Assembly (NCBI GenBank): GCA_031261705.1
Contig: JAISJD010000006.1
Location: 1-64,000 of the forward strand
Direction of reading: 5' to 3'
From: Lactobacillales bacterium
GTDB lineage: Bacteria; Bacillota; Bacilli; Lactobacillales; Streptococcaceae
DNA length: 64,000 nt
Under the pieces are notes generated by a model, which worked only from the letters and a program-made list of their open reading frames with translations, was not told the DNA's origin and searched no databases. Positions 1-64,000 of the stretch are shown in pieces. The position numbers and the translations under genes were made by a program. Positions within the stretch are counted from its first letter, which is position 1; each line of letters opens with the position of its first letter.

Positions 1-149
1 GTGTACAAGATGTACTTGTCCATTCCGTTGTATATGGTAATTTCAGAGTCGCTAATCTTCACACGTGCAGCAATTTTAGCACGTTGCGGATGTTGCGGAC
101 TTGGTTCGCGACCAGCGAATTGAATCGGGACAATATCTATTTGATCCAT
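1..149 (-). CDS. Small hypothetical protein, 3' end beyond the window
   Basis: An open frame of 49 codons runs off the left edge. It begins MDQIDIVPIQFAGREPSPQ and is preceded by a strong AGGAGG nine bases before the ATG, so the start is well supported. The N-terminus resembles that of the 25-residue peptide encoded just upstream (QDIVPV versus IDIVPI), which suggests the two are paralogues. No domain is recognised and no signal peptide or membrane segment is visible in the part seen. The SD lies in the 3' arm of a stable hairpin. Function unknown. Confidence 0.5.
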   Translation of the reverse strand, partial: MDQIDIVPIQFAGREPSPQHPQRAKIAARVKISDSEITIYNGMDKYILY

Positions 150-158
150 AATAAAAAT

Positions 159-195
159 CCTCCTGTCATTCTTGATGTCTCAAGTATGACAGGAG
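159..195 (-). promoter_or_regulatory. SD-sequestering hairpin before the partial small gene
   Basis: Perfect 10-bp arms at 160-169 and 186-195 (CTCCTGTCAT / ATGACAGGAG), continued by an inner 5-bp CTTGA/TCAAG helix. On the minus-strand transcript the 3' arm contains the AGGAGG that serves the downstream ATG, so folding would mask the ribosome binding site. No U-tract follows, so it is not a normal terminator. Confidence 0.55.
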
Positions 196-231
196 AAAAC
201 TGCGGACGATAGTCACCGTGCTATAGGACGC

Positions 232-309
232 TTACGATTGAACTGGATCATGGCGGCGAATATTATCTGGTTGGATATTCACCGGGACGATGTCTTGGAT
301 TTTTTGCAT
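232..309 (-). CDS. 25-residue hypothetical peptide
   Basis: A short frame starting MQKIQDIVPVNIQPDN and ending in a TAA, with GGAGG eight bases before the ATG. It resembles the start of the next gene on the same strand but stops early. It may therefore be a genuine micro-peptide or a truncated relative of that gene. The peptide is hydrophilic, with several Asp, Gln and Arg residues and no membrane helix. I do not recognise the family. Support is the start signal and the paralogy only. Confidence 0.35.
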   Translation of the reverse strand: MQKIQDIVPVNIQPDNIRRHDPVQS

Positions 310-315
310 ATTGAA

Positions 316-358
316 AACCTCCGATCATTCTGAATTATCTTAAGAATAACCGGAGGTT
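316..358 (-). promoter_or_regulatory. SD-sequestering hairpin before the 25-residue peptide
   Basis: Arms AACCTCCG (316-323) and CGGAGGTT (351-358), with an inner ATTCT/AGAAT pairing. As in the neighbouring gene, the 3' arm on the transcript carries the SD (GGAGG). The sequence differs from the other hairpin but the architecture is the same. Confidence 0.5.
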
Positions 359-434
359 GATCTCTATCCAATATACCTTGTTACTTCCCGCTTACAGTTT
401 TCTCACCCACATCATTTGACAAAGAACCAATAAA

Positions 435-1097
435 TTACGCGTGAGAAACAACAAAATCTTCAATTTTAGATAATTCATCTGTTCCGTGAATAACAAGAAC
501 TGGAGCACTATCTACTAACTCTTTTTCACTTTGTAGCCCAAAACCGTAAGTAACTGCCACAAAAGCAACACCAACTTTTTTAGCTCCTTGTGCATCGTGG
601 TTACTGTCACCCACCATGATAGCTTCAGAATTTGCTACAGACATACGTTTTAAAGCAATTTCAATATTAATTGGTTTATTTCTCTTGTTCTCAGTATCCA
701 TACCGATAATTTCATCAAAATACTGAGTCAAATCAAAGTATGCCAAAATTTTCTTAGCCATTTCCTCTGGTTTCATTGTCGCAACAGCGAGCTTAATCCC
801 TTTTTCATGCAATCCAATAATCAATTCTTTAATCCCTGAATAAGCAGAAGATTCATAAACGCCTTTAGAGCCTCCGTATTCACGGTGAATCACTACTGCT
901 TTTGAAGCGGTATTTTCATCTATATTAAACTGTTTCATATAAGAATCAATTAATTTAGGACCAATAAACTCTACTAACTTTTCATTTGGTAAAGGGGTAA
1001 GTCCCATTTTCCCTTCCGTAAATCTAACAGAATTAAAAATTCCTTCTGAAGTATCAATCAATGTTCCATCCAAATCAAAAATTACTGCTTTATACAT
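435..1097 (-). CDS. HAD-superfamily phosphatase, phosphoglycolate phosphatase-like
   Basis: A 220-residue HAD subfamily IA hydrolase. Motif I is FDLDGTLIDTS near residues 8-18, motif II the Thr in VATMKP, motif III the Lys near RNKPIN, and motif IV VGDSNHDAQGAKK near 162. It is the last gene of the capsule operon and overlaps the aldolase gene by eight bases, so the two are probably translationally coupled. Together with the cytidylyltransferase and aldolase it may dephosphorylate a sugar-acid or keto-acid phosphate before CMP activation, as KdsC or NeuNAc-9-phosphatase does. The family is secure; the substrate is inference. General house-cleaning phosphatase activity is the alternative. Confidence 0.8.
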   Translation of the reverse strand: MYKAVIFDLDGTLIDTSEGIFNSVRFTEGKMGLTPLPNEKLVEFIGPKLIDSYMKQFNIDENTASKAVVIHREYGGSKGVYESSAYSGIKELIIGLHEKGIKLAVATMKPEEMAKKILAYFDLTQYFDEIIGMDTENKRNKPINIEIALKRMSVANSEAIMVGDSNHDAQGAKKVGVAFVAVTYGFGLQSEKELVDSAPVLVIHGTDELSKIEDFVVSHA

Positions 1098-2688
1098 CTA
1101 ATGCCACCCGTTCTCCAATTTTAAAGTTTGAGGAAGTGACAAATTCAATATCCGCTTTTTGAGCGTAATCATTAATCACTTCTTGCATTCCAGCATTCAT
1201 CAAATGACGAACTTGTTGTTTCATTTCAAACATATAATTTTCATCCGCATAATTCAACCGTGCCTCCGCTGAATATCCGTCAATTCCAGCTAGGTAAATT
1301 TTCTTGACTCCTAGATGTTCAAATAAATTAATTGCCATTAAACCAGCATTATCTTCAACAGTCGCCACCTCATTTACCAAGTTCGCATAACTTACCTTTA
1401 AAAAGTAATCTTTTGCAGACACATTGGAAGTCACAATTAGCTTGTAGCCTAAATCATCAGGTAGAGAAGATAATCTTCTAGCATTACTTAGAAAAACAAA
1501 ATCAGGTTTAATTTCTGGAAATTCATGATTGATAGACACAACCACAACATTTTCATCATTCGCAAATTGTCGAAGCTTTTCCACTTCGTCCTGTGCACTT
1601 TTCCCTGGTCCAATAATCAATACCGATTTATCAGATAATTTCTCTTTTAATTCTCCAATATGCTGTTCATTGGTTTTTCCTTCACTCATGTAAGCAATAT
1701 ATAATTCTTCAGCATAATCAGGAGAAAATCCACTTTTCTTATCCCCTTCAATGCGGCTAATAATCGTGTCTAATCCCTCAAAAGTTAGTGTATTTTTATC
1801 ATCAAGGAAAGATGCGTAATTAGGATGAACATTGTGTTTCGCTGAGATATAAAACGGTAACGAATAGCCCCAAAAGTTTTTTTCGTGTTCCTTAGCGATA
1901 ACTTCATCTATCACCTTAAGAAGTGGCTCTATCGCATAATCTGTTCCTTTTGCTTCATTTAAAAATTGCGTAAATAATTCAGTATTTAGATTTCCAGCAC
2001 CACGCCCCATACCAAAAATACTTGAGTCAATAATTAAATTACGAGAGGTCACCAATGTTGCAAAAGTTTGTGCATTTGAATAAGCTAATTGCAAATTATT
2101 ATGAGAATGGTAACCTAAAGTAATCTCTTCATTCAGATTGTTGTGTGATAAGAAATAAAAACGCAATAAATCTTGCTGTTTCATCACACCGAAGCTATCA
2201 ACGATATAGAAAGCAAAGGGATTAATCTCATTTGCAGACTTAATTGTTGCAAGAAATTCGTCATCAGTATAGCTCATTGCTACCATTGGTTGAAAAAAGA
2301 CTCGATAACCTTTTTTAGAAAGCTTTTTACAAAATTCAGCTGCTCCTTCTAATTGCTTTTTATGGAAAACCACTCGTATTCCATTAATCGAAGAACCGTC
2401 ATAGTCAGGAATATCTTCAACGTTGTACTCACCAAAATTTATCATGACCACAAACATTTTATTCCCACGGTTTGTTGGTAATACCTCAGAAATTTCTGAA
2501 AGCGTATTATAAATTGTCCGACCTTTTTCATGTTTTCTCGTTTGTGAGAGGTAGCCCACTTCAATAATATCTATTTCAGAAGCAACCAAACCTCTAATTA
2601 CTTCACGTGTATTTTCAAATCCAAAGTACCAATCATTGATGTAGCCACCATCACGCAAGGTACAGTCTAACATCGAAATTTTGTTCAT
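1090..2688 (-). CDS. HMGL-type aldolase fused to a C-terminal DUF115/MptE-like domain
   Basis: 532 residues. The first ~300 form a DRE-TIM metallolyase barrel like 4-hydroxy-2-oxovalerate aldolase: DCTLRDGGY at 8-16 supplies metal and catalytic residues, GYHSHNN near 193 the metal histidines, and GRGAGNLNTE the late barrel loop. Residues ~345-520 look like a separate Rossmann-like domain (VLIIGPGKSA, then VVSINHEF and IYLAGIDGYS) resembling DUF115/MptE-like proteins of surface-sugar loci. The enzyme would condense or cleave a keto acid with an aldehyde. Its place beside a CMP-transferase suggests it builds the carbon skeleton of an acidic capsule component. It is far longer than stand-alone aldolases (~340). 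Substrate unknown. Confidence 0.7.
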   Translation of the reverse strand: MNKISMLDCTLRDGGYINDWYFGFENTREVIRGLVASEIDIIEVGYLSQTRKHEKGRTIYNTLSEISEVLPTNRGNKMFVVMINFGEYNVEDIPDYDGSSINGIRVVFHKKQLEGAAEFCKKLSKKGYRVFFQPMVAMSYTDDEFLATIKSANEINPFAFYIVDSFGVMKQQDLLRFYFLSHNNLNEEITLGYHSHNNLQLAYSNAQTFATLVTSRNLIIDSSIFGMGRGAGNLNTELFTQFLNEAKGTDYAIEPLLKVIDEVIAKEHEKNFWGYSLPFYISAKHNVHPNYASFLDDKNTLTFEGLDTIISRIEGDKKSGFSPDYAEELYIAYMSEGKTNEQHIGELKEKLSDKSVLIIGPGKSAQDEVEKLRQFANDENVVVVSINHEFPEIKPDFVFLSNARRLSSLPDDLGYKLIVTSNVSAKDYFLKVSYANLVNEVATVEDNAGLMAINLFEHLGVKKIYLAGIDGYSAEARLNYADENYMFEMKQQVRHLMNAGMQEVINDYAQKADIEFVTSSNFKIGERVALDV

Positions 2689-2723
2689 TTTAATCCCCCT
2701 AAATTTATTATGTCCTATGTATA

Positions 2724-2749
2724 ATTAAAGATAGAAACCTATCTTTAAT
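2724..2749 (-). other. Intra-operon hairpin
   Basis: Perfect 11-bp inverted repeat (ATTAAAGATAG / CTATCTTTAAT) with a four-base loop between the cytidylyltransferase and aldolase genes. No T-tract follows on either strand, so it is more likely an RNA processing or stability element than a terminator. Confidence 0.5.
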
Positions 2750-2756
2750 CAAAACT

Positions 2757-3428
2757 TTACTTGTTCTTCTTTTCCTTCGGAAGAATAATATTATTGTAGA
2801 TCGCATTGGCTATTTCAAAATCAATCGAGTTATCAATATCTGAAGCCTCAATTTTTGAAACTTCTACTAAAAATGGTTTGTGACCAACTCTGCGATTTTC
2901 TTTTTCCGCTAACTCTTTAGTAAACACATAAAACCCTGATGTTTCTTCATAGATTGGTTCTAAATCTTGAGTCCGAGGAATACTATCTAATGAATAATTA
3001 AAAGGTTTTCCATCTTTCCACAAAAAGTCTTGAATTTTTGAAACTGAAAGAGCGGAATCGTTTTTTCCACTTAAGACAGCTCGGACGCCTTCAGAGATAC
3101 TCTCAGTAGATATAAAAGGCGCAGTAGCATGTACTAATACATAAACATCTGCCTCAACATCAGAGATAAAAGAGCTAATGACTTCATTGATTTTTGTTGT
3201 TGATTGATCTAAACTTTCTGAACGTACAAGGTATTTTGCCGTACTTGGAATATACTTTTGAATTTCAGGATTACTACAATAAACATAACTTTCATTCACT
3301 TCTGTTACATTTGAAAGAGTGTTTAAAACTCTAGTCACAAGAGGCTCTCCATTGTCAAAACTTTTAGTATTTTTCCTTGGTAAACGTTCATTATTCATTT
3401 TTATTGGTACAAATGCTACTATTTTCAT
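2757..3428 (-). CDS. CMP-sugar (acylneuraminate-type) cytidylyltransferase
   Basis: About 223 residues from the ATG of MKIVAFVPIKMNNERLPRKN, which has GGAG eight bases upstream; in-frame Met codons further 5' lack ribosome sites. The N-terminal loop PIKMNNERLPRKN corresponds to the CTP-binding loop of NeuA/KdsB-like enzymes. HATAPFISTESI and SALSVSKIQDFLW match conserved parts of that family. It would transfer CMP from CTP to an acidic sugar or keto acid for a CMP-dependent glycosyltransferase. No neuB- or neuC-like gene is present, so the activated sugar is probably not ordinary sialic acid made locally. It lies between the flippase and aldolase genes in the capsule operon. Confidence 0.8.
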   Translation of the reverse strand: MKIVAFVPIKMNNERLPRKNTKSFDNGEPLVTRVLNTLSNVTEVNESYVYCSNPEIQKYIPSTAKYLVRSESLDQSTTKINEVISSFISDVEADVYVLVHATAPFISTESISEGVRAVLSGKNDSALSVSKIQDFLWKDGKPFNYSLDSIPRTQDLEPIYEETSGFYVFTKELAEKENRRVGHKPFLVEVSKIEASDIDNSIDFEIANAIYNNIILPKEKKNK

Positions 3429-3508
3429 AAAAATCAGCTCCATATACAATATTATAAACATCATGATACCTTAAACTTACTACACTTTTAATTAAGGATA
3501 GTAAAATT

Positions 3509-4912
3509 TCAATTTCTCTTTGCTTTGTGTATAATTAATTTATATAGTGATAAAAACAGCTTTTTATTCACATATAAAACGAAAAGAAACAGGACTGTCT
3601 GAATTAAATATAAAAAAACACCGGTTAAGAAAAATAATGTTGAAGTTTGTAAAAGTATTAATAACAAACTAATTCCATACGATAAAAAATGTATTTCAAA
3701 TTTAAAATATTTTCTTGTGTCAAACATTCTATAGATTGCAGCTACAATCCAACCAAACATTTGTCCTAAGCCTGCACCAATATATCCCCATAAATAAATT
3801 GAAATAAAGGATATTACAATGCTTACAATTCCCGAAACTGCAGCGGTCTTAAAAATCCCAGTGGTTTTTTTCATTACACTATAAATTGATCCAAAAAAAG
3901 CATTTATACTAGAAAAAATTGCGCCTATGAATAAAAACGGAACTAATTGCCAACTATCAAAATAAGAGTTATCAACAATAAATGACATCGTCGGTTTAAG
4001 AACAATCAATAGCATTGAAGCTCCAATTGCCATAATTCCAAAATAATAATCCAAAACATTACTATAAAATTTTGAATTGTCGCTAGCACCATTTTCTTCT
4101 ACAGCTGACATTTGCCAACCTTGAGAAAAAATATTAGAAATCATAGTCAACATTGCTGGAATCTTAGTAGCGACTGCAAATAATCCATTTGCAGAAGCCC
4201 CTAAAAAACCTAATATGATATACCTACTAGCTCCTGTTACAAACCACCATGATACGCTTGTTGGTATAAGCGGTAGTGAATAAGTTAAAATTTTTTTTAC
4301 TAGAGGTATGTTTACCAATGAAAAATCAATATATTGGTAAACATTTCCATTAATAAACAAAAAAATAATTGAAATCAAAACGCTTAAAGCTTGCGCAAGT
4401 AAATAGCCTTTAATCCCCAAATGAAAATAAACTAAAAAAAGTATGTTCAAAAAAGCAGCCGCAAATGCGTAAACAGCACTATTCATTGTATAACTTTTAT
4501 CTTTACCGATTCCACGAAGAAACTGTGCAAGAATTCCTTGAAAAATCTGCAGTATAAGAATTACAGCAAAGTACACATACATATTTTTCATGAAACCAAA
4601 AGAAAGTAATATAGGGCTTAGTATCGCAAAAATTGAACAGCCAATAGCTGCTAAAATTATAGATGTCGATAAAACCCCTTTATTGTCGTTTTCTTTATCC
4701 AAAGAAAATCTAAATACTCCTTCAGTTACAGATAACGATACAATCGGAACAGCAATAGATATTGTAGTAATGATAATATCAACTTTTCCATAATCACCAC
4801 TCGTCAAATAATAAGTATAAAGAGGAACTAATAAGAAAGAAATAAATTTGCTTCCCATATTTCCAAACGCAAAAACCAGAGAATTTTTTGCGAGTTTTTT
4901 ATATTTATTCAT
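3509..4912 (-). CDS. Polysaccharide flippase, Wzx/MATE-like
   Basis: 467 residues with about 12-14 hydrophobic segments. The N-terminal LAKNSLVFAFGNMGSKFISF is typical of the polysaccharide-biosynthesis (PST/Wzx) family, which flips lipid-linked repeat units across the membrane. The start overlaps the end of the glycosyltransferase gene upstream by eight bases and has only a weak SD, consistent with translational coupling. Base composition is very AT-rich, as in the surrounding sugar-transfer genes. It is the only flippase candidate in the locus and pairs with the polymerase gene upstream in the operon. Confidence 0.85.
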   Translation of the reverse strand: MNKYKKLAKNSLVFAFGNMGSKFISFLLVPLYTYYLTSGDYGKVDIIITTISIAVPIVSLSVTEGVFRFSLDKENDNKGVLSTSIILAAIGCSIFAILSPILLSFGFMKNMYVYFAVILILQIFQGILAQFLRGIGKDKSYTMNSAVYAFAAAFLNILFLVYFHLGIKGYLLAQALSVLISIIFLFINGNVYQYIDFSLVNIPLVKKILTYSLPLIPTSVSWWFVTGASRYIILGFLGASANGLFAVATKIPAMLTMISNIFSQGWQMSAVEENGASDNSKFYSNVLDYYFGIMAIGASMLLIVLKPTMSFIVDNSYFDSWQLVPFLFIGAIFSSINAFFGSIYSVMKKTTGIFKTAAVSGIVSIVISFISIYLWGYIGAGLGQMFGWIVAAIYRMFDTRKYFKFEIHFLSYGISLLLILLQTSTLFFLTGVFLYLIQTVLFLFVLYVNKKLFLSLYKLIIHKAKRN

Positions 4913-6008
4913 ATATTGAACCTACTTTTTTATAAAAATCTGTTTCATTATCTGGAATAACAACAGATTCGTCATCTAAATTTTTAACAATACTATAAAG
5001 AAAATTTTCAGCTTTTTCTTTATTTCTTATTGGGATTTCTTCTCCAATACAATTAAATAAAAAATACACCTGATTTTCCATATTAAAAAGTAATTTTGTA
5101 TTTAGTACGCTTGTCGAATACAATGTTAATAGTTGGGTATCCTTTAATTTTGCAAAGAAAAGTATCGCTTCCCAAGGAATACCTACAGAAGAAATCGTAT
5201 TAATTCCAATCTCAGAAAATCTGTTCTGCTTGGAATTTCTTGGATGAAGCTTAACTAATATATTTTCATGTCCAACAACTTTCGCAAATTTTGAGATAAA
5301 TTTATAATCACCATTAAAATCATAATCAGCAAAATAACTTTCTTCAAAGAAAATAAATTTATATTGTTCAATATTTGCTACCCTTTCAACACCAGGATAT
5401 AACATCTTAAGAATTGATTTCATTTTGAAATTTTCATTGAGTGCAGACAACTGTTTCATTTCCCCAATTACGTCATTCTTTTCAAAGATAACCAAGTTTG
5501 GTTTATAAAAATACGTAAAATGTTTATACGAATAAAAATCATCAACATGAAATTTTCTATAAATAAAATTTCTAATTTTTAGCGTAAAACCCACTAATGG
5601 ATCTTCTTCAATATAATTAACAAGACCATCTTCAAATTTTGACCAAACGGCATTATTATTAACCTCATGAATTTTTTTAAAAATAAAAAGCATGACTTTT
5701 GAACTACTCGAGAAAATCAATTCATCGTAATCATAATTCATATTAGCTGGCAGAAGATAATCACCATAATGTTTTATTGGAATCAAAAAACGTTTATACT
5801 TGTTGACTGAGTTAAAAAAATCATTTAGTTCTATATAATAAGCATTTCTAAAAACTTCACCCTCATTTAGCTTTTCTGATATTTCATCAAAGCCTAATGA
5901 GTGGTCTGTTAAAATAATATCACAAATTTCTTTTGATAATATAGTAGTCGCCATATTAATAGCTGTAATTAATTGATAATGTGACCCTACGACAAAAAGT
6001 TTAGCCAT
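4905..6008 (-). CDS. Putative sialyltransferase/polysialyltransferase-like glycosyltransferase
   Basis: About 367 residues from MAKLFVVGSHYQLITAIN, chosen because the family begins just here; a GGTGG lies upstream and longer in-frame starts add an atypical tail. The FVVGSHYQLITAI opening resembles GT52 and polysialyltransferase-like proteins, which begin with a comparable Rossmann strand. A later VKLHPRN resembles the HP motif of CMP-sialic-acid-using enzymes. A CMP-sugar cytidylyltransferase in the same operon supports a CMP-activated donor. Acceptor and linkage cannot be deduced. Assignment rests on short motifs, so family membership is probable rather than certain. Confidence 0.6.
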   Translation of the reverse strand: MAKLFVVGSHYQLITAINMATTILSKEICDIILTDHSLGFDEISEKLNEGEVFRNAYYIELNDFFNSVNKYKRFLIPIKHYGDYLLPANMNYDYDELIFSSSSKVMLFIFKKIHEVNNNAVWSKFEDGLVNYIEEDPLVGFTLKIRNFIYRKFHVDDFYSYKHFTYFYKPNLVIFEKNDVIGEMKQLSALNENFKMKSILKMLYPGVERVANIEQYKFIFFEESYFADYDFNGDYKFISKFAKVVGHENILVKLHPRNSKQNRFSEIGINTISSVGIPWEAILFFAKLKDTQLLTLYSTSVLNTKLLFNMENQVYFLFNCIGEEIPIRNKEKAENFLYSIVKNLDDESVVIPDNETDFYKKVGSIYE

Positions 6009-6039
6009 CGTTTTTACATCCACCCTCTCATAAAAATAT

Positions 6040-7095
6040 TTATTGATTATTATATATTTGGTTTTCTTCAATAAGCCAATTTGAATAATAAAATCCTGCC
6101 TGTTTCTTATATTTTTTAAACTCTCTCTCTTGTAATCTTACTCTTATAAACTCCTTTATTTTCCGAAATATTACTGACTTAAGCAGTTTTAACTCTATTG
6201 TATTTTTCAAAGGATTTTTAGTATTTTTTTCAAAATAATCCACAGACAACTTAGAATCAAAATCAAATAAATTAGGAACTATTAATAATTCTTTAATATC
6301 TTCAAGTGCTATATTTTGTTTATTAGCTATACACATTTCCCTTTTTTGCAAATGCACGTACGCAATCTCTTCAAAACAAATTTCATTATCACATAAGCTT
6401 ATCCTAAACAATGAATTTTCTTTATATTGATAAATTTGTTTTTTATAGCCATCCTGCTTAAAAACACTTTGAAATCGAAATGATTTTCTCCAAACGTCAG
6501 CAAAATCAATTTTATTATATGTCCTAACACACAATTTTTCGGCAACTAATGAAACTCCTGGATATTCATCAAAACGAAAAGCCCATGGTTTAGATAAAAC
6601 GTCTTTCCAATAAAAAGTATCTCTACCCGTTTCCATAGGATTGCTCATTTTATAAAGAGAGTTCATTGCCTCATTATTTTTAATCAATGTTAAATGACCG
6701 TGAGTGTATATTTTATCATTATTTTTCAAAGCAGATTTAGTTACAAACTTACTTAGGTTTCCAAAAATAACATCCGTATCGCAATATCCCCACCAGTCAA
6801 ATTTAGTAATATACTCGCTAAATATTTCTCCATAACAAGGTCTAAAATCACACAATTTATAAGGATTCTCTAAAGAGATTTCAAAATCAAAATTTCTTTG
6901 TACTCTCTTTTTGCAATCATTGAATGACTCATAATAAAATTTAACATTTTCAGGAACATTATATACAGTTCTATCATCAGTAAAAATAAAAAATTGAAAA
7001 TTTCTGTTAGCCTTAGCAGAATTTAACCATAATTGAAAACTCTCAGGAAGCTTTCCAAAATAAGGAACTATCAAAACTATCTTCTCCAAAAACAT
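6040..7095 (-). CDS. Glycosyltransferase-like protein (DUF6625 type)
   Basis: 351 residues. The start KIVLIVPYFGKLPESFQLWL and the internal WWGYCDTDVIFGNL (a DxD-type motif near 107) match the DUF6625 glycosyltransferases common in capsule loci. No membrane segment, so it is probably cytosolic and membrane-associated by its basic C-terminus. The annotated ATG lies only two bases after AGGAGG; the TTG two codons later (7089) has ideal eight-base spacing and may be the real start. It sits between the GT2 gene and the CMP-dependent transferase candidate. Sugar specificity unknown. Confidence 0.65.
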   Translation of the reverse strand: MFLEKIVLIVPYFGKLPESFQLWLNSAKANRNFQFFIFTDDRTVYNVPENVKFYYESFNDCKKRVQRNFDFEISLENPYKLCDFRPCYGEIFSEYITKFDWWGYCDTDVIFGNLSKFVTKSALKNNDKIYTHGHLTLIKNNEAMNSLYKMSNPMETGRDTFYWKDVLSKPWAFRFDEYPGVSLVAEKLCVRTYNKIDFADVWRKSFRFQSVFKQDGYKKQIYQYKENSLFRISLCDNEICFEEIAYVHLQKREMCIANKQNIALEDIKELLIVPNLFDFDSKLSVDYFEKNTKNPLKNTIELKLLKSVIFRKIKEFIRVRLQEREFKKYKKQAGFYYSNWLIEENQIYNNQ

Positions 7096-7101
7096 TTCCT
7101 C

Positions 7102-8112
7102 CTACGTTCTAAAATTGAACAACTTGCTATTACGCATCTTATATCCTAAATTAAGCAATGGATAGTAAAAAATAGGAAACCATCCAATTAAAATTATTTG
7201 CATTTTTCTAACAAATGGGATTCTTATTATTTTAGAATATTTTTTATAATTTTTTTTAATGTTATCAGATGCCATTTTTCTTATATTTTTCCGAAAAACG
7301 TCATTATTCTTTTCCAGAAAAGACAGTTGAGTTACCGCAGCGACCAAACCCCGTGTATAACCATATTCAGCAAATATAGTAACCTTAGAATATTTTTCTT
7401 TTACTAAATCTAGCATTTTATGAATAGATTTTAATGGGAACAGAGAAAATTGTGAGTGTGAGATACTATTTGCTCGTAATCTATAATAGTACAATGGTTC
7501 TGAATCATAAACTATTTTTGAAGCTTTATCTATTGCATGATAAATAATCGGATAGTCTTCCCCTATTTCTCCAACTTCAAATCGAATATTTTCAAAAATA
7601 TTCGATTTGAACAGCTTATCCCACACCACAATTCCAAAATATCCATGAATATTCACATACTTAAAACCATCTGCGCTATCAAAAACTAAATACTGATTAG
7701 GAATATTCTCAGTTTTTCTAACACCATTTCCAAAATCACGATAAAATGAAACAATGGAAAGTTCAGCATTTTCCTTGAGTGCATTAGTTAACAACTTTTT
7801 ATACATATCTTCATTAATCCAATCATCTGAATCAACAAAACCTATAAAATCACCTGTCACTTCATCTAATCCAGCATTTCGTGCAGATGCCAGTCCACCA
7901 TTTTTCTTTTCAATTATTTTAATTCTATCGTCACGTTTCATATATTCTTTTGCAATTTCAAGACTATTATCCGTTGAACCGTCATTAACCACGATTATTT
8001 CAAGATTAGAATAAGTCTGATTAATTATTGAATCTAAACAGCTGCCTAAATATTCTTCTACATTATACACAGGGACAATAATTGATATTTTAGGGGGCAC
8101 TATTCCTTTCAA
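7102..8112 (-). CDS. Family 2 glycosyltransferase
   Basis: About 336 residues, a classic GT-A fold: ISIIVPVYNVEEYLGSCLDSI at the N-terminus, VNDGSTDNS as nucleotide-binding loop, and FVDSDDWI as the DxD metal motif near 90. A TTG start is preferred because GGAG lies eight bases before it and the previous gene stops just upstream; an ATG seven codons earlier is possible. The C-terminus has a hydrophobic stretch (IILIGWFPIFYYPLL) that may anchor the protein. It would add one sugar of the repeat unit from an NDP donor. Confidence 0.85.
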   Translation of the reverse strand: MKGIVPPKISIIVPVYNVEEYLGSCLDSIINQTYSNLEIIVVNDGSTDNSLEIAKEYMKRDDRIKIIEKKNGGLASARNAGLDEVTGDFIGFVDSDDWINEDMYKKLLTNALKENAELSIVSFYRDFGNGVRKTENIPNQYLVFDSADGFKYVNIHGYFGIVVWDKLFKSNIFENIRFEVGEIGEDYPIIYHAIDKASKIVYDSEPLYYYRLRANSISHSQFSLFPLKSIHKMLDLVKEKYSKVTIFAEYGYTRGLVAAVTQLSFLEKNNDVFRKNIRKMASDNIKKNYKKYSKIIRIPFVRKMQIILIGWFPIFYYPLLNLGYKMRNSKLFNFRT

Positions 8113-8116
8113 AATT

Positions 8117-8590
8117 TCATCTCCATTTCTCAATTTTTCCTTTTTTCACTATAGAATTATCTGGGATAATTCCAGAAATTATATTACCTGCACCAACTAC
8201 AACATTACTACCTATTTTACTTCCAGACAAAATCACAACATTCGTTCCTACCCAAACATTGTTGCCAATCTCAACATTTCCATGAGACAATCCCTGAATT
8301 CTTATGGGTTCAAGTTTTGACTTGAAAATGTGATTATGATCATAAATTTTTACATTCTCCCCAAAAATACAATCGTTTCCAATATTAATTTTTCCTACTG
8401 AATGAATTGAGCAATCATTATTAAAAAAAACATTTCTTCCAAAAATAACTTGTCCTCTATCAATTGTAAGTTGAAATCTTTTTCGGAAATTTAAATTTTT
8501 TATACCAATTAATTGCTTATTAAAAAGAATCTTAAAAAGAATTTTTTTTAACAAACAACATATGTGATAATACAATTTAAGAAATAACAT
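8117..8590 (-). CDS. Hexapeptide-repeat acyltransferase
   Basis: 157 residues forming a left-handed beta-helix. Hexapeptide repeats such as IGNDCIFGENVKI, VEIGNNVWVGTNVVI and IGSNVVVGAGNII run from about 70 to 145, and a His appears in KIYDHNHIF. This is the WcaF/maltose-acetyltransferase type that usually O-acetylates a sugar using acetyl-CoA. A good GAGGAAG precedes the ATG. The basic, hydrophobic first 30 residues are longer than the minimal domain. Probably decorates the capsule repeat unit. Confidence 0.8.
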   Translation of the reverse strand: MLFLKLYYHICCLLKKILFKILFNKQLIGIKNLNFRKRFQLTIDRGQVIFGRNVFFNNDCSIHSVGKINIGNDCIFGENVKIYDHNHIFKSKLEPIRIQGLSHGNVEIGNNVWVGTNVVILSGSKIGSNVVVGAGNIISGIIPDNSIVKKGKIEKWR

Positions 8591-8614
8591 TTTTTTCTTC
8601 CTCTCAAAATATTT

Positions 8615-9700
8615 TCATATTATTTTTGAACTTAGAGATATCTTTTCATTCTCCTTTATATCTTTTAAACTAGATTCGATTTTCTGTGTCATCAACAACG
8701 GGATAGGAATACTAACTACTAACTGATGTCTAAATGCAGAACCGATATCGGGTTCAAAAAAACTTTGAATCAAAAGAAAAGAAAAGAAAAAGAAAATTAT
8801 ATATTTCAAATTACCTTCAAGAATATCAATCTTAAACTTGAATTTTGCTACAAAAATTGTCGCTAACACAGTATATAGCCAAACGTAATAAACGATTTCA
8901 TTGACTGAAGCTAAACCATCCAATGGAATTATTAAATTAATCAAACAATAAGCATTGTTCACTATATCTGTTAATAAATTCGTAGTAGGTATCCAATTAT
9001 TAATAATTGTTTTTGCAAAAATGCTCCCTATTCTATCTGCATTCGCACCTTCTTTTATTTTAGATATAAATTCATGTGTGAGAATGAAATAACCTACAGA
9101 TGATACAATTTGTATAAAAAAAGATATTGTAATAAATAATCTTACCTTAATTTCACGAAATTTATTAATAACTAAGAAAAAAACAAGTATAGATAACGCT
9201 AAGAACCAGTAATGTCTGAAAAATATGGCATAAACTAATATTGCACTCAGATAAAATATATAGAATTTACTCTTTTTGTAAAATAAGTATGAAACAGTTA
9301 GTAATGTAAATGGTATTAAATCCTTAGATACAAATGAAAAATACGCTCCGAAAACAAATATTTCAAAAATTAACAGAACAATTGAAAAAAAATTATTCAT
9401 GTTTATCTTAATTATAAAAAAAACAAAAAATAGAAATATTGTAAATGAAACAAATGCCATGCTTGCCTCAACAACGTGAGGAGAATCAGCTTGGAATCCT
9501 ATTAGTCTGTAAAAAGAAGCTGTGCTTTGATACGATGAGTCCCCTGAAAATACCATTCCTGAACTTGCAATAAATCTCCTTATTGTATTACTATCCGAAT
9601 GGAACCTATTAGGAATTATCTTAGGAGAGCTCAGGAAATAAAGTAGCATCCCTAACAAGATAAAAAAGAATAATGATAAATTACTATATATTTTACTCAC
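8615..9700 (-). CDS. Putative repeat-unit polymerase (Wzy-like membrane protein)
   Basis: About 361 residues with around ten transmembrane stretches and one longer polar loop, in the position expected for the polymerase of a Wzx/Wzy capsule system. Wzy proteins are too divergent for motif recognition, so the call rests on topology and context. The GTG start is chosen because GAGGTG lies six bases upstream; an earlier ATG has no ribosome site. The gene lies between the GT4 and acetyltransferase genes, and its very AT-rich sequence suggests recent transfer with its neighbours. Confidence 0.6.
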   Translation of the reverse strand: MSKIYSNLSLFFFILLGMLLYFLSSPKIIPNRFHSDSNTIRRFIASSGMVFSGDSSYQSTASFYRLIGFQADSPHVVEASMAFVSFTIFLFFVFFIIKINMNNFFSIVLLIFEIFVFGAYFSFVSKDLIPFTLLTVSYLFYKKSKFYIFYLSAILVYAIFFRHYWFLALSILVFFLVINKFREIKVRLFITISFFIQIVSSVGYFILTHEFISKIKEGANADRIGSIFAKTIINNWIPTTNLLTDIVNNAYCLINLIIPLDGLASVNEIVYYVWLYTVLATIFVAKFKFKIDILEGNLKYIIFFFFSFLLIQSFFEPDIGSAFRHQLVVSIPIPLLMTQKIESSLKDIKENEKISLSSKII

Positions 9701-9751
9701 TGTTTTCACCTCAAAACATTTAAAAATCAATTTGTAAGAAAAGAATTGTTT

Positions 9752-10882
9752 CTATAGATATTCTAATTTTATCTGTTTCATCATTTTTTTTATTGAAAAA
9801 CGATCAACATAGTCCATACTTAAATTATATTGATCTATTATATTCATTAAATCATTTTGAAGACATACGATTGAAGACGCCGCTTGGTCAATATCATTTT
9901 GTTTATACAACAAACCATTTACTGTGTTTTTAACAACTTCCCGATTCCCAGTGACATCCGTAGCCACCACTGGAACACCCGCGCGTAAAGCTTCAATCGG
10001 TGCATAAGGCAGTCCTTCATAAAGCGAGGTTAATAAGAATATATCATATGCTGAAACAATTAACTCGGAATCCTCTCGAAAACCTAATAATTTTACATTT
10101 TTTTGTAAATTGTTCTCGTCAATATATTTCTCAACCTCATCTTGTAATGGACCATCTCCCACCCATACAAACAAAGCTTTGGAATTTTCTTTTACCACTT
10201 CTTTAGCAATCTTCACAAAAGTTAATGGATCTTTTTGCTCCGAAAGCCTAGCATTGTTCCCAATTATAAAAGCCTCTTGGGATAATCCGAGAATATCTCT
10301 AGCTTCTTTTTTTGTTGGTAATTCAATTTCAGGTAGTCCATTATAAATCACTTGAAATTTATCGGGTTTATCAATATTCACTTGCAAAGCGGCTTCTTTT
10401 TCACCTTCAGATACATTGAATGTTTTAGTTGTCGCATACCTGCTTAAAAAGCGTTCAATAAAGATAAACAGAGCCTTCTTTTTTTTTGAAAATTCCTTTG
10501 CTTGAAAGGAATAAGCATGGGGAGTGTAAAAGACTTTCTTAACCCCTCTGCGTTTTGCTGCCATTCTTCCTATTACTCCAGCCTTTGAGCTATGTAAATG
10601 TACTACATCTGGTTTATTTGTTTTAATCCACTGGCTAATGAAATTATATGCAGATATATCTTCACTCGGATTTATTTCTCTCACTAAATGCGGGCATTCA
10701 ATCAATACAGCCTTTTTTTCTAAATCTTTTTTCTTTTCTTGAAAAACATTATCCACAGATAAAGTTCCATGAATCAAAAATACATCGAACTTTTCATCAT
10801 CTAGCCCTTCAATAAGTTGCACAACATGTTTTCTTAATCCTCCGCCAAGTGATTCCGCAATAAGTAGCACTTTTTGCTTCAT
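9752..10882 (-). CDS. Family 4 glycosyltransferase
   Basis: 376 residues, GT-B fold. The N-terminal domain starts KVLLIAESLGGGLRKHVVQLI. The C-terminal domain carries the donor-site signature DIFLLTSLYEGLPYAPIEAL (E-x7-E type) followed by PVVATDVTGNREVV. The GGAGG eight bases before the ATG is clear. It is the second gene after the priming transferase, so it is likely to add the second sugar to the undecaprenyl-linked residue. It resembles EpsD/EpsF-type enzymes; exact specificity cannot be seen. Confidence 0.85.
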   Translation of the reverse strand: MKQKVLLIAESLGGGLRKHVVQLIEGLDDEKFDVFLIHGTLSVDNVFQEKKKDLEKKAVLIECPHLVREINPSEDISAYNFISQWIKTNKPDVVHLHSSKAGVIGRMAAKRRGVKKVFYTPHAYSFQAKEFSKKKKALFIFIERFLSRYATTKTFNVSEGEKEAALQVNIDKPDKFQVIYNGLPEIELPTKKEARDILGLSQEAFIIGNNARLSEQKDPLTFVKIAKEVVKENSKALFVWVGDGPLQDEVEKYIDENNLQKNVKLLGFREDSELIVSAYDIFLLTSLYEGLPYAPIEALRAGVPVVATDVTGNREVVKNTVNGLLYKQNDIDQAASSIVCLQNDLMNIIDQYNLSMDYVDRFSIKKMMKQIKLEYL

Positions 10883-10909
10883 TCTTCTTCCTCCCTACCT
10901 ACAAAAACA

Positions 10910-10947
10910 TCCACAAACACCGCACAAACCAAAAAGGTGTTTATGGA
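10910..10947 (-). terminator. Hairpin between priming transferase and GT4 genes
   Basis: Arms TCCACAAACACC and GGTGTTTATGGA pair with one mismatch. On the minus strand the second arm is followed by TGTTTTTGT. The stem lies inside the operon, so it probably attenuates rather than ends transcription. Confidence 0.5.
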
Positions 10948-10967
10948 CATTATTTATTTTCAATATT

Positions 10968-11681
10968 CTAGTAAGCACCATTTTTAGATGCCTTATTTAC
11001 AACTGACTTCACCAAAATGCCAACCGTCTTAGCAATAATCACTACATCTTGTCTAATAGATTGATTCTCGATATACCGAATATCCAGTTCAACCATTTCA
11101 TCAAAACTAAGCTCATTACGTCCACTGATTTGCCACAAGCCTGAGCAACCTGGCTTCACTGTCAGACGTTTTAAATCATTCTTTGTGTATTCTTCCAGTT
11201 CACGAGTGATTGGAGGGCGTGGACCAACTAAAGTCATATCACCTCTTAACACATTCCAGAGCTGTGGCAACTCGTCGATAGATGTTTTGCGAATGATTTT
11301 CCCAATACGAGTGATTCGCGGGTCATCCTTCATCTTGAACATAGCACCTTCTATTTCGTTGAACTGCTTTAATTCTTCTAATTTTTCTTCTGCATCTACG
11401 CACATGGAGCGGAATTTCCACATCTTAAAGGTTTCTCCACCTTTACCAACACGCTCCTGTGAGAAAAATACAGGACCTCCATCTTTTCGCACGATAACTG
11501 ACACTACTAAAAATATTGGGCTTAAAAGAATTAATCCAATACTAGCGCCAAAAATATCCATGGATCTTTTTACTATTTTGTATCTCCTTGTTGTATGTAC
11601 GATTTCAGGAGGGACATCAAAATGAGCAGAATGTACTGGCTGCTCTACGTTTTTGAATTGACTATCTTTTGAAGCTTCCAT
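10968..11681 (-). CDS. Undecaprenyl-phosphate sugar-1-phosphate transferase (priming glycosyltransferase)
   Basis: About 237 residues from MEASKDSQ, which has GGGGG seven bases upstream. An earlier in-frame ATG at 11759 lies almost at the predicted transcription start and is unlikely. One membrane helix (SMDIFGASIGLILLSPIFL), then the bacterial sugar transferase signatures QERVGKGGETFKMWKFRSM, DELPQLWNVLRGDMTLVGP and KPGCSGLWQISGRN. It lacks the large N-terminal membrane domain of WbaP-type proteins, so it is the short PglC/EpsE form. It starts repeat-unit assembly by loading the first sugar phosphate on undecaprenyl phosphate. First gene of the promoter-bearing glycosyl operon. Confidence 0.9.
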   Translation of the reverse strand: MEASKDSQFKNVEQPVHSAHFDVPPEIVHTTRRYKIVKRSMDIFGASIGLILLSPIFLVVSVIVRKDGGPVFFSQERVGKGGETFKMWKFRSMCVDAEEKLEELKQFNEIEGAMFKMKDDPRITRIGKIIRKTSIDELPQLWNVLRGDMTLVGPRPPITRELEEYTKNDLKRLTVKPGCSGLWQISGRNELSFDEMVELDIRYIENQSIRQDVVIIAKTVGILVKSVVNKASKNGAY

Positions 11682-11770
11682 GAGCGTATCCCCCTGTATA
11701 TTATGTATGTTTTCTATGTGCAAAGAAAATGATTTTTTCATTTGCTGGACGTCAAGCATTTGTCAAAAAC

Positions 11771-11799
11771 AGTATAGCATGTTTTCTTTCAACTTACAA
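11771..11799 (-). promoter_or_regulatory. Promoter of the glycosyltransferase operon
   Basis: TTGTAA (794-799 of this kilobase) and TATACT (771-776) separated by exactly 17 bases on the minus strand, about 85 bases before the likely start of the priming transferase. This gives the sugar-assembly genes a promoter separate from that of cpsCDB. Confidence 0.65.
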
Positions 11800-12300
11800 T
11801 AACACTTTTAAGCTACATTCAAGTTTTTTTCGTTTATTTCGGTATTTCCTTTTTTTCTCTTAAAAGTTGATGAAATCACAGCAAAATATTAAGATTCGTT
11901 AATAAAACCCATGCAAGACAATGAATTTTTATGATAAAAATAAATATTAAGCTACTTATTATTCGTCATTTACCTGTTTGTCTAATTTCTAAAGCACCTT
12001 GACTGATTGAAATTAAATAACAGTTATCTCTAAATTTTAGGTTATCTTATTTTCCTATAAAAGTACCGTTTTTTGTAAAACATTAAAGAAGACAAGCCCG
12101 AAACGTCTCCATTTTCTTTTGTTTTCATGAAACTTTCTGGTAAATCTTGCGTTTTCATAAGTGACTTTCCGTCTTTTAGACTAAAATATAACATTGTAAC
12201 CGTACAGTATTTCACCTGTCTATTTTCCTATAAAAAGTTCAGGAAAAAGTACTGTTATAAAAAGCGCTATTAAAAGATTGGAAACGTTCTAATTCTATGA
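11800..12300. other. Non-coding spacer with a repeated motif
   Basis: No credible gene. The stretch contains two copies of the 15-mer TATTTTCCTATAAAA (12048-12062 and 12221-12235) upstream of the glycosyl-operon promoter. A GGAAACGTTC sequence near 12276 only partly fits the catabolite-response consensus. Otherwise AT-rich and featureless. Confidence 0.5.
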
Positions 12301-12322
12301 AAAAATTTTTTTAATCGAACCT

Positions 12323-12350
12323 AAAGCACCTCTAAAGCGTGAGGCGCTCT
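12323..12350 (-). terminator. Probable terminator of the sortase cassette
   Basis: A hairpin AGCGCCTC / GAGGTGCT immediately after the stop codon of the cassette's last gene. The adjacent T-run is weak, but a second A7T6 inverted repeat follows about 20 bases on. Supports separation of this cassette from the downstream glycosyl operon. Confidence 0.4.
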
Positions 12351-12353
12351 AAG

Positions 12354-13202
12354 TTAATATCCGGTTAAGCCTCGTCTCGTCTTTTCTGATAAAATTGCTG
12401 AGATAATCCCCAACACGACAAGCACAAGCCCGATAATAATGAACATCCATAAGAAGCTGTTAATGTAGCTAGTTAAAAATTGATACATCGCTGGGCTTTG
12501 AATCCCGACATTTGCGAAAATATCTTTTACTAAAAGATAAGCAGGAACGCCTATCCCCATTAAGCCCGCACCAATCAAGCTATAAGATGAAAAACGCATG
12601 AGACGGTGTTTATATCCTCTAAGTGACACAAGTAATGCGGCACTAACTAGCCCCCACAAGACCCCCATAGTCGCAGTCATCATGGTTAAAGTATTTTTAT
12701 ATTTTGTAATTTTTTGCCCAAATTCCACTAAAAACGGCAAGCGTACGTAACTAGCGTAAATATCCACTAGCTCATCGCCTAACTTATTGACCGATTCTAC
12801 CGATTGAACTTCTTTGCCTTCTTGCTTGGCATACGTGTTGATTTTATCGACAATCAAGGTTTTTAGCTCTGCTGTCCCTGTAATTTCATATTTCACACCC
12901 GGATTATACGCTGCTTTGAAGTAATTTTTGACATTGGCTTCGACGGTTTCGACAGGTACGGCATTTTTCAACACCTCTTCAGGCACGTTACTTCCTAGCG
13001 CATAGCCCGCAATGTCCTTATTGATTTCTCCAGTTAGCTTAGTGTAATACTCCGTTTTGTTGGCGACGCTTTCCATGTGTTTTTCGTTAAACAGAGTCAC
13101 ACGGATACTTAGTAGAATCAAGAATAAAAAGAGAAAAATCGTCCCAATAAACGTTAACATCAACCGTGGGAGATTTTTTGGCAAGCTGTTATGTTTCTTC
13201 AT
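12354..13202 (-). CDS. Two-ended membrane protein of the sortase cassette
   Basis: About 282 residues from MKKHNSLPKN, chosen for AGGAGG nine bases upstream that overlaps the stop of the sortase gene. One N-terminal membrane helix (residues ~12-35) is followed by an extracytoplasmic region of ~140 residues and then three or four helices to the end. The outside part has Lys/Glu-rich helical sequence without known catalytic motifs. The family is not recognised by name; similar proteins are expected next to dedicated sortases. Likely role: presenting or processing the anchored protein encoded two genes upstream. Function inferred from context only. Confidence 0.6.
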   Translation of the reverse strand: MKKHNSLPKNLPRLMLTFIGTIFLFLFLILLSIRVTLFNEKHMESVANKTEYYTKLTGEINKDIAGYALGSNVPEEVLKNAVPVETVEANVKNYFKAAYNPGVKYEITGTAELKTLIVDKINTYAKQEGKEVQSVESVNKLGDELVDIYASYVRLPFLVEFGQKITKYKNTLTMMTATMGVLWGLVSAALLVSLRGYKHRLMRFSSYSLIGAGLMGIGVPAYLLVKDIFANVGIQSPAMYQFLTSYINSFLWMFIIIGLVLVVLGIISAILSEKTRRGLTGY

Positions 13203-13215
13203 TACAATCTCCCTC

Positions 13216-13884
13216 CTAGTGATGTTCGTCCACAGTTGGACCACTGATTTGTTTTCCAATGACAATCGCCCGATCTCTCGCCCAACCAATCGCATCAAGT
13301 GGATAGCAGGTATAAAGAAAGGCGCGTTGTTCCTTGGTTTGCCCTAGCTCTTCAAGTACCATTGGATCATCTGATTGAATGATTTTTGTCTCAATCACTC
13401 TATAAGTAAATTCGCCATAGTTCGTTTTAATCACAAACTCATCACCCACTTGTAAATAATAAATATTCCCAAAAATGGGTTGATTATGTCCTCCAATAAT
13501 CGTCGTTCCCATTTCACCCGGAAACTTACTGTTTGCGTACATGCCCGCACCTTGAGCTAGTACGTCTGTGCTATCACCATAAAATAGGGGAGTTTTGATG
13601 TCTACCTTGTCGATGATAACCTCTCCATAGCGGTCGCCCACTTTCGGATAGGTAATTTGAGAAGCAAGTAGTTTCCCATCATCCGATTTTTGGTTATCCA
13701 CACCGTCATATAAATTCACTGATTTCTTTTGAAAATCAGGTTTGTCATTTAATAAAAGTAATGAGGTGGTCGACTTAGCAAAATCAATGACAGGTTTTCC
13801 CACTGTATTGATGATGAAGTAGCCTACAATCATAAAAATTAGAGGCATATAAACATATGCCCCTAATCGACGCCATCTGTTCAT
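13216..13884 (-). CDS. Dedicated sortase (class A/D-like transpeptidase)
   Basis: 222 residues: one N-terminal membrane helix (YVYMPLIFMIVGYFIINTV), then the sortase beta-barrel with His in GGHNQPIFG near 127, catalytic Cys in LYTCYPLDAIG near 192, and Arg in WARDRAIVIG near 204. No C-terminal membrane helix, so it is not a class C pilin polymerase. The start codon touches the stop of the surface-protein gene, indicating coupled translation. It very probably anchors that LANTG protein. The TCYP loop and PLDAIGWARDR spacing resemble class D-type enzymes; exact class is uncertain. Confidence 0.9.
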   Translation of the reverse strand: MNRWRRLGAYVYMPLIFMIVGYFIINTVGKPVIDFAKSTTSLLLLNDKPDFQKKSVNLYDGVDNQKSDDGKLLASQITYPKVGDRYGEVIIDKVDIKTPLFYGDSTDVLAQGAGMYANSKFPGEMGTTIIGGHNQPIFGNIYYLQVGDEFVIKTNYGEFTYRVIETKIIQSDDPMVLEELGQTKEQRAFLYTCYPLDAIGWARDRAIVIGKQISGPTVDEHH

Positions 13885-14447
13885 TAAGCGTTTTCTTGTT
13901 TTTTGCTTACGAATGCTGCACCTGCTGCAACAGTCACTAAGCCTAATAACGCAATACCACTTGTCGCATAATTTGCGCCAGTGTTCGCTAAGATAGCACC
14001 AGGTTTTGTAGTACCTCTTCCAGTAGTTGCGCTACCATTTGACCAAGTACCAGCTAAAATTTGCGCAATAGATACGCCCACTTTTGCTTGGATGTCAGCT
14101 GCTAATGCTGAAACTTTTGAAGCTACATCTGCTGGTAATAAAGCTAATAAATCGTCAAGAGTTTTTACATTTGCTGTATCTACTCCTGCTGATTTAACTA
14201 ACGCTACTACTTCATTAATGTCGCTAACAGCTGCTGCTGCATCCGCATCTGATAAGTCTACTGTTTTAAAGTAGTTATTTGCCTGATTAAGATAATCAGA
14301 CGTCATGTGGCTCCCTGCAGCTGCTTGAGCCGCTGAGATAACAGATTGCTCTGCCGGTGTAATTACACTAACTTCAGCAGCTGATGCTGGTAAAGCAAAA
14401 GAAGCTAAAGAGAGGAAAGCCACGACAGCGAGTAAACCTTTTTTCAT
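13884..14447 (-). CDS. Secreted cell-wall-anchored protein with LANTG sorting signal
   Basis: 187 residues. Signal peptide MKKGLLAVVAFLSLASFALPASA, then an Ala/Val/Asp-rich helical region (~25-130), a short Ser/Gly/Thr linker, and a sorting signal: LANTG near 151, hydrophobic ALLGLVTVAAGAAF and basic tail SKKQENA. LANTG departs from the usual LPxTG at position 2, matching a partner sortase with altered specificity next door. A strong AAGGAGG precedes the ATG. No known adhesin domain. The small size and helical content suggest a structural or stalk-like surface protein. Confidence 0.85.
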   Translation of the reverse strand: MKKGLLAVVAFLSLASFALPASAAEVSVITPAEQSVISAAQAAAGSHMTSDYLNQANNYFKTVDLSDADAAAAVSDINEVVALVKSAGVDTANVKTLDDLLALLPADVASKVSALAADIQAKVGVSIAQILAGTWSNGSATTGRGTTKPGAILANTGANYATSGIALLGLVTVAAGAAFVSKKQENA

Positions 14448-14559
14448 AGAAAGACCTCCTTCAAAAATTATATATATAATTAGCAGCTAACAAGATATGT
14501 AGTATGCTAAGTATACCAACTAAATCCTCAGTTTTATGACATGATTTAGGGTCAACCAC

Positions 14560-15297
14560 TTAGAGTGCGCGGTAACGTTTCACCTGAATGTCGTCTCCAT
14601 TAATGACAGAGCGTGCGACATCTGTGAAATATTGTGTTTTTTCGTCTCCATATTTCTTCTCAATCACCTTGAATGCTTCTTTTAGATAGAAATTTCTATC
14701 GCCTAAACGGTGCGCATCACTCGCCACCATCTGCACTAGGTTATTTTTTATGAGAAGATGAGACAGCTTTTTCACCTTGCTGCCGTATTTTCCGACAACA
14801 GACGGTGCAGTTACTTGTGCTAAACATCCCATATTCAAATAGTTCACTAATAAATTAGGATTTTCTTGAATCTCCGTATAGCGCTCTGGATGAACAATGA
14901 CCGGAACAATCCCCCGTTCAAGCATGTCACTAAGCATCTTATCGGTGTACTCTGGAATATGTGCGGTTGGAAATTCCAACATTAAATAACGGTCATTCAC
15001 ATCTGCAAATAGAATTACATCAGAGTCGATTTCATCCATCAACTGATGATGAATCCGTACCTCCTGCCCCTCAAAAAGCGTGATGGGAATGTTTTCCTCA
15101 TCTAGTTCCTTTTGTAAATCCGATACCGCAACAAGCACTTTCTCTTTTGGATTTGAGTATTTCATATTATGATGAGGTGTGCATAAAATATGTGTGATGC
15201 CGTCTTTTGCCGCTTTTTTCGCCATTTTCAGACTATCATCCAATGTCTGTGCGCCATCATCTACCCCTGGAAGAATATGACAATGTAAATCTATCAC
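14560..15297 (-). CDS. cpsB: PHP-family tyrosine-protein phosphatase of the capsule regulatory module (CpsB/Wzh, YwqE-like)
   Basis: 245 residues; GTG start with GGGGAG ten bases upstream. The PHP metal-binding motifs are visible: MIDLHCHILPGVDDGA at the start, CTPHHN near 40, EGQEVRI near 80, and SDAHRLGDR near 193. These manganese-dependent phosphatases remove phosphate from the tyrosine cluster of the partner kinase and so control capsule chain length. It follows the kinase and chain-length genes in the standard C-D-B order. The next gene downstream on this strand belongs to the sortase cassette, not to sugar transfer. Confidence 0.9.
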   Translation of the reverse strand: MIDLHCHILPGVDDGAQTLDDSLKMAKKAAKDGITHILCTPHHNMKYSNPKEKVLVAVSDLQKELDEENIPITLFEGQEVRIHHQLMDEIDSDVILFADVNDRYLMLEFPTAHIPEYTDKMLSDMLERGIVPVIVHPERYTEIQENPNLLVNYLNMGCLAQVTAPSVVGKYGSKVKKLSHLLIKNNLVQMVASDAHRLGDRNFYLKEAFKVIEKKYGDEKTQYFTDVARSVINGDDIQVKRYRAL

Positions 15298-15351
15298 TTC
15301 TTTTTTACTCCCCTCGTTTAACCACTCTGACTGACAAAGTCCCCCAATCCT

Positions 15352-16077
15352 TTACTCCGTCTGGTCTTGTGACTTGGAATTATATTCGTAGTAGTAGCCA
15401 CCTTGCGCACCCTTCGTGCCATTAAAGACGACCCCTACAATATTCGCTTTCGCCATTTCTAACAATTGTTTGGAAGTTTCTAGTTCCACCTTATCTGTTT
15501 GTCGTTCACGAACCACTAAAATTGTTCCGTCTGTACGACTGGCTAAAATTTGCGCATCCGTCACAGTCGCAACGGGCGGTGTATCGAAAATGACTAAGTC
15601 AAACTTTGTTGATAAATCGTGAATGACTTCATTCATTCGATTGGTTCCTAATAATTCAGATGGATTCGGCGGCTGTGGTCCACTCGTCAAGACGGACAAG
15701 CGTTCAACACTCGTTTCTTGGATATAGTCCGAAAAACGAGCCGTGCGGTCACGGAGTAAATCCGATAATCCATGATTATTTGGTAAATTCCATGTCAAGC
15801 CAACGGTAGGTTTTCGTAAATCGGCATCTACGAGTAGAGTCCGAATCCCCGCATCCGCAAAAACAACCGCAAGATTATTCGCTGTGGTTGATTTTCCTTC
15901 AGATGGGCCTGCACTGGTGACTACTAATGTTTTTAAATCTCTGTCGACCATTGAAAAACGAATGTTTGAACGAATGGTCCGATATTGTTCTGAGACGGTA
16001 TTTCTTTTTTCAGAAACGGTAATCAGAGATACTGGTTTGGTTTGTGAATTGTATTTATTTCGTTTAAAGATACCCAC
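15352..16077 (-). CDS. cpsD: Capsule tyrosine autokinase (CpsD/Wze)
   Basis: 241 residues; GTG start with AAGGAGG eight bases upstream. BY-kinase motifs: Walker A SAGPSEGKSTTANNLA near 56, Walker A' LLVDADLRKPT near 80, Walker B DLVIFDTPP near 158, and a C-terminal tyrosine cluster GGYYYEYNSK that is the autophosphorylation site. It works with the membrane adaptor encoded just upstream and the phosphatase downstream to regulate polymer export and length. Length and motifs are typical of the split Gram-positive form. Confidence 0.92.
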   Translation of the reverse strand: MGIFKRNKYNSQTKPVSLITVSEKRNTVSEQYRTIRSNIRFSMVDRDLKTLVVTSAGPSEGKSTTANNLAVVFADAGIRTLLVDADLRKPTVGLTWNLPNNHGLSDLLRDRTARFSDYIQETSVERLSVLTSGPQPPNPSELLGTNRMNEVIHDLSTKFDLVIFDTPPVATVTDAQILASRTDGTILVVRERQTDKVELETSKQLLEMAKANIVGVVFNGTKGAQGGYYYEYNSKSQDQTE

Positions 16078-16089
16078 GCTTCGTCCTCC

Positions 16090-17034
16090 TTATACTCGTT
16101 CACGTCTGCGACGATGTTCTTCTAATTGTCCTGTATCAACGGGTGGTCGTTCCATTTTTGGCTGCACCTTTTTAACGGGTGGTTCCATAGTACGCTGCTT
16201 CACTGTCCGAACGGCCGCCGCTGACGGTGCTGCTTCAACTTTTTTCTCTTTCACTGGCGTATGCGCATGTTCTAGCATTTGTTTGCGTGGCTTCGGTTTG
16301 GCAGGCACTGCAACTGGCGCACCAGTCAAAATAGAGTTTTGTAGCTCACGACTCGTTAACATAGAAACTTCACCTAAAATTGGCAAGCCAACCACATCGG
16401 TGATGAATCGTGGGTCTTTGACCGTCTTATCCAGAAATTCTAATAAGAACGCAATGCCGACACCTAACATTAAACCAATCACGGCACCAATCGCCACATT
16501 TAATTTGTTATTTGGTGAGACAGGGCGATCGTTTATTTTTGCGGGACTAATAATAGAAACTTTATCTACTTTTAGCACCTCACCTGCACGTTTTTTAAAG
16601 ACAGTTGCCGTCTTATTGGCGATTTCCATCGCTTCTTTTGCGCTTGTTGAGATGACTTTGATTGAAAACATTTGTGAATTTTGGCTTTGTTCCACACTAA
16701 TCATACTGCTTAGCTCGCCAGAGGAATGTTGAATCCCATCTTCTTTCGCAAGTTCTGAAGCTACTTCATCAAGCACGACATCTGATTGAATCAAGTCTTT
16801 ATATGTATTGACCATCAAAATGTTCGTGTTTAATTCACTTTGTGAGCCTGCTAAACCATTATTTTGCTCATTTGACTGAACAACGAGCTGTGCTTCTGTG
16901 CCATATTTCGGGGTAATAAAGAAAAATGTTACAGCAGCTGCGGCTAACGCTCCTAAAATTAGGGTAACTACGATTAAGCCAAAACGTTTTTTGATGACTG
17001 CAAACATCTCTTGTAAACTAACGGTTTCTTCCAT
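16090..17034 (-). CDS. cpsC: Capsule chain-length regulator/kinase adaptor (CpsC/Wzd) with extended C-terminus
   Basis: 314 residues. Wzz domain at the N-terminus with two membrane helices (about 17-40 and 175-195) flanking an extracytoplasmic loop; PVSPNNKLNVAIGAVIGLMLG is the typical second helix. The cytosolic tail beyond ~225 is much longer than usual (family ~230-260) and is rich in Pro, Lys, Ala and Arg (e.g. VPAKPKPRKQ and EEHRRRRERV). The tail would contact the kinase encoded 12 bases downstream. First gene of the capsule operon, with an SD AGGAGC and a good promoter upstream. Confidence 0.88.
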   Translation of the reverse strand: MEETVSLQEMFAVIKKRFGLIVVTLILGALAAAAVTFFFITPKYGTEAQLVVQSNEQNNGLAGSQSELNTNILMVNTYKDLIQSDVVLDEVASELAKEDGIQHSSGELSSMISVEQSQNSQMFSIKVISTSAKEAMEIANKTATVFKKRAGEVLKVDKVSIISPAKINDRPVSPNNKLNVAIGAVIGLMLGVGIAFLLEFLDKTVKDPRFITDVVGLPILGEVSMLTSRELQNSILTGAPVAVPAKPKPRKQMLEHAHTPVKEKKVEAAPSAAAVRTVKQRTMEPPVKKVQPKMERPPVDTGQLEEHRRRRERV

Positions 17035-17076
17035 CTATTTGTATGCTCCTGTATATTTTTTTCAGTTTCACATCTA

Positions 17077-17105
17077 AGTATATAGAACGGTTGCTGTAAA
17101 AACAA
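17077..17105 (-). promoter_or_regulatory. Promoter of the cpsCDB operon
   Basis: TTGTTT (17100-17105) and TATACT (17077-17082) with a 17-base spacer on the minus strand, about 40 bases before the cpsC start. Confidence 0.6.
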
Positions 17106-17544
17106 GTCTTTCTTAAATATTTCTTCATTTATAAAGTTATTTAAACTTTGAATATTGCTTAATAAATCCTTATAGCATTCAAAGAAAGAGTTCAATCATG
17201 CTCTTTGTTTACCGCTTTCATCCTTTCCTTTCTTCTTTTTTTTATTTGAAAAAGAACAATTAAAGATACCCATTGAATGTTATTTTAGTATATAAAAAAT
17301 GCACCATTTATCAAATGAATCTGTGAATTTAAACGTTTTTTCTAATAAATAATGAAAAGGGAAAACGTTTTTTATTCCTCACGAAGATTATCCGTTTTCA
17401 TTATCTCACGTTTTCCTCCTAAATGAAACTTTTTTAACAAATAAGAAATAGTTATTCAATTAATAGAAATACCACCATTTTCGTTCATTCGTCACGGATT
17501 CGTAACCTTTTGTAAAATTTTCGCAAAGAAATTGTAAAATACTC
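17106..17544. other. Divergent intergenic region, capsule operon / dacA
   Basis: About 440 bases without a credible gene. Three AACGTTTT- or ACGTTTT-containing stretches occur at ~17331-17420, two embedded in GAAAACG / AAACGTT contexts resembling weak catabolite-response sites. No better-defined operator was seen. Confidence 0.45.
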
Positions 17545-17573
17545 TTGAGAGAAAGAAAACAATTTGGTAAAAT
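17545..17573 (+). promoter_or_regulatory. Promoter of dacA
   Basis: TTGAGA and TAAAAT with a 17-base spacer, placing the transcript start about 65 bases before the TTG start codon. Confidence 0.6.
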
Positions 17574-17647
17574 TATTCCTGTTCTATTCAATGATTCTCG
17601 AAAAATTTACTTTATATAAATGCTTAATAAAAATGGAGGAAACCATC

Positions 17648-18955
17648 TTGTTTATCAAAAAATTTACGAAAAAGCTTACCTTAATCACTGTTACCGCAAT
17701 CACTCTTGGCACTTCTCTTTTTTCTTCCATTCCCGCTTTTGCGGATGAAAGCGGTTTTGAAGCGGCTGCCGAGTCGGCGATTGCGATTGATGAAAAAACT
17801 GGCAAAATCTTTTATGCAAAGGACGCAGATAAGGTTCGTGGCATTGCTTCGATTACCAAAATCTTGACCGTCTATCTCGTTTTAGATCAGATTAAAAGTG
17901 GCAAGCTAAAATGGGACGACAAGGTAGAAATAGATGATTATACTTATGCGATTAGCTCGGACAATAATTTATCCAATGTCCCCCTTGAACCAAACGCAAA
18001 ATACACGGTCAAAGAACTTTACGAGGCGGCTTTAATCTCTAGTGCCAATGCTTGTGCGATTGCTCTTGCAACAAAAGTCGCTGGTTCAGAAAAGAAATTT
18101 GTCGCTCTGATGAATAAGCAGGTCAAAAAATGGGGCATTACAGATGCCAAGCTCATCAATTCAACTGGCTTAAACAATGAAAATATTCCTGAACAATACC
18201 GTTACCCAAATTCTTCACCAACCGAAGAAAATCAAATGAGCGCAAAAGATGTCGCTCTGATTGCACAGCACTTGATTCAAGATTTCCCTGAGGTTTTAGA
18301 AACTACGAAAAAAACAGAAGGAAAATTTGGTGTAGGGACAAGCTCTGAGGTCGATATGCAAACATGGAACTGGATGCTGCCGGACATGGATTATGCTTAT
18401 GAAGGCGTGGACGGGCTGAAAACAGGCACCACTACTGAGGCGGGACAATGCTTTGTAGGGACTGCCACTCGTAAGGACTGGCGCATTATCACCGTGGTTC
18501 TTCATGCAGATAACAGCGACCTAGATACTGGTGCTCGTTTCACCGCCACAGGAGAGCTGATGGATTTTGTCTACAATAACTGGAGCCAAAAGGAAATCCT
18601 CAAAAAAGGTACCACTTTTAAGAATGTGAAACCTTATCCAGTAAAAGACGGAAAAGAAAAAGAGGTGGCTCTTGAGCTAAACGCTCCTGTGACCACTTGG
18701 ATAAGAAGTGACATGGACGACGAAAAGTATAAAGTCGACTTCCGATCTGGAAAAGAAAAAGAACTTATAGCGCCTGTCGATAAGGGCACGGTAGCTGGCA
18801 TGGTGACCGTCAGCTTGGAACAAGACAATCTAGGCTACATCTTGAAAAAAGACAAGGTAGAATACCCTATGGTCGCTAAAAAATCTATCAAGCGTTCAAA
18901 TTTCTTTGCGATAATTGGGGAACACTTTTTAGAATTTATTAACTCACATCTGTAA
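17648..18955 (+). CDS. dacA: D-alanyl-D-alanine carboxypeptidase (PBP5/DacA type)
   Basis: 435 residues from a TTG start with GGAGG eight bases upstream; this gives a proper signal peptide ending ...SSIPAFA, whereas the longer frame adds a non-secretory extension. Serine-protease-like S11 peptidase motifs: SITK (nucleophile Ser and Lys), SAN in LISSANAC, and KTG in DGLKTGTTT. A C-terminal PBP5 beta domain follows, and the last ~20 residues (FFAIIGEHFLEFINSHL) form the amphipathic membrane anchor. It trims the terminal D-Ala from peptidoglycan pentapeptides, limiting cross-linking. Monocistronic, followed by the serS leader. Confidence 0.92.
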   Translation: MFIKKFTKKLTLITVTAITLGTSLFSSIPAFADESGFEAAAESAIAIDEKTGKIFYAKDADKVRGIASITKILTVYLVLDQIKSGKLKWDDKVEIDDYTYAISSDNNLSNVPLEPNAKYTVKELYEAALISSANACAIALATKVAGSEKKFVALMNKQVKKWGITDAKLINSTGLNNENIPEQYRYPNSSPTEENQMSAKDVALIAQHLIQDFPEVLETTKKTEGKFGVGTSSEVDMQTWNWMLPDMDYAYEGVDGLKTGTTTEAGQCFVGTATRKDWRIITVVLHADNSDLDTGARFTATGELMDFVYNNWSQKEILKKGTTFKNVKPYPVKDGKEKEVALELNAPVTTWIRSDMDDEKYKVDFRSGKEKELIAPVDKGTVAGMVTVSLEQDNLGYILKKDKVEYPMVAKKSIKRSNFFAIIGEHFLEFINSHL

Positions 18956-18964
18956 TGCAAAGTG

Positions 18965-18993
18965 TTGACAGCAACTAAAATTTTCATTATCCT
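18965..18993 (+). promoter_or_regulatory. Promoter of the serS leader
   Basis: Consensus TTGACA, a 17-base spacer and TATCCT, immediately after the dacA stop codon. Confidence 0.65.
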
Positions 18994-18999
18994 GTTAGA

Positions 19000-20595
<1,596 letters not shown>

Positions 20596-20605
20596 ACACT
20601 CTGAG

Positions 20606-20633
20606 GCTCTATACATGGTATAGGGTCTTTTTT
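20606..20633 (+). terminator. serS terminator
   Basis: Stem CTCTATAC / GTATAGGG with a three-base loop followed by TCTTTTTT, 11 bases after the serS stop codon. Confidence 0.85.
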
Positions 20634-20664
20634 CATGGAAAAAGCGTTTGTTTTCATACATACT

Positions 20665-21029
20665 TGTTGATATAACAGCGATAACGTTGGAGAATGAAAA
20701 AGAAAAGAATGGTTTCACTGTTTATGGGATAGCTCTGCACCTCAAAAAACAAAGAAAAATGACAACTTTAAAAAATATCTAAACGGAAAAGACAAACTCC
20801 TCGTGAATGTACAGATTCATACAAAAACACAAGCTTTGACCGTGCAAACTAAGAGTACCGCAGATGATACGAAAAAAGTCCGGACACAAAACTTTCTTTC
20901 GCTTTTGAGATGAAAACAAAACCAATCAAGAAAACGGAAGAAATTAACGTCCCTGAAAAGAAAGATGTCCTTTCCTCTTTTGTTTGCATGAAAGAACTTT
21001 TACGATGTATGGAAGATTCTGTTAAGTAG
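20665..21029 (+). pseudogene. Frameshifted remnant of an unidentified gene
   Basis: Consecutive pieces of protein-like sequence occur in different frames: ITLENEKEKNGFTVYGIALH, then DNFKKYLNGKDKLLVNVQIH continuing with TKTQALTVQTKSTADD, then FAFEMKTKPIKKTEEINVPE. Each ends at a stop or frame change. Composition and Lys/Thr richness resemble an extracytoplasmic or lipoprotein-like domain, but no family is recognised. No start with a ribosome site is left. The rest of the 20634-21241 gap shows only a short inverted repeat (AAACGTTG/CAACGTTT near 21180). Confidence 0.35.
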
Positions 21030-21241
21030 GCTTCTAAAAAAACGGTTTCTTCTACTTTTCTTTCAAAAAATTCCTAAATCATTCACCAAGCGACACTATC
21101 ATGTTTCTTGGAAAAGAAAAGAATTTCAAGTCAAAAGTTATTTTTTAACAATAGAAACCCCCGCTTCCAAACGTTGATATACCAACGTTTTCTCAATAGT
21201 TCACCTCAATTGAATCGAATCATTGAAAGCAGTGCAAAAAC

Positions 21242-21269
21242 TTGCTTAAATTGAAAAACATGTTATAGT
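21242..21269 (+). promoter_or_regulatory. Promoter of kup
   Basis: TTGCTT, 16-base spacer, TATAGT. Transcription from here would give an untranslated leader of about 240 bases before the kup start. Confidence 0.6.
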
Positions 21270-21347
21270 TGTTATCAAAATCTTTTTTAGATTTTGATAA
21301 AATATTTCAATTTATTTATAACAGTCGAGCACGAGGAGCAGAAATCA

Positions 21348-21389
21348 ATGGAAAAAGAGGCTACTCTTGCTTGGAAATTTATTTCCTAG
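21348..21389 (+). CDS. 13-codon upstream peptide in the kup leader
   Basis: ATG with GAGGAG nine bases upstream encodes MEKEATLAWKFIS and stops inside a strong hairpin. Position and start signal suggest a regulatory leader peptide rather than a functional protein. The supporting facts are only the SD and the overlap with the hairpin; no homologue is known to me. Confidence 0.35.
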   Translation: MEKEATLAWKFIS

Positions 21390-21392
21390 CAA
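21367..21392 (+). promoter_or_regulatory. Hairpin in the kup leader
   Basis: TTGCT-T-GGAAAT / ATTTCC-T-AGCAA, an 11-bp stem with one T-T mismatch, covering the last codons of the leader peptide. No T-run follows, so it is not a terminator as such; a translating ribosome would melt it. Confidence 0.5.
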
Positions 21393-21518
21393 TGATTGTC
21401 TGCGAAACGAAGTGGCGAACGAAATGAAACAAAAGGAAAGAACACTCTCCCTTCATTTTTCTATTTTCCATGATTTCTATCCGCTTCTCTAAGCTCTGTA
21501 AGTCAGGAGGATAATCTT

Positions 21519-23528
21519 TTGGTAGACAAAGCAAAAGTTTCGCATCATCAAAAATTGACGGCTGCGGGGCTTTTAGTGGCAATGGGTGTTGTTTATGGTG
21601 ACATAGGGACAAGCCCGCTTTATGTAATGAAAGCAATTGTTGGAGATAATGGTGGACTCCAAAATGTTTCAGAAAATTTTATTATCGGTTCGGTCTCATT
21701 AATTTTTTGGACATTGACGATTTTAACGACCGTCAAATATGTGATGATTGCCTTAAATGCGGACAATCATGGAGAGGGTGGCATTTTTTCTTTATACACG
21801 CTTGTACGAAAGAAAGGAAAATATTTGATTATTCCCGCAATGATTGGTGGGGCTGCCCTACTCGCAGATGGTGTGCTCACTCCTGCCGTTACTGTAACGA
21901 CGGCGATTGAAGGTTTGCGTGGCATTCCTCTTTTTTATGACCGATTTGGAAACAATCAAAATATTATCGTGATAATTACCTTAATTATTATCCTTATTTT
22001 ATTTTCTGTACAACGCTTTGGGACAGAGGCTGTTGGGAAAGCATTCGGACCGATTATGTTTGCTTGGTTTACCTTTTTAGGGGTTGTTGGACTGGTCAAT
22101 TTTAAACAAGATTGGACGGTTCTTCGAGCGATAAATCCTTACTATGCCGTTCATCTGTTGTTTAGTCCTGAAAATAAATTAGGCATCTTTATCCTTGGAA
22201 ATGTCTTTTTGGCAACAACAGGCGCTGAGGCACTTTATTCCGATTTAGGGCACGTGGGGAAAAGCAATATTCGCGTGAGTTGGCCCTATATCAAAGTATG
22301 TTTGGTTCTCAACTATTTAGGACAAGCAACGTGGATGTTAAGTGCGAAAAATAACCCGTCCGTTTTAGCCATTAAAAACTTAAATCCATTTTTCCAAATG
22401 ATGCCTACAACTATCTTATTATTTGGTGTTATTTTCGCTACCGTTGCAGCAGTCATCGCTTCTCAAGCATTGATTTCAGGTTCGTTTACCTTAGTTTCTG
22501 AAGCGATTAAGTTAAAATTATTGCCGAGATTAAAAATTATTTATCCCGGTGCAACGATTGGACAAATGTATATTCCAGCGGTCAATCTCATTTTATGGAT
22601 TGTTTGTTCACTCATTGTATTGACTTTTAGAACTTCTACACATATGGAAGCGGCATATGGGCTTGCGATTACCGTAACGATGCTGATGACCACCATTTTA
22701 TTGATGTTTTATCTTTTACAAAAGGGTGTGCCAAAAGGAATCGCTTATCTTATCACACTATTCTTTGGTAGTATTGAGTTTATTTTCTTTATCTCAAGTA
22801 TTGCAAAATTCTTCCATGGAGGCTATGTTGCTGTGGGAATTGCCTTATTGATTTTAGCAGTAATGACGATTTGGGAACAGGGAAATATCATCAAGGAGAA
22901 AGCTTCCGTCACCGTTCCGCTCGAACAATATGTTAATCAATTACATGCCTTAAAAGAGGATAAAAGCATTCCAAAAGAGCAGACAAATATCGTCTTTCTG
23001 ACCTCTGAAAAAATCTCCAAAGAAATTGAGCGACAAATTATTTACTCAATTTTAGATAAACAACCCAAGAGAGCAAGTGTCTATTGGTTTATCAATGTGG
23101 AAGTAACAGATGAGCCTTTCACACAAGAATATGCCATAGATATGATGGGGACGGACTTTATCGTTCAAGTGCAATTATACCTTGGTTTTCGTGTCACGCA
23201 AGAAGTGAATGTCTATATTCGGCAAATTGTTCATGATTTAATGAAAGAAGGAAGATTGCCAAAACAACCACAAAAATATTCATTAACGCCTGGTCGTGAA
23301 GTAGGAGACTTCCAATTTATTCTTATAAATGAAGAATTATCCAACGTCACAGAATTAAAAAAATGGGAAAGACAAATCATTCAGCTAAAATTAGCAATTA
23401 AAAACATGACGACTTCTCCAGAAAATTGGTTTGGCTTAGAATATAGCGAAGTAAAACATGAGTCTGTACCTTTAATCATTGGAAAAGCACGAAAAACCAA
23501 CTTACGTGAAAGAAAATTTTCATCCTAA
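21519..23528 (+). CDS. kup: Kup-type potassium uptake permease
   Basis: 669 residues; TTG start with AGGAGG eight bases upstream. About 12 membrane helices in the first ~450 residues, beginning [19 protein letters not shown], the hallmark first helix of the Kup/HAK/KT family, with [19 protein letters not shown] following. A cytosolic C-terminal domain of ~200 residues is retained. It imports K+ by proton symport. Monocistronic with a long leader containing an upstream peptide and hairpin, hinting at post-initiation control. Confidence 0.95.
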
Positions 23529-23537
23529 ATATCCTAA

Positions 23538-23566
23538 GTCCGTACTTTTAAAGTATGGGCTTTTTT
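23538..23566 (+). terminator. kup terminator
   Basis: Stem CCGTACTT / AAGTATGG with a short loop and a TTTTTT tract. Confidence 0.85.
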
Positions 23567-23617
23567 GTAGAAAAGAAAAAAGTAGAAAATCATTCGACCT
23601 TCTACTCGTTTCTACTT

Positions 23618-24172
23618 TTAATCTTGCAATTTCTCAACAATCAACGCCACAATCTCGGAAACCTCAGCAAGTGCGCCAATCGCTTTTTTCCCGCTTGCTA
23701 AAATATCCACACGAGGAGGAATTTCTTCATAGCCACGCTCTTTTAGTTTTGCAAGATTCTCTTTCAGAACTTCTTGATTATACATCGCATCATTCATCGC
23801 CGGCGCTAAAAATTTCGGAGTAGCTGCAGGAACTGCACTGGCAACCGTTGTCAGCATATTATCCGCTACCCCTTGTGCCAATTTCCCAATTGTATTAAAT
23901 GTTGCCGGAGCGACCAAAAATAAATCACAAGATTGTGCTAAATGGACGTGTGAAATTTTTTCCACATCAGGTTCATCTGCTACTTCAAGATATACATGCT
24001 GATGAGTCAATATCTGAAACATCAAAGGTTGAATAAAATGTGCAGAAGAATGGGTCATTACCACACGGATAATCACTTCTCCAGACATTTTCTTCTGTAA
24101 TTCTTCAATCAACGCACAAACTTTCCAACAGGCAGAGCTTCCTGCCACACCAATAACTACCGTTTTCTTCAT
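23618..24172 (-). CDS. Flavoprotein of the phosphopantothenoylcysteine decarboxylase family (CoaC-like)
   Basis: About 184 residues from the ATG of MKKTVVIGVAGSSACWK; a GTG six codons earlier is also possible. HFCD-family features: N-terminal Rossmann strand with GVAGSSAC, an active-site-type His in MTHSSAHFIQ, the PAMNDAMY substrate clamp motif (family PxMNxxMW), and a late DILASGKKAIG. It lacks the CoaB synthetase domain, like stand-alone CoaC of Lactobacillales. Such enzymes bind FMN and decarboxylate phosphopantothenoylcysteine for coenzyme A synthesis. No coaB is adjacent, so a paralogous role is possible. Confidence 0.75.
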   Translation of the reverse strand: MKKTVVIGVAGSSACWKVCALIEELQKKMSGEVIIRVVMTHSSAHFIQPLMFQILTHQHVYLEVADEPDVEKISHVHLAQSCDLFLVAPATFNTIGKLAQGVADNMLTTVASAVPAATPKFLAPAMNDAMYNQEVLKENLAKLKERGYEEIPPRVDILASGKKAIGALAEVSEIVALIVEKLQD

Positions 24173-24196
24173 TACTTTTTCATTCTCCACTAAGAC

Positions 24197-24571
24197 CTAG
24201 AATCCTAAGCCATCAATCAATAATTTTGTCACGGTGCCCTCATCCACTGGCGTCCACTCGACATCACGAAGAACATCTACCGGAATCCAACGAACCGCAT
24301 CGTAGGTTGCATCATTTTTAGGGGTGCCACTACGGATAGTCGCTAAATAATTTGTTTTCACAATCGTTTTTCTATCCGTTTCATAAATCACTTCGTCATA
24401 CGGGGCTTCATTTTTAGTGACCTCTACACCCATTGTTTGTCGCACCGTATCCGCAAGTGGAAATTCCCAAAATCCAGCATATTGCGCACCCTCTGCAAGT
24501 TTCCCCACGAGGACTTCTCCATTTTCATGGATAATTACCCCCGTTTGAAGAATATCTTTTTCTCTTTTCAT
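24197..24571 (-). CDS. Nudix-fold protein with a degenerate Nudix box
   Basis: 124 residues with the beta-strand pattern of a MutT-like protein (TGVIIHENGEVLVGK, GFWEFPLADTV, then a late VRWIPVDVL strand). The catalytic helix is missing: after WEFP the sequence goes directly to LADTVRQTMGVEVTKN, without the Gly-x5-Glu-x7-REUxEE element that binds metal. It is unlikely to hydrolyse nucleotides in the standard way and may be a binding protein or a decaying gene. A good AAGGAA SD is present. It lies seven bases upstream of the CoaC-like gene region, probably co-transcribed. Confidence 0.6.
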   Translation of the reverse strand: MKREKDILQTGVIIHENGEVLVGKLAEGAQYAGFWEFPLADTVRQTMGVEVTKNEAPYDEVIYETDRKTIVKTNYLATIRSGTPKNDATYDAVRWIPVDVLRDVEWTPVDEGTVTKLLIDGLGF

Positions 24572-24604
24572 TTCCGAGTTCCTTCTTTCCTATCTGCGTT
24601 TTAC

Positions 24605-24640
24605 GCAAAAACACCGTCCATAAGCATGTGACAGTGTTTC
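24605..24640 (-). terminator. Terminator after the DegV-family gene
   Basis: Arms AAACACTGTC and GACGGTGTTT with a G-T pair, followed on the minus strand by TTTTTGCG. Confidence 0.75.
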
Positions 24641-24651
24641 TCTTCATTTAA

Positions 24652-25521
24652 TTAACGATCCGTTTCCCCAAGTGAAAAGACCGCAATCGTCCCACTCCCT
24701 GTATGACTGACAATCGTTGGGCCAAGTGGGTTAATCGCAAAACCTTTCACTGTAATTTCCGCTGAAATTAATTCCTGTACCTTGACGGCAGAATCCCGGT
24801 CACCAGAATAATTGATGAAAATCGTTTGCGTTTCTGGTTCTTCGATTCCCTTAATTGTTTCATCCGCCACACGTTTCAAGGCTTTCATCCGTCCACGCAC
24901 CATGCCGACTTGACGTAATTTTCCTTCGCCATCGACATCAATCAAAGGCTTGATACTCGCCAAGCTTCCGACAATTGCCGCCGCTTTAGAAATTCGTCCC
25001 CCACGTTGCAAATGGTGTAAATCATTCACCGTTACCCATGAGCGCAAGCGGTGTTTGTCTTTCTCGATTTTTTCAGCGACTTCCTCAAGAGTTGCCCCAT
25101 TATCGCGCATTTGAACTGCTTCATCTACCAATAAGCCTTCTCCATTTGCCGCCGCTAAGGTATCCACAAGATGAATCTTCACCTCTGGATAGTCCTCTTT
25201 GACTAGCTCAAGCGCCTGAACAGCCGAGCTATACGTACCAGACAAACCAGAAGAAAAAGCTAAGTAAAGCACCTCTGTTCCCGCTTTAGCATACTCTGTA
25301 AAAACCTCAAGAAATTGTCCAACGTTGACCTGTGAAGTGGTTGGTTCTCCGCCATTGTCAATCTGTTCTAACAGCCATTCAGGAGTCACTTCTCCCTCAA
25401 CACCTGTATGATATTCTTTGCCGTCAAGCGTGACTGTAAACCCAATAAAGTCCACCTGATGTTTCTTATAATACTCAAAGGATAAGTCAGTTGCCGTATC
25501 TGTCATCAATTGGAATGTCAT
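24652..25521 (-). CDS. DegV-family fatty-acid-binding protein (FakB type)
   Basis: 289 residues. Family signature features: TDTATDLSFEYYKKHQ at the N-terminus, GGEPTTSQVNVGQF loop, SSGLSGTYSSA near 90, and the C-terminal GPTIVSHTGSGTIAVF with the conserved His. FakB proteins hold a fatty acid for phosphorylation by the FakA kinase, feeding host or medium fatty acids into phospholipid synthesis. fakA is not in the window, as is common. The SD is weak (AAGAGTG). Monocistronic with its own terminator. Confidence 0.88.
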   Translation of the reverse strand: MTFQLMTDTATDLSFEYYKKHQVDFIGFTVTLDGKEYHTGVEGEVTPEWLLEQIDNGGEPTTSQVNVGQFLEVFTEYAKAGTEVLYLAFSSGLSGTYSSAVQALELVKEDYPEVKIHLVDTLAAANGEGLLVDEAVQMRDNGATLEEVAEKIEKDKHRLRSWVTVNDLHHLQRGGRISKAAAIVGSLASIKPLIDVDGEGKLRQVGMVRGRMKALKRVADETIKGIEEPETQTIFINYSGDRDSAVKVQELISAEITVKGFAINPLGPTIVSHTGSGTIAVFSLGETDR

Positions 25522-25602
25522 ATATTCACTCTTTTCTTCGCTAGTTTCTGTAAGCTATTTTAACACGCAAAGTGAAAAAAAGCACGTTTACGGCATAAAC
25601 AC

Positions 25603-27396
25603 TCAATCTCTCAATGCTTTTAAAGCGTATAAAATCGACACTGTATCGACAACTTCTTGGAAAAGTGCGCCAATAATCGCTGGAATAATTCCTGTTGCAG
25701 CAATCAGCATTAAGACGACACAAATAAAAATGCCAATAAGTACCGCTCCTTTCGCAATTTTCATTGTTTCCTTTGAAATTTGAAGGGCATGTGGAATACA
25801 ACGTAAATCATTTTTCAGCACCACGACATCTGCACTTTCACTTGCAATTGTTGAACCTGTTGCCCCAAGTGCCACGCCAACATCTGCCAAAGCTAGAGCA
25901 GGCGCATCATTTATCCCATCTCCAACCATCATCGACGGGCGTTCCTTTGTGGTTAGAGAGTGCAATACCGCCAGCTTTTCATCAGGGAGTAGCTCCGCAC
26001 GAACGTCTTGTATCGTCACCGCACGTGCCACCTTTTCCGCTGTTTCTTGGTCATCTCCTGTCAACATCAAGATATTTTCTCCATAATCCTCCCGAAGTGT
26101 CTTGATAACCTCCGCTGATTCTGGACGTATTTTATCAGAAAAGGTAATCGCCCCGAGATATTCCTCATCACGGGTAAGATAAATCGCTGTTTGCGAAAGC
26201 TGTTTTTCCGTTTGCCCGACAAAACTTGCCCGTCCAACCTTTATCTGACTTCCTTCATAGGTTCCTAAAAGCCCTTGACCTGAAATTTCCTCTAGCTCTT
26301 GTACCTCGTAAAAAGAAATCTTTTCTTTCTTTGCATACTCTGTGAGGGATTTCGCTAGAATATGGGCGCTCGCTTGTTCCATACTTGCTGCTAGCTGTAA
26401 AAATTCCACACTAGAAATTTTTGAGGAAACAGGTAAAACCTCATCTACCTTCAATAACCCAGTAGTAATCGTCCCTGTTTTATCAAAAGCAATCGTCCGA
26501 ACCTCCGCAAACTTCTCGATAACCGACCCATTTTTCACAAGTACCCCATTTCTCGAGCTACGGCTCATTCCCGCAACAAAGGCGATAGGCGCTGCCAAAA
26601 TCAGCGGACAAGGAGAAGCAACCACCAGTACTTCTGCAAACCGCACTGGATCCCCAGAAATCGCCCAAGCACTTCCCGCAATAATATACGCCACAATCGT
26701 AAAAGGCACCGCATATCTATCCGCTAAACGAACAAAACGAGAGGGGGTATTTTCTGCCTCCGATACTAGATGAACGATTTTTTGATATTGACTGTCCTCT
26801 TCTGTCGCCGTCGCTTGAAACTCAATCCTTGCTGAACCATTGACACTACCAGAAAAAAGCGTGTCACCAATTGCCTTGTCAACGGGTTGTGATTCTCCAG
26901 TCAAGCTCGATTCGTCAAAAGTGGAATAACCTGACAAAATCACCCCATCTACTGGCACCATTTCTCCGGGTTTCACGATTAAGCAATCCCCGACTGCAAT
27001 TTCTGACAAAGGAATATCGCTCAAAGTTCCGTCTTTTTCTTGCCGATGTGCCACATGAGGCGCTTGCTCTAACAAGGCGGTCAGCTCACGTCTTGCCCGA
27101 TTTCCCGCATAATCCTCTAGCGACTCGCCTCCAGTCAGCATGACGACAATAATCAGACTTGCCCAAAATTCGCCTACTGCAAGTGTCGCAAGAATTGCTG
27201 TAATCGCTAGTAAATCCACCCCATACGAGCCTGAGCGTAACGTATGAATCATGCCGATAAACATGGAAATTGCAAGAACCAATGCAACAAAGGTCACCAC
27301 GAGTTGTGCCAAAAATTCTTGATGAAAAACAAATTCTAATAGTAATGCGACAAGCGCAAAAAATAAAGTCACTGTTAATTTTTGTTTATTGTTCAT
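25603..27396 (-). CDS. P1B-type metal-efflux ATPase, probable Fe(II)/divalent cation exporter
   Basis: 597 residues without an N-terminal metal-binding domain. P-type motifs: LTGESQPVD (actuator), VASPCPLILAAP (SPC motif in the membrane), AFDKTGTITTG (phosphorylation), and GDGINDAPALA (hinge). SPC rather than CPC points to the P1B-4 group, which includes the iron exporters PfeT and FrvA. A near-consensus Fur box upstream agrees with that. Zinc, cobalt or cadmium export are alternatives. Good GGGAGG before the ATG. It would pump excess metal out using ATP. Confidence 0.85.
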   Translation of the reverse strand: MNNKQKLTVTLFFALVALLLEFVFHQEFLAQLVVTFVALVLAISMFIGMIHTLRSGSYGVDLLAITAILATLAVGEFWASLIIVVMLTGGESLEDYAGNRARRELTALLEQAPHVAHRQEKDGTLSDIPLSEIAVGDCLIVKPGEMVPVDGVILSGYSTFDESSLTGESQPVDKAIGDTLFSGSVNGSARIEFQATATEEDSQYQKIVHLVSEAENTPSRFVRLADRYAVPFTIVAYIIAGSAWAISGDPVRFAEVLVVASPCPLILAAPIAFVAGMSRSSRNGVLVKNGSVIEKFAEVRTIAFDKTGTITTGLLKVDEVLPVSSKISSVEFLQLAASMEQASAHILAKSLTEYAKKEKISFYEVQELEEISGQGLLGTYEGSQIKVGRASFVGQTEKQLSQTAIYLTRDEEYLGAITFSDKIRPESAEVIKTLREDYGENILMLTGDDQETAEKVARAVTIQDVRAELLPDEKLAVLHSLTTKERPSMMVGDGINDAPALALADVGVALGATGSTIASESADVVVLKNDLRCIPHALQISKETMKIAKGAVLIGIFICVVLMLIAATGIIPAIIGALFQEVVDTVSILYALKALRD

Positions 27397-27469
27397 AACA
27401 AATTCCTCCCTTACTTCACCTTGAGTATAGCGCGTAAGAGAGGGAAAAAACCACTGACTTTATCTAACT

Positions 27470-27488
27470 GATAGTGAGAATCTCTATC
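27470..27488 (-). promoter_or_regulatory. Fur-like operator upstream of the P1B ATPase
   Basis: The 19-mer GATAGTGAGAATCTCTATC is an inverted repeat matching the classical Fur box GATAATGATAATCATTATC at 15 of 19 positions. It lies about 75 bases before the ATPase start, next to a TAGATAAA that could be the -10. Fur or PerR binding would link the pump to iron or peroxide status. Confidence 0.6.
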
Positions 27489-27561
27489 AGCTGTATGAGA
27501 ATAAAATAACAATTGAGTATGGTACTGGTTGAATCGTTGCTTAGGATATTTTGACATAGAA

Positions 27562-27605
27562 AAGCCCCCTTAAAATTAGATTTCTAAATCTAATTTTATA
27601 GGAGC
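27562..27605 (-). terminator. Terminator after the MarR-family gene
   Basis: Perfect 13-bp arms (TAAAATTAGATTT / AAATCTAATTTTA) flanked by partly complementary GGCTCC and GGGGGC, ending in CTTTTC on the minus strand. Confidence 0.65.
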
Positions 27606-27631
27606 CAACTTCTTTCTATATTTCCCTAAAT

Positions 27632-28420
27632 TTAAAAATCCTTCCACTCAGATTCAGCATCTGTATGCTTTTCTCTTTCGTCAAAGGTAGGAACTCCTCT
27701 GTGACCGAAGCCTCTACGACATCTACGACCTCCGCCACGGTGTCCAAATTGTTCCCCCATTGTCCGACGAGATTCTTCATAGAATTTTTCCTTTAATTCT
27801 TGGCGTTCTTCGGGGGTCATGTCTTTCATCGCTTCACGATTGTGGAACATTTCTCTAAATTCACGACCCGCATGACGTCTCCATTGCCCAAACACGTGAA
27901 GATTATCAAAGCTATCTGCTCCAAATTCTCTTTGCATTTCATGCATTTCCTGCATCGCTTTCAGTCGTTCCATGGGGTCGCCAAAGCTCATTTTCGCTTG
28001 GATTGTTTCATTCCAACCATCTGAGATTTTTTTCAAATAGTCGCCAAATTGTCTTTGTTCTTCCTCAGTCAATCCTGCAAAAAATTCTTCAGATAAATCG
28101 TCTTGTTCTCCGGAATTTTTTTGTGCTCTGATGCGTCCGTCCTCAGTTAAATATACATGCTTTATCCGGCCGTCGTTTTCATCTGTTTGACGGGTAATCG
28201 CTCCAGAATTTTCTAACTTTTTCAATAATTCTGCAACGGAACTAGGGCGAATATCTAATATTTCCGCTAGTTCTCCTTGCGTTAATCCGTCTTGTTTCGC
28301 CAAAATATTTAACACGCGTTGTTGTCCTGAAAAGCGTTCTTTGTTTTGCATAAAAAATAAGCGACTGGCTTGCGCTACCGTTTGTAAATTCTTGAGTAAT
28401 TCTGAAGTATAGTCTGTCAT
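27632..28420 (-). CDS. MarR-family transcriptional regulator with long C-terminal extension
   Basis: 262 residues. The N-terminal ~140 are a MarR winged helix: GLTQGELAEILDIRPSSVAELLKKLE is the helix-turn-helix and DENDGRIKHVYLTEDG the wing. The rest is unusual: charged Met/Glu/Arg-rich helices, then a Gly/His/Arg/Cys patch (HRGGGRRCRRGFGHRG) and an acidic end. The patch could bind metal or nucleic acid. MarR proteins are usually ~150 residues. Its own promoter carries three GGTACCTAA copies, so autoregulation is likely. The adjacent metal ATPase and the lactate operon are candidate targets. Confidence 0.85.
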   Translation of the reverse strand: MTDYTSELLKNLQTVAQASRLFFMQNKERFSGQQRVLNILAKQDGLTQGELAEILDIRPSSVAELLKKLENSGAITRQTDENDGRIKHVYLTEDGRIRAQKNSGEQDDLSEEFFAGLTEEEQRQFGDYLKKISDGWNETIQAKMSFGDPMERLKAMQEMHEMQREFGADSFDNLHVFGQWRRHAGREFREMFHNREAMKDMTPEERQELKEKFYEESRRTMGEQFGHRGGGRRCRRGFGHRGVPTFDEREKHTDAESEWKDF

Positions 28421-28451
28421 CCTTTTTCCTCTATTCTTTCTAAATTAAATA

Positions 28452-28522
28452 GGTACCTAACTTTGTTGATAATTAGATTATACTTCGGTACCTAATTAAT
28501 GTCAATAATAAAATTCGGTACC
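28452..28522 (-). promoter_or_regulatory. Consensus promoter of the MarR gene with three GGTACC operators
   Basis: A perfect TTGACA-17-TATAAT promoter (28500-28505 and 28477-28482) on the minus strand. GGTACCTAA occurs at 28452, 28487 and 28517: one copy downstream of the -10, one inside the spacer and one upstream of the -35. Such placement would block RNA polymerase, consistent with autorepression. Confidence 0.75.
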
Positions 28523-28597
28523 TAACTATTAACTGAATAAAAACCTAAAAAACGTACAACCCCCGTTGCACGCTTCCAACTTATCCTTCTCCTACAT

Positions 28598-29056
28598 TTA
28601 AAAAGCAAGCAATCCCCAATTTCGCCAAGCTATGTAGAAAACAATGAGTAACCCAATATTTCCAGCTAACAGAATCGCTCGAACCCAAGTTATCCGTTTC
28701 GCACAAAGAAATAAACTCGCTACTAAGCCAAACAACCCAAAGACAGGTGTAAAAATCCAATAAATCTTCATTCCCTCATTCGTTTCAGAAAAACTCAAAT
28801 ACCAAGCAATCCCTCCTGAAACCAGCATAAAACTTGCAACCCCTAGATAAGTTCTTTGAAAACTCCATACATTGATGTCTAAAAAGCTCCAATCTATCTT
28901 GCGTCTGATGAGAACCTGCTTTAATGTCTGTAAAACGTCAAGCCCATTCACTTCAAACTGACCGTCATAGATATGATCTAGACGAATCGTTTTTCCTGAA
29001 AACACTTGACCATAAGACTTAGAACGCATGAGACCTCTTCCATTTATTTTCTTCAT
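28598..29056 (-). CDS. Small integral membrane protein, unknown function
   Basis: 152 residues: a polar N-terminus of ~65 residues containing SYGQVFSGKTIRLDHIYDG, then four hydrophobic segments (TYLGVASFMLVSGG, IYWIFTPVFGLFGLV, AILLAGNIGLLIVF and the end). GAGGGG seven bases before the ATG supports the start. No family is recognised. It stands alone between the regulator and the lut operon, divergent from nothing; no operon partner is apparent. Confidence 0.55.
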   Translation of the reverse strand: MKKINGRGLMRSKSYGQVFSGKTIRLDHIYDGQFEVNGLDVLQTLKQVLIRRKIDWSFLDINVWSFQRTYLGVASFMLVSGGIAWYLSFSETNEGMKIYWIFTPVFGLFGLVASLFLCAKRITWVRAILLAGNIGLLIVFYIAWRNWGLLAF

Positions 29057-29251
29057 GGCACTATCCCCTCAATACCGAGCAAAAAACAACGACATCCAAC
29101 CACGAATAATAGAAAGCTCTTCTAGGTTCATTATACCAAATTATTTGTAGAATGATGAACAATATAACGAAAATTACAAAGAAATTTTCTTGTAAATGAC
29201 TATTATTTCTTTATTAAAAGCACGTGCATTTCCTCACTTATCTCTCCACAC

Positions 29252-29283
29252 AAAAAGACCCTAGCCAAATAAGCTAGAGTCAT
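29252..29283 (-). terminator. lutABC terminator
   Basis: GACTCTAGC / GCTAGGGTC stem and TTTTT tract just after lutC. Confidence 0.9.
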
Positions 29284-29291
29284 TCAAAGAG

Positions 29292-30020
29292 TTATCTGTC
29301 TTTTACGACAACATATTTTACTTCAATCGGACCATGCAAGCCTGTAACTAAGACCATTTCAATGTCTCCAGAGTTTGAAGGCCCCGAAATAATATTGACA
29401 TCACTGCCGATTTTTTCGCCACGTTCCAATTTTTCTTGGTAGAAATCTGCAAATTGGGTTGTACGGGCAACAATCTTACTCATAGGTACGATAGAAAGAT
29501 AATGCGTTGGTAAGAAGTGAAGCGTACGTCCTTGCCCCGGTGTGCTTTCCACCACGATAGAGCCAGATTCCGCAAGTAAAAATTCCGCAAACGCAATCGC
29601 TACATTAGAGCCTTGCGCTGTAGCAATATTTTCTTCACGGTATTCTTCGCCTACTTTCCATTGGTGCATGGTGTAGCCATCACCGTCTTGTCCTTGAAAA
29701 TCTGCCAAACCAAAGTCCGCAAAACGTTCGTCAGTCGAAGTCATGACTTCGCCACCGCCGTACTCTGCGACTAATTTTTTCAAAGTTTCTGCTAAATCAG
29801 CTTCTGTGGTTTCCACGATTTCCGCATTGATAAACGGCACACGTTTCTTCGCCACTTCCAAGAGTTCTTCTTGAGAAAGTCCCGCTAAGGTTTCATGAGG
29901 CAGGTCATTCACTGGTTGAAACGGGTGGGTACGAACATCCGCACGTTCAATATTTAGGCGTTCACGCAAATTTTGTAAAAAAGGTTCGCGGTTTTGGATT
30001 AAATCATTTGTTTCACTCAT
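29292..30020 (-). CDS. lutC: Lactate utilisation protein C
   Basis: 242 residues of the LUD (DUF162) domain: VNDLPHETLAGLSQEELL near the N-terminus, AFAEFLLAESGSIVVES in the core, and IISGPSNSGDIEMVLVTGLHGP near the C-terminus, a hallmark of LutC/YkgG. With LutA and LutB it forms the iron-sulfur L-lactate oxidation complex that feeds electrons to the respiratory chain. It begins one base after lutB ends. The type II NADH dehydrogenase elsewhere in the window implies at least some quinone-linked respiration. Confidence 0.93.
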   Translation of the reverse strand: MSETNDLIQNREPFLQNLRERLNIERADVRTHPFQPVNDLPHETLAGLSQEELLEVAKKRVPFINAEIVETTEADLAETLKKLVAEYGGGEVMTSTDERFADFGLADFQGQDGDGYTMHQWKVGEEYREENIATAQGSNVAIAFAEFLLAESGSIVVESTPGQGRTLHFLPTHYLSIVPMSKIVARTTQFADFYQEKLERGEKIGSDVNIISGPSNSGDIEMVLVTGLHGPIEVKYVVVKDR

Positions 30021-31493
30021 CTATTCGTCCCCCTTTTCTTTTTCATGGCGTTTGTACCAATGACGGAAATTATCATGTGCTTTCGGTGCGATTGGCAAGT
30101 CACGCACGTCCGTCCAGCCTTTAATCATCCCTGGACCTTTATCCATATAGCCACCGTTATTATACAAGTTTTCCACGCTATCCCGTTTGTGTGAGCTTAA
30201 CAATTTCATTCCTGTATGCGCAAATTCCATTGCAGATTTGAACATCGTTGGGCTAGAGGTTCCTTTCCCAACCACGTGCATTTGTACATCTTGGAAGCTG
30301 CCACGTCCCATATGCTTGTCATCTGTCATGACTTTTCTATGATAAGTAATCAAGTCATGAAGTGGAATTTTCACTGGGCAAGTCGCGTCACACGCTGTAC
30401 ATAAAGAACATGCGTAAGGAAGATCATGAAATTCTTCATAGCCGCCCAATACTGGCGTTAAGCTAATTCCGATTGGTCCTGGATAAAGTGAACCATACCC
30501 GTGTCCGCCAATTTGACGATAAACTGGGCAGACATTTAAGCACGAACCGCAACGGATACATTGTAATACAGATTGAAACTCTGTTCCAAGTGCATTGGAA
30601 CGTCCGTTATCAATAATTACCACGTGAAAATCATCTGGTCCATCGCTTTCACCTGTTTCACGAGGACCGACAAATGTGCAATAGGTTGTAATGTCTTGAC
30701 CAACAGCTGAGCGTGCAAGCATATTATCTAACACTTCGGCTTCTTTGATACTTGGAACAATCCGTTCCATCCCCATCATGACAATATGTGTCTTAGGAAT
30801 CCCAATGGTTAAATCGGCATTTCCTTCGTTTGTATTCAGATTAATCGTTCCTTGATCCGCAATCGCAAAGTTACATCCAGTAATCCCAACATCTGCTTCT
30901 AAGAAGTATTGGCGCATGACTTCACGTGCTTTTCTTGCTAAGTTAACGGGTTCATTATCCCCAGTATAGCCAAGTTTTTCCTTAAAGACTTCTTTGATTT
31001 GGTCACGGTTCATGTGAATAGCAGGGAATACGATATGTGACGGTTCGTCCCAATTGTCTTCTTGTAGAATAAATTCCGCCAAGTCAGTTTCCATGACTTC
31101 CAAGCCTAATTTTTCAATCATTGGGTCAATGTCGACTTCGGCAGTTACCATTGATTTACTTTTTACGACTTTTTTCGCTTTCTTTTCCACTAATACTTTT
31201 TCAACGTATTCGCGCGCTTCTTTTGCATCTTTGGCAAAGAAAACGTGCCCGCCTTTTTTCGCTACATTATCAGAAAATTGTTCTAGGTAATCGGGTAAAT
31301 AGTCTAACACGTGTTGACGCATTTGTTCGCCAAGGTCACGCCAACCTTCCCAATTTCCTAATTCTTCACGCGCACTCTCCCGTTTTACCCATTGAGCATC
31401 CTGCGCTTTGGCAACAGATTTTTGCATAAAAACATCTTCTTTACTCTGTTCCAAACGTTCATTAAAATCTAATTTTGAAATAGATAAGCCCAT
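30021..31493 (-). CDS. lutB: Lactate utilisation iron-sulfur protein B
   Basis: About 490 residues; the ATG at 31493 is preferred over the preceding GTG because of spacing from AGGGGGTG. LUD domain in the first ~300 residues, then two 4Fe-4S clusters: CIRCGSCLNVCPVY near 310 and CSLCTACDATCPVK near 360. It passes electrons from lactate oxidation between LutA and LutC. Central gene of lutABC, with nine bases between lutA and lutB. Confidence 0.95.
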   Translation of the reverse strand: MGLSISKLDFNERLEQSKEDVFMQKSVAKAQDAQWVKRESAREELGNWEGWRDLGEQMRQHVLDYLPDYLEQFSDNVAKKGGHVFFAKDAKEAREYVEKVLVEKKAKKVVKSKSMVTAEVDIDPMIEKLGLEVMETDLAEFILQEDNWDEPSHIVFPAIHMNRDQIKEVFKEKLGYTGDNEPVNLARKAREVMRQYFLEADVGITGCNFAIADQGTINLNTNEGNADLTIGIPKTHIVMMGMERIVPSIKEAEVLDNMLARSAVGQDITTYCTFVGPRETGESDGPDDFHVVIIDNGRSNALGTEFQSVLQCIRCGSCLNVCPVYRQIGGHGYGSLYPGPIGISLTPVLGGYEEFHDLPYACSLCTACDATCPVKIPLHDLITYHRKVMTDDKHMGRGSFQDVQMHVVGKGTSSPTMFKSAMEFAHTGMKLLSSHKRDSVENLYNNGGYMDKGPGMIKGWTDVRDLPIAPKAHDNFRHWYKRHEKEKGDE

Positions 31494-31505
31494 CACTTCA
31501 CCCCC

Positions 31506-32297
31506 TTAATTCTTCACCGCAACTTTTAGATTTGGTGTATCTATACGATTTTCGTCGACACCTGTGTTTAAAACTTCGGCAATGTGCATAATCTTAATTT
31601 TTTGATTGTCACGGTTAAATTTGCCCCCAATATTCATCAGGCACCCCATATCCGCCGAAATCAACACATCTGCCCCTGTACTAATGATGTCGTTCATCTT
31701 TTCATTTACCATCATTTCAGAAATCACTGGTTCTTTCACCGAAAATGTTCCCCCAAAACCACAGCAATTTTCGATATGTGGCACTTCTACGTACTCCATG
31801 TCTTTTACATGTTCCATAAGGATAAAGGGAGTTTCCGTTTCTCCTAATAGACGTGACATGTGACATGAACGGTGATAAGTCACCTTAGAAGGCATCGTTG
31901 CCCCAACATCCTTCACTCCTAATACACGGACTAAGAATTGTGTAAACTCAACCGTTTTGTCGGCTAATTCTTTCGCTTTTGGTAAGTATTCCGCTTTATC
32001 AGGGTCATGCTTTTCAATGATATGCACATATTCTTTGAACATTGCTGTACATGAGCCCGCAAGACCGACGATATAATCGACATCGCGATACTCTTTCATG
32101 AACGCATCAATTTCATTGTGCAAAACAGGCCATGATTCTTTAAAATACCCACTGTTGTAGGTTGGTTGACCACAACACACCTGTTTTCCAGGTAAAACTG
32201 TTTCTACTCCCAAACGTTCCAAAACAGCCACAGCCGCTTTGCCAACATTTGGAAATAGCAAATCTACGACACATGTCGTATAAAGTGCAACTTTCAT
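31506..32297 (-). CDS. lutA: Lactate utilisation protein A (Fe-S oxidoreductase)
   Basis: 263 residues with two CCG cysteine-rich domains: CCGQPTYNSGYF near 42 and CCGFGGTFSV near 178, as in glycolate oxidase GlcF and heterodisulfide reductase HdrB. Preceded by AAGGAGGAGG. First gene of the lut operon. The upstream region carries two GGTACC sites, one sharing its 11-bp context with the MarR operators. Confidence 0.95.
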   Translation of the reverse strand: MKVALYTTCVVDLLFPNVGKAAVAVLERLGVETVLPGKQVCCGQPTYNSGYFKESWPVLHNEIDAFMKEYRDVDYIVGLAGSCTAMFKEYVHIIEKHDPDKAEYLPKAKELADKTVEFTQFLVRVLGVKDVGATMPSKVTYHRSCHMSRLLGETETPFILMEHVKDMEYVEVPHIENCCGFGGTFSVKEPVISEMMVNEKMNDIISTGADVLISADMGCLMNIGGKFNRDNQKIKIMHIAEVLNTGVDENRIDTPNLKVAVKN

Positions 32298-32587
32298 AGT
32301 ACCTCCTCCTTGATTACAGAGCTAAGACAACTTGGTAAAATCACAAGAAATAGAAAAGACTTGATGAAAGGCTAGGCGAAAATTTGCCACCAATTCACTT
32401 CAACGGGTCAAATTTTTTCTTGTTAATTTTTGTTGCCCTACCTCACTTCTTTTACTGACCTTTTATGTCCAGCTAGTCAAACGAACAAGACAACTTCACA
32501 AAAAACGCTAGATAACTTTAGTTATTTATTTATCAGCAATAATTTCAAAAACGATTTACGCCTTTGTTTTGTTGTCTTTACACAGTT

Positions 32588-32698
32588 GGTACCGTTATCA
32601 AAATTCATTAGAAATCTCAACTTCTAACAAACGGCTTTCCAACTTGCGTATAGACCAATTTTAACATTTTTATTTTTCCTCTAAAACAATTAGGTACC
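32588..32698 (-). promoter_or_regulatory. Putative operator pair upstream of lutABC
   Basis: GGTACC palindromes at 32588-32593 (TTGGTACCG) and 32693-32698 (minus strand GGTACCTAATT), exactly 105 bp apart, ten helical turns, which would suit looping. The second shares GGTACCTAATT with one operator of the nearby MarR gene. TTGGTACCAA-like sites also suit FadR-type GntR regulators such as LldR. The rest of the 32298-32742 gap shows no gene. Confidence 0.5.
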
Positions 32699-32742
32699 AA
32701 TTTTTTCAAATAGGTATTTTTTACCCTTGTGTAGTTTTGCGC

Positions 32743-32784
32743 AAAAAAAATCTCCCACCCGAGAACACCCCAGCAAGAGATTTC
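32743..32784 (-). terminator. apbE terminator
   Basis: Stem AAATCTC..GAGATTT with inner C/G pairs, followed by a run of T on the minus strand. Confidence 0.8.
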
Positions 32785-32790
32785 AACTCA

Positions 32791-33861
32791 TTAATTTTCC
32801 TCCGCCATTGTGTAGCCTGAATCAGGCTCGAGGTCAAAGGTTTTCTTAATACCACTTGTTTCATAGATTTTATTGTCTTTTGTAATAAAGAGAGCCTCCA
32901 CGCCCTTTTGTTTCTCGATAAACGCCATGCCGTCTTTTAAGCCTAGCGCAAAAATAGTTGTTGACAACCCGTCGCCGTCTGTTGATTTGTCACTCACAAT
33001 GGTCACACCCGCAATATCGTTATCAAAAGGATAGCCAGTATCTGGATTCATCAAATGATGATAGGATTTCCCGTCAACCTTAAGATAGCGCTCGTAAATG
33101 CCCGATGTCACAAACGACTGATTTACTCCGGGAAGATAGCCGACCACGGTATTTCTCGCTTTATTTGGGTCTTGAATACCGACCGTCCAAGGCTTGTTGT
33201 CTCCACGAGGACTATGCCCTAGCACATAGACATTTCCCCCTAGGTCAACAATCGCTGTTGTGACCCCTTTTTTCTTCAATAGATTTGCCACTTCATCTGT
33301 GATAAACCCTTTCGCAATCGCTCCAAGGTCAAGCTCCATGCCTTTTTCTTGAAGAAAGACCGTTTGTTCCTCGTCATTTAAAATGACTTTTTGATAGTCC
33401 ACAAGTTTTAGCTTTTCATCAATTTCTTGTTGTGTTGGCTTACGTGCGTCATCAAAACCAATATGCCAAAGCTGTGTAATCGGTCCAATCGCAAGATCAA
33501 ATTTCCCATCACTTTCTGCGGAATACGCATAGGCTTTCTTTACCAAGCGATAAATATCCTTATCCACCTTGACGGGTGCCACACCCGCCGCCTGATTCAC
33601 GCGGTCAATCTCGCTTCCCCCTGCATCATTGACATCAATCTCACGACCATATTTCTTGATAAGCTCAAAGGCAGGCTTCAACACTTCTTTCTTTCCCTTA
33701 TCGTAAATCTTCACCTGCACATAGGTACCAAGTAAAAATTGACGGTCAGCGTAAGGCTCCTTGACTAGAGTTCCCTTGTCTGCCCCACCGCAAGCCGTTA
33801 ATAGACTTAAAAAAAGCACGGATAAAAGCAAAAAAGCGCTGAATTTTATTTGTTTCTTCAT
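32791..33861 (-). CDS. apbE: FAD:protein FMN transferase, lipoprotein
   Basis: 356 residues. Lipoprotein signal MKKQIKFSAFLLLSVLFLSL followed by the lipobox LTAC-G, so the protein is anchored to the outer membrane face. ApbE core: VDLGGNVYVLGHSPRG (FAD/metal binding), IAKGFITDEVA, and a late VTIVSDKSTDGDGLSTTIFA with the metal-binding Asp/Thr. It covalently attaches FMN to a Ser/Thr of extracytoplasmic redox proteins, often for flavin-based extracellular electron transfer. No obvious substrate lies next to it. Good GGTG SD. Confidence 0.93.
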   Translation of the reverse strand: MKKQIKFSAFLLLSVLFLSLLTACGGADKGTLVKEPYADRQFLLGTYVQVKIYDKGKKEVLKPAFELIKKYGREIDVNDAGGSEIDRVNQAAGVAPVKVDKDIYRLVKKAYAYSAESDGKFDLAIGPITQLWHIGFDDARKPTQQEIDEKLKLVDYQKVILNDEEQTVFLQEKGMELDLGAIAKGFITDEVANLLKKKGVTTAIVDLGGNVYVLGHSPRGDNKPWTVGIQDPNKARNTVVGYLPGVNQSFVTSGIYERYLKVDGKSYHHLMNPDTGYPFDNDIAGVTIVSDKSTDGDGLSTTIFALGLKDGMAFIEKQKGVEALFITKDNKIYETSGIKKTFDLEPDSGYTMAEEN

Positions 33862-34112
33862 GAGTTCACCACATTCTATTCCAATTTATTTTGTAAAGCG
33901 TTTCCCCTTAACATAGTAATTGTAGTATGAGTTTCAAAACAAGGCAAGCACTTCTAATTGCTATGGATATTCTGAGAAATGATACAACTCACATCCATAG
34001 ATTTAGTGAAAAAAATCAGCATTTAGGGTAAATGAGAGTCTTTTATTAATAACCTTATAGACTTTCGTGGAAACATATGTTATCTTATTTTACATAAGGA
34101 GAATAATATCGG

Positions 34113-34196
34113 TTGATTGGTTCTTTTGAAGTTGCTTTAATTAATAACATAGTCGTGTCACTAAGGCGTTTGGTTAACTTCTTTGACACAACGTAA
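34113..34196 (+). CDS. Candidate 27-residue peptide in an orphan transcription unit
   Basis: TTG start with AAGGAG ten bases upstream encodes an amphipathic peptide beginning MIGSFEVALINNIVVSLRRL and stops exactly where a strong terminator stem begins. A possible promoter (TAGACT-17-TATCTT, 34058-34086) precedes it. It is the only credible coding sequence in the 33862-34396 gap. It could instead be a small regulatory RNA. It does not match Fst-type toxins, though the terminator arrangement is similar. Function unknown. Confidence 0.35.
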   Translation: MIGSFEVALINNIVVSLRRLVNFFDTT

Positions 34197-34240
34197 AAAC
34201 TCCTCGTTCTCTCGTTAAGCAGAAGCAGGGAGTTTTTTTG
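34196..34240 (+). terminator. Terminator of the orphan unit
   Basis: AACTCCT / AGGGAGTT arms with a long loop and a T7 tract on the plus strand. The A-run on the other side could let it act in both directions. Confidence 0.65.
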
Positions 34241-34396
34241 TTATTTTTCGAGAAATGTGACAAATCTCTCTTTCCAAATATCTTTGTAAAACGGATTGAT
34301 TTCGTTCGCTGAAATTTTTCTCCAAGTTTACCACCGAAAACGAAGCAAAAAATCCTAGAACCACAAAGTCACTAGGATTTTCCACAAATTTATCTA

Positions 34397-35181
34397 TTAT
34401 ACACCAAACAATCCTGTAAGAGAAAGTAAGATTCCTAAAATAAAGACGAAAAGAATCACACGGATAGAGTTCATATTTTTTCTACCCAATAGCCAATAAG
34501 TCAAACCGACTAGCGCAAGTGGCAATAACCCTGGTAACAATTGATTGGCGAAATCTTGAAGCCCCAAGGAAACTTCTCCAAATTTCAACTTTCCGACAAA
34601 CTTAAAATTAATGATAGACGGAATCATGCCACCGATAACGGTAATTCCCAATACACTGGAAATATCGGTAATCATCTTCAAGTTGTTCCCGATGTTACTT
34701 ACAATTTTTGCACCCTTGGCATTACTTAGATTAAACAAATAATACATGATGAGCGCTCGAGCAGCTCCCCAACACCACCAAAAAAGTAGTCCAATTGGAT
34801 TGCCGTCTAATGCCATATAAGAAATAATTGAACCAAGAATCGTTGATGGTAGGACGTGGAAAAGTGAATCTCCGATACCTGAAAGTGGGCCCATTAACCC
34901 AGCTTTTAATGCTGCCACAGATTCTAGGGAGCCGATACCGTCACTTTCTTCTAACGCTAGTGCGGAACCTAAGACTGCAGAAGTTGCTGTATTGTTACAG
35001 TTGTAGAATTGTAAATGTGTTTTTGCTGCTTCTTTCCGTTCCTCCAAGGTTGTATATTTTTCCATAATGAACGGATACATCGCAAAATAATAGCCTAAAC
35101 CTTGCATTTTTTCATAATTCCAACCGGTTGAATTGGCAAAGTACCATCTTCTAAGCACCGCATTTTTGACTTTTTATTCAT
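34397..35181 (-). CDS. Mannose-family PTS component IID, with an apparent 5' frameshift
   Basis: IID membrane component (about 260 residues). TGWNYEKMQGLGYYFAMYP, the GLMGPLSGIGDS loop and C-terminal helices are family hallmarks. The natural start is ATG at 35179-35181, which has AGGAGG eight bases upstream and overlaps the IIC stop, but that frame ends after 28 codons. The continuous frame begins only at a GTG (35158) without an SD. One additional A in the A5 run at 35163-35167 would join them as MNKKSKNAVLRRWYFANSTG. Either a real disabling or phase-variable frameshift or a sequencing slip. Confidence 0.8.
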
Positions 35182-35959
35182 CACCCATACCTCCTACTGA
35201 TACAGTTTCCACGGATTGTTTTGAAGCCAACATTTTCTTATAAGACATGATTGCAAAGGCGACACCGACTAAAGCAACCCCTAAAATTGGCATTTGTAGA
35301 TAGCTTACAAGAATAAATCCTACGATAAAGTATTCCATATTTGCTTTGACTGGCATGTATTTTAATAAAATAGCAATACCGACAGCAGGTAACATTGCAC
35401 CCGCTAATTTGAATCCAGCAGATAGCTGTACTGGAATCGCATCAACAATGGTTTGTACCACTCCTTGTCCAAAAGCTAAAGCGATAAATACAGGAATTAA
35501 TTTTGAAAGCGCATAGGTTACAAATCCGTATAAGTTCAAGTTTGCTGCTCGTTTAAATTCTCCCTCATCAACTAATTTTTCCGCTCTATGTTGGAAGAAT
35601 ACTGTACTTAAACGTGCCAGCACATCAATTTGCATCATCAATAAACTAATTGGCAACGCTAAAGCAAGTCCAACCTCGGCGCTCTGACCTGAAATAATCG
35701 TCAGTGCCGTACCCATCAATGCTCCAGTTGAATAATCTGGAATGGATGCTCCGCCAAAGTTTCCGATTCCTAAAGCCATTAAGTTCAACGTTCCACCGAT
35801 ATACAGTCCTGTTTTGACATCACCTAAAATCAATCCAGCAATAAATCCTGTAAATGTTGGTTTTGAAAAGCCCATAGTCGGCCCGTTTCCGTCATAAGCC
35901 ATATACATTGCGTACAAGCATAATAAAATAATCTGCCAAGTTTTTACTTCCATTTCCAA
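35174..35959 (-). CDS. Mannose-family PTS component IIC
   Basis: 261 residues, about seven membrane helices. Near the N-terminus MAYDGNGPTMGFSKPTFTG and GLILGDVKTGLYIGGTLNLM are typical of the IIC (EII-Sor/Man) family that forms the sugar channel with IID. It lies between IIB and IID. A 213-base spacer separates IIB from IIC, with no clear gene in it. No IIA gene is in this operon, so the phosphoryl donor must be encoded elsewhere. Sugar specificity (mannose, sorbose, fructose or amino sugars) cannot be told. Confidence 0.88.
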   Translation of the reverse strand: MEMEVKTWQIILLCLYAMYMAYDGNGPTMGFSKPTFTGFIAGLILGDVKTGLYIGGTLNLMALGIGNFGGASIPDYSTGALMGTALTIISGQSAEVGLALALPISLLMMQIDVLARLSTVFFQHRAEKLVDEGEFKRAANLNLYGFVTYALSKLIPVFIALAFGQGVVQTIVDAIPVQLSAGFKLAGAMLPAVGIAILLKYMPVKANMEYFIVGFILVSYLQMPILGVALVGVAFAIMSYKKMLASKQSVETVSVGGMGDE

Positions 35960-36172
35960 TTCCTCCTATTATACTTTCTTTAATTTCAGCCCAATAACCG
36001 TATCTAAGCAATTAGGTAACTCTATTTGTTTGTATTGTCAAAAAGTATCTTGTTTAAATGCGACAACGTTCCAAGGTTCTGTTAATTTCACCAAACTAGC
36101 ATCCTCTAAAAGATAAGCAGCTTCTACCTTGTCCTTCAATCCTTCATTCTTCCGACTATTTCACCGTTCTCA

Positions 36173-36655
36173 TTACTCTCCGATAAAATTCGTAATACTG
36201 ACTAATGGTTCATCTGGGACCATTCTCGCAGTGACATTCATTCGTTTTTCAAGCAATGTACGGATTGCCTTTTCCTCTTCAGGAAGTAAGCTGATAGATT
36301 TTTTATACTGCTTTGCACCCTCTCTATTGGAAAGATTGCCAATATTAATATCGAGTAAATCCACACCATTTTCTAGCATAGCCACTAAAACGCTCGGGTC
36401 TTTGACAATTAACATCACTCTTTGACCGACATAATTGCCATTTTTTATATTCGCTACCGCTTTTTCAAAAGGTAAAATCGACGTGTTTACCCCTACTGGA
36501 GCCGCCATTCTCAAGATGTTTTTTTGAATCTCATCGCTTGCCACCGTATCATCAATCACCATAATACGATTCACCTTGTACTCTGCCGCCCAACGTGTTG
36601 CTACCTGACCGTGAATTAACCGATCGTCAATTCTAATATGAACAAAACCTAACAT
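36173..36655 (-). CDS. Mannose-family PTS component IIB
   Basis: 160 residues. IRIDDRLIHGQVATRW carries the phosphorylated His (residue 15), and a C-terminal SLLPEEEKAIRTLLEKR matches the IIB fold. It receives phosphate from IIA and passes it to the sugar. First gene of the operon, preceded by a TATAAT promoter that overlaps a perfect catabolite-response element. Good GGAAGAAA SD. Confidence 0.9.
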   Translation of the reverse strand: MLGFVHIRIDDRLIHGQVATRWAAEYKVNRIMVIDDTVASDEIQKNILRMAAPVGVNTSILPFEKAVANIKNGNYVGQRVMLIVKDPSVLVAMLENGVDLLDINIGNLSNREGAKQYKKSISLLPEEEKAIRTLLEKRMNVTARMVPDEPLVSITNFIGE

Positions 36656-36828
36656 TTTTCTTCCTCCATTTCTTTTTTCATTTTTCCTGTTCAGACATCA
36701 GCGATTGTTTCCAATAATTTCTTTTTAACATATTAATTGCATTTACTAAAAATTTCAATAAATCCTTTATTCTACCCGTTTTAATGACTTTAAACTATTC
36801 TCTCACTTTTTTATCTCAACATATTAAC

Positions 36829-36859
36829 ATTATAACATGTGTATTTGAAAGCGCAACCA
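36829..36859 (-). promoter_or_regulatory. Promoter with overlapping cre site for the PTS operon
   Basis: TATAAT (36829-36834) and TTGCGC (36851-36856) with 16-base spacing on the minus strand. The plus-strand TTGAAAGCGCAACCA (36845-36859) matches the CcpA consensus WTGNAANCGNWNNCW at every defined position and covers the -35. CcpA binding would repress transcription when preferred sugars are present. Confidence 0.75.
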
Positions 36860-36904
36860 ATTTTTAGCAAAATTTTTAAGTTTTTTTAGATTTGTTTCCG
36901 CACA

Positions 36905-36941
36905 TAAAAAAGACCCAGATAAAAATTATCCAAGTCTTTCT
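36905..36941 (-). terminator. Terminator after the DUF6483-like gene
   Basis: AGACTTGGATA / TATCTGGGTCT stem with a TTTTTT run on the minus strand. Confidence 0.85.
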
Positions 36942-36945
36942 ATCT

Positions 36946-37299
36946 TTAAAAATAAGAGAGTGCTTCTCTACGTCCTCTAGCGATTTCCTCCCGAGAAAAC
37001 ATTGCCTCTCCCAGCTCACTATCGCTTAATAACGCCAAACTATCGTAAAACCAGTCGACTACTGTCTTAACCTCAGAGGAACGCAGCTTTAATAAATTCT
37101 CAAACAAAACATTCTCTGCTTGATTGATTTTTCTCTTTTCAATCAGCTCTAATAAGTATTGTATGAGATTGACTTTCTTCCCGCCTATTTTTTCATCATA
37201 CACTTGAATGAGCATCGCCGGGTTGTCCTTTTCTATAAGATGGGCAACATTTTGTGCGAGTCTTTCAAGCTGTTTTAATACCCCGTCCTCTTGACACAT
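36946..37299 (-). CDS. DUF6483-like small protein
   Basis: 117 residues, all-helical and acidic: MCQEDGVLKQLERLAQNVAHLI resembles DUF6483 proteins in its QED opening and amphipathic repeats. Cytosolic; no catalytic motif. It lies 29 bases downstream of the efflux permease gene on the same strand and shares its terminator, so it is probably co-transcribed with the efflux genes. Family call rests on a short similarity. Confidence 0.5.
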   Translation of the reverse strand: MCQEDGVLKQLERLAQNVAHLIEKDNPAMLIQVYDEKIGGKKVNLIQYLLELIEKRKINQAENVLFENLLKLRSSEVKTVVDWFYDSLALLSDSELGEAMFSREEIARGRREALSYF

Positions 37300-37328
37300 C
37301 TCACAGCCCCCAAACTATTCCTAACGGT

Positions 37329-38531
37329 CTATTTTAGAATATCAATCAAATCTTTACGAGCGGCAGCCGCTGCTGGCATTAAGCTAAAGATGACACCGAT
37401 AAAGGTCGATACTCCGAGTGATATGACAATCGTGAATAAATCAGGTGCGACAGAAAACGGTAAGAAAGTAGAGATAATCACTGCCGTCACCATGCCGAAA
37501 AGATAACCAACAATTCCACCAGTAACGGATAAAGTAATCCCCTCTAATAAAAACTGCCACTTAATATCTCGTTGTGTCGCTCCGAGTGCGCGCCGAATCC
37601 CAATTTCTTTGGTTCGTTCGGAAACGGAAATATACATCATGTTCATGACACCGACTCCGGCAATCAGAAGTGAAATACCCGCAATAGCTGAAATAAAGTA
37701 GGTCAGAATACTCAAGACCTTACTAATGCCGTTTGCTTCGTCCCCTACATCAAAGGTTTGATACTCCCCAAAGGAGCGCATAGTTCCCGCTGTTTCTAGG
37801 TGTTCCACAACCTTTTGCATGACGTCCTTGGCTGGTGCCCCCTCTTTGACAACGACTTCAATCGAATAGCGTTGTCCTTTTTGGTTGGGGAAATAGCTCT
37901 TATAGGTTTCGCGTGGAATATAGATATTTGAAGACCCACCAAACGTCAATCCGCTAGTACTACTATCATCTTTTTTGAACACGCCGACAATTTTAAATAA
38001 TTGTCCGTCCACCTCAACCCCATAGCCGATTGCTTTTTTGGGATCTGGATAGAATTTTTTTGCGGTAACCTCATCTACTACAGCAACTCTGTTTTTTAGT
38101 TCATTGTCACTTGTAGTCAAATCCCGACCATCGAGTAATTGTTGTCCAGACATATCCGCAAGCTCAATGGCCAAGTTTTTTGATTTCCCTTTGATATTTA
38201 CGTCCTTATATAAGGTGGTTTGCTCAGCCACTGGAAAACGAGCATCCTTTACACCGTCGATATTTTTCACCTGCTGCAAGTCAATCTCTTGAAAAAAATC
38301 AATATTGCTGCTAGTATTTCCGGTCGGCGTAAACCAAACTTCCTTGATGATTTCCTTACTATCCGTCTGTGTCAAACTTCTTATTGTATATCTTTCAAAC
38401 CCACGTCCCAAGGATAAAATCGTAATCACCGAGGCAATCCCAATCACAATCCCAAGCATGGTTAGAATACTACGGCGACGATTTTTGAGTAGCGCTTTGA
38501 GCGAACTTTTCCAAATTACATGAAGTTTCAT
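37329..38531 (-). CDS. MacB/YknZ-type ABC transporter permease
   Basis: 400 residues: an N-terminal helix (ILTMLGIVIGIASVITILSLG), a periplasmic-type MacB domain of ~230 residues, and three C-terminal helices with TKEIGIRRALGATQRDI (FtsX signature) between the first two. Four bases overlap the ATPase gene. With the ATPase and adaptor it forms a YknXYZ-like efflux system usually implicated in export of antimicrobial peptides or toxins. Order adaptor-ATPase-permease is that of yknXYZ. Confidence 0.9.
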   Translation of the reverse strand: MKLHVIWKSSLKALLKNRRRSILTMLGIVIGIASVITILSLGRGFERYTIRSLTQTDSKEIIKEVWFTPTGNTSSNIDFFQEIDLQQVKNIDGVKDARFPVAEQTTLYKDVNIKGKSKNLAIELADMSGQQLLDGRDLTTSDNELKNRVAVVDEVTAKKFYPDPKKAIGYGVEVDGQLFKIVGVFKKDDSSTSGLTFGGSSNIYIPRETYKSYFPNQKGQRYSIEVVVKEGAPAKDVMQKVVEHLETAGTMRSFGEYQTFDVGDEANGISKVLSILTYFISAIAGISLLIAGVGVMNMMYISVSERTKEIGIRRALGATQRDIKWQFLLEGITLSVTGGIVGYLFGMVTAVIISTFLPFSVAPDLFTIVISLGVSTFIGVIFSLMPAAAAARKDLIDILK

Positions 38532-39208
38532 TTTGCGACCACCTCGTCTCCGATGATTTTCCCATCTATAATGCGAATCAGACGATTACAATATTTAATT
38601 GTATCCGGATCATGTGTGACTAGGATAATCGTTGCACCCTCTTTGTTAAGCTTTTGGAACACTTCCATAATCTCTTTGGAGGTATGCGAATCAAGCGCTC
38701 CAGTCGGTTCATCAGCGATAATGAATTTTGGATCATTGACAATTGCCCGAGCAATCGCCACCCGCTGTTGTTGCCCCCCAGATAACTGCTTGGGGTGTTT
38801 TTTCACTTTATCGGCTAACCCCACACGCTCTGCCACTTCTAGCACACGTTCGGAGGTTTGACTGAAATTTTTCCCACCATATAACAGAGGTAGCTCGATA
38901 TTTTCATAAACAGTGTTGTTTTCAATCAATTGAAAGTTTTGAAAAACAAAGCCTACGTTTTTATTTCTCAGACTAGATAGCTCTTTATCAGACACCTTTT
39001 CCATAGTCTCCCCTTCAAAAAGGTAAGAGCCGTCAAATTTACGGTCAATAAACCCGATAAGATTGATTAAAGTGGACTTCCCTGAGCCGGACGGACCCAT
39101 GATAGCGACGAACTCCCCTTTGTCAATTGTAAGGTTCACATCTTGCAAGACATGCAGGCTTTCTTCTCCAGTCTTGTAATATTTATTCACGTCTTTTAAA
39201 TCAATCAT
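38528..39208 (-). CDS. MacB/YknY-type ABC transporter ATPase
   Basis: 226 residues: Walker A GPSGSGKSTLINLIG, Q-loop VFQNFQLI, signature LSGGQQQRVAIARAI, Walker B FIIADEPTGALD and switch His VTHDPD. Belongs to the LolD/MacB subfamily. Start overlaps the adaptor gene by eight bases, indicating tight coupling. Powers the mechanotransmission-type efflux complex. Confidence 0.95.
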   Translation of the reverse strand: MIDLKDVNKYYKTGEESLHVLQDVNLTIDKGEFVAIMGPSGSGKSTLINLIGFIDRKFDGSYLFEGETMEKVSDKELSSLRNKNVGFVFQNFQLIENNTVYENIELPLLYGGKNFSQTSERVLEVAERVGLADKVKKHPKQLSGGQQQRVAIARAIVNDPKFIIADEPTGALDSHTSKEIMEVFQKLNKEGATIILVTHDPDTIKYCNRLIRIIDGKIIGDEVVAK

Positions 39209-40448
39209 TGACCGTCGTCACTTTCTGTCCGCTAACTCCACCGCTCAAATCTCCATTAGAAACTTTGATTTCTTGACCGTCTTTAAAGGAAGGATCTGCT
39301 GTTCTGATGAGAACTTCTCCTTCTTTCAAGCCTTTTGTCGCAATCACTGTGCCGTCTTTTTTCTCAATTTCGATTTTCCGACGTTCTAATTTTCCGTCTT
39401 TATAGACAAAAACAGTCGCGCCCTTGTCATCTTCTAAGACTGCTTCTTGTGGAATAACGAGTTTATTCACTGGTAAAGACATTTGCACATTGTATCCATA
39501 TTGAATAAATTCTGCTGGTTTGACATTAAAATGATAATTCGAACTACCCGTGCTGGCAGCACCACCGTCTGCTCCCACACTAGCGGTTGGTACACGATCT
39601 ATTGAAACAATTTCCCCACTGATTTTCTTTTCTGAACCAATTCGTGCAATTTCAACTTTTTGTCCGACTGCTAAAGACGAATAGTCAAATTCTGAAACTT
39701 CTCCTTGCACATTTACTTCCTTATCCACGATTTTCACTAGCGGTGTGGATCCATCAAGTTTAGTAATTTCTTGAACGAGGGCAACACCGTCTGTTTTTGC
39801 GACTACAGAGGTGGTCACCTTTTCCTGCGCTCTTTCCAAGGCACTTTGCAAGTCACTCAAGTCAATTTCCCCACTTCTCACGGCACGTTCCGCTTGATTA
39901 ATCGCATCATTGGCAGTATCAACCTCTTGTTTTGCTAGGTCTACTTGACCATTTAACTCATTTACTTGTGCTTGATACTCTTCGGAATCTTTGCTCAAGC
40001 TGTTTAGCTTTTGTGTCACCTTATTCAAGTTACCCTGTGCGACATCTCTTTTTCTTACCGCATTGTTTAGCTCTGCCTGTGCGCCTTCGAGTGCCACACT
40101 ACTTTTATTCACACCACTCTTTTGTGTTTCCACGGCCTCCTGCTGTTCGTCATTTTGAAGAGTATAAAGCACCTCTCCTGTCTTGACTTCTTGACCGTTT
40201 TTCACCATTACTTGACCGATTTTTCCTTGTGTCGCATCTAAAAAGTAGCTCGTTTGATTTTGAGGAATAGAGGTTCCCTTAAAAGTTAACGGTTCCGCTT
40301 GCTTCACCTCATAGATTTCATACCCCGCATCTTCTACATTTTTTCCCTTATTTTTGAAAAATAGCACACCCACGACAATTAGAACAAAGAGCACGACTGC
40401 TGAAATGATAATGACGAGCTTTTTATTCTTCGCAAAAAACTTTTTCAT
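39201..40448 (-). CDS. Membrane-fusion (HlyD/YknX-like) efflux adaptor
   Basis: 415 residues: a membrane helix at 9-29, a lipoyl/biotinyl-like half (GKIGQVMVKNGQEVKTGEVL), a long Gln/Ala/Lys coiled coil (~110-205), then the second lipoyl half and a beta-barrel (AVLEDDKGATVFVYKDGKL). It would link the MacB-like permease to the cell exterior. First gene of the operon, with a TTGACA-16-TACAAT promoter about 220 bases upstream, leaving a long leader of unknown purpose. Confidence 0.88.
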   Translation of the reverse strand: MKKFFAKNKKLVIIISAVVLFVLIVVGVLFFKNKGKNVEDAGYEIYEVKQAEPLTFKGTSIPQNQTSYFLDATQGKIGQVMVKNGQEVKTGEVLYTLQNDEQQEAVETQKSGVNKSSVALEGAQAELNNAVRKRDVAQGNLNKVTQKLNSLSKDSEEYQAQVNELNGQVDLAKQEVDTANDAINQAERAVRSGEIDLSDLQSALERAQEKVTTSVVAKTDGVALVQEITKLDGSTPLVKIVDKEVNVQGEVSEFDYSSLAVGQKVEIARIGSEKKISGEIVSIDRVPTASVGADGGAASTGSSNYHFNVKPAEFIQYGYNVQMSLPVNKLVIPQEAVLEDDKGATVFVYKDGKLERRKIEIEKKDGTVIATKGLKEGEVLIRTADPSFKDGQEIKVSNGDLSGGVSGQKVTTVND

Positions 40449-40667
40449 ATTTCACTTTCCCCCTAATTTCTTCGTTTATTCTTATCAAAAAAATGATTGG
40501 ACGAAATAACGATGAGATTTCCGTAAATTAAAGCGCTCAATACCCTCCTTTTCTCGACAATACGAGGCGAGACTTAAACGAACCTTTAAAACACCCTTAT
40601 TTACGAAACATTAGTTATTTCTAATCAATCTGTAATAATCTAAGTAGTACACTATACCTTGTGTTTC

Positions 40668-40695
40668 ATTGTACAACATACAGCTTTTGTGTCAA
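40668..40695 (-). promoter_or_regulatory. Promoter of the efflux operon
   Basis: Minus-strand TTGACA (40690-40695), 16-base spacer, TACAAT (40668-40673). It lies just past the stop of the Cof-type phosphatase gene. Confidence 0.65.
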
Positions 40696-40729
40696 GAAAT
40701 TGTCAAACTTCTTCGTTATTAATAATATT

Positions 40730-41431
40730 TCATCTATTTTTTGTTAAAATTTCCGACAATCCCACCTCAAAACTTGGGATAATTTTCTGCGCTGCAAATT
40801 TTGCTGAAGGTGCCGCAAAGTCGAAGGAATACGAATAGTCCGCATGTTTTAAAATATCCGTGTCATTTTCGCCGTCACCAAAGCTATACACCGTCATTTC
40901 TTCCACAAATGGAGCCGTTAATTTTTGAAAGGTTTTCCATTTTCCTGAATCCTCGGGCATCACATCCAGATAAATGCCGTTTCCCTTGGCTGAAACACCT
41001 TGCACATTTTCATTAATTTCTCTTGTCAACTCCTGTGCATTCCTCACATCAATAAGAGAATAGGTGAGGCTATAAATTTCTTCATTCAGCACGCCACAAG
41101 TCGTATCTGTGATTTGCTCTTTATAAGTTTTCGCCAGCCGTTTGACTTCTTGTACCTGTCTTGCGCTAAGTTTGGTGGAATAAATGACATTTAAGTCCGC
41201 ATCTACTACCGCCGCACCGTTAGAACAAATCACGTAATCAAAGAAATCTATTTCATACTTTTCTATCGCTCGCTTGAAGCTATCAATATTACGCCCTGTT
41301 GCAATCACAAATGTATCAAGTATCTCGGTATTTTTCAGTTCAGTAAGTAATTCCCGCGTTTCCTCAGAAATTTCATGCGTGGAGAACGGAGCTATCGTCC
41401 CATCAAAATCACTTAGTATAATATTTTTCAT
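40730..41431 (-). CDS. Cof-type HAD phosphatase
   Basis: About 233 residues from MKNIILSDFDGTIAPF, chosen for AAGGAAAACG upstream; the longer frame adds a basic tail with no SD. HAD motif I SDFDGTI, motif II ATGR in FVIATGRNID, motif IV FGDGENDTDILKHADYS. The cap sits between motifs II and III as in class IIB sugar or pyridoxal phosphate phosphatases. Monocistronic. Substrate unknown. Confidence 0.85.
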   Translation of the reverse strand: MKNIILSDFDGTIAPFSTHEISEETRELLTELKNTEILDTFVIATGRNIDSFKRAIEKYEIDFFDYVICSNGAAVVDADLNVIYSTKLSARQVQEVKRLAKTYKEQITDTTCGVLNEEIYSLTYSLIDVRNAQELTREINENVQGVSAKGNGIYLDVMPEDSGKWKTFQKLTAPFVEEMTVYSFGDGENDTDILKHADYSYSFDFAAPSAKFAAQKIIPSFEVGLSEILTKNR

Positions 41432-41646
41432 TCGTTTTCCTTTCTTTTTTTTAAAATGAATCAGAGTCATTCTATCATTTTTTCTTCCAATAGAAAGCAC
41501 TATATCCTAAACGGTCGTTTTTTCATCATAAACGAACAAAACGAACAAAAATTTAAGGATACGTGCTCAAAATCGTACTTAATCCAACGTTTCACAAGTT
41601 TATTTTATCTCACTGAGGGTTTATTGCAAGTTTTGCGGGTAAAAAT

Positions 41647-41678
41647 AATACACGCACAAATTTCTCTGTGCGTGTATT
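41647..41678 (-). terminator. Terminator of the circular bacteriocin operon
   Basis: Perfect 12-bp arms (AATACACGCACA / TGTGCGTGTATT) with an eight-base loop, followed by ATTTTTACC on the minus strand. A near copy ends the lactococcin-type operon at 47586. Nothing else was seen between 41432 and 41753. Confidence 0.8.
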
Positions 41679-41753
41679 GAGTAAAATCTCCTTCAATAGC
41701 TCACGTGTTATTTTAAACGCAGTTTTTACATTTCTTCTCTTATTGAAGGTTTT

Positions 41754-42452
41754 TTATTCAATTTCTTGTATAGATGAAAGCACAATATCTTCAAGATTAT
41801 TTATAGTATCACATTTTTCTATAATATTATCTTTAAAAAGATAAACATTATCAGCTAGCCTTTTACAAAAGTCCATATCGTGGCTTGTCACTATTAATAG
41901 TTTACCCAAATTTTTATAATCAATAATTTTTTTTCTTAAAAAATCCAATGTAAATACGTCTAAACCAAGTGAAGGTTCGTCTAAAACTAAAATATCTGAA
42001 TCAACTAAATCCATAATCGCTAAGTTCAGCCTTTGTGTCATACCCTTAGAATAATCTTTTACCCACTTATTTTTATATTTTTCCAGTTGATATTCATCTA
42101 GTAAATCTCTTATTCTATCTTTATTAATATGAAATAACTCTGAAAAATACACTAAATTTTCTTGTGCTGACAAATAATCAATTGCAATATTCTCAACTGG
42201 TAAAAAAAACATCGATTGCCTTACGCTTTTGGGATAAGGGATGGATAATGCTTTGCCATCTAATATTATTTCCCCAAAATCAGGAACTAAGAGCCCCGTT
42301 ATTAATTCCATCAACGTTGTTTTACCTACGCCATTTTTTCCAACAAAAAAATTTATTGTCCCTAATTTGAAGTCTAATGATACATTGTCAATAACCAAGC
42401 AGTTATCAAAAGATTTTGATATATTTTTAATTTCTAATGTTCGTTCACTCAC
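41754..42452 (-). CDS. ABC transporter ATPase of the circular bacteriocin operon
   Basis: 232 residues, GTG start. Walker A VGKNGVGKTTLMELI, signature YSKGMTQRLNLAI, Walker B DILVLDEPSLGLD, switch TSHDMDF. In circular bacteriocin clusters (AS-48, circularin A, carnocyclin A) the last core gene encodes such an ATPase; with a membrane partner it supports export and producer self-protection. It overlaps the preceding membrane-protein gene by eight bases. The cargo is inferred from operon context. No separate small immunity gene was found. Confidence 0.85.
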   Translation of the reverse strand: MSERTLEIKNISKSFDNCLVIDNVSLDFKLGTINFFVGKNGVGKTTLMELITGLLVPDFGEIILDGKALSIPYPKSVRQSMFFLPVENIAIDYLSAQENLVYFSELFHINKDRIRDLLDEYQLEKYKNKWVKDYSKGMTQRLNLAIMDLVDSDILVLDEPSLGLDVFTLDFLRKKIIDYKNLGKLLIVTSHDMDFCKRLADNVYLFKDNIIEKCDTINNLEDIVLSSIQEIE

Positions 42453-43023
42453 CTAATAACACACTCCCTATCATCAATATTTCATAAATACAAAATAAAA
42501 AAATGGGTAAAAATGCTTTGATTTTCTCAGTATATGGATACATCGCATAAAAAAACTTTATAACTCCAACTATAAGCGCTAATACTACCACAAAATTAGT
42601 TGAAATAAGTGTTAATTCCTTATGCGTTACAAACATAATTACTGATAAAATTGCATAATTAATTATACTTACGCAAAATAACCGATAAGCAACTTGCTCG
42701 TTTACTTTTTTATCAAGAATCGATTTATTTTTTTTACGAAATATATTTTCCACTCTTATAAGTAAAGAAAAAAAATGCTTTATTAGAAAAATTGTAACCA
42801 CTGCATTTATAGTTCTAAAACTAAATTGAATAAAAAAATTATTAAATGTAGATTTGATTGCTTCAAAAGTTTTTATAGTATCTGTTCCAGATATATTAAG
42901 AGAAGTATCAATTAACTGTGACATAACTGTTGTAGAATGCGTATAAGCTATACTATAAATAGCCAGTGATAAAAATAAAAATAAATAAAAATACTTACTG
43001 TTAATATTTTTTGTAAATTTCAT
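42445..43023 (-). CDS. Small membrane protein of the circular bacteriocin operon
   Basis: 192 residues with five or six hydrophobic segments and a basic cytosolic loop (RVENIFRKKNKSILDKKV). Position between the SpoIIM-family gene and the ATPase suggests it is the membrane partner of that ATPase, and possibly the immunity determinant. No named family recognised. GAGGAGGG before the ATG. Very AT-rich. Confidence 0.65.
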   Translation of the reverse strand: MKFTKNINSKYFYLFLFLSLAIYSIAYTHSTTVMSQLIDTSLNISGTDTIKTFEAIKSTFNNFFIQFSFRTINAVVTIFLIKHFFSLLIRVENIFRKKNKSILDKKVNEQVAYRLFCVSIINYAILSVIMFVTHKELTLISTNFVVVLALIVGVIKFFYAMYPYTEKIKAFLPIFLFCIYEILMIGSVLLGE

Positions 43024-43039
43024 ACCGATTTTCCCTCCT

Positions 43040-43549
43040 CTACAAATTCATAGAAACTGTTCCCTCAATAAATGCAGCAATAAAATTAAGAATCCCTGTT
43101 ATAACCATGATTTCTACACCTTGAAAAATAAAATCTTTCCAACGAAAATTAGAATTTTTTTTCACTAACTGGTACAATAAAAGAAAACCAAAGGCACTTG
43201 CCAAAAAAATAGATGGAATTTCTACTATCCCATGTGGAAGTATTTTTAGGAGCATATTTTTTATTCCAAACTCATCGGCATAAAAATGAATACTTGCTCC
43301 AAATATAAAAAAATTATAAATAAGTAAAGCAATATCAATTAATCCGAGAGAAAAAACTCCTATAATGATAAGAAGTGAAACTTTTTCATTATTTAAAAAA
43401 ATATCTAGCACAGAATAGTTAGGTTTCTGAGCATCGATAGAAAAAGTTGATGAAAATCCCCACCCTATATAAAACGCAATTCCGCCTATAATTATAGAAA
43501 TAATACCGCAGATAAATAATTCTTTTTTAAACAATTTTTGAATATTCAC
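43040..43549 (-). CDS. SpoIIM/DUF95 membrane protein of the circular bacteriocin operon
   Basis: 169 residues, GTG start, about five helices. LLKILPHGIVEIPSIFLASAFGF and the late ITGILNFIAAFIEG are the hallmarks of the SpoIIM (DUF95) family. A DUF95 protein is a constant member of AS-48-like gene clusters (As-48C, CirC, CclC) and is thought to take part in maturation, secretion and immunity. Overlaps the upstream gene by 23 bases. Strong support for the cluster assignment. Confidence 0.82.
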   Translation of the reverse strand: MNIQKLFKKELFICGIISIIIGGIAFYIGWGFSSTFSIDAQKPNYSVLDIFLNNEKVSLLIIIGVFSLGLIDIALLIYNFFIFGASIHFYADEFGIKNMLLKILPHGIVEIPSIFLASAFGFLLLYQLVKKNSNFRWKDFIFQGVEIMVITGILNFIAAFIEGTVSMNL

Positions 43550-45029
43550 CGTAAAATCCTCTTACCTTTCTTTTGAAAATATAATGGTGTAAAACTATTG
43601 AGACAGTAAGCATAAACACTAAAGAAAATACGCCTAAAAAATTGGTATGAAATATTTCACCCAAAAATAAGCAAAAAAGGAGCATATATTCTGTCAGCGA
43701 AGATACAATAACAAACATTACGGAACTAACTATCGATACTCCCATTAGGTCATTCAAAAATTTACCTTTGTAATTTGTATAATAAACATTCGTTATACAA
43801 ATATGTAAAAGTAGTATACCTGAGATAAAAAGTGCTCCTATAAATGTTAAAAAATTACATAACCCAGTTAAAAATAAAACTAAAATAATAATAAATGACA
43901 AAACTATATTTAATGTAAATAGGCTTATTATTTTATTTCTGAGAAGGTACATCATAGGATATTTAGATTGTATATAATTTAAAATAGTATTTTGTTCTTC
44001 AGATAGTGTGAAAGAGGAAACCTTAGTAAAATTGGTAAAATAAAATGTACTAACAATTAATAATACAGATAAAAGAGAAATATTTTTTAATGCAATATGT
44101 TGAATTTTACAATTAAGAAAGACTAATAATAAAGAAAATAAAAAAATCACGCCATTCACTGTTATTTTCTTTATGATTTCAGCATTCTCCATTAATTGTA
44201 TTTCTTTTTTCAATAAGGGATTGATTTTATGATTCTTTATTATAAAATGAGTTCCTATTTTAATACTTTTATCTATCCATAGTTCTTCTCTTTTATTTTT
44301 TATATTGTATTTATTCATCGAACATAAAAACACGTATAACAAACTTAGCAAAGTGTAGCCAATAATCACAAGTATTAGAAAAGAGCCCGAAAATTTCGTA
44401 AGCGTCTTTGCGATTAGCCACTTGTTGCTTTGAGTAATCTTTCTTATTACCCGTTCTATTATTTGAAAATCTTGTGTTAAAAAAATAAATAACAGAACTG
44501 ACTGGATAAATATCTGAATAAATTTCAATAAATAATCAATAGAATTTATTCGACTGAAAACTAATTTGAATAGGCTGGCTATTTTTCTATTCATCAAAAA
44601 AGAAAAACATGACAAAATAAAAATAAATAATATATATAAATGAGATTTACTTATCATAAGGAATGGAATAACTACAAACAGTAGACAGAAAGCATATTCA
44701 GCACCTGATAACACCTCGTATTTTATGGATTTAAAAAGCAGCAATTGTTGTTTTCTGTAAGGCAGCAATACTAAAAATTTATTCTTATCACTTTTCAAAT
44801 ATTTTTCAAATCTAAAATCTGATAAAAAGAAACCAACTACAGAAAAAACAAAAATAGAATTTATTACAGTTATTTCATAATTTTCAATAAATGTTTTAAA
44901 AAATATCATGCCTGTATAAATTAGAAAAATAAAACAAAAACCAATAAACGCACCTAAGTATTGATTGCTATCTGTATCAAAATATTGTCTTTTCAATGCA
45001 ATAAGTTCATATTTCATTGCTTTCAGCAT
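43527..45029 (-). CDS. Large membrane protein of the circular bacteriocin operon (CirB-like position)
   Basis: 500 residues, about 12-13 hydrophobic segments with short basic loops and no enzymatic motif. In known circular bacteriocin operons the gene after the precursor encodes a large membrane protein required for production, and this one has the same place and size. It could be the cyclase or translocase, whose identity is unsettled in the family. It has its own promoter with a conserved 15-bp element, separate from the precursor gene. SD AAGGAG twelve bases before the ATG. Confidence 0.7.
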   Translation of the reverse strand: MLKAMKYELIALKRQYFDTDSNQYLGAFIGFCFIFLIYTGMIFFKTFIENYEITVINSIFVFSVVGFFLSDFRFEKYLKSDKNKFLVLLPYRKQQLLLFKSIKYEVLSGAEYAFCLLFVVIPFLMISKSHLYILFIFILSCFSFLMNRKIASLFKLVFSRINSIDYLLKFIQIFIQSVLLFIFLTQDFQIIERVIRKITQSNKWLIAKTLTKFSGSFLILVIIGYTLLSLLYVFLCSMNKYNIKNKREELWIDKSIKIGTHFIIKNHKINPLLKKEIQLMENAEIIKKITVNGVIFLFSLLLVFLNCKIQHIALKNISLLSVLLIVSTFYFTNFTKVSSFTLSEEQNTILNYIQSKYPMMYLLRNKIISLFTLNIVLSFIIILVLFLTGLCNFLTFIGALFISGILLLHICITNVYYTNYKGKFLNDLMGVSIVSSVMFVIVSSLTEYMLLFCLFLGEIFHTNFLGVFSLVFMLTVSIVLHHYIFKRKVRGFYGEYSKIV

Positions 45030-45049
45030 ATATTTATTTTCACTCCTTA

Positions 45050-45082
45050 CTATTAGATTGATTTTTACAAAAAATGAATGAG
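45050..45082 (-). promoter_or_regulatory. Conserved-element promoter of the bacteriocin biosynthesis genes
   Basis: On the minus strand CTCATTCATTTTTTG (45068-45082) is followed after exactly 12 bases by TAATAG (45050-45055) as -10. The same arrangement occurs at 45751-45783 and 46609-46641. There is no good -35, as expected for an activator-dependent promoter. Confidence 0.6.
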
Positions 45083-45108
45083 ATTTTTAACATCTTAAAA
45101 ATGTTACT

Positions 45109-45141
45109 GGTTAGATAATCTTGCGGGTTATTTTTTTATAA
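45109..45141 (+). repeat. Right-facing copy of a 33-base inverted repeat flanking the bacteriocin gene
   Basis: GGTTAGATAATCTT-CGGGTTA followed by a T-run. It matches the minus-strand sequence at 45529-45561 with two mismatches over 33 bases. In the minus-strand transcript the two copies could pair across the whole precursor gene. Confidence 0.7.
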
Positions 45142-45204
45142 ATACGATTAAATACTTAAACTTAACAAATTGTGTCAGTTAAATTGCATAAAAATTATTT
45201 CGAA

Positions 45205-45450
45205 TTACCAAGCACAAAATGCTTTTTTTCCACCTTTAAATTTATTTAAAATATATACTCCACCTAACCCAACAATAGCAGCAATTACAATAGCTCCCAC
45301 TCCTGTAACCGCACAAGTAGCAATTGCCTGAACAACTCCTATCGCTCCTTTACTCGCCGCTCTAGCAACAATAGCATAAATTGCCGCTGCCGCTGCTGTT
45401 GAAATTCCAAATGTTCCAGTTAACAAGAATAATTTCATCAATTTTTTCAT
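45205..45450 (-). CDS. Circular bacteriocin precursor (class I, AS-48/enterocin NKR-5-3B type)
   Basis: 81 residues from the ATG ten bases after AAGGAG; an ATG three codons earlier is too close to the SD. A short leader MKKLMKLFL precedes a probable mature chain of 72 residues starting LTGTFGISTAAAAAIY and ending KGGKKAFCAW. It is highly hydrophobic, Ala/Gly/Val-rich, with a basic C-terminal helix. The start resembles enterocin NKR-5-3B (LTANLGISSYAAK) and the aromatic C-terminus matches the head-to-tail Leu-Trp junction of that family. Two Cys (mature 37 and 70) are unusual. Operon partners agree. Expected product: a cyclised membrane-permeabilising peptide. Confidence 0.85.
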   Translation of the reverse strand: MKKLMKLFLLTGTFGISTAAAAAIYAIVARAASKGAIGVVQAIATCAVTGVGAIVIAAIVGLGGVYILNKFKGGKKAFCAW

Positions 45451-45528
45451 TTTTATCATTCTCCTTATAATAAATTAATTTTTTTAATATATTCATTTGT
45501 TATACATCGTTCCACCATAAAAATAACC

Positions 45529-45561
45529 TTACAAAAAAATAACCCGAAAGATTATCTAACC
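45529..45561 (-). repeat. Left-facing copy of the 33-base inverted repeat, terminator-like
   Basis: Read on the minus strand, ATAATC-TTTC-GGTTAT forms a small hairpin followed by T7, which could partly end the transcript of the 26-codon gene upstream before it reaches the bacteriocin gene. Partner copy at 45109-45141. Confidence 0.6.
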
Positions 45562-45576
45562 AAAAAAGCACTTTAC

Positions 45577-45657
45577 TTAATAAGTAGTGATGTAAATAAA
45601 CTCTTCTTCCTCCACCACCAAACCACACCCTCCAAAGAACCAATGAATTATTGACAA
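45577..45657 (-). CDS. 26-residue peptide upstream of the bacteriocin gene
   Basis: TTG start with AGGAGG at the ideal eight-base distance; reads MSIIHWFFGGCGLVVEEEEF and stops just before a terminator-like hairpin. The unit thus has a promoter, SD, short gene and hairpin. A longer frame (45500-45694, 64 residues, beginning MEVENYVLGGGLIVNN) overlaps it, begins upstream of the SD and runs through the hairpin. Both readings are possible: the short one by start signal, the long one by a protein-level match of its first ten residues to the peptide at 46502. Function unknown; candidate pheromone, leader or second bacteriocin. Confidence 0.4.
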   Translation of the reverse strand: MSIIHWFFGGCGLVVEEEEFIYITTY

Positions 45658-45703
45658 TTAAACCACCTCCTAATACATAATTTTCAACTTCCATCGACCC
45701 AAA

Positions 45704-45720
45704 AATTGATTAAATCAATT
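45704..45720. promoter_or_regulatory. 17-bp palindrome, copy 1
   Basis: AATTGATTAAATCAATT, a perfect palindrome about 30 bases downstream of the -10 box at 45751. Identical to 46562-46578, with its 13-bp core also at 50911-50923. Likely operator. Confidence 0.5.
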
Positions 45721-45750
45721 AACTACATAGTTACTTACCCTTCTTTACTT

Positions 45751-45783
45751 TTTATAAGAATAATGTAACAAAAAATGAATGAG
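45751..45783 (-). promoter_or_regulatory. Conserved-element promoter of the 26-codon gene
   Basis: CTCATTCATTTTTTG (45769-45783), 12 bases, then TATAAA (45751-45756) on the minus strand. Read-through of the downstream hairpin would also transcribe the bacteriocin gene, which has no other visible promoter. Confidence 0.65.
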
Positions 45784-45854
45784 ATTTAGAAAATGTAAAC
45801 AAAATTCACATTTTAAATAAGAAGTACGGACAGAATTGCTTGTATCTCTTGTTT

Positions 45855-46035
45855 TTTATGACGTTCATCTTTTTTCAACAGATTTTTTAAATGCTTCATC
45901 CTAGTAATTTCCACTCTGAACAATTTCCCCGTTATCGACAATAATAATTTCATCACTTTGTGCAAAGATTTCTTCATTAAAACAAAATATAGTATTCTTG
46001 TCTATTGTATTTGCATAATTCTTATTAAATCAACG
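45855..46035 (-). pseudogene. C-terminal fragment of an ABC transporter ATPase
   Basis: Minus-strand translation gives NTIFCFNEEIFAQSDEIIIV followed by DNGEIVQSGNY, a stop, then DEAFKKSVEK. The IIIVDNGEIVQSG stretch is the D-loop/H-loop-distal end of ABC exporter ATPases of the bacteriocin-export type. No Walker A or signature motif remains upstream. It appears to be the tail of a deleted exporter gene. Confidence 0.55.
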
Positions 46036-46184
46036 TTTATGGAACATCAATAATAGAGATATGGAAATGGTCGATTGGACACTGCGTATATTTTGTTTCC
46101 TAGAAACAACTTCATCGTACAATTTTTTTATAAATTTGTGTTTGTAATGTCATAAACGGTCGATTTTTTGTCATGAATGACCTC

Positions 46185-46415
46185 GACTAACCATTAACAG
46201 CGAGTCTGACAGAGAATTATAATTTGAATTGTTCATATTGTTATCAAAATAGTTTTTTCAAAAAATCTATATCTTTTGAACCGCTCGATAATATAATTTC
46301 TTATATTGAATCTGTATTATTGCACGATGAAACGAAACGCTTAGTCGATATTTTTTTTGGGTGGAGAACCTACGCTTTATAGAAATAAAACTTTATTTTT
46401 ATTATAATTAGCAAA
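46185..46415 (+). pseudogene. Remnant of a radical-SAM peptide-maturation enzyme
   Basis: Plus-strand translation PLTASLTENYNLNCSYCYQN contains the end of a radical-SAM CxxxCxxC motif with the first Cys changed to Tyr (codon TAT). After about 35 further codons a one-base shift restores FFGGEPTLYRNKT, the GGEP motif of SAM binding. No start, the first cysteine lost, a frameshift and an early stop: clearly inactive. Such enzymes modify ribosomal peptides (sactipeptides, streptide-like). Beside an Rgg regulator this recalls the Rgg-linked radical-SAM peptide loci of streptococci. Confidence 0.6.
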
Positions 46416-46501
46416 AATTATCACAACCGCTTTACTCTTCACATTGGCACTGTTATTATTAATTTGTAATTTTGAAACTATGGACAAAAATAATGAATAA
46501 T

Positions 46502-46552
46502 TCAAATTAATTTTCTATCACATCCTCCCAATACATAGTTTCCAACTTCCAT
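46502..46552 (-). CDS. Candidate 16-residue peptide divergent from the Rgg-type gene
   Basis: Frame MEVGNYVLGGCDRKLI on the minus strand. Its first ten codons match those at 45694 (MEVENYVLGG) with three synonymous and one amino-acid change, a pattern suggesting coding. The ...NYVLGG segment recalls the Gly-Gly ending of SHP pheromones that pair with Rgg proteins, but here the frame continues past the GG. No clear SD precedes the ATG. The alternative is that the similarity reflects a conserved SD region (GGGAGG) of the repeat. Confidence 0.3.
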   Translation of the reverse strand: MEVGNYVLGGCDRKLI

Positions 46553-46561
46553 TGAACCAAA

Positions 46562-46578
46562 AATTGATTAAATCAATT
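46562..46578. promoter_or_regulatory. 17-bp palindrome, copy 2
   Basis: AATTGATTAAATCAATT, identical to the copy at 45704. Lies between the divergent peptide frame and its -10 box, about 110 bases upstream of the regulator gene. Confidence 0.5.
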
Positions 46579-46608
46579 ACTACATAGTTACTTACCCCTC
46601 ATTTACTT

Positions 46609-46641
46609 TTTATAAGAGTAATGTAGCAAAAAATGAATGAG
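46609..46641 (-). promoter_or_regulatory. Conserved-element promoter divergent from the Rgg-type gene
   Basis: CTCATTCATTTTTTG (46627-46641), 12 bases, TATAAA-type -10 (46609-46614) on the minus strand. Same layout as the promoters at 45050 and 45751. Confidence 0.6.
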
Positions 46642-46690
46642 ATTTTGAAAATGTAAACAAAATTCACACTTTCTATTGGAGGAATATATA

Positions 46691-47554
46691 ATGGAGTATA
46701 ATATTGAAAAATTCGGAGAAAAATTTAAGGAAATTAGACAAAACAAACATTTATCACAAAAAGAAGTTTGTGGAAAGGAGATTTCAAGAACTACCTTATC
46801 AAAATTTGAAAATGGAGGTCGTTCTATGAATATTCATCATTTTCTCCGACTGCTAGAAAGAATTGACATGTCTTTTGATGAATTTAGTTACATTTGTTCT
46901 GATTACACTCTTAAACCTAAAAAGCAAATTGTTGCGGATTTTTTATCCCTCTATTCAAATTATGATATTCAAAGTATCACAAAACTGATTAAGGATTCAG
47001 AAAACTATCTTGCAATTAGCGATAATTGGTATGTAAAAGCAATTTTGGAGGTTTCACATGCCTATCTCCAAGATCAAAAAGATACCCCTGATTTAATCAA
47101 TGCTACTGCAACAAAAATTATTCCAATGGTATGGGAGGAATTATCTAAACAAGATGAGTGGTATCTGCTAGATTTAAGATTATTAAATGCTATCTTATAT
47201 TCTTTCCCTATTGAAACTACTGGTCAGATTGCTAAAGAAGTTAAAAAAAGAATTGGGAAATATCAAAATTTCACGCAAGTTTTACCATTGATAACTGCGC
47301 TTTATTTGAATCTTTCTCTTCTTTATTTACAAAATAATAAGAGTGAAAAAGCCGAAAATATTCTATCCGAAGCCAAAAACTTAGCTTATCAACTAAAAAG
47401 AACAGATTTCCTAGCCGTTGCCCTAGTCCGCCACGGTATCGCCACCAAAAACAAACAAGAAATGGAACAAGGAGTTTTGCTTTCGACTTTCCTTCAAGAT
47501 AAAAACTTACAAAAAGAATTACAAGAGGAAGTTGAAAATTTGAGTATCGCTTAA
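46691..47554 (+). CDS. Rgg/GadR/MutR-family transcriptional regulator
   Basis: 287 residues from the ATG after GGAGGAATATATA; a TTG five codons earlier overlaps the SD. N-terminal XRE helix-turn-helix (FKEIRQNKHLSQKEVCGKEI and SRTTLSKFENGGRSM) joined to a C-terminal all-helical TPR-like domain of ~210 residues, the layout of Rgg proteins, which bind short peptides. The only regulator in the bacteriocin island; likely controls the three matching promoters. A deleted copy of its gene and promoter lies at 50895-51141. Confidence 0.85.
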   Translation: MEYNIEKFGEKFKEIRQNKHLSQKEVCGKEISRTTLSKFENGGRSMNIHHFLRLLERIDMSFDEFSYICSDYTLKPKKQIVADFLSLYSNYDIQSITKLIKDSENYLAISDNWYVKAILEVSHAYLQDQKDTPDLINATATKIIPMVWEELSKQDEWYLLDLRLLNAILYSFPIETTGQIAKEVKKRIGKYQNFTQVLPLITALYLNLSLLYLQNNKSEKAENILSEAKNLAYQLKRTDFLAVALVRHGIATKNKQEMEQGVLLSTFLQDKNLQKELQEEVENLSIA

Positions 47555-47585
47555 TAAATATTCTAATTCCCCTTATAATTAAGAA

Positions 47586-47620
47586 AAAACACGCACAATT
47601 TTCTCTCTGTACGTGTTTTA
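47586..47620. terminator. Shared bidirectional terminator
   Basis: AAAACACGCACA / TGTACGTGTTTT arms with one mismatch, between the converging regulator gene (plus) and exporter operon (minus). A- and T-runs on both sides suit both directions. Near-identical to the terminator at 41647. Confidence 0.7.
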
Positions 47621-47624
47621 CTAT

Positions 47625-48233
47625 TTAAAGTGTCGTTACATCAATGATTTGATTTACTCGCTGATACACATTTGGATCATGAGTAGCAAAAATTACCGTA
47701 GTTTCCGAAGAAACAAGACTTAGTAGCAAGGAGATAATCGTTTCTCCTGTTTCTTCATCTAGCGCACCAGTTGGCTCATCTGCTAAGATAACTTTAGGAT
47801 TCTTGAGTAAGATTCTAGCGATAGCCACTCGCTGTGCTTGTCCACCAGATAATTCGTAAATTTTCGCTTTTAAATAACTTTCGTCCAAACCAACTCGGGC
47901 TAACGCTTCACGTATTTGTTTGCCACTTCCCACAAGTTTTAAGTTTTGTTCAACCGTTTGCTCATCAATCAGTGCATAGTTTTGAAAAACATAACCTAAA
48001 TAATTTTTAAAATATTCAGCTTCCTTCATTTTTGACCAAATATCCCGTCCATTATATAAAATCTCCCCAGAGCTAGGCTTTTCAAGGCGAGCGATAGCAT
48101 TTAGCAAGGTTGTCTTTCCAGAACCGGAAGGACCAATTAATGCGTAGGAAGTCCCTGTTTGAAAGTTTAAATTCACCTTATCAAAAACAGTCTTCCCTCC
48201 GTATTGTTTACATAAATTTTTTAATTCTATCAT
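47625..48233 (-). CDS. Lactococcin-972-type bacteriocin export ABC ATPase
   Basis: 202 residues: Walker A IGPSGSGKTTLLNAIA, Q-loop VFQNYALI, signature LSGGQAQRVAIARIL, Walker B VILADEPTGALDE, switch FATHDP. This compact MacB/LolD-like form is the usual partner of the bacteriocin-associated membrane protein in lactococcin 972 clusters. Overlaps the membrane-protein gene by four bases. Provides energy for export or immunity. Confidence 0.88.
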   Translation of the reverse strand: MIELKNLCKQYGGKTVFDKVNLNFQTGTSYALIGPSGSGKTTLLNAIARLEKPSSGEILYNGRDIWSKMKEAEYFKNYLGYVFQNYALIDEQTVEQNLKLVGSGKQIREALARVGLDESYLKAKIYELSGGQAQRVAIARILLKNPKVILADEPTGALDEETGETIISLLLSLVSSETTVIFATHDPNVYQRVNQIIDVTTL

Positions 48234-50248
48234 AAAAATTCAAAATCTCCCTTCAAAATTTGTACTCTTTTCTCTTTCACCCGCCACAGTGCAAGGAAAA
48301 CTAACGCAACGATTTCGATAAGATACATTAGACAAACAATAAAAATAGCAAATATATTTTTTGTTTCCGCATAGGCAAAGCCACTCGCAAAAAAAATTCC
48401 AACAATCAAAAAAGCTAACATTTTCATTATTTCAACGGCAACAGGTTTTCCGAAAAAGCTTTTAATCGCCAGTTGTTTCGCCCTATTTTTAATTTGCAAA
48501 ATAATATATTGATAAAGGACAAAGAGTTGAGCAAAAACAAGGGCAACTAAAGCAATAATTGTTCCCGTAAGCTGACTTTTCACTTTATTTCGTTTAAGCA
48601 GAACGTCTTGACTTGCATTTGTCAATGAAGAAAAGGTACTTTCTAACTCTGCATTTTTTATATTTTGAGGAATCTTCGTTTGATTAAACAAAGAATCAAA
48701 AGAAATATTACTATAATCTAAATTCAACGTTTCATCGTCACTTGGGAAATTTTCAAAATTCAATTGAACCAAAATAGCATCTTTTTTCATTTGCTCGGCG
48801 AGTAATTCTGTTTCTCCCTCCACATCTCGAAAAAGAAAAGTCACTTGTCCGTCTGGAATGGGAACTATTTCAAACTGTTCAGAGGAAACAGACGAATGTT
48901 GAAACCATTCAAACATCAAGATATTTTTGATTTTATCCGTAGATGAAAGAAATTTTTCTGGGATATAAATGGTAACGGGTAATGCGTTATTCCCGTTCCC
49001 ATACTGATTTTTAGGATAAAGCTGTTTATTCTTCTCGACCATTCCTTGATTTACATAAAAAATATTCTGTGCCACTTTTATGTCGACCCCTGCTTTATCG
49101 AGATCCTCTTTGAATCTTGGATTTTCTAGCACATGTGAATCGCCAAGGTCAGATTTTTGTGAATAAATCATCTCTTCTTCTTTGAATGATAAGACAAACT
49201 CTTTATTTTTCTGTGCCTGCCGTTTCATTGACCCTGCATCAATCTGATGGTTTTCATCTGTATATTCTTCTTCTGCAGAGAACCATGTGATTCGTGCAAA
49301 GTTACTAGCGACTGCCCATTTTTCTAAAACACCTATTTGTTTCGTCAATTCTTGAGAAACCTGTGTCATCTTACTTGCGGTTATTCCAAAAATAAAGACA
49401 GAAATCAAAATACCAAAAAGCCAAACATATGAAATAAGTCCCTGCGATTTTTTATTTTTCAACACTTTTAAAGGTGCCGTTAAACGAATATTAAGAGCAA
49501 ATAATCCATTTGCAACCAGAGAAACCCAGAGAAGAGAAAGTGCGATAACACTCATTAACAATGCAAATGATTTAACAAATACACTATCAATAGAGCGCTG
49601 CCAAAGTGAAAAGAGACCGATAACAAGAAACAGCTCGATTAAAATGATGCCAACATCTGAAAAGGTTGCTTTCCACATTGCTTTCCGAAAAATCCCTAAA
49701 CTTCGTTGAATCATCGCTTTTTTCACGTACATCATTTTCACTGCGAATAATAAAACCGCAAAAACGAAAAGAAGCGTCCAAACCGCTAGGGAACGAATAT
49801 TCCCAACAAAAAAATCAATTGGTGTTAGCCACCAGCCTATATCGCCTGCTTTATACTGAAAACCTAAAACTTCAAGTTTATTTTTCAGATTTTTTGAGAT
49901 AGATTTACTACTGTAATACATCCCCGTTATTGTTGTGTCACTAAGTAAATTTTTATCTGCTGAATAGTTTTTATTTTTTAGATAAGGAGCCGCTTCTCCG
50001 AAAACATATACTTTTTCCTGTCCCTTTTCTTGCAAGATAGGCTTAAATAAAACGAGATTATTTTCCTTTGAAAGTTCATCAAGCTGAGCATAGATTTGCT
50101 CTTTTGGTAAATTCCCTTCGTACCTTGTTAAATTTACTCCTGCCTGTGCGGGATAGTTTATATCGTTCCCAAATTCTTTGATTTCTCCCAAAGCCAATAA
50201 AGAAAATAAAAGAAGAACAAAGCTTAAAACAGTGATACGCCACTTCAT
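48230..50248 (-). CDS. Bacteriocin-associated integral membrane protein (lactococcin 972 group)
   Basis: 672 residues: an N-terminal helix, ~140 extracytoplasmic residues, a cluster of four or five helices (~155-300), a second long external domain (~310-545), and three C-terminal helices (TGTIIALVALVFAQLFVLYQ onward). Size and layout match the DUF1430-type protein found after lactococcin 972-like genes. It forms an FtsX-like permease with the downstream ATPase, acting in export and/or producer protection. Strong TTTGGAGG SD. Confidence 0.85.
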   Translation of the reverse strand: MKWRITVLSFVLLLFSLLALGEIKEFGNDINYPAQAGVNLTRYEGNLPKEQIYAQLDELSKENNLVLFKPILQEKGQEKVYVFGEAAPYLKNKNYSADKNLLSDTTITGMYYSSKSISKNLKNKLEVLGFQYKAGDIGWWLTPIDFFVGNIRSLAVWTLLFVFAVLLFAVKMMYVKKAMIQRSLGIFRKAMWKATFSDVGIILIELFLVIGLFSLWQRSIDSVFVKSFALLMSVIALSLLWVSLVANGLFALNIRLTAPLKVLKNKKSQGLISYVWLFGILISVFIFGITASKMTQVSQELTKQIGVLEKWAVASNFARITWFSAEEEYTDENHQIDAGSMKRQAQKNKEFVLSFKEEEMIYSQKSDLGDSHVLENPRFKEDLDKAGVDIKVAQNIFYVNQGMVEKNKQLYPKNQYGNGNNALPVTIYIPEKFLSSTDKIKNILMFEWFQHSSVSSEQFEIVPIPDGQVTFLFRDVEGETELLAEQMKKDAILVQLNFENFPSDDETLNLDYSNISFDSLFNQTKIPQNIKNAELESTFSSLTNASQDVLLKRNKVKSQLTGTIIALVALVFAQLFVLYQYIILQIKNRAKQLAIKSFFGKPVAVEIMKMLAFLIVGIFFASGFAYAETKNIFAIFIVCLMYLIEIVALVFLALWRVKEKRVQILKGDFEFL

Positions 50249-50269
50249 AAGTTTCCTCCAAATAGATGC

Positions 50270-50291
50270 GGTCTTGAAAATTCAAGACCGG
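50270..50291 (-). other. Perfect hairpin between bacteriocin and exporter genes
   Basis: 10-bp arms CGGTCTTGAA / TTCAAGACCG with a two-base centre, between the bacteriocin stop codon and the exporter SD, with no T-run. Likely lowers exporter expression relative to bacteriocin or protects the bacteriocin mRNA 3' end. Confidence 0.6.
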
Positions 50292-50319
50292 TCTGGTTTT
50301 ATATTTTTTTAATCATAAC

Positions 50320-50655
50320 TTAAAAATTGTACCAACCATAATAACAATTCGCACGAACCCATGAAATTGTTTTCTTTGCACCAGATTTAGCCCAACCATA
50401 ATCTTGTTTGTCAAAATCTTTCACCTTTCCAAATATATCTGTCACTGAAGATGAACTTCCAAGGCGAATAGGCGCTTCCAAATAATAATCGGAATAAGCC
50501 CAATTATCACTAGTCACTCCATAATTCCAATTATCCAAATAAGTTGGGTGGGGATGCTCAGTTGTTGCACTTGCCATTATTGTAGGGACGATAAAACTAA
50601 CGAGTAGTCCTGTTGTTAGAAATCCTTTAGAAATTGAATTTTTAAACTTTTTCAT
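50320..50655 (-). CDS. Lactococcin-972-family bacteriocin precursor
   Basis: 111 residues. Sec signal peptide (MKKFKNSISKGFLTTGLLVS, then FIVPTIMASA), mature part of ~80 residues. It has the family pattern: Trp/Tyr/Gly-rich start (WNYGVTSDNWAYSDYY), basic centre, and the C-terminal CYYGWYNF, comparable to the FYYNFW end of lactococcin 972. Two mature-region residues stand out: a single Cys and an AKSGAKKT loop. Lactococcin 972 itself acts on septum formation through lipid II in lactococci. GAGGAG SD. Followed by its exporter genes. Confidence 0.85.
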   Translation of the reverse strand: MKKFKNSISKGFLTTGLLVSFIVPTIMASATTEHPHPTYLDNWNYGVTSDNWAYSDYYLEAPIRLGSSSSVTDIFGKVKDFDKQDYGWAKSGAKKTISWVRANCYYGWYNF

Positions 50656-50726
50656 TGAAAATCTCCTCTTCTCTTTTCATCCATTTTCCCACAGTGAAAT
50701 GATATTTCCGAAAGATTCCTTATTTT

Positions 50727-50763
50727 TTAATAAATTTGTTAAAGTGTTAAACAAATTTATTAA
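50727..50763. promoter_or_regulatory. 14-bp inverted repeat upstream of the lactococcin-type gene
   Basis: TTAATAAATTTGTT / AACAAATTTATTAA with a nine-base spacer, about 75 bases before the bacteriocin start. Operator or leader hairpin. Different from the palindrome of the circular bacteriocin region, so control may be separate. The remaining spacer to 50895 shows no gene. Confidence 0.55.
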
Positions 50764-50894
50764 TAGAATCTCAATATTCCCCTCTCCTTACCACATATAA
50801 TACAGGCTCAATTTTAATTCCATGTAAATATTAAATTAAGATTTTGTATAGTAGACGCTTTCTTTTACAGCTAAGCAAAAACACCACAATTTTT

Positions 50895-51141
50895 TCCGTT
50901 GAACCAAAAATTGATTAAATCAAGGAATCACATAGTTACTTACCTCATTTACTTTTTGTAAGAGTAATGTAAACAAAATTCACACTTTCTATTGGAGGAA
51001 TATAGAATGGAGTATAATATTGAAAAATTCGGAGAAAAATTTAAGGAAATTAGACAAAACAAACATCTTACATAAAAAGAAGTTTGTGGAAAGGAGATTT
51101 CAAGAGCTACTTTATCAAAATTTCACGCAAGTTTTACCATT
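50895..51141 (+). repeat. Second copy of the regulator's promoter and 5' end
   Basis: From CCGTTGAACCAAAAATTG onward this repeats the 46553-46810 region, including the TTGATTAAATCAA palindrome and the GGAGGAATATAG SD. The CTCATTCATTTTTTG element has been deleted between two ATGTA words. Together with the intact copy it brackets the lactococcin-type operon as a direct repeat. Confidence 0.75.
51007..51141 (+). pseudogene. Deleted copy of the Rgg-type regulator gene
   Basis: Starts MEYNIEKFGEKFKEIRQNKH like the intact protein, then a stop codon (TAA) at codon 23. After TLSKF the sequence jumps to the region of codon ~191 of the intact gene, removing 463 bases. The junction is an 11-base sequence (TATCAAAATTT) found at both deletion ends in the intact copy (46798 and 47261). 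No functional product. Confidence 0.85.
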
Positions 51142-51349
51142 CGTTTTATTCTATTTACGAAAAATAATTCTATTTTAATGATAAACCGATTAAATGTTTC
51201 TAAACAATTAGTATTAAATTACACATACTTTAAAAACACGTCGAACTTCCACACCAAGTCGTTTACTTTCAGAGAGCTTAACTTTATAATTAAAGTTGAT
51301 ATGTTTTGCACAAAGCAAGCAGCTCAAATAAACGAAAAGGGGATACACT
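51142..51349 (+). other. Spacer before the NADH dehydrogenase gene
   Basis: AT-rich, ending with AAAAGGGG before the ndh start. No gene, no clear -35/-10 pair of consensus quality. Confidence 0.4.
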
Positions 51350-53296
51350 ATGAGTAAGCAACGAATTGTGGTCATTGGGGCTGGTTTTTCAGGATTATCC
51401 GCAACGAAATATTTGTCGAAAAAGTTGAAGCAAGACGCGGAAATTACACTGATTGATAGACACAGCTATCATACCATGATGACACAACTTCATGAGGTAG
51501 CGGCTGGACGTGTAGAGCCAGATGCGATCCAATTTGATTTACAGCACTTATTAGCTCGTCAAAAAAATGTTTCTATCGTGACAGATTCTGTGACGGAGAT
51601 TGATAAAGTAGGCAAAGTCGTAAAAACAACACAAGCCACTTATGAATTTGACTATTTAGTCATCGCTATGGGAGGGGAACCCAATGACTTTGGTGTGCCG
51701 GGCGTAAAAGAAAACGGCTTCACACTCTGGTCTTTTGAAGATGCGATGAAAATCCGTCGTCACATTGACCAAACCGTTGAAAAAGCGGCAGTGGAACCTG
51801 ATGATGCGAAACGCAAGGCGATGTTAACCTTTGCCGTGGCTGGTTCTGGATTTACAGGGATTGAAATGGTCGGAGAACTGATTGATTGGAAGCCGATTGT
51901 TGCGAAGAAATACAAGATTGATCCTAGTGAAATCACGATTGCTGTCGTTGAAATGATGCCAACCATTCTGAACATGCTTGATCGTGTAGATGCAGACAAA
52001 GCCTTGAAATACTTGAAGAAAAAAGACGTTCAAGTACTTACAGGTCATGCAATTACCGCAGTTGAAAGCGACCACATCAAGATTAAGGATGGCTCAGATG
52101 TTCCAACACACACTCTCATCTGGACTACCGGAGTGCAAGGAAACACGAAAGCCAAAGAGTTTGGCATTGAAGAAGCTCGTGGCAATCGCCTCGTGGCAAA
52201 TGAATTTATGGAAGCAAAGGGCTACGAAGATAAAAATATCTATGTGGTCGGAGATTTGGTGAACTTTGTTGAACCTAGCACTGGTCGACCTACACCGCAA
52301 ATCGTCCAAGCTGCTGAAGCAACCGGACACACGGCTGCCAAAAATATTGTCGCAAACATTAAAGGAACGGAAAAAGTTACTTATAAAGGCAATTATTCTG
52401 GATTTATGGTTTCTATTGGTTCAAAATGGGGTGTTGCTTCATTAATGAACACCTTCCACTTGAGTGGGTTCTTAGCAATGGTGATGAAACATTTGATTTA
52501 CATTATGTATATCGTGTTACTTCCGTCTGCTTATTACTTGTTCCACTATCTGATGAATGAATTTTTCCATACAAAGAATGATCGGAATATCGGTCGTGGA
52601 CATTTATCACGTATGGGCAATGTTTTATGGGCAGTCCCACTACGTATCTTCTACGGCTTGGTTTGGTTGGTGGAAGCCAGTCATAAAATTGTCGGAAATG
52701 GGGATTACTTGAAACCGTCTACATGGTTTGGCGAAGGCTCTTGGTTTACTGATCACGTGAACTTCCCATTTGCTTGGTTACAAGAAACAGCTGCAACTAC
52801 AGGTGCAAGTGCTTCTGAAAAAGCAGCGGAAGCGACAAGTGCTGCCAGTGGTGCCGCTAGTTCTGGAGCTGATGCGGCAGAAGCTGTTCACTCTGTCTTT
52901 GGTTTAAGCTATGCTTATGGAGAACAACCCATGGCAGTCTTTGACACTATGCCAAAATTCTTGGAACCTGTCATGAAATTCATGATTCCAAACAAGGAAG
53001 TCGCTTTATTCTTACAAAAATTCATGTCTATTGTTGAAATTTTAATTGCGCTTGCTTTAATCGTTGGTGCCTTCACCTTCATCGCAAGTGGCGCAACAGC
53101 CGGTTTAACTGTCATGTTCTCATTAAGCGGCATGTTCTACTGGGTCAACATCTGGTTCATCTTTGTAGCAATCGCTTTAATGAATGGTTCTGGGCGTGCC
53201 TTTGGTCTTGACCGCTGGATTCAACCTTGGTTACAAAAACACTTGGGTCACTGGCGATACGGAACCTCGCATGCTAGGTATGGAGTGAAAAAATAA
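51350..53296 (+). CDS. ndh: Type II NADH dehydrogenase with C-terminal membrane extension
   Basis: 648 residues. FAD-binding GAGFSGLSATKYL at 7-19, second dinucleotide fold with AGSGFTGIEMVGEL near 165, and VVGDLVNF near 300 as in NDH-2. Ordinary NDH-2 ends near 400; here a C-terminal part with about five membrane helices (DoxX-like) follows, interrupted by an Ala/Ser-rich linker (ATTGASASEKAAEATSAASG) near 482. It oxidises NADH and passes electrons to quinone, without proton pumping. Such long forms occur in lactobacilli and enterococci. Monocistronic, good AAAAGGGG SD. Confidence 0.92.
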   Translation: MSKQRIVVIGAGFSGLSATKYLSKKLKQDAEITLIDRHSYHTMMTQLHEVAAGRVEPDAIQFDLQHLLARQKNVSIVTDSVTEIDKVGKVVKTTQATYEFDYLVIAMGGEPNDFGVPGVKENGFTLWSFEDAMKIRRHIDQTVEKAAVEPDDAKRKAMLTFAVAGSGFTGIEMVGELIDWKPIVAKKYKIDPSEITIAVVEMMPTILNMLDRVDADKALKYLKKKDVQVLTGHAITAVESDHIKIKDGSDVPTHTLIWTTGVQGNTKAKEFGIEEARGNRLVANEFMEAKGYEDKNIYVVGDLVNFVEPSTGRPTPQIVQAAEATGHTAAKNIVANIKGTEKVTYKGNYSGFMVSIGSKWGVASLMNTFHLSGFLAMVMKHLIYIMYIVLLPSAYYLFHYLMNEFFHTKNDRNIGRGHLSRMGNVLWAVPLRIFYGLVWLVEASHKIVGNGDYLKPSTWFGEGSWFTDHVNFPFAWLQETAATTGASASEKAAEATSAASGAASSGADAAEAVHSVFGLSYAYGEQPMAVFDTMPKFLEPVMKFMIPNKEVALFLQKFMSIVEILIALALIVGAFTFIASGATAGLTVMFSLSGMFYWVNIWFIFVAIALMNGSGRAFGLDRWIQPWLQKHLGHWRYGTSHARYGVKK

Positions 53297-53302
53297 CTTT
53301 AT

Positions 53303-53339
53303 AAGTGCGTGACGAGTTTTCTCGTGGCGTGCTTTTTTA
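53303..53339 (+). terminator. ndh terminator
   Basis: GCGTGACGAG / CTCGTGGCGTGC stem (imperfect) with TTTTTT. Confidence 0.8.
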
Positions 53340-53349
53340 TTGCACCTCA

Positions 53350-53392
53350 AAAAAAGATGTAGAAAGCGAATGAAAGTTTTCTACATCTTTTA
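53350..53392 (-). terminator. Terminator of the peptidoglycan hydrolase gene
   Basis: AAAGATGTAGAAA / TTTTCTACATCTTT with a T-run on the minus strand. Confidence 0.85.
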
Positions 53393-53395
53393 TTC

Positions 53396-55399
53396 TTATT
53401 TTCCTGAAATATAAGTCACACCTGAACCATAAGCCACTTCATTTGGCAAGACACGATAAGAAATCGTTCTATCGTTAATCACATTGCTTTCTGAAATCAA
53501 GATTCCGTCTGCGGTCACTGCTTCGACAAAGGCAACATGCCCGTATTGTCCGTCAGCACCTGCCACACCCGGTTGGAAACTAATCGCCGTTCCCACTTCT
53601 GGAATTTGTGAAGTTTTGTAGCCTAGGCTAACCGCTTTTGCTCCCCATGCGCCGCCATTTCCCATAAATTCGTCCACTGATTTTCCAAGTTGTCTGAAAC
53701 GATTATAGACATACCACGTACATTGACCAACTGGATAGCTTCCCGATTGGTTGTAATTTACTCCATCATAAACTGGGTAAACGAGCTTACTGTGGTAGCT
53801 ATCTGGAATATCACTGCTTGATGCAAGAATCATGCCCGCTTCTGATTTCGGTAAATCAAAACGAGTGAGATTATAGGTCGCAATGAGTGAGTTTAGCTTG
53901 TTGTTATATTGCGTATCTGTCGCATACTTTCCAGTTAAGAAAGAAGTGGTTTGCAGATAATTTTTCGCTTCTGAACGCCAAGCAGGTTTGTAGAAATTAT
54001 CATTTCCACGAATGCCTTGACGAAGTAACTGTACGTAATCCATGAGAGAATCTTTATAGCTTGCGTATTTCCTAAAACTTGCTGAAATCGTGTAAGATTG
54101 CCCTGCTGAATTTTCTTCATTCGTATCAAAAGTCACGCTATTCCCGTTGAAGTTTCCTTTAATCCCAAATAAATTATAGTTTGGAATCCCTGCTAGTTGG
54201 CTAGAGCCTGAGCCACTTTCCAAAATCGCTTGCGCAATCATGACCGAGGCAAAGACGTCATAATCTTTCCCAAGTTCTCTCGCTTCTTCACCAATTTGTT
54301 GAATAAAACTTTCCGTTTGTTCATTTCGCTTAAAATCAAAAGAGGCGCTATAAGTTTTTAGAACGTTTTCCCCGTAGTCTGTCCGTTTTAAATCCGTCAT
54401 GACATTTGTCGCAAAAGTTGGTAAACCTGGTTTTTCAGTAGCACCCGTTTCATAAAAATCAAAGAGCTGAACGGTTTGTTTGGTTTCATCTTTTGCCTCA
54501 GGCGCCACGGTGATATATTTGCCTTGACCTAGATAAATTCCATTTTTCTGAATCGTTCCATTTTCTTCCCAGAACAATACCTCGCCCGGTTGTGCTTCTT
54601 CAAATTTTATTCGACTACCAGCATTCGCTTGTTCAGCCGACGTCTTGCCAAGAGAAACGTCAAACAATCGCTGATAAAGTCCGTCAATAAAGGTTGCACT
54701 ATTAAAATCCGTTGCTTCTACTTGAAATTCTTCGTGAGTTTTCTCGATTCCTTTGATTGCTTCCGCAAGAACTACCGCACGATTTTCATCTTCAAAAGCG
54801 TTCAACAAGGGTAATTCATACCCTTTTAAATTAGATTTCGTTAAATCATCTACTTTAAGCGCTTCGTCTAATTCAATCGTTGCACTTCCCAAGGTGTCAG
54901 GTGCTTGCGCTGGTTGTGAAACCACTGGCTGCTCTACGCTACTTGAAGGTGAAGTTGGTGCTTGCGGTGCCACTGGTTTTGGTGTTTCTGGTTTTGGTTC
55001 TTCTACGCTAGAGCTAGAATCTGTCGTTGGTGTTTCCACACTAGAACTAGAATCCGTTGTTGCGGAAGTTTCTGAATCCTCTGTATTTGAGGAATTTGAA
55101 TCTTCCGTTTCATTTGTTGAACTTTCTGTAGCTGATGTGTTTTCTTCATCATTTTCTGTTGCGCTTTCCGTGTTCTCTGTACTAGATGAATTGGTATCAC
55201 TACTTGTCGTTGTTTCAGAAGTAGTCGATTCCGTTTCTTCATCTGTTGGCATTGTGCCCTGACTCATCTGCACCTCTGCTGATGTTTTTTCTTTTGCTAC
55301 TTCAGAAGCAAGAGTGAAAACTGGAGCAGATTCTGTTCCTAGAATGACTAAGGCGATAGCTAGACCCACAGAATTTTTCAGTTTTTTCCCATGTTTCAT
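53396..55399 (-). CDS. Secreted peptidoglycan hydrolase: NlpC/P60-like, GH73 glucosaminidase and CHAP domains
   Basis: 667 residues from MKHGKKLKNSVG, chosen for GGGAGG ten bases upstream (the longer TTG start overlaps it). Signal peptide to ~30, a Ser/Thr/Glu-rich stretch (~35-135) and Pro-rich linker, an NlpC/P60-like module with EEAQPGEVLFWEENG (~260-310, catalytic Cys not evident), a GH73 glucosaminidase domain with AQAILESGSGSS (~360-500), and a C-terminal CHAP domain with QCTWYVYNRF and YGHVAFVEAV (Cys and His). It would cut both glycan and peptide bonds for cell separation. Ends close to its terminator. Confidence 0.88.
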   Translation of the reverse strand: MKHGKKLKNSVGLAIALVILGTESAPVFTLASEVAKEKTSAEVQMSQGTMPTDEETESTTSETTTSSDTNSSSTENTESATENDEENTSATESSTNETEDSNSSNTEDSETSATTDSSSSVETPTTDSSSSVEEPKPETPKPVAPQAPTSPSSSVEQPVVSQPAQAPDTLGSATIELDEALKVDDLTKSNLKGYELPLLNAFEDENRAVVLAEAIKGIEKTHEEFQVEATDFNSATFIDGLYQRLFDVSLGKTSAEQANAGSRIKFEEAQPGEVLFWEENGTIQKNGIYLGQGKYITVAPEAKDETKQTVQLFDFYETGATEKPGLPTFATNVMTDLKRTDYGENVLKTYSASFDFKRNEQTESFIQQIGEEARELGKDYDVFASVMIAQAILESGSGSSQLAGIPNYNLFGIKGNFNGNSVTFDTNEENSAGQSYTISASFRKYASYKDSLMDYVQLLRQGIRGNDNFYKPAWRSEAKNYLQTTSFLTGKYATDTQYNNKLNSLIATYNLTRFDLPKSEAGMILASSSDIPDSYHSKLVYPVYDGVNYNQSGSYPVGQCTWYVYNRFRQLGKSVDEFMGNGGAWGAKAVSLGYKTSQIPEVGTAISFQPGVAGADGQYGHVAFVEAVTADGILISESNVINDRTISYRVLPNEVAYGSGVTYISGK

Positions 55400-55809
55400 T
55401 TTCGTTTGTCCTCCCAATCAATTCCAGAGATAAAGTGAATAATATCTAACCTTCCCTTTGATTATTATCCCCTTTACTCAACTACATGAACTTTTTTTCT
55501 CGAAAGCCCCCCCTTCAAGAAAAAACATTTATCTAACACTTTAATTTTACCTATACAATTATAGTAATGTGTCTACCAATAATTGTAAATATTTCCTGAG
55601 TTTTTCTCGTTCTCTTTACCAAAATTTTACTAATTCTTCTTTTGTTCTTTTTTGTTTTTAAAAATCATTTTAAGTACAACTATTTTTATAAATAAAATTA
55701 TACCACGATTTTTTAAGAATGCCTTAATCTTTTTACTCTTATTTGTCAATTTTTTTGTTTTTGTTATTTTCCTAGTTTGTCCGGTAGTAGATATTTCAAA
55801 AAAAATTTC
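55400..55809. other. Intergenic region with no gene
   Basis: AT-rich. A TATAAT at about 55572-55577 on the minus strand is the likely -10 for the hydrolase gene, but no good -35 at standard spacing was found, and no WalR-type direct repeats at 5-base spacing. No clear terminator for the YfcC gene. Confidence 0.4.
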
Positions 55810-57351
55810 TTAAATGTAAACGCTGATTCCTAAAAGTAAAATAGCCAATACCCCAATCGCAACCATCAGTGGCGTGACAAATTTAACCCATTTATCAAAG
55901 GTGATATTGACCATCGCAAGAGAAGCCAAAACTAAACCCGTTGGGGTGATAAAAGCAATAATCCCTTGTCCCCAGTTATAGGCGGTAACGATCGTATCTC
56001 TTGGAATCCCAACGACATCGGCGAGTGGTGCCATGATTGGCATAGATAATACCGCTAGACCGGATGAAGATGGAATAAAGAACCCAAGTAAAATAAAGAC
56101 AAAGAACATCACCGTTGTGAATAGAACTCCACTCATATGCGAAACGCTATTACTCAACCAATAAAGTAAAGTATCGCTAATTTGCGCATCCTCCATGATA
56201 ATCGTTACCCCACGAGCTAAGGCAATCGTTAAGCCGGTTCCCAATAAATCCGCAGCCCCAGCGACAAATTCATTGGCAAAATCCTTTTCACTCAATCCTG
56301 AAATAAATGCTAAAACAAAGGTAATAAATAAGAACAACATGGAAATTTCAGTAAAGAACCAGCCCAATTCTTTTACGCTATAAACCATGACCACAAAGCC
56401 CATCGCAAAGACAATCAACATTAATTTCTTACGGAAATCAAACTTAGGTGCGTCTGTTCCCTCTTGCTGATATAAAAATTCTTTTTCAAGTTCGGCTTTT
56501 TGGCTATAAATGAGTGATTTCGTTGGGTCTTTCTTCACTTTTTCTGCGTATCGAATCGTATAGAAAATACACATCGCCGTTCCCAAAATCAGCAGGATAA
56601 ACCGCAAATTAATCCCGTCCGTGAAATTAATTCCCGCAGTATTTGAAGCGATAACCACCGAGAATGGATTGACTGTCGAACCCATTGTCCCAATCGAGGA
56701 CCCCAGATAAATTGCTGCAATAGCCACCAGAGCATCATAGCCTGCTGCCATGAATACCGGCACTAAAATAGGATAGAAGGCAATCGTTTCTTCTGCCATC
56801 CCAAACGTCGTTCCCCCAAGCGATACTAAGGAAGTCACAATGACAATCAGCCACGCTTCTTTTCCCTTTAATTTTGAGGAGAGAGCCGCCATTCCTGCTG
56901 CAAAAGCCCCCGTTTTATTGATGACACCAACCAGTCCGCCAAGAATCAATACAAAAGTAATGACATCAATTGACTCTGCTAATCCCTTAATCGGCGCATC
57001 TAAAAATGAGGTGACAGCGCCCATAATACCGGTATTTTCTTTCTTTAACGGTTTGTACGTATCTGGAATGGCGACTGGTTTATAAACCGAACCATCTTCA
57101 AACCGAGAAAGGTCAATTTTGATATGATATTTTTCTAAAGTTGCTTGTGTTCCAGGTTCTGTCTTTGTCTTTCCATTCGGTTCGACAATGGTGAAATTCT
57201 TTTCCTCTTCATTAAATGCTAAACTGGCGTATTTCCCAGAAGGCATCAAATAAGTTAAAATCATTACCAACAGCAAAACAATTAAAAGTACGGTGTAGGC
57301 AGTAGGAAATGCCCATTTTTTCTTCGTTTTCGCCACTTTTTTCATCTCCAT
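55810..57351 (-). CDS. YfcC-family integral membrane transporter
   Basis: 513 residues, about 12 helices. FPTAYTVLLIVLLLVMILTYLMPSGKYAS and a glycine-rich NKTGAFAAGMAAL with GGTTFGMAEETIAFYPILVP and GFFIPSSSGLAVLSMPIMAPL are YfcC/DcuC-like signatures. Transports anions such as amino acids, peptide-derived carboxylates or arginine/ornithine; the exact substrate is unknown. Located 21 bases downstream of pepT, so probably takes up or exchanges the products of peptide breakdown. SD is weak, suggesting coupling to pepT. Confidence 0.85.
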   Translation of the reverse strand: MEMKKVAKTKKKWAFPTAYTVLLIVLLLVMILTYLMPSGKYASLAFNEEEKNFTIVEPNGKTKTEPGTQATLEKYHIKIDLSRFEDGSVYKPVAIPDTYKPLKKENTGIMGAVTSFLDAPIKGLAESIDVITFVLILGGLVGVINKTGAFAAGMAALSSKLKGKEAWLIVIVTSLVSLGGTTFGMAEETIAFYPILVPVFMAAGYDALVAIAAIYLGSSIGTMGSTVNPFSVVIASNTAGINFTDGINLRFILLILGTAMCIFYTIRYAEKVKKDPTKSLIYSQKAELEKEFLYQQEGTDAPKFDFRKKLMLIVFAMGFVVMVYSVKELGWFFTEISMLFLFITFVLAFISGLSEKDFANEFVAGAADLLGTGLTIALARGVTIIMEDAQISDTLLYWLSNSVSHMSGVLFTTVMFFVFILLGFFIPSSSGLAVLSMPIMAPLADVVGIPRDTIVTAYNWGQGIIAFITPTGLVLASLAMVNITFDKWVKFVTPLMVAIGVLAILLLGISVYI

Positions 57352-57372
57352 TATTTTTGTACTCTGTCTAAT

Positions 57373-58602
57373 TTATTGCGCATTGAGTGCGACAATCTTC
57401 ACTAAAACATCGACTGCTTTTTCCATTGTTTGTAAGGATACAAATTCATAACGTCCGTGCATATTTTCGCCCCCAGCAAAAATATTCGGTGTTGGAATCC
57501 CCATGTAAGAAATTTTTGAGCCATCTGTTCCCCCACGCACAGGTTCGATAATTGGTGTAATATTCAGTTCTAACATCGCCTTTTCAGCAAGGTCAATGAT
57601 ACTGAAATCACGTTTAATGATTTCTCCCATATTGTAATATTCATCGTGCATTTCGACTTGAATACGTTCTTCTTTAAAGGGTGCATTCAACTTTTCTTGT
57701 ATGCGTAAAATTTCTGCTTTTCTCGCTTCAAATCTAGCTTTATCATGGTCTCGAATAATGTATTGCGCCGTTGCTTCCTCGGGTGTCCCATTTAGTTCAC
57801 ATAAATGATAAAATCCTTCATATCCCTCTGTTTTTTCTGGTACTTCATCTGCGGGAAGTTCATTATGAAAATCAATCGCTAATTGTAAGGCATTAATCAT
57901 TGTATTTTTTGCCGTTCCTGGATGAACATTTTTTCCTTGAATCGTCAAATTTACTTCTGCTGCATTAAAGGTTTCATATTGCAATTCCCCAAGTGGCCCA
58001 CCGTCAACCGTATAGGCAAAATCTACCGCAAAATCAGCCACATCAAAATGATCCGCCCCTTGTCCAATTTCTTCATCAGGTCCAAATGCCACACGAATTT
58101 TTCCATGCTTGATTTCTGGATGCGCCAGTAAGATTTCCATTGCCGTCATGATTTCTGCAATTCCAGCTTTATCGTCCGCCCCAAGTAACGTATGACCGTC
58201 TGTCGTAATCAGCGTTTCTCCTTGATAATTTTTTAATTGAGGAAATTCTTTCAGATTCAACGTATAGTTTCCTGCCTCATCTAAAGAAATCGTTGAAACT
58301 CCGTCATATTCTTTAACAATTTGTGGATTCACATTGACTGCATTAAAATCTGCCGTATCCATATGAGAGATAAAGCCTATGGAGCGTACAACTTTGTCAA
58401 TATTGCTTGGCAAAGTTGCCGTCACATACCCATTTTTTTCATGATAAACGACTTCTGATAAACCTAATTCTTCTAACTCTTTCTTTAATACTTGTGCAAA
58501 TGCCACTTGCGTTTGCGTAGACGGAATCGTCGAACTCTTTGGATTTGAACGTGTTTCCGTTTTTACATAACTTAAAAATCTGGGTAATAAATTTTCATAC
58601 AT
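57373..58602 (-). CDS. pepT: Tripeptide aminopeptidase
   Basis: 409 residues from the ATG seven bases after AAAGGAAG; longer frame starts lack a site. M20 metallopeptidase: SHMDTADFN (first metal His-Asp) near 80, [14 protein letters not shown] near 140, [13 protein letters not shown] near 178 and [12 protein letters not shown] near 350. Removes N-terminal amino acids from tripeptides in the cytosol. Co-transcribed with the YfcC transporter. Confidence 0.93.
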
Positions 58603-58849
58603 ATAATTACTTCCTTTCAACAATCTTTCAAAAAAACCGCTCTAGTTCTGACAATTTGTTCAGTCAATTCTTCCAAAATCGACACTTCAATCCCCGTTCG
58701 CTCCTTTCAATAATAACAATTTTATCTTTTTTTAACGTTGTTCTAATTAACCGAACAATTGACACAATTTATTTTACCATGTCTAAATAACTATTGCTAT
58801 CTAATCTAGGAAAGCCCTTACATTGTTCATAATTCTGCATTTTTTCAAA

Positions 58850-58885
58850 ATATAAAAGCCCAAGATGAGATTTCTTGAGCTTTAG
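58850..58885 (-). terminator. rpoN terminator
   Basis: AAAGCTCAAGA / TCTTGGGCTTT stem and T-rich tail on the minus strand. Confidence 0.85.
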
Positions 58886-58890
58886 ATGTT

Positions 58891-60228
58891 TTAATTTGTA
58901 TATCTTTTTCGTTTTGAAGAAGCGGGAATATGAAGAAGTTCTCGATATTTAGCAATTGTTCTTCGAGACAGACAAACGCCACGCTCATTTAATAAATTTA
59001 CTAACCGCTGATCCGATAAAGGTTTTGCGGTATTTTCATTTTCAATCAATTCTAATAACTGCTGCTTCACCTCTGTATTAGAAATCAATTCAGAGGAATC
59101 ACTAATTTTCAAGCCCTTAGAAAAGAAAGAACGTAATTCAAAAACACCAAAATTCGTTTGTAAATATTTTCCATTGACTGCCCGACTAATCGTTGATTCA
59201 TGAAGTTCTAGTCTTTCAGCCACTTCTTTTAACGTCAAGGGAACAAGCGGGTGTGATTTTTCAGTAAAAAAAGCTCGCTCGACCTCACATATCACTTCAC
59301 CAACAGAAAATACCGTACTTTTCCGCTGATTTAACGCCTGTGAAAGCTGTTGAAATTCTTGCTTTTTCTGTGTGAGGTATCTCTTCGTTTCCTCATCTGC
59401 CACTTTTTCCAAACGGTCAAAATAGGAGTGCTGAAAATGCAGCCGATAATTTCCTTGTTTCGATGAACTGAGCTGAAGTTGATTTTCTTTTATTTGCACG
59501 ATTAAATCCGGAGTGATGTACCCTGCTTCCGTGGAAGAAAACCGTTGTCCCGGAGTCGCAGATAACGTTTGAATAAAATCAAAGACTTCCTGTACCTCTG
59601 CCAGTGAGCATTCGTAAAGTTTTGCAATAGACGTCCATTCTCGCCGACTTAACGGTTCAAGTTCATTTTCCACTATCACATAAGCTAAATTAGGCACAGT
59701 TGGACTTCTCTCAATTTGAAGCAACAGGCATTCTTGCAAGTTTCTAGCGCCTACTCCTGCTGGCTCTAACTGTTGCAGCAACGTCAATGCATCTATCAGT
59801 TCAACTTTGCTTGCACCCACCTCTTGTTGCACTTCTTCAAGAGAAATAGCTAAATAACCATCCGTAGTGACATGCTGTACTAAATAAAGTACGAGCGTTC
59901 TGAGTAGCCCCTCCCGATAATTCAAATGAATTTGGTCTAACAAATAATCAAACAAAGACCGTGGTTGCTCAGGTAACAAGCTAATGCTATCCATCGCTGA
60001 ATCCTTGAAATGAGAAGAAATCGGGTAAGAATCCTCTTCTACCTGCTCTCTTTTCACCTCAATCAAAGGATTTTCTAGCGCTTTTTGAGTTAAATAGCAA
60101 TAGACTTCTTCATTCGTCGCCTGTAATAGTTTCAATGACTGTTGCATGTCTTGTGTCATCGCTAGTTTCTGCGTTTGGGTTTGCTCTATATTCAATTTCA
60201 TGTGCTGCTTCATGCTCAAATTTTTCAT
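58891..60228 (-). CDS. rpoN: RNA polymerase sigma-54 factor
   Basis: 445 residues. Gln-rich region I (QTQTQKLAMTQDMQQSLKLLQ) that contacts activators, a core-binding central part, the HTH (LTLKEVAERLELHESTISRAV near 325-345), and the RpoN box SRRTIAKYRE near the C-terminus recognising the -24 element. It needs an enhancer-binding ATPase such as the LevR-like protein at the right edge. Directly upstream lie the HAD and PTS genes it probably serves. Only one PTS promoter with perfect -24/-12 was found in this window. Confidence 0.95.
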   Translation of the reverse strand: MKNLSMKQHMKLNIEQTQTQKLAMTQDMQQSLKLLQATNEEVYCYLTQKALENPLIEVKREQVEEDSYPISSHFKDSAMDSISLLPEQPRSLFDYLLDQIHLNYREGLLRTLVLYLVQHVTTDGYLAISLEEVQQEVGASKVELIDALTLLQQLEPAGVGARNLQECLLLQIERSPTVPNLAYVIVENELEPLSRREWTSIAKLYECSLAEVQEVFDFIQTLSATPGQRFSSTEAGYITPDLIVQIKENQLQLSSSKQGNYRLHFQHSYFDRLEKVADEETKRYLTQKKQEFQQLSQALNQRKSTVFSVGEVICEVERAFFTEKSHPLVPLTLKEVAERLELHESTISRAVNGKYLQTNFGVFELRSFFSKGLKISDSSELISNTEVKQQLLELIENENTAKPLSDQRLVNLLNERGVCLSRRTIAKYRELLHIPASSKRKRYTN

Positions 60229-60237
60229 ACTACTCTC

Positions 60238-60945
60238 TCAATCCCCGTGGAATAATTCGTTTGAAAGCTCATCAAAAGAAGTGATTTCTTTTTTAAACGG
60301 TTGCTCTCCACTCACCTGTTTAAATGGGTTAAACCAATAGCTTTGCCAGAAACGAGCGTGCGTTGGTCGCATATCATTCTTTAAGCTGTCCCCAATATAA
60401 ATTGTATTCTCCGGCACTAACTCAAAACGCTCCTCCACATATTCAAAAATTCGTTCGTCAGGTTTCATTCTACCAACTTCCTCAGAAATCACCACACGTT
60501 CACTCGAAATATACGCTTCTAAACCCAATTGTTTGATTTTTTCTCTCTGTGTCTCTATTCGCCCGTTGCTAATGATGCCTAACTTTACTCCTGATTGTTG
60601 ACAAGCAATTAGAAAGCTTTGGACCTCTTCTTCTAATTGAAGCCGAGTTTGATATTTTTTATAGCTAGCAACAAATTTTTGACATTCCTCATTGGATAAA
60701 GTCGACACTCCAAGAAAACAACTCTTTAGGCGCAAACGGTTCATGCACCCTTCAGGTAATTTTCTTCCAGAAAGAGCTTGAAAACATCTCTCGCTAGTTT
60801 CTCGAAATTTTAAATACAGCTCTTTAATATTTACCGTATCAAGTAGCTTTGGGAAAACTTCCATCATCGCCTGCTCAAACGCTTTATAATTGTTTAGTAA
60901 TGTATCATCAATATCAAAGAAAATTTCTGGAGAGAGGTTTGACAT
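60238..60945 (-). CDS. HAD hydrolase of the YjjG type
   Basis: 235 residues: motif I FFDIDDTLLN, motif II ISNGRIETQ, Lys in VGRMKPDERIFEYV, and motif IV YIGDSLKNDM. Close to YjjG/pyrimidine nucleotidase-like enzymes. Lies between the PTS genes and rpoN with the IID stop touching its start and nine bases to rpoN, so it is part of the same transcript. Substrate unknown; may dephosphorylate the sugar phosphate brought in by the PTS. Confidence 0.85.
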   Translation of the reverse strand: MSNLSPEIFFDIDDTLLNNYKAFEQAMMEVFPKLLDTVNIKELYLKFRETSERCFQALSGRKLPEGCMNRLRLKSCFLGVSTLSNEECQKFVASYKKYQTRLQLEEEVQSFLIACQQSGVKLGIISNGRIETQREKIKQLGLEAYISSERVVISEEVGRMKPDERIFEYVEERFELVPENTIYIGDSLKNDMRPTHARFWQSYWFNPFKQVSGEQPFKKEITSFDELSNELFHGD

Positions 60946-61773
60946 TTACACAACCCCCAATAAGCCTAAAATAATTCCTAAGAACATAATACCAAACATA
61001 ACGATATTCACATTGACTTTTTTACGCAATAGCCAAAATGCTAGTAATGTAACAGATAGCGGTACAATGCCGATAAATAATTGATCTAAATAGGTTTGAA
61101 CCTTGATTGGGTCTTTACTTCCCTTAACAGCTACCTCTAAAATCGTTGTGAACTTGACGTGTGAAGCGGTCATACAACCCATCATCATTAAACCAAGCAT
61201 ACTTGAAGCCTTAGTGATAATCTTCATCCCACCACTAGCATATATTTTCTCAATAAAGGTCGAGCCGACTGTAAACCCTGTATTTAACAGATAATAATGC
61301 AATAGAACTGTTGGAATGTTGTAAAGAACGATAAAGACAATCGCTCCCATGACAGACCCTGTGCTCGCAATACTAATCCCAATCCCTGCGGCAATGACAC
61401 GGATAATTCCCCATAAAAGTGAATCTCCAATCCCAGAAAGTGGTCCCATAAGAGAAGCCTTTACGGCAGTAATAGAACTTGCTTCAAAATCCTTATCCCG
61501 ACTATTTTGATGTTCCATTGCGGCAACTAAGCCCATAATAAAGTTACTAATGTGCATGGTACAGTTAAACCATGTAGTGTGTCTTACCAATGCTTCAGCT
61601 TTTTCTTCATCGGTTTTATAATACCGATTAATTACGGGCAGTAATGTGTACATAACGCCGGGTGCATGGTATTGCGTAGCCCCTGTACGGCTGGCATTGA
61701 TTGTCCAAGAACGCCAAAACATAGAGCGTAGCATTTTCTTATCTTCAACGGATAAATTGTTTTTATTTTTCAT
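60946..61773 (-). CDS. Mannose-family PTS component IID
   Basis: 275 residues. MLRSMFWRSWTINASRTGATQ, GLMGPLSGIGDSLLWGII and a long C-terminal set of helices are IID hallmarks. Four-base overlap with IIC. AGGAGG before the ATG. With IIC it forms the membrane channel; mannose-type IIC/IID proteins are also receptors for class IIa bacteriocins. Full length, unlike the IID gene at 34397. Confidence 0.93.
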   Translation of the reverse strand: MKNKNNLSVEDKKMLRSMFWRSWTINASRTGATQYHAPGVMYTLLPVINRYYKTDEEKAEALVRHTTWFNCTMHISNFIMGLVAAMEHQNSRDKDFEASSITAVKASLMGPLSGIGDSLLWGIIRVIAAGIGISIASTGSVMGAIVFIVLYNIPTVLLHYYLLNTGFTVGSTFIEKIYASGGMKIITKASSMLGLMMMGCMTASHVKFTTILEVAVKGSKDPIKVQTYLDQLFIGIVPLSVTLLAFWLLRKKVNVNIVMFGIMFLGIILGLLGVV

Positions 61774-62579
61774 GCAAAAAAGTCCTCCTCTTCTTCCGTA
61801 GAACTTAATTGTTCATTGGCAGCATGTCCTCCACCACGTGGTAGGTTCATAATTTCTAAATCACGTAACGCACTTATCACACAAAGAACAATGCCGAGTG
61901 CGGCAACTGCTACGGCTGGTAATTGTAAATAAGCGGTTAAAACAAAGCCTAATAAATAAAAGACCGCTAGCTTATTATCCCAAAGCATTTTCATCAGCAT
62001 AGCAAAACCGACTGCGGGAAGTAAGCCCCCTGCTGCGCTTAAGCCGTTCATCAAATTTTGTGGAATGTTTTTGACTAATTCTTCTACTGGCCCGCTTCCT
62101 GCCAAGATACCAAAGAACGCTACCAAAGAAATAATCACATAATAAAGAACCCAAGTTCCATAATGTAAAAAGACAATTTTCTTTTGATTATTGGTGCGTG
62201 CGGCTTGTTCTAATGAAGGAGCAAACACGTTGAACAAGACATTTTTCATAAACATAACGACAAAGGCAGTCAACATCCCAATTGGAATCGCTAAAGTCAT
62301 TGCTGCTTTTTGGTCAATGTGAGAAATAATAGCAAAAGTTGTTGCAAGTGTCGTTGCTGTTACAGGTTCGGCAGCGATAACTCCACCGATATTAACATTC
62401 CCCATGAAAACAGCTTCAAGCGCTGCTCCCATTAAAACACCTGTGCGGAGATCCCCCATTAGAAAACCAGTCACTACCCCAACAACTAGCGGGCGTTCTA
62501 GCATACTTTGTCCTGTTAAATAATTCCCAGCAAAACAAATAAATACGCTAAGTGCCGCTAATAAAGCATGTGTTAGCAT
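61770..62579 (-). CDS. Mannose-family PTS component IIC
   Basis: 269 residues. GVVTGFLMGDLRTGVLMGAALEAVFMGNVNIGG near the N-terminus is a IIC signature. The C-terminus bears an acidic tail EQLSSTEEEEDFFA, almost the same as the end of the IIA protein encoded upstream. Good AAGGGGG SD. The gene follows IIB without a gap. Confidence 0.93.
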   Translation of the reverse strand: MLTHALLAALSVFICFAGNYLTGQSMLERPLVVGVVTGFLMGDLRTGVLMGAALEAVFMGNVNIGGVIAAEPVTATTLATTFAIISHIDQKAAMTLAIPIGMLTAFVVMFMKNVLFNVFAPSLEQAARTNNQKKIVFLHYGTWVLYYVIISLVAFFGILAGSGPVEELVKNIPQNLMNGLSAAGGLLPAVGFAMLMKMLWDNKLAVFYLLGFVLTAYLQLPAVAVAALGIVLCVISALRDLEIMNLPRGGGHAANEQLSSTEEEEDFFA

Positions 62580-63092
62580 TTATTTTTCCCCCTTATCTAG
62601 CTCAGTCAATAATTTTGTTAAGGATAAACGAGCATTTGACGGTAAGACTTGATTATAGCTATCCACACGTGTTAAGTCTGCTAATTCTCTTGTTGCTTCT
62701 AATTCTTGAGGATTTAACTGCACGCTTGGGCAAAGTAAAACTTGTGTTTTCTTATCTGATTTGTCGAAACGTCCAACATTTGCTACATTTACTGCTTCAA
62801 TATCCTGCACATTTTGTGCTATTTTATTGGCATCGCTTACACTATTTGTTAAAACAAAAATCCGTTTGTCCTTTCCACGTGAATCATTAAAGACTTCAAT
62901 AGCCTCTTCAACGGAACGAATGAGTAATTTTTTACCTGACGGTGTGGCCATTTTTAAGGTCATTTTCATTACTTCATTTTTTGCTGCTTCATCATTTGCT
63001 ACAACGATTAACGGAGCATTTAACTCCTTTGTCCAGACCATTGCCACTTGCCCGTGAATTAATCTGTCGTCTACTCGAATTTGAACAATCAT
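62580..63092 (-). CDS. Mannose-family PTS component IIB
   Basis: 170 residues from MIVQIRVDDRLIHGQVAMVW, with GGAGG seven bases upstream (six codons inside the longest frame). His13 in RLIHGQ is the phosphorylation site. Separate from IIA, as in levD/levE operons and unlike the fused ManL. Passes phosphate from IIA to the sugar. Confidence 0.93.
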   Translation of the reverse strand: MIVQIRVDDRLIHGQVAMVWTKELNAPLIVVANDEAAKNEVMKMTLKMATPSGKKLLIRSVEEAIEVFNDSRGKDKRIFVLTNSVSDANKIAQNVQDIEAVNVANVGRFDKSDKKTQVLLCPSVQLNPQELEATRELADLTRVDSYNQVLPSNARLSLTKLLTELDKGEK

Positions 63093-63175
63093 ACTTCTTC
63101 CTCCATTCATTTAATAAGCAAAACAACTTAGAAAGATGATTTTCATCCGTCTTTTATTGTTCCACTCCACTTGTC

Positions 63176-63592
63176 CTATGCGTCAAAAAAATCTTCCTCT
63201 TCTTCTGGAACACTCAAGGGAACATATTCCACTTGGCTTTCATGAATAAGTGCTTGAATGCGCTCAGCACTCAGGGGTTCCGAATCTAAGATGAGCGAAA
63301 GAGCTGTTGGCAAGTTCGTTCCTGTCACTACAAAAATATTTTCTTTCTTTGCTTCAATTGCTGTTAACACGACCCGTTGATTGACACTTCCACCTTTTAA
63401 ATCCGTAAAAATAATTGCTTGCTCTGTGGCTGTTACGCTCTCAATAAATCCGACTAATTTTTCCGTATAATCGGAATCATCAATATAAGCATCAATCGTT
63501 TCAATCGTTTGTTCTGTTCCGATAAAAAATTCTAAGGACGATTTCAACCCACTAGCAAGTTGTCCATGTGTTGCGATTAGGTATTTCTTCAT
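63176..63592 (-). CDS. Mannose-family PTS component IIA
   Basis: 138 residues. The phosphorylated His is residue 9 in IATHGQLA; FTDLKGGSVNQ near 80 is a second conserved loop. The C-terminus VPEEEEDFFDA shares its acidic tail with IIC. First gene of the sigma-54-controlled operon, about 45 bases downstream of the -24/-12 promoter. SD GGTGG. Confidence 0.93.
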   Translation of the reverse strand: MKKYLIATHGQLASGLKSSLEFFIGTEQTIETIDAYIDDSDYTEKLVGFIESVTATEQAIIFTDLKGGSVNQRVVLTAIEAKKENIFVVTGTNLPTALSLILDSEPLSAERIQALIHESQVEYVPLSVPEEEEDFFDA

Positions 63593-63636
63593 TGTTTTTC
63601 ACCACCGTTCACTTTAGTTGACTTCACTTTACTATA

Positions 63637-63653
63637 AGCAAGAATCGTGCCAA
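63637..63653 (-). promoter_or_regulatory. Sigma-54 (-24/-12) promoter of the PTS operon
   Basis: Minus-strand TTGGCACGATTCTTGCT: GG at -24 and GC at -12 with exactly the consensus spacing (TTGGCAC-N5-TTGC). Position fits transcription of the IIA-IIB-IIC-IID-HAD-rpoN genes under RpoN and a LevR-like activator. Confidence 0.9.
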
Positions 63654-63674
63654 CTTTTTCACACGCAAAATAGC

Positions 63675-63735
63675 AGAAAATCAGTCATTCAAGAAGGGGT
63701 ATGTGTTTAAACACTTCTTGCTTACTGATTATCTG
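63675..63735 (-). terminator. Terminator of the LevR-like gene
   Basis: Nested arms AATCAGT/ACTGATT and AAGAAG/CTTCTT around a GTGTTTAAACAC palindrome, followed by TTTTCTG on the minus strand. Confidence 0.65.
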
Positions 63736-63744
63736 TTTATTTTT

Positions 63745-64000
63745 TTATTCTTTCTGCTCGTCAACCGCACTCACTAATTCGTAAAGCACATACAGTTCCC
63801 AATCAGAAATGGTCATGCGGTAAAACTGTTCTAGGGAACAAAGAATATTTTTCATGTTTTGGAAGAAGGGCTGGTCGTGAATACATAAATTTTCTAAAGC
63901 AACAGGCACTGGATAAGAAACTTCCCCTAAAATCGTCCGTTCTACCAAGACTGCTAGGTGCATCATTAAATTTAGCTTCACTTTTCCGTCAAGTGCTAAC
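63745..64000 (-). CDS. C-terminal part of a LevR-like PTS-regulated sigma-54 activator
   Basis: Open frame of 84 codons running past the right edge; its last ~75 residues (LMMHLAVLVERTILGEVSYP, MTISDWELYVLYELVSAVDEQ) resemble the second PTS regulation domain (PRD2) of LevR/MptR proteins. The conserved phosphorylated His would be in MMHLAVLVER. LevR proteins activate sigma-54 PTS promoters according to PTS phosphorylation. Adjacent RpoN promoter and rpoN support this. Only the end is visible; the AAA+ domain lies outside. Confidence 0.7.
   Translation of the reverse strand, partial: LALDGKVKLNLMMHLAVLVERTILGEVSYPVPVALENLCIHDQPFFQNMKNILCSLEQFYRMTISDWELYVLYELVSAVDEQKE

Follow-up and report, generated by a model that had tools for sequence, protein, structure and literature searches.

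Among the circular (head-to-tail cyclised) bacteriocins, the as-48 genes are arranged in the order A-B-C-C1-D (PMC8306556, PMC3942455). In the enterocin AS-48 / bacteriocin 21 cluster B overlaps C; the pPD1 record (NZ_KT290268.1) has no annotation of C1. One study (PMC8534725) took as its criterion for a circular bacteriocin cluster that a precursor gene, a SpoIIM/DUF95 gene and a gene for an ATP-binding protein occur side by side, and searched for precursors with at least 30% identity to a known one across 60% of its length; the circular bacteriocins fell into 28 groups, of which 19 had less than 50% similarity to any known member. SpoIIM has been described as a marker gene for finding cyclised bacteriocins (PMC8659200, PMC5695211), and according to PMC8659200 it is still unknown for the circular class by which protein the leader is cleaved off and the ring closed.

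A locus with these genes was analysed in a 64,000-nucleotide stretch of DNA (the window) from a Streptococcus-like bacterium. Judged from the sequences compared, it is very probably a circular bacteriocin cassette that was acquired horizontally and whose precursor belongs to a divergent family. The gene content, the gene order, the SpoIIM relationship and the weak precursor similarity all support assignment to the circular bacteriocin kind. The kind is well known, and the cluster adds to it a member with a divergent precursor.

Gene order and surroundings of the cluster

Five co-oriented and intact genes were located on the minus strand from 45450 to 41754 (Table 1). Their order matched A-B-C-C1-D of AS-48, the equivalence of B and C1 being one of position and not of sequence, and precursor, SpoIIM and ATP-binding protein genes stood together. 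The original prediction had described a precursor, large membrane protein, DUF95 protein, small membrane protein and ATPase forming an AS-48-type core, and all five were found intact where it placed them. The successive spacings from A to D were 178, -23, +16 and -8 nt, so that B overlaps C by 23 nt. The lower end of the terminator-like hairpin after D coincides with the start of the span originally predicted; the hairpin scan of the region gave 3 such sites against 2.3 expected by chance.

Table 1. Positions of the cluster genes and neighbouring features in the window
Feature	Position	Strand	Length	Basis
Rgg-type regulator	46676..47554	+		Rgg_C 6.1e-7, HTH_3 6.9e-7
A, precursor	45208..45450	-	81 aa	ORF; stop codon 45205-45207
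B, polytopic membrane protein, as-48B position	43527..45029	-	500 aa	12 hydrophobic segments (crude hydropathy)
C, SpoIIM (former DUF95) protein	43040..43549	-	169 aa	Pfam SpoIIM 2.8e-21
C1, membrane protein, as-48C1 position	42445..43023	-	192 aa	5 hydrophobic segments
D, ABC transporter ATPase	41754..42452	-	232 aa	Pfam ABC_tran 2.9e-24
Terminator-like hairpin after D	41647..41678	-		14-pair stem + T run
F-like, membrane fusion (HlyD-type) protein	39201..40448	-	415 aa	33% to AS-48F; HlyD_3
G-like, ABC ATPase	38528..39208	-	226 aa	65% to AS-48G
H-like, MacB/FtsX permease	37329..38531	-	400 aa	49% to AS-48H; MacB_PCD, FtsX

Precursor homologues were obtained from two other Streptococcaceae genomes, L049 (67% identical) and L050 (47%), where they head the same A-B-C-C1-D order with gene sizes similar to those of the window. 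The window D was 49-50% identical to its counterparts there, C1 24-25%, and B, which had no Pfam match, 28% and 25% respectively. As counterparts of all five genes occur in the same order in both genomes, the five-gene set is more than a chance assembly. The AT content of the five genes exceeded that of the nearby DNA measured in each of the three genomes, and the genes flanking them differed between genomes, which suggests a transferred cassette. A compact five-gene core in three different neighbourhoods offers a convenient minimal system for the question of leader removal and ring closure.

The B and C1 proteins had no detectable relation to proteins of the known clusters compared; three B-position proteins of known clusters were likewise without detectable relation to each other. 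The family SpoIIM profile picked up the SpoIIM protein in 10 of the 11 circular bacteriocin loci compared, the best being that of aureocyclicin 4185 (pRJ101, NZ_MF706324.1; E 9.6e-16), although AS-48C was not found by the window C profile. Of the nine plasmid matches of the window SpoIIM, the two inspected were pRJ101 itself and a Priestia plasmid that carries four genes for circular bacteriocins. No relatives were returned from the viral contigs scanned or from the genome contigs scanned with the single SpoIIM protein. The order on pRJ101 (ATPase, SpoIIM, a 167-aa protein, precursor) differs from that of the window, and its precursor is shorter (64 aa).

A hairpin in the A-B gap, as in AS-48, was strong in L049 (z -6.22) and weak in L050 (z -1.36); in the window, where 148 of the 178 nt were folded, none exceeded chance (z 0.35). 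The Rgg-type regulator gene is divergent from the cluster, about 1.2 kb upstream, and is a possible regulator of it; by inspection, L050 has a similar divergent XRE-type regulator beside the precursor. The DNA immediately upstream of the cluster contains a broken radical-SAM-like fragment and repeated sequence. A 45-nt direct repeat (73% identical; 41502 and 46147) seemed at first to bracket the cluster. Its reading as an insertion footprint was discarded, since its AAACGGTCG motif has 10 occurrences in the genome (at most 2 mismatches) and the 46147 copy lies within a longer multicopy sequence.

The upstream fragment and repeated sequence, together with the draft state of the genome (78.7% complete, 50 contigs), would fit a decayed or misassembled locus, in which the cassette is real in origin and non-functional here. 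This reading is scarcely plausible, as none of the five frames is interrupted, the genes from B to D overlap or are closely spaced, a ribosome-binding site precedes A and the terminator-like hairpin follows D.

The precursor and its similarity to circular bacteriocins

The second ATG (45450) was taken as the likely start of the precursor because AAGGAG lies 10 nt before it and the homologues also begin with MKK. From this start the precursor would divide into a 9-aa leader (MKKLMKLFL) and a 72-aa core (LTGTFGIST...FCAW), which is the core, beginning LTGTFGIST, that had been predicted. The precursor is strongly hydrophobic (GRAVY 1.21). The core is cationic with a net charge of +6, the cores of L049 and L050 having 0 and +1. 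The core ends [LI]TG[TS]FG[IL]S...AW are common to all three members and the terminal residue is aromatic, as in most of the sequence logos of circular bacteriocins considered in PMC8659200. Two cysteines (Cys37 and Cys70) are present in the window core, one in that of L049 and none in that of L050; since the relatives do not conserve them, a functional role of the cysteines was dropped as a family feature. Subgroup I circular bacteriocins are polybasic, of 58-70 residues and devoid of a cysteine pair (PMC7132975). The window core does not fit this description, though its charge is +6, and with its 72 residues and two cysteines the peptide was not filed under subgroup I.

The closest precursors were five putative Streptococcaceae bacteriocins of the PF09221 family (L034, L036, L037, L039, L040), at 38-43% identity over 60-61 residues. 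They share with the window GIST near the start and an A[VI]TGVG segment, but have 63 residues after the first Leu against 71 and pass PF09221, which the window precursor does not. Enterocin NKR-5-3B (PDB 2mp8) is alike in GIS near the N-terminus and the AAAW end, whereas it has 64 residues with no cysteine in residues 2-64 shown; the window precursor was 34-39% identical to its Streptococcaceae relatives L038 and L041. Identity to AS-48 was about 30% over 67 aligned residues, in a global alignment and not by BLAST. Both have a cationic core ending in AW, while the leader is 35 aa in AS-48 and the predicted leader of the window precursor 9 aa.

None of the window, L049 and L050 precursors scored above any curated bacteriocin cut-off of Pfam or NCBIfam (PF09221 / TIGR03651). 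All four control precursors passed in Pfam and three of the four in NCBIfam; as aureocyclicin itself is below the NCBIfam cut-off, failure there does not exclude the circular kind. The sole NCBIfam match of L050 at E <= 1 was TIGR03651, weak but full-length (residues 9-80 against 1-73 of 73; E 0.008, 16.5 bits, below the cut-off of 30.7). With a profile of five Streptococcaceae circular precursors, the scores were 12.5 bits for the window and 11.9 for L050, and none of 1000 shuffles came up to either; with the broad profile the window score was reached by 13 of 1000. L049 was weak with both profiles, 7 and 101 of 1000 shuffles scoring as high. Profile-profile comparison with 15 known or putative precursors scored 23.0, which none of 200 column shuffles reached; against the five-sequence profile the real score (23.1) and the best column shuffle (22.9) were nearly equal. 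The profile-profile probability was 31%, with 27 aligned columns after realignment and 64 without. The similarity of the precursor to circular bacteriocins thus appears weak yet above chance.

The Pfam matches of the window precursor were only noise-level ones to unrelated families. This, the very high hydrophobicity and a hairpin-like low-confidence model would also suit a membrane peptide of two helices that has a different function (holin-like, toxin or signal) and just happens to lie beside a SpoIIM/ABC set. Such a role is highly improbable given that the precursor is the leading gene of one and the same five-gene order in three genomes, is more similar to circular precursors than shuffled sequences are, and has in L050 a relative matching TIGR03651 over its full length, though below cut-off.

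The AlphaFold models (three sequences, no known bacteriocin being folded as a control) had pLDDT values of 61.7 and 59.4 with three helices, and these low-confidence models gave no clear bundle of four to five helices. Long helices in place of a compact bundle, the short conserved MKK start and the lack of an identified cyclase are points for a peptide exported by the same machinery that stays linear, like leaderless or leader-cleaved saposin-like bacteriocins. Transporters of the AS-48EFGH type also serve leaderless enterocins (PMC10598978, PMC8306556). A linear product is nevertheless unlikely: the three members share both core ends, which line up with the termini of circular precursors, and the marker gene for cyclised bacteriocins, SpoIIM, is present.

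The mature sequence had been predicted to be new, and no near-identical bacteriocin was found in the PDB sequences, plasmid records and genomes searched; tblastn of the precursor against plasmids gave nothing at E <= 1.

Proposed product, transport and immunity

For the circular bacteriocin, the most likely product is a 72-residue, +6 head-to-tail ring (Leu10-Trp81) that would permeabilise membranes of rival Gram-positive bacteria, both cyclisation and activity being predicted from sequence. The 81-aa precursor would be synthesised, its 9-aa leader removed and Leu10 joined to Trp81, giving a cationic ring with an average mass of about 6937.2 Da; the ring-forming activity may belong to B or to a host protease. 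The ATPase D would drive export, its membrane partner being the SpoIIM protein C, C1 or both, and the peptide outside would insert into and permeabilise competing membranes. C1 is probably a membrane partner of the ATPase and possibly an immunity protein. It is very unlikely that the product is bicyclic, with a Cys37-Cys70 disulfide in addition to the ring, and that the five-gene core works without a dedicated protease or a small immunity protein and therefore holds the leader-cleaving and cyclising activity itself, most likely in B.

Immunity genes are reported in almost every circular bacteriocin cluster (PMC7132975). In agreement with the expectation that a separate immunity gene would be absent or unrecognised, none of the As-48D1 type (small, cationic) was found on the cluster coding strand. 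Besides the precursor, the sole frame of 30-100 aa starting on this strand within 41600-45460 was of 36 aa, and a further frame, of 44 aa and starting at 45496, overlaps the precursor; the frame survey thus gave no separate small immunity gene. The account of the pumilarin cluster in PMC5695211 likewise has no small immunity protein identified, and a protein of the As-48D1 type is not required for membership on this ground. The best immunity candidates are the SpoIIM protein and the downstream AS-48FGH-like transporter; self-protection would come from C and perhaps also from this transporter. An immunity role has been reported for SpoIIM proteins.

The F-G-H-like trio lies 1.3 kb downstream of the core and is a putative part of the cluster. 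Unlike in AS-48, a HAD-type gene separates it from D, and no D1- or E-like ORF was present at the expected places; on pRJ101 the F-G-H genes are adjacent. Such sets occur beside SpoIIM in AS-48, pRJ101, L049, L083, L118, L119, L121 and L122; in L124, L125 and L135 the H match is weaker. The trio was rejected as a specific cluster marker: L081, L082 and L085 carry it with no SpoIIM in the 19 kb fetched, and the window trio was no more similar to SpoIIM-linked than to standalone trios.

SpoIIM was present in 29 of 335 Streptococcaceae genomes, including all 14 with a PF09221 precursor above cut-off. The other 15, the window's among them, had no PF09221 match at E <= 0.001, and some of those examined contained a small frame recognised by the 15-sequence precursor profile. 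Circular bacteriocin precursors can thus escape the standard models while their SpoIIM neighbour betrays them. Of the genome-search matches weaker than 1e-3, the one inspected individually (G009) is a PF09221-type precursor.

Gene cluster and predicted peptide

The window comprises bases 1-64000 of contig C47, from a source genome of 2.13 Mb (78.7%-complete). The precursor, large membrane protein, DUF95 (SpoIIM) protein, small membrane protein and ATPase genes named in the original prediction were all located on the minus strand at 45450-41754 (see table). Genes B to D overlap or almost abut (spacing -23, +16 and -8 nt), and a terminator-like hairpin lies 3' of D. The AAGGAG found 10 nt 5' of the ATG at 45450 indicates that the precursor is probably 81 aa long.

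Features of the window
Feature	Position	Strand	Basis or match
A, precursor	45450-45208	minus	ORF
B, 500-aa membrane protein	45029-43527	minus	ORF; no Pfam match above cut-off
C, SpoIIM protein	43549-43040	minus	Pfam
C1, 192-aa membrane protein	43023-42445	minus	ORF; no Pfam match above cut-off
D, ABC ATPase	42452-41754	minus	Pfam
F-G-H homologues	40448-37329	as cluster	AS-48FGH-like
111-aa exported-looking peptide	within 47586-50655	minus	weak Lactococcin_972 match, E 0.06
672-aa membrane protein	within 47586-50655	minus	TIGR01654, 9.6e-17, below cut-off
ATPase	within 47586-50655	minus	TIGR03608, 4.8e-70, 235.2 bits vs cut-off 254.85
34-nt inverted repeat	45108-45141 / 45529-45562		94% complementary
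Repeated region	45666-45814; 46524-46672; about 50894-50996		copies 1 vs 2, 91-92%
52-codon fragment with CSYCYQN	46224-46382	plus	Pfam E 0.06
AAACGGTCGNTTTTTNNTCAT	41509-41529; 46154-46174		
T-box leader	19008-19222	plus	Rfam RF00230, 100.1 bits

The core was computed as 72 aa, the mature length predicted at the outset, with a charge of +6, a linear pI of 9.93 and a predicted average ring mass of 6937.2 Da. The AlphaFold models had low pLDDT (61.7 and 59.4). The cores of L049 and L050, two other Streptococcaceae loci with a precursor homologue, have 72 aa (net 0) and 70 aa (net +1). The window core carries Cys37 and Cys70, that of L049 one cysteine and that of L050 none; judged from these three sequences, the pair is not a feature of the precursor family. 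According to PMC7132975, class I peptides have 58-70 residues, and of 119 sequences none has a cysteine pair and 10 contain one cysteine; the window core is unusual against that description because of its cysteine pair and length.

The precursor was compared with profiles of known or putative precursors, using shuffled sequences as background. Against 15 known or putative circular precursors the window scored 4.0 bits (13/1000 shuffles as high), L049 -1.8 bits (101/1000) and L050 15.1 bits (0/1000); against five close Streptococcaceae precursors the values were 12.5 (0/1000), 3.6 (7/1000) and 11.9 bits (0/1000). Profile-profile comparison with the 15 precursors gave a score of 23.0 (probability 31%; 0/200 column shuffles as high, maximum 18.7; reversed profile 18.2), and with the five 23.1 (0/200, maximum 22.9; reversed 11.5). 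The sole NCBIfam match of the L050 precursor at E <= 1 was the circular bacteriocin model TIGR03651, at full length and below cut-off. Among four known or canonical control precursors, Pfam recognised all and NCBIfam three above cut-off. Each precursor test is weak singly; combined with gene order, the sequence case for a circular bacteriocin is convincing.

Relatives, SpoIIM and transfer

The precursor search of 335 same-family genomes reached E <= 0.1 in 40, and only three lay far above noise: the window, G050 (4.6e-25, 64%) and G036 (1.7e-14, 47%). A scan of named genome contigs found what are, going by length and position, the same two loci: L049 lies on JAISXW010000035.1 of Streptococcaceae bacterium isolate Nc350_bin195, and L050 on JAISYB010000168.1 of isolate Nc350_bin205. 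Nc350 is presumably a termite-gut sample. When 395 genomes of the order were searched with a profile, three reached E <= 0.01, one being the window's own; the other two matches, weak and within frames of 457 and 397 aa, were taken as chance. No relatives were found in viral contigs or plasmids.

SpoIIM is present in only 29 of the 335 family genomes. Precursors matching PF09221 occur in 15, 14 of them above cut-off, and SpoIIM accompanies all 14. A profile of the window, L049 and L050 SpoIIM proteins matched those of 10 of 11 circular bacteriocin loci (E 9.6e-16 to 4.8e-4), AS-48C being the one not detected. In a FastTree tree of 23 SpoIIM sequences the three formed a clade (support 0.90), next to an uberolysin-like plus aureocyclicin clade (0.83; joining node 0.78). 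Of nine plasmid matches to the window SpoIIM, the two inspected both adjoin circular bacteriocin genes: that on Priestia p2, which has four, and that on pRJ101 of S. aureus strain 4185. We take pRJ101 to be the aureocyclicin 4185 plasmid; aureocyclicin 4185 is named as a bacteriocin in a portion of PMC8534725.

In the alignment of the 23 proteins (window protein 43040-43549), three columns do not vary in any of the 23: an N, the Glu that closes an H[GA]xxE motif, and a second Glu further along. The motif His is kept in 21/23; these are possible functional residues. Elsewhere, at L121 7263-7793 (G040), SpoIIM and an F-G-H set are preceded by two short putative precursors, one of 107 aa with the C-terminus AAGW and one of 63 aa with GISF; neither passes PF09221, and the locus is possibly another unrecognised circular bacteriocin type. 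Another genome of the family, G009 (L033, L130-L132), measures 1.3 Mb and has 10 SpoIIM and six PF09221 matches, two of the latter being adjacent pieces and one below cut-off; so many circular bacteriocin clusters are unusual for its size.

In L049 and L050, as in the window, the precursor comes first, followed by a membrane protein of 487 aa, a SpoIIM protein of 173 aa, a second membrane protein (217 aa in L049, or 193 aa from a later start; 187 aa in L050) and the ATPase. Identity to the window proteins was 25-28% for B, 30-35% for C, 24-25% for C1 and 49-50% for D. The surroundings, mostly named by inspection only, are unlike: the L049 cluster comes after proS-like and TetR-like genes and is itself followed by a 97-aa frame and F-G-H, that of L050 has a polA-like gene and an XRE-type regulator as neighbours, and Rgg, HAD and F-G-H genes surround the window cluster. 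Cluster GC was 26.5% vs 37.3% for the remaining window (37329-47600 excluded), 27.9% vs 42.0% in L049, and 31.0% vs 38.2% in L050, where the comparison is the polA-like part only. From the differing neighbours and lower GC, we read the cassette as one that would have been gained repeatedly by horizontal transfer.

PMC8534725 sorts 6,928 candidate precursors into 28 groups, of which 19 are <50% similar to known ones, and PMC7132975 adds 94 that had not been described. Literature on termite and Streptococcaceae bacteriocins and circular mining gave no report of the cluster among the matches listed, supplementary lists excluded. We class it as a further probable circular bacteriocin locus, of a kind already known.

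Immunity, export and the F-G-H genes

A D1-like ORF (the small AS-48 immunity protein type) was sought at the window cluster and not found, in agreement with the expectation that a separate immunity gene is absent or unrecognised. Parts of PMC5695211 state that homologues of D1/EFGH are frequently absent, that specific immunity genes are not identified in the pumilarin cluster, and that the SpoIIM domain is linked to immunity and circularisation; PMC7132975, in contrast, gives nearly all clusters immunity genes. The same paper reports that cells without the SpoIIM protein accumulated circularised leucocyclicin Q, which speaks for a role in export rather than ring closure and narrows the leader-cleaving and cyclising reading to B. 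The joint reading, in which a ring with a Cys37-Cys70 disulfide is made, the five-gene core suffices and the cleaving/cyclising activity lies most likely in B, is very improbable as a whole.

AS-48EFGH is described as additional self-protection in an extract of PMC8306556. The window homologues, separated from the cluster by the HAD gene, are 33, 65 and 49% identical to AS-48 F, G and H. Comparable sets adjoin SpoIIM in several other loci and stand without it in three, so a role in the window cluster is only plausible. Their GC (41.7%) is unlike that of the core, suggesting that the cassette may have been inserted beside a pre-existing transporter.

Neighbouring elements

The cluster is adjoined by a second bacteriocin-type locus with its own terminator-like hairpin. 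The 34-nt inverted repeat surrounds the precursor gene, which could be subject to inversion; no third copy was found among the genome matches listed (40/73 candidates scored), and no like pair surrounds the precursor in L049 or L050, the latter having a different inverted pair upstream. A short peptide may begin within the repeated region (MEVENYVLGG), one copy of which immediately precedes the Rgg gene. The 52-codon fragment is like a broken radical SAM enzyme; this fragment and the repeated peptide start appear to be remnants of another peptide cluster. The motif AAACGGTCGNTTTTTNNTCAT has 10 copies in the whole genome (G000) at up to 2 mismatches vs 0 for a backwards control. Besides the window it occurs on C7, C19, C34, C41 and C42, with inverted pairs on C7, C19 and C41, an arrangement that resembles a small mobile element or repeat. 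A T-box leader is also encoded in the window.

Follow-up and report, generated by a model that had tools for sequence, protein, structure and literature searches.

Introduction

Lactococcin 972 (Lactococcus lactis plasmid pBL1; PDB 2LGN) is an unmodified bacteriocin with a beta-sandwich structure, and its target at the septum is lipid II (PMC9964109). The orf2-orf3 pair of its locus is treated as a set of immunity genes (PMC4055356), although no lactococcin 972 locus has had the function of genes B and C verified by experiment (PMC11796350). The streptococcins A-E of pneumococci and their relatives have the gene order A-B-C (PMC6120550, PMC11796350). In pneumococci, bacteriocin clusters switch beside conserved Rgg regulators (PMC6120550), and 27.5% of genomes keep scbBC without scbA (PMC11796350). 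Transporters of the BceAB type appear to free the target from the peptide, a mode of action known as target protection (PMC7038271).

Here, we analyze an operon from a Streptococcaceae assembly, within a stretch of 64,000 nucleotides that we call the window (contig JAISJD010000006.1). We find that it is a real, intact, and well-conserved operon. Both the kind of system and its gene order are familiar, as is its probable logic, but the branch to which it belongs is not.

Results

An intact three-gene operon

The operon lies at approximately 47586-50655 on the minus strand, and all three of its genes are intact. The features discussed below are as follows.

50320-50655, minus strand: predicted bacteriocin precursor, 111 aa (ORF, relatives, profile link to canonical precursors, AlphaFold2 model, mass)
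48230-50248, minus strand: large membrane protein, 672 aa (TIGR01654 below cut-off; AlphaFold2 and Foldseek)
47625-48233, minus strand: ABC ATPase, 202 aa (TIGR03608 below cut-off; invariant motifs; PDB kin)
50269-50290, minus strand: attenuator-like hairpin between the precursor and membrane-protein genes (9 bp stem, 5 G-C)
47586-47619, minus strand: terminator-like hairpin closing the operon (sequence common to the end of the circular-bacteriocin operon, 41647-41678)
50727-50763, no strand: inverted repeat, possibly an operator or promoter element (two perfect 14-bp arms around a 9-nt spacer)
46691-47554, plus strand: intact rgg-type transcriptional regulator, convergent with the operon (PF21259 Rgg_C, HTH_3)
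50894-51145, plus strand: relic of an rgg gene head, divergent from the precursor (sequence comparison)
45666-45814, plus strand: another copy (the third) of the sequence upstream of rgg, divergent from the operon of the circular bacteriocin

Each of the three genes is preceded by a plausible ribosome-binding site, and the membrane-protein and ATPase genes overlap by 4 bases. The start regions, inter-gene hairpin, and terminator are intact alongside the genes, and the ORFs of the operon include no modification gene. The inverted repeat at 50727-50763 is situated ~72 bp upstream of the precursor start; as a control, we simulated regions with a Markov model, and 0.04% of them contained a perfect repeat of 13 bp. 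We rejected it as a conserved operator, because it was not found upstream of the relatives.

Judged by sequence, this three-gene unit is more than a chance arrangement, since searches of related genomes returned precursor relatives with E values down to 1e-31, and the membrane protein and ATPase follow the precursor in the same order at every complete related locus examined. The first-pass annotation had described a full cluster of precursor, "DUF1430-type" membrane protein, and ATPase, back to back with circular-bacteriocin genes. The cluster stands, both by its ORFs and by the same gene trio at the relatives, and the "DUF1430-type" label is a tentative one, with scores below the cut-offs. 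The back-to-back arrangement is rejected on orientation: Both operons are on the minus strand, in tandem and ~2.1 kb apart, with the plus-strand rgg-type gene and gene relics between them.

A sister branch of the lactococcin 972 group

All three proteins point to the lactococcin 972 group by sequence, and all three fall short of the curated cut-offs. The precursor scores 14.4 bits on Pfam PF09683 (cut-off, 22), a model that gave no match at E 1 to any of the nine other aligned precursor relatives. The membrane protein shows remote homology to TIGR01654, the bacteriocin-associated integral membrane protein (60.7 bits over residues 105-667; cut-off, 189.35), which matches 7 of 10 aligned membrane-protein members at 1e-3; on PF07242 it reaches 17.6 bits (cut-off, 28.2). 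For the ATPase, the best family is TIGR03608 L_ocin_972_ABC, at 235.2 bits (cut-off, 254.85).

Profile comparisons show that the two types of precursor, new and canonical, are remotely homologous. Aligning their profiles with hhalign gave 97.4% probability (E 9.5e-12) over 62 columns across the mature region. A mature-region profile gave 13.5 bits for lactococcin 972 itself and up to 16.4 for several canonical precursors, against 10.9 bits for the best of 1,400 shuffled sequences. The two types are nevertheless well separated on the new-type profile (66-147 bits for new-type precursors versus at most 18.8 for canonical ones). Membrane proteins divide likewise on a new-type profile: those of new-type loci reach hundreds of bits (fewer for short end pieces), and no canonical one exceeds 53.5. 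Furthermore, a maximum likelihood tree built from N-terminal parts of 36 membrane proteins splits the 18 partners of new-type precursors from the 18 partners of canonical precursors by one branch (SH-aLRT, 97), although its long branches call for caution.

The sequence motifs follow the same division. A GG-x-W-x-Y-G start and an H-x4-H pair are invariant in 12 aligned canonical precursors. New-type precursors keep W-x-Y-G and the YS-x-Y pattern, lack the GG and both histidines, and carry an N-terminal P-x-P...D-x-W stretch ahead of W-x-Y-G. That the precursor differs from lactococcin 972, as the first-pass annotation had it, agrees with an identity of ~25-32% to canonical precursors (gapped multiple alignment). 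The close identity to a described member that it had named as counterevidence was found neither there nor in a PDB sequence search with the precursor profile, which gave no match. Its assignment to the lactococcin 972 type was right as to the kind of system, but the locus falls in a distinct sister branch below curated cut-offs.

Overall, the locus resembles that of lactococcin 972 in being a three-gene operon with a large membrane protein and an ATPase, in its secreted unmodified protein (here predicted), which is all-beta (here in a model), and in its W-x-Y-G and YS-x-Y motifs. It differs in scoring below the PF09683 cut-off, in lacking the His pair and the GG before the first Trp, in its extra N-terminal P-x-P...D stretch, and in a permease that falls in a separate clade.

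Distribution among Streptococcaceae

Among the genomes searched, and as far as sequence profiles can tell, the branch appears only in Streptococcaceae. The named relatives are two "Lactobacillales bacterium" MAGs, one "Streptococcaceae bacterium" MAG, and Pilibacter termitis. When 395 genomes of the order were searched by profile, eleven strong matches emerged besides the source genome, all from one genus of the family, which we take to be Streptococcus; in 398 genomes of the phylum, nothing was found beyond the source genome, which has one copy of this precursor type. A protein search of a plasmid collection with the precursor, the membrane protein, and one streptococcal relative gave no match, and no relative was found on viral contigs. 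Of 295 genomes from the family, 84 have a PF09683 match above the cut-off, and these matches fall outside the strong new-type loci. The Pilibacter termitis locus (L017, 9065-9837) has two tandem new-type precursors before a single membrane protein and ATPase, and both carry a Cys at positions other than that of C104, the cysteine of the precursor studied here.

The predicted mature protein

At its N terminus, the precursor has a lysine-rich stretch, a hydrophobic core, and the sequence ASA|TT. Read by eye, we propose a Sec-type signal at residues 1-30 with cleavage at ASA|TTEHPHP, which would leave a mature form of 81 aa (about 9.45 kDa; pI 6.0). The single Cys noted earlier in the C-terminal part is confirmed as exactly one residue, C104. 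It is a substitution at a variable position where no aligned relative has a Cys; we rejected it as a special feature, because relatives carry other residues there.

An AlphaFold2 model, based on an alignment of 16 new-type precursors with no canonical sequence, is confident and all-beta, with seven strands from residue 29 on and block-mean pLDDT values of 90-96 from residue 31 on. Foldseek gave no match to this model at E <= 0.001, and 2LGN, the lactococcin 972 structure (identified by sequence), was absent from the 50 best matches. The fold link to lactococcin 972 is therefore unproven.

A genomic island with repeated regulatory sequences

The operon sits in an island with a G+C content of 25.7-35%, compared with 37-43% in the flanks. 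The intact rgg gene scores 29.8 bits on PF21259 Rgg_C (cut-off, 27) and 29.7 bits on HTH_3 (cut-off, 23). Its upstream region occurs in three copies in the genome, all within the island: before the circular-bacteriocin operon (45666-45814), before the intact gene (46524-47554, including the gene), and as a relic before the lactococcin-972-like operon (50894-51145). The palindrome TTGATTAAATCAA is present in them. The relic comprises the upstream region, the start, an early stop, and an internal deletion. An rgg gene lies beside a minority of the relatives only, and we therefore rejected it as an obligatory part of the system.

The two bacteriocin operons also share their ends. The hairpins at 41647-41678 and 47586-47619 are near-identical and terminator-like, and the motif ACACGCACAANTTTCTCT has exact matches in the genome only at the ends of these two operons. 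Such repeated ends would allow cassette exchange by recombination, which may have occurred here.

Several other sequences accompany the operon. The divergent circular-type bacteriocin operon (41754-45459, minus strand) encodes an 84-aa peptide ending in KKAFCAW, a SpoIIM-type protein, and an ABC ATPase. This peptide has no family match; its 47% relative (L078, 1329-1571) matches the full TIGR03651 circularin/uberolysin model at 16.5 bits, below the cut-off. This relative is followed by a similar large membrane protein and preceded by a regulator. A radical-SAM peptide maturase survives at 46218-46390 (plus strand) as a frameshifted relic, whose joined pieces score 26.6 bits on PF04055 with PapB-like as the best match and whose sequence suggests the remains of a third, modified-peptide cluster. 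Small minus-strand ORFs at 45500-45694 and around 46552, divergent from the rgg copies, start with MEVENYVLGGG and MEVGNYVLGGC, respectively. They are possibly precursor or signal peptides of this lost cluster; the first has no family match. The minus-strand stretch 45830-46000, reading FNEEIFAQSDEIIIVDNGEIVQSGNY, is interrupted by stops; it resembles the C-terminal region of an ABC ATPase and has no Pfam match. On the other side, a 648-aa protein (51350-53296, plus strand) is NADH-dehydrogenase-like in its N-terminal half, where Pyr_redox_2 extends to about residue 326; its C-terminal half is long, resembles a membrane protein, and has no Pfam match.

Because the rgg copy beside the promoter is a relic, the operon might be a decaying, silent locus. 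That relic, with its early stop and deletion, lies directly upstream, radical-SAM and ABC relics are nearby, and the island is full of relics. However, the operon itself retains its three genes, their start regions, the inter-gene hairpin, and the terminator, an intact rgg copy stands at its other end, and most relatives have no rgg neighbor at all. We consider silent decay unlikely.

A type VII-like permease and its ATPase

The membrane-protein model (AlphaFold2; mean pLDDT, 81.5) suggests a MacB/FtsX-type permease with two extracellular domains, which we propose as the immunity subunit. The best Foldseek matches were YbbP (E 6.5e-6), BceAB-S (E 3.7e-3), and LolCDE (E 5.8e-3), with MacB and FtsX further down the list. 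The TM-scores were low, as can be expected for multi-domain permeases in different arrangements, and the best matches agree on one superfamily. In the ATPase, the Walker A, signature, and Walker B motifs are intact, and the closest single-domain PDB kin include MacB, LolD, FtsE, and PsdA. The pair thus resembles type VII ABC systems (BceAB/YbbAP/LolCDE/MacB) in both permease fold class and ATPase class. It differs from them in having no linked two-component system or other partner, and its function is one that we infer.

Broken precursors bear on this function. Of 11 streptococcal loci, five have a broken precursor (a late stop in one, frameshifts in three, and a fragment in the fifth), yet all 11 encode a full-length membrane protein (about 662 residues) and a full-length ATPase (208). 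Between two loci with the same broken precursor, dN/dS in the membrane gene is about 0.17, a figure that strain recombination could blur. With intact partners beside broken precursors, the two genes therefore behave as immunity genes would, and the pattern matches that of pneumococcal strains with scbBC only (PMC11796350). The modeled fold class of the permease likewise supports a target-protection or immunity role.

The same observations bear on whether the ABC complex could instead be the bacteriocin exporter, with immunity coming from elsewhere. TIGR03608 is named "putative bacteriocin export ABC transporter," and the two genes are always linked to the precursor. Against this, a Sec-type signal can be read by eye in the precursor, an exporter with a peptidase is absent, and the permease falls in the fold class of MacB, BceB, and LolCDE; moreover, an exporter would not be expected to stay intact where the precursor is broken. 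An export role is quite improbable on this evidence. It is very unlikely that the precursor serves as a secreted signal or as a surface protein and not as a bacteriocin: Activity is known for no member of the branch, but the homology to lactococcin 972, the linked immunity-type complex, the location in a bacteriocin island, and the repeated loss of the precursor alone all speak against it.

Discussion

We interpret the locus as an intact bacteriocin operon from a branch that is a divergent sister to lactococcin 972; its product would be secreted without modification, and immunity would be ABC-mediated. We put the probability of this explanation as a whole at about 0.74. The precursor would leave the cell by the Sec route and be cut after residue 30 (ASA), and the mature protein would fold into a small all-beta structure acting on the cell wall of close relatives. 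By analogy with lactococcin 972, which binds lipid II and blocks septum formation, its target would most likely be lipid II or a precursor related to it. Together, the membrane protein and ATPase would make up a type VII (MacB/BceAB-like) ABC complex whose role is not export; rather, it would strip the bacteriocin from its target on the producer surface and so confer immunity. Expression is probably under quorum-type control by the rgg gene or a former neighboring copy, and the inter-gene hairpin may set the ratio of bacteriocin to immunity genes.

The branch is so far unnamed, as are its streptococcal members. We set it beside streptococcins A-E by their published descriptions. It is like them in its gene order, in the Rgg/ComR-type regulators nearby with possible cluster switching beside rgg, and in loci that have lost gene A but retain B and C (PMC6120550, PMC11796350).

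The target could differ, because the His pair that is invariant in the sampled canonical precursors is absent. Recognition of a cell-wall target other than that of lactococcin 972 is a doubtful but arguable extension of our preferred reading, given the loss of the His pair and glycine motif, the gain of the N-terminal P-x-P...D-x-W stretch, and a type VII permease clade of its own. Such a pattern would be expected if the bacteriocin and its immunity pump had co-evolved on a new ligand.

Our findings indicate that curated models miss this branch, so that genome mining undercounts the lactococcin-972-type systems of Streptococcaceae. Loci with broken precursors and intact partners provide an evolutionary argument for the unproven immunity role of genes B and C. 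In addition, the sequence pattern of the branch offers a natural test of which residues bind the target in the lactococcin 972 group.
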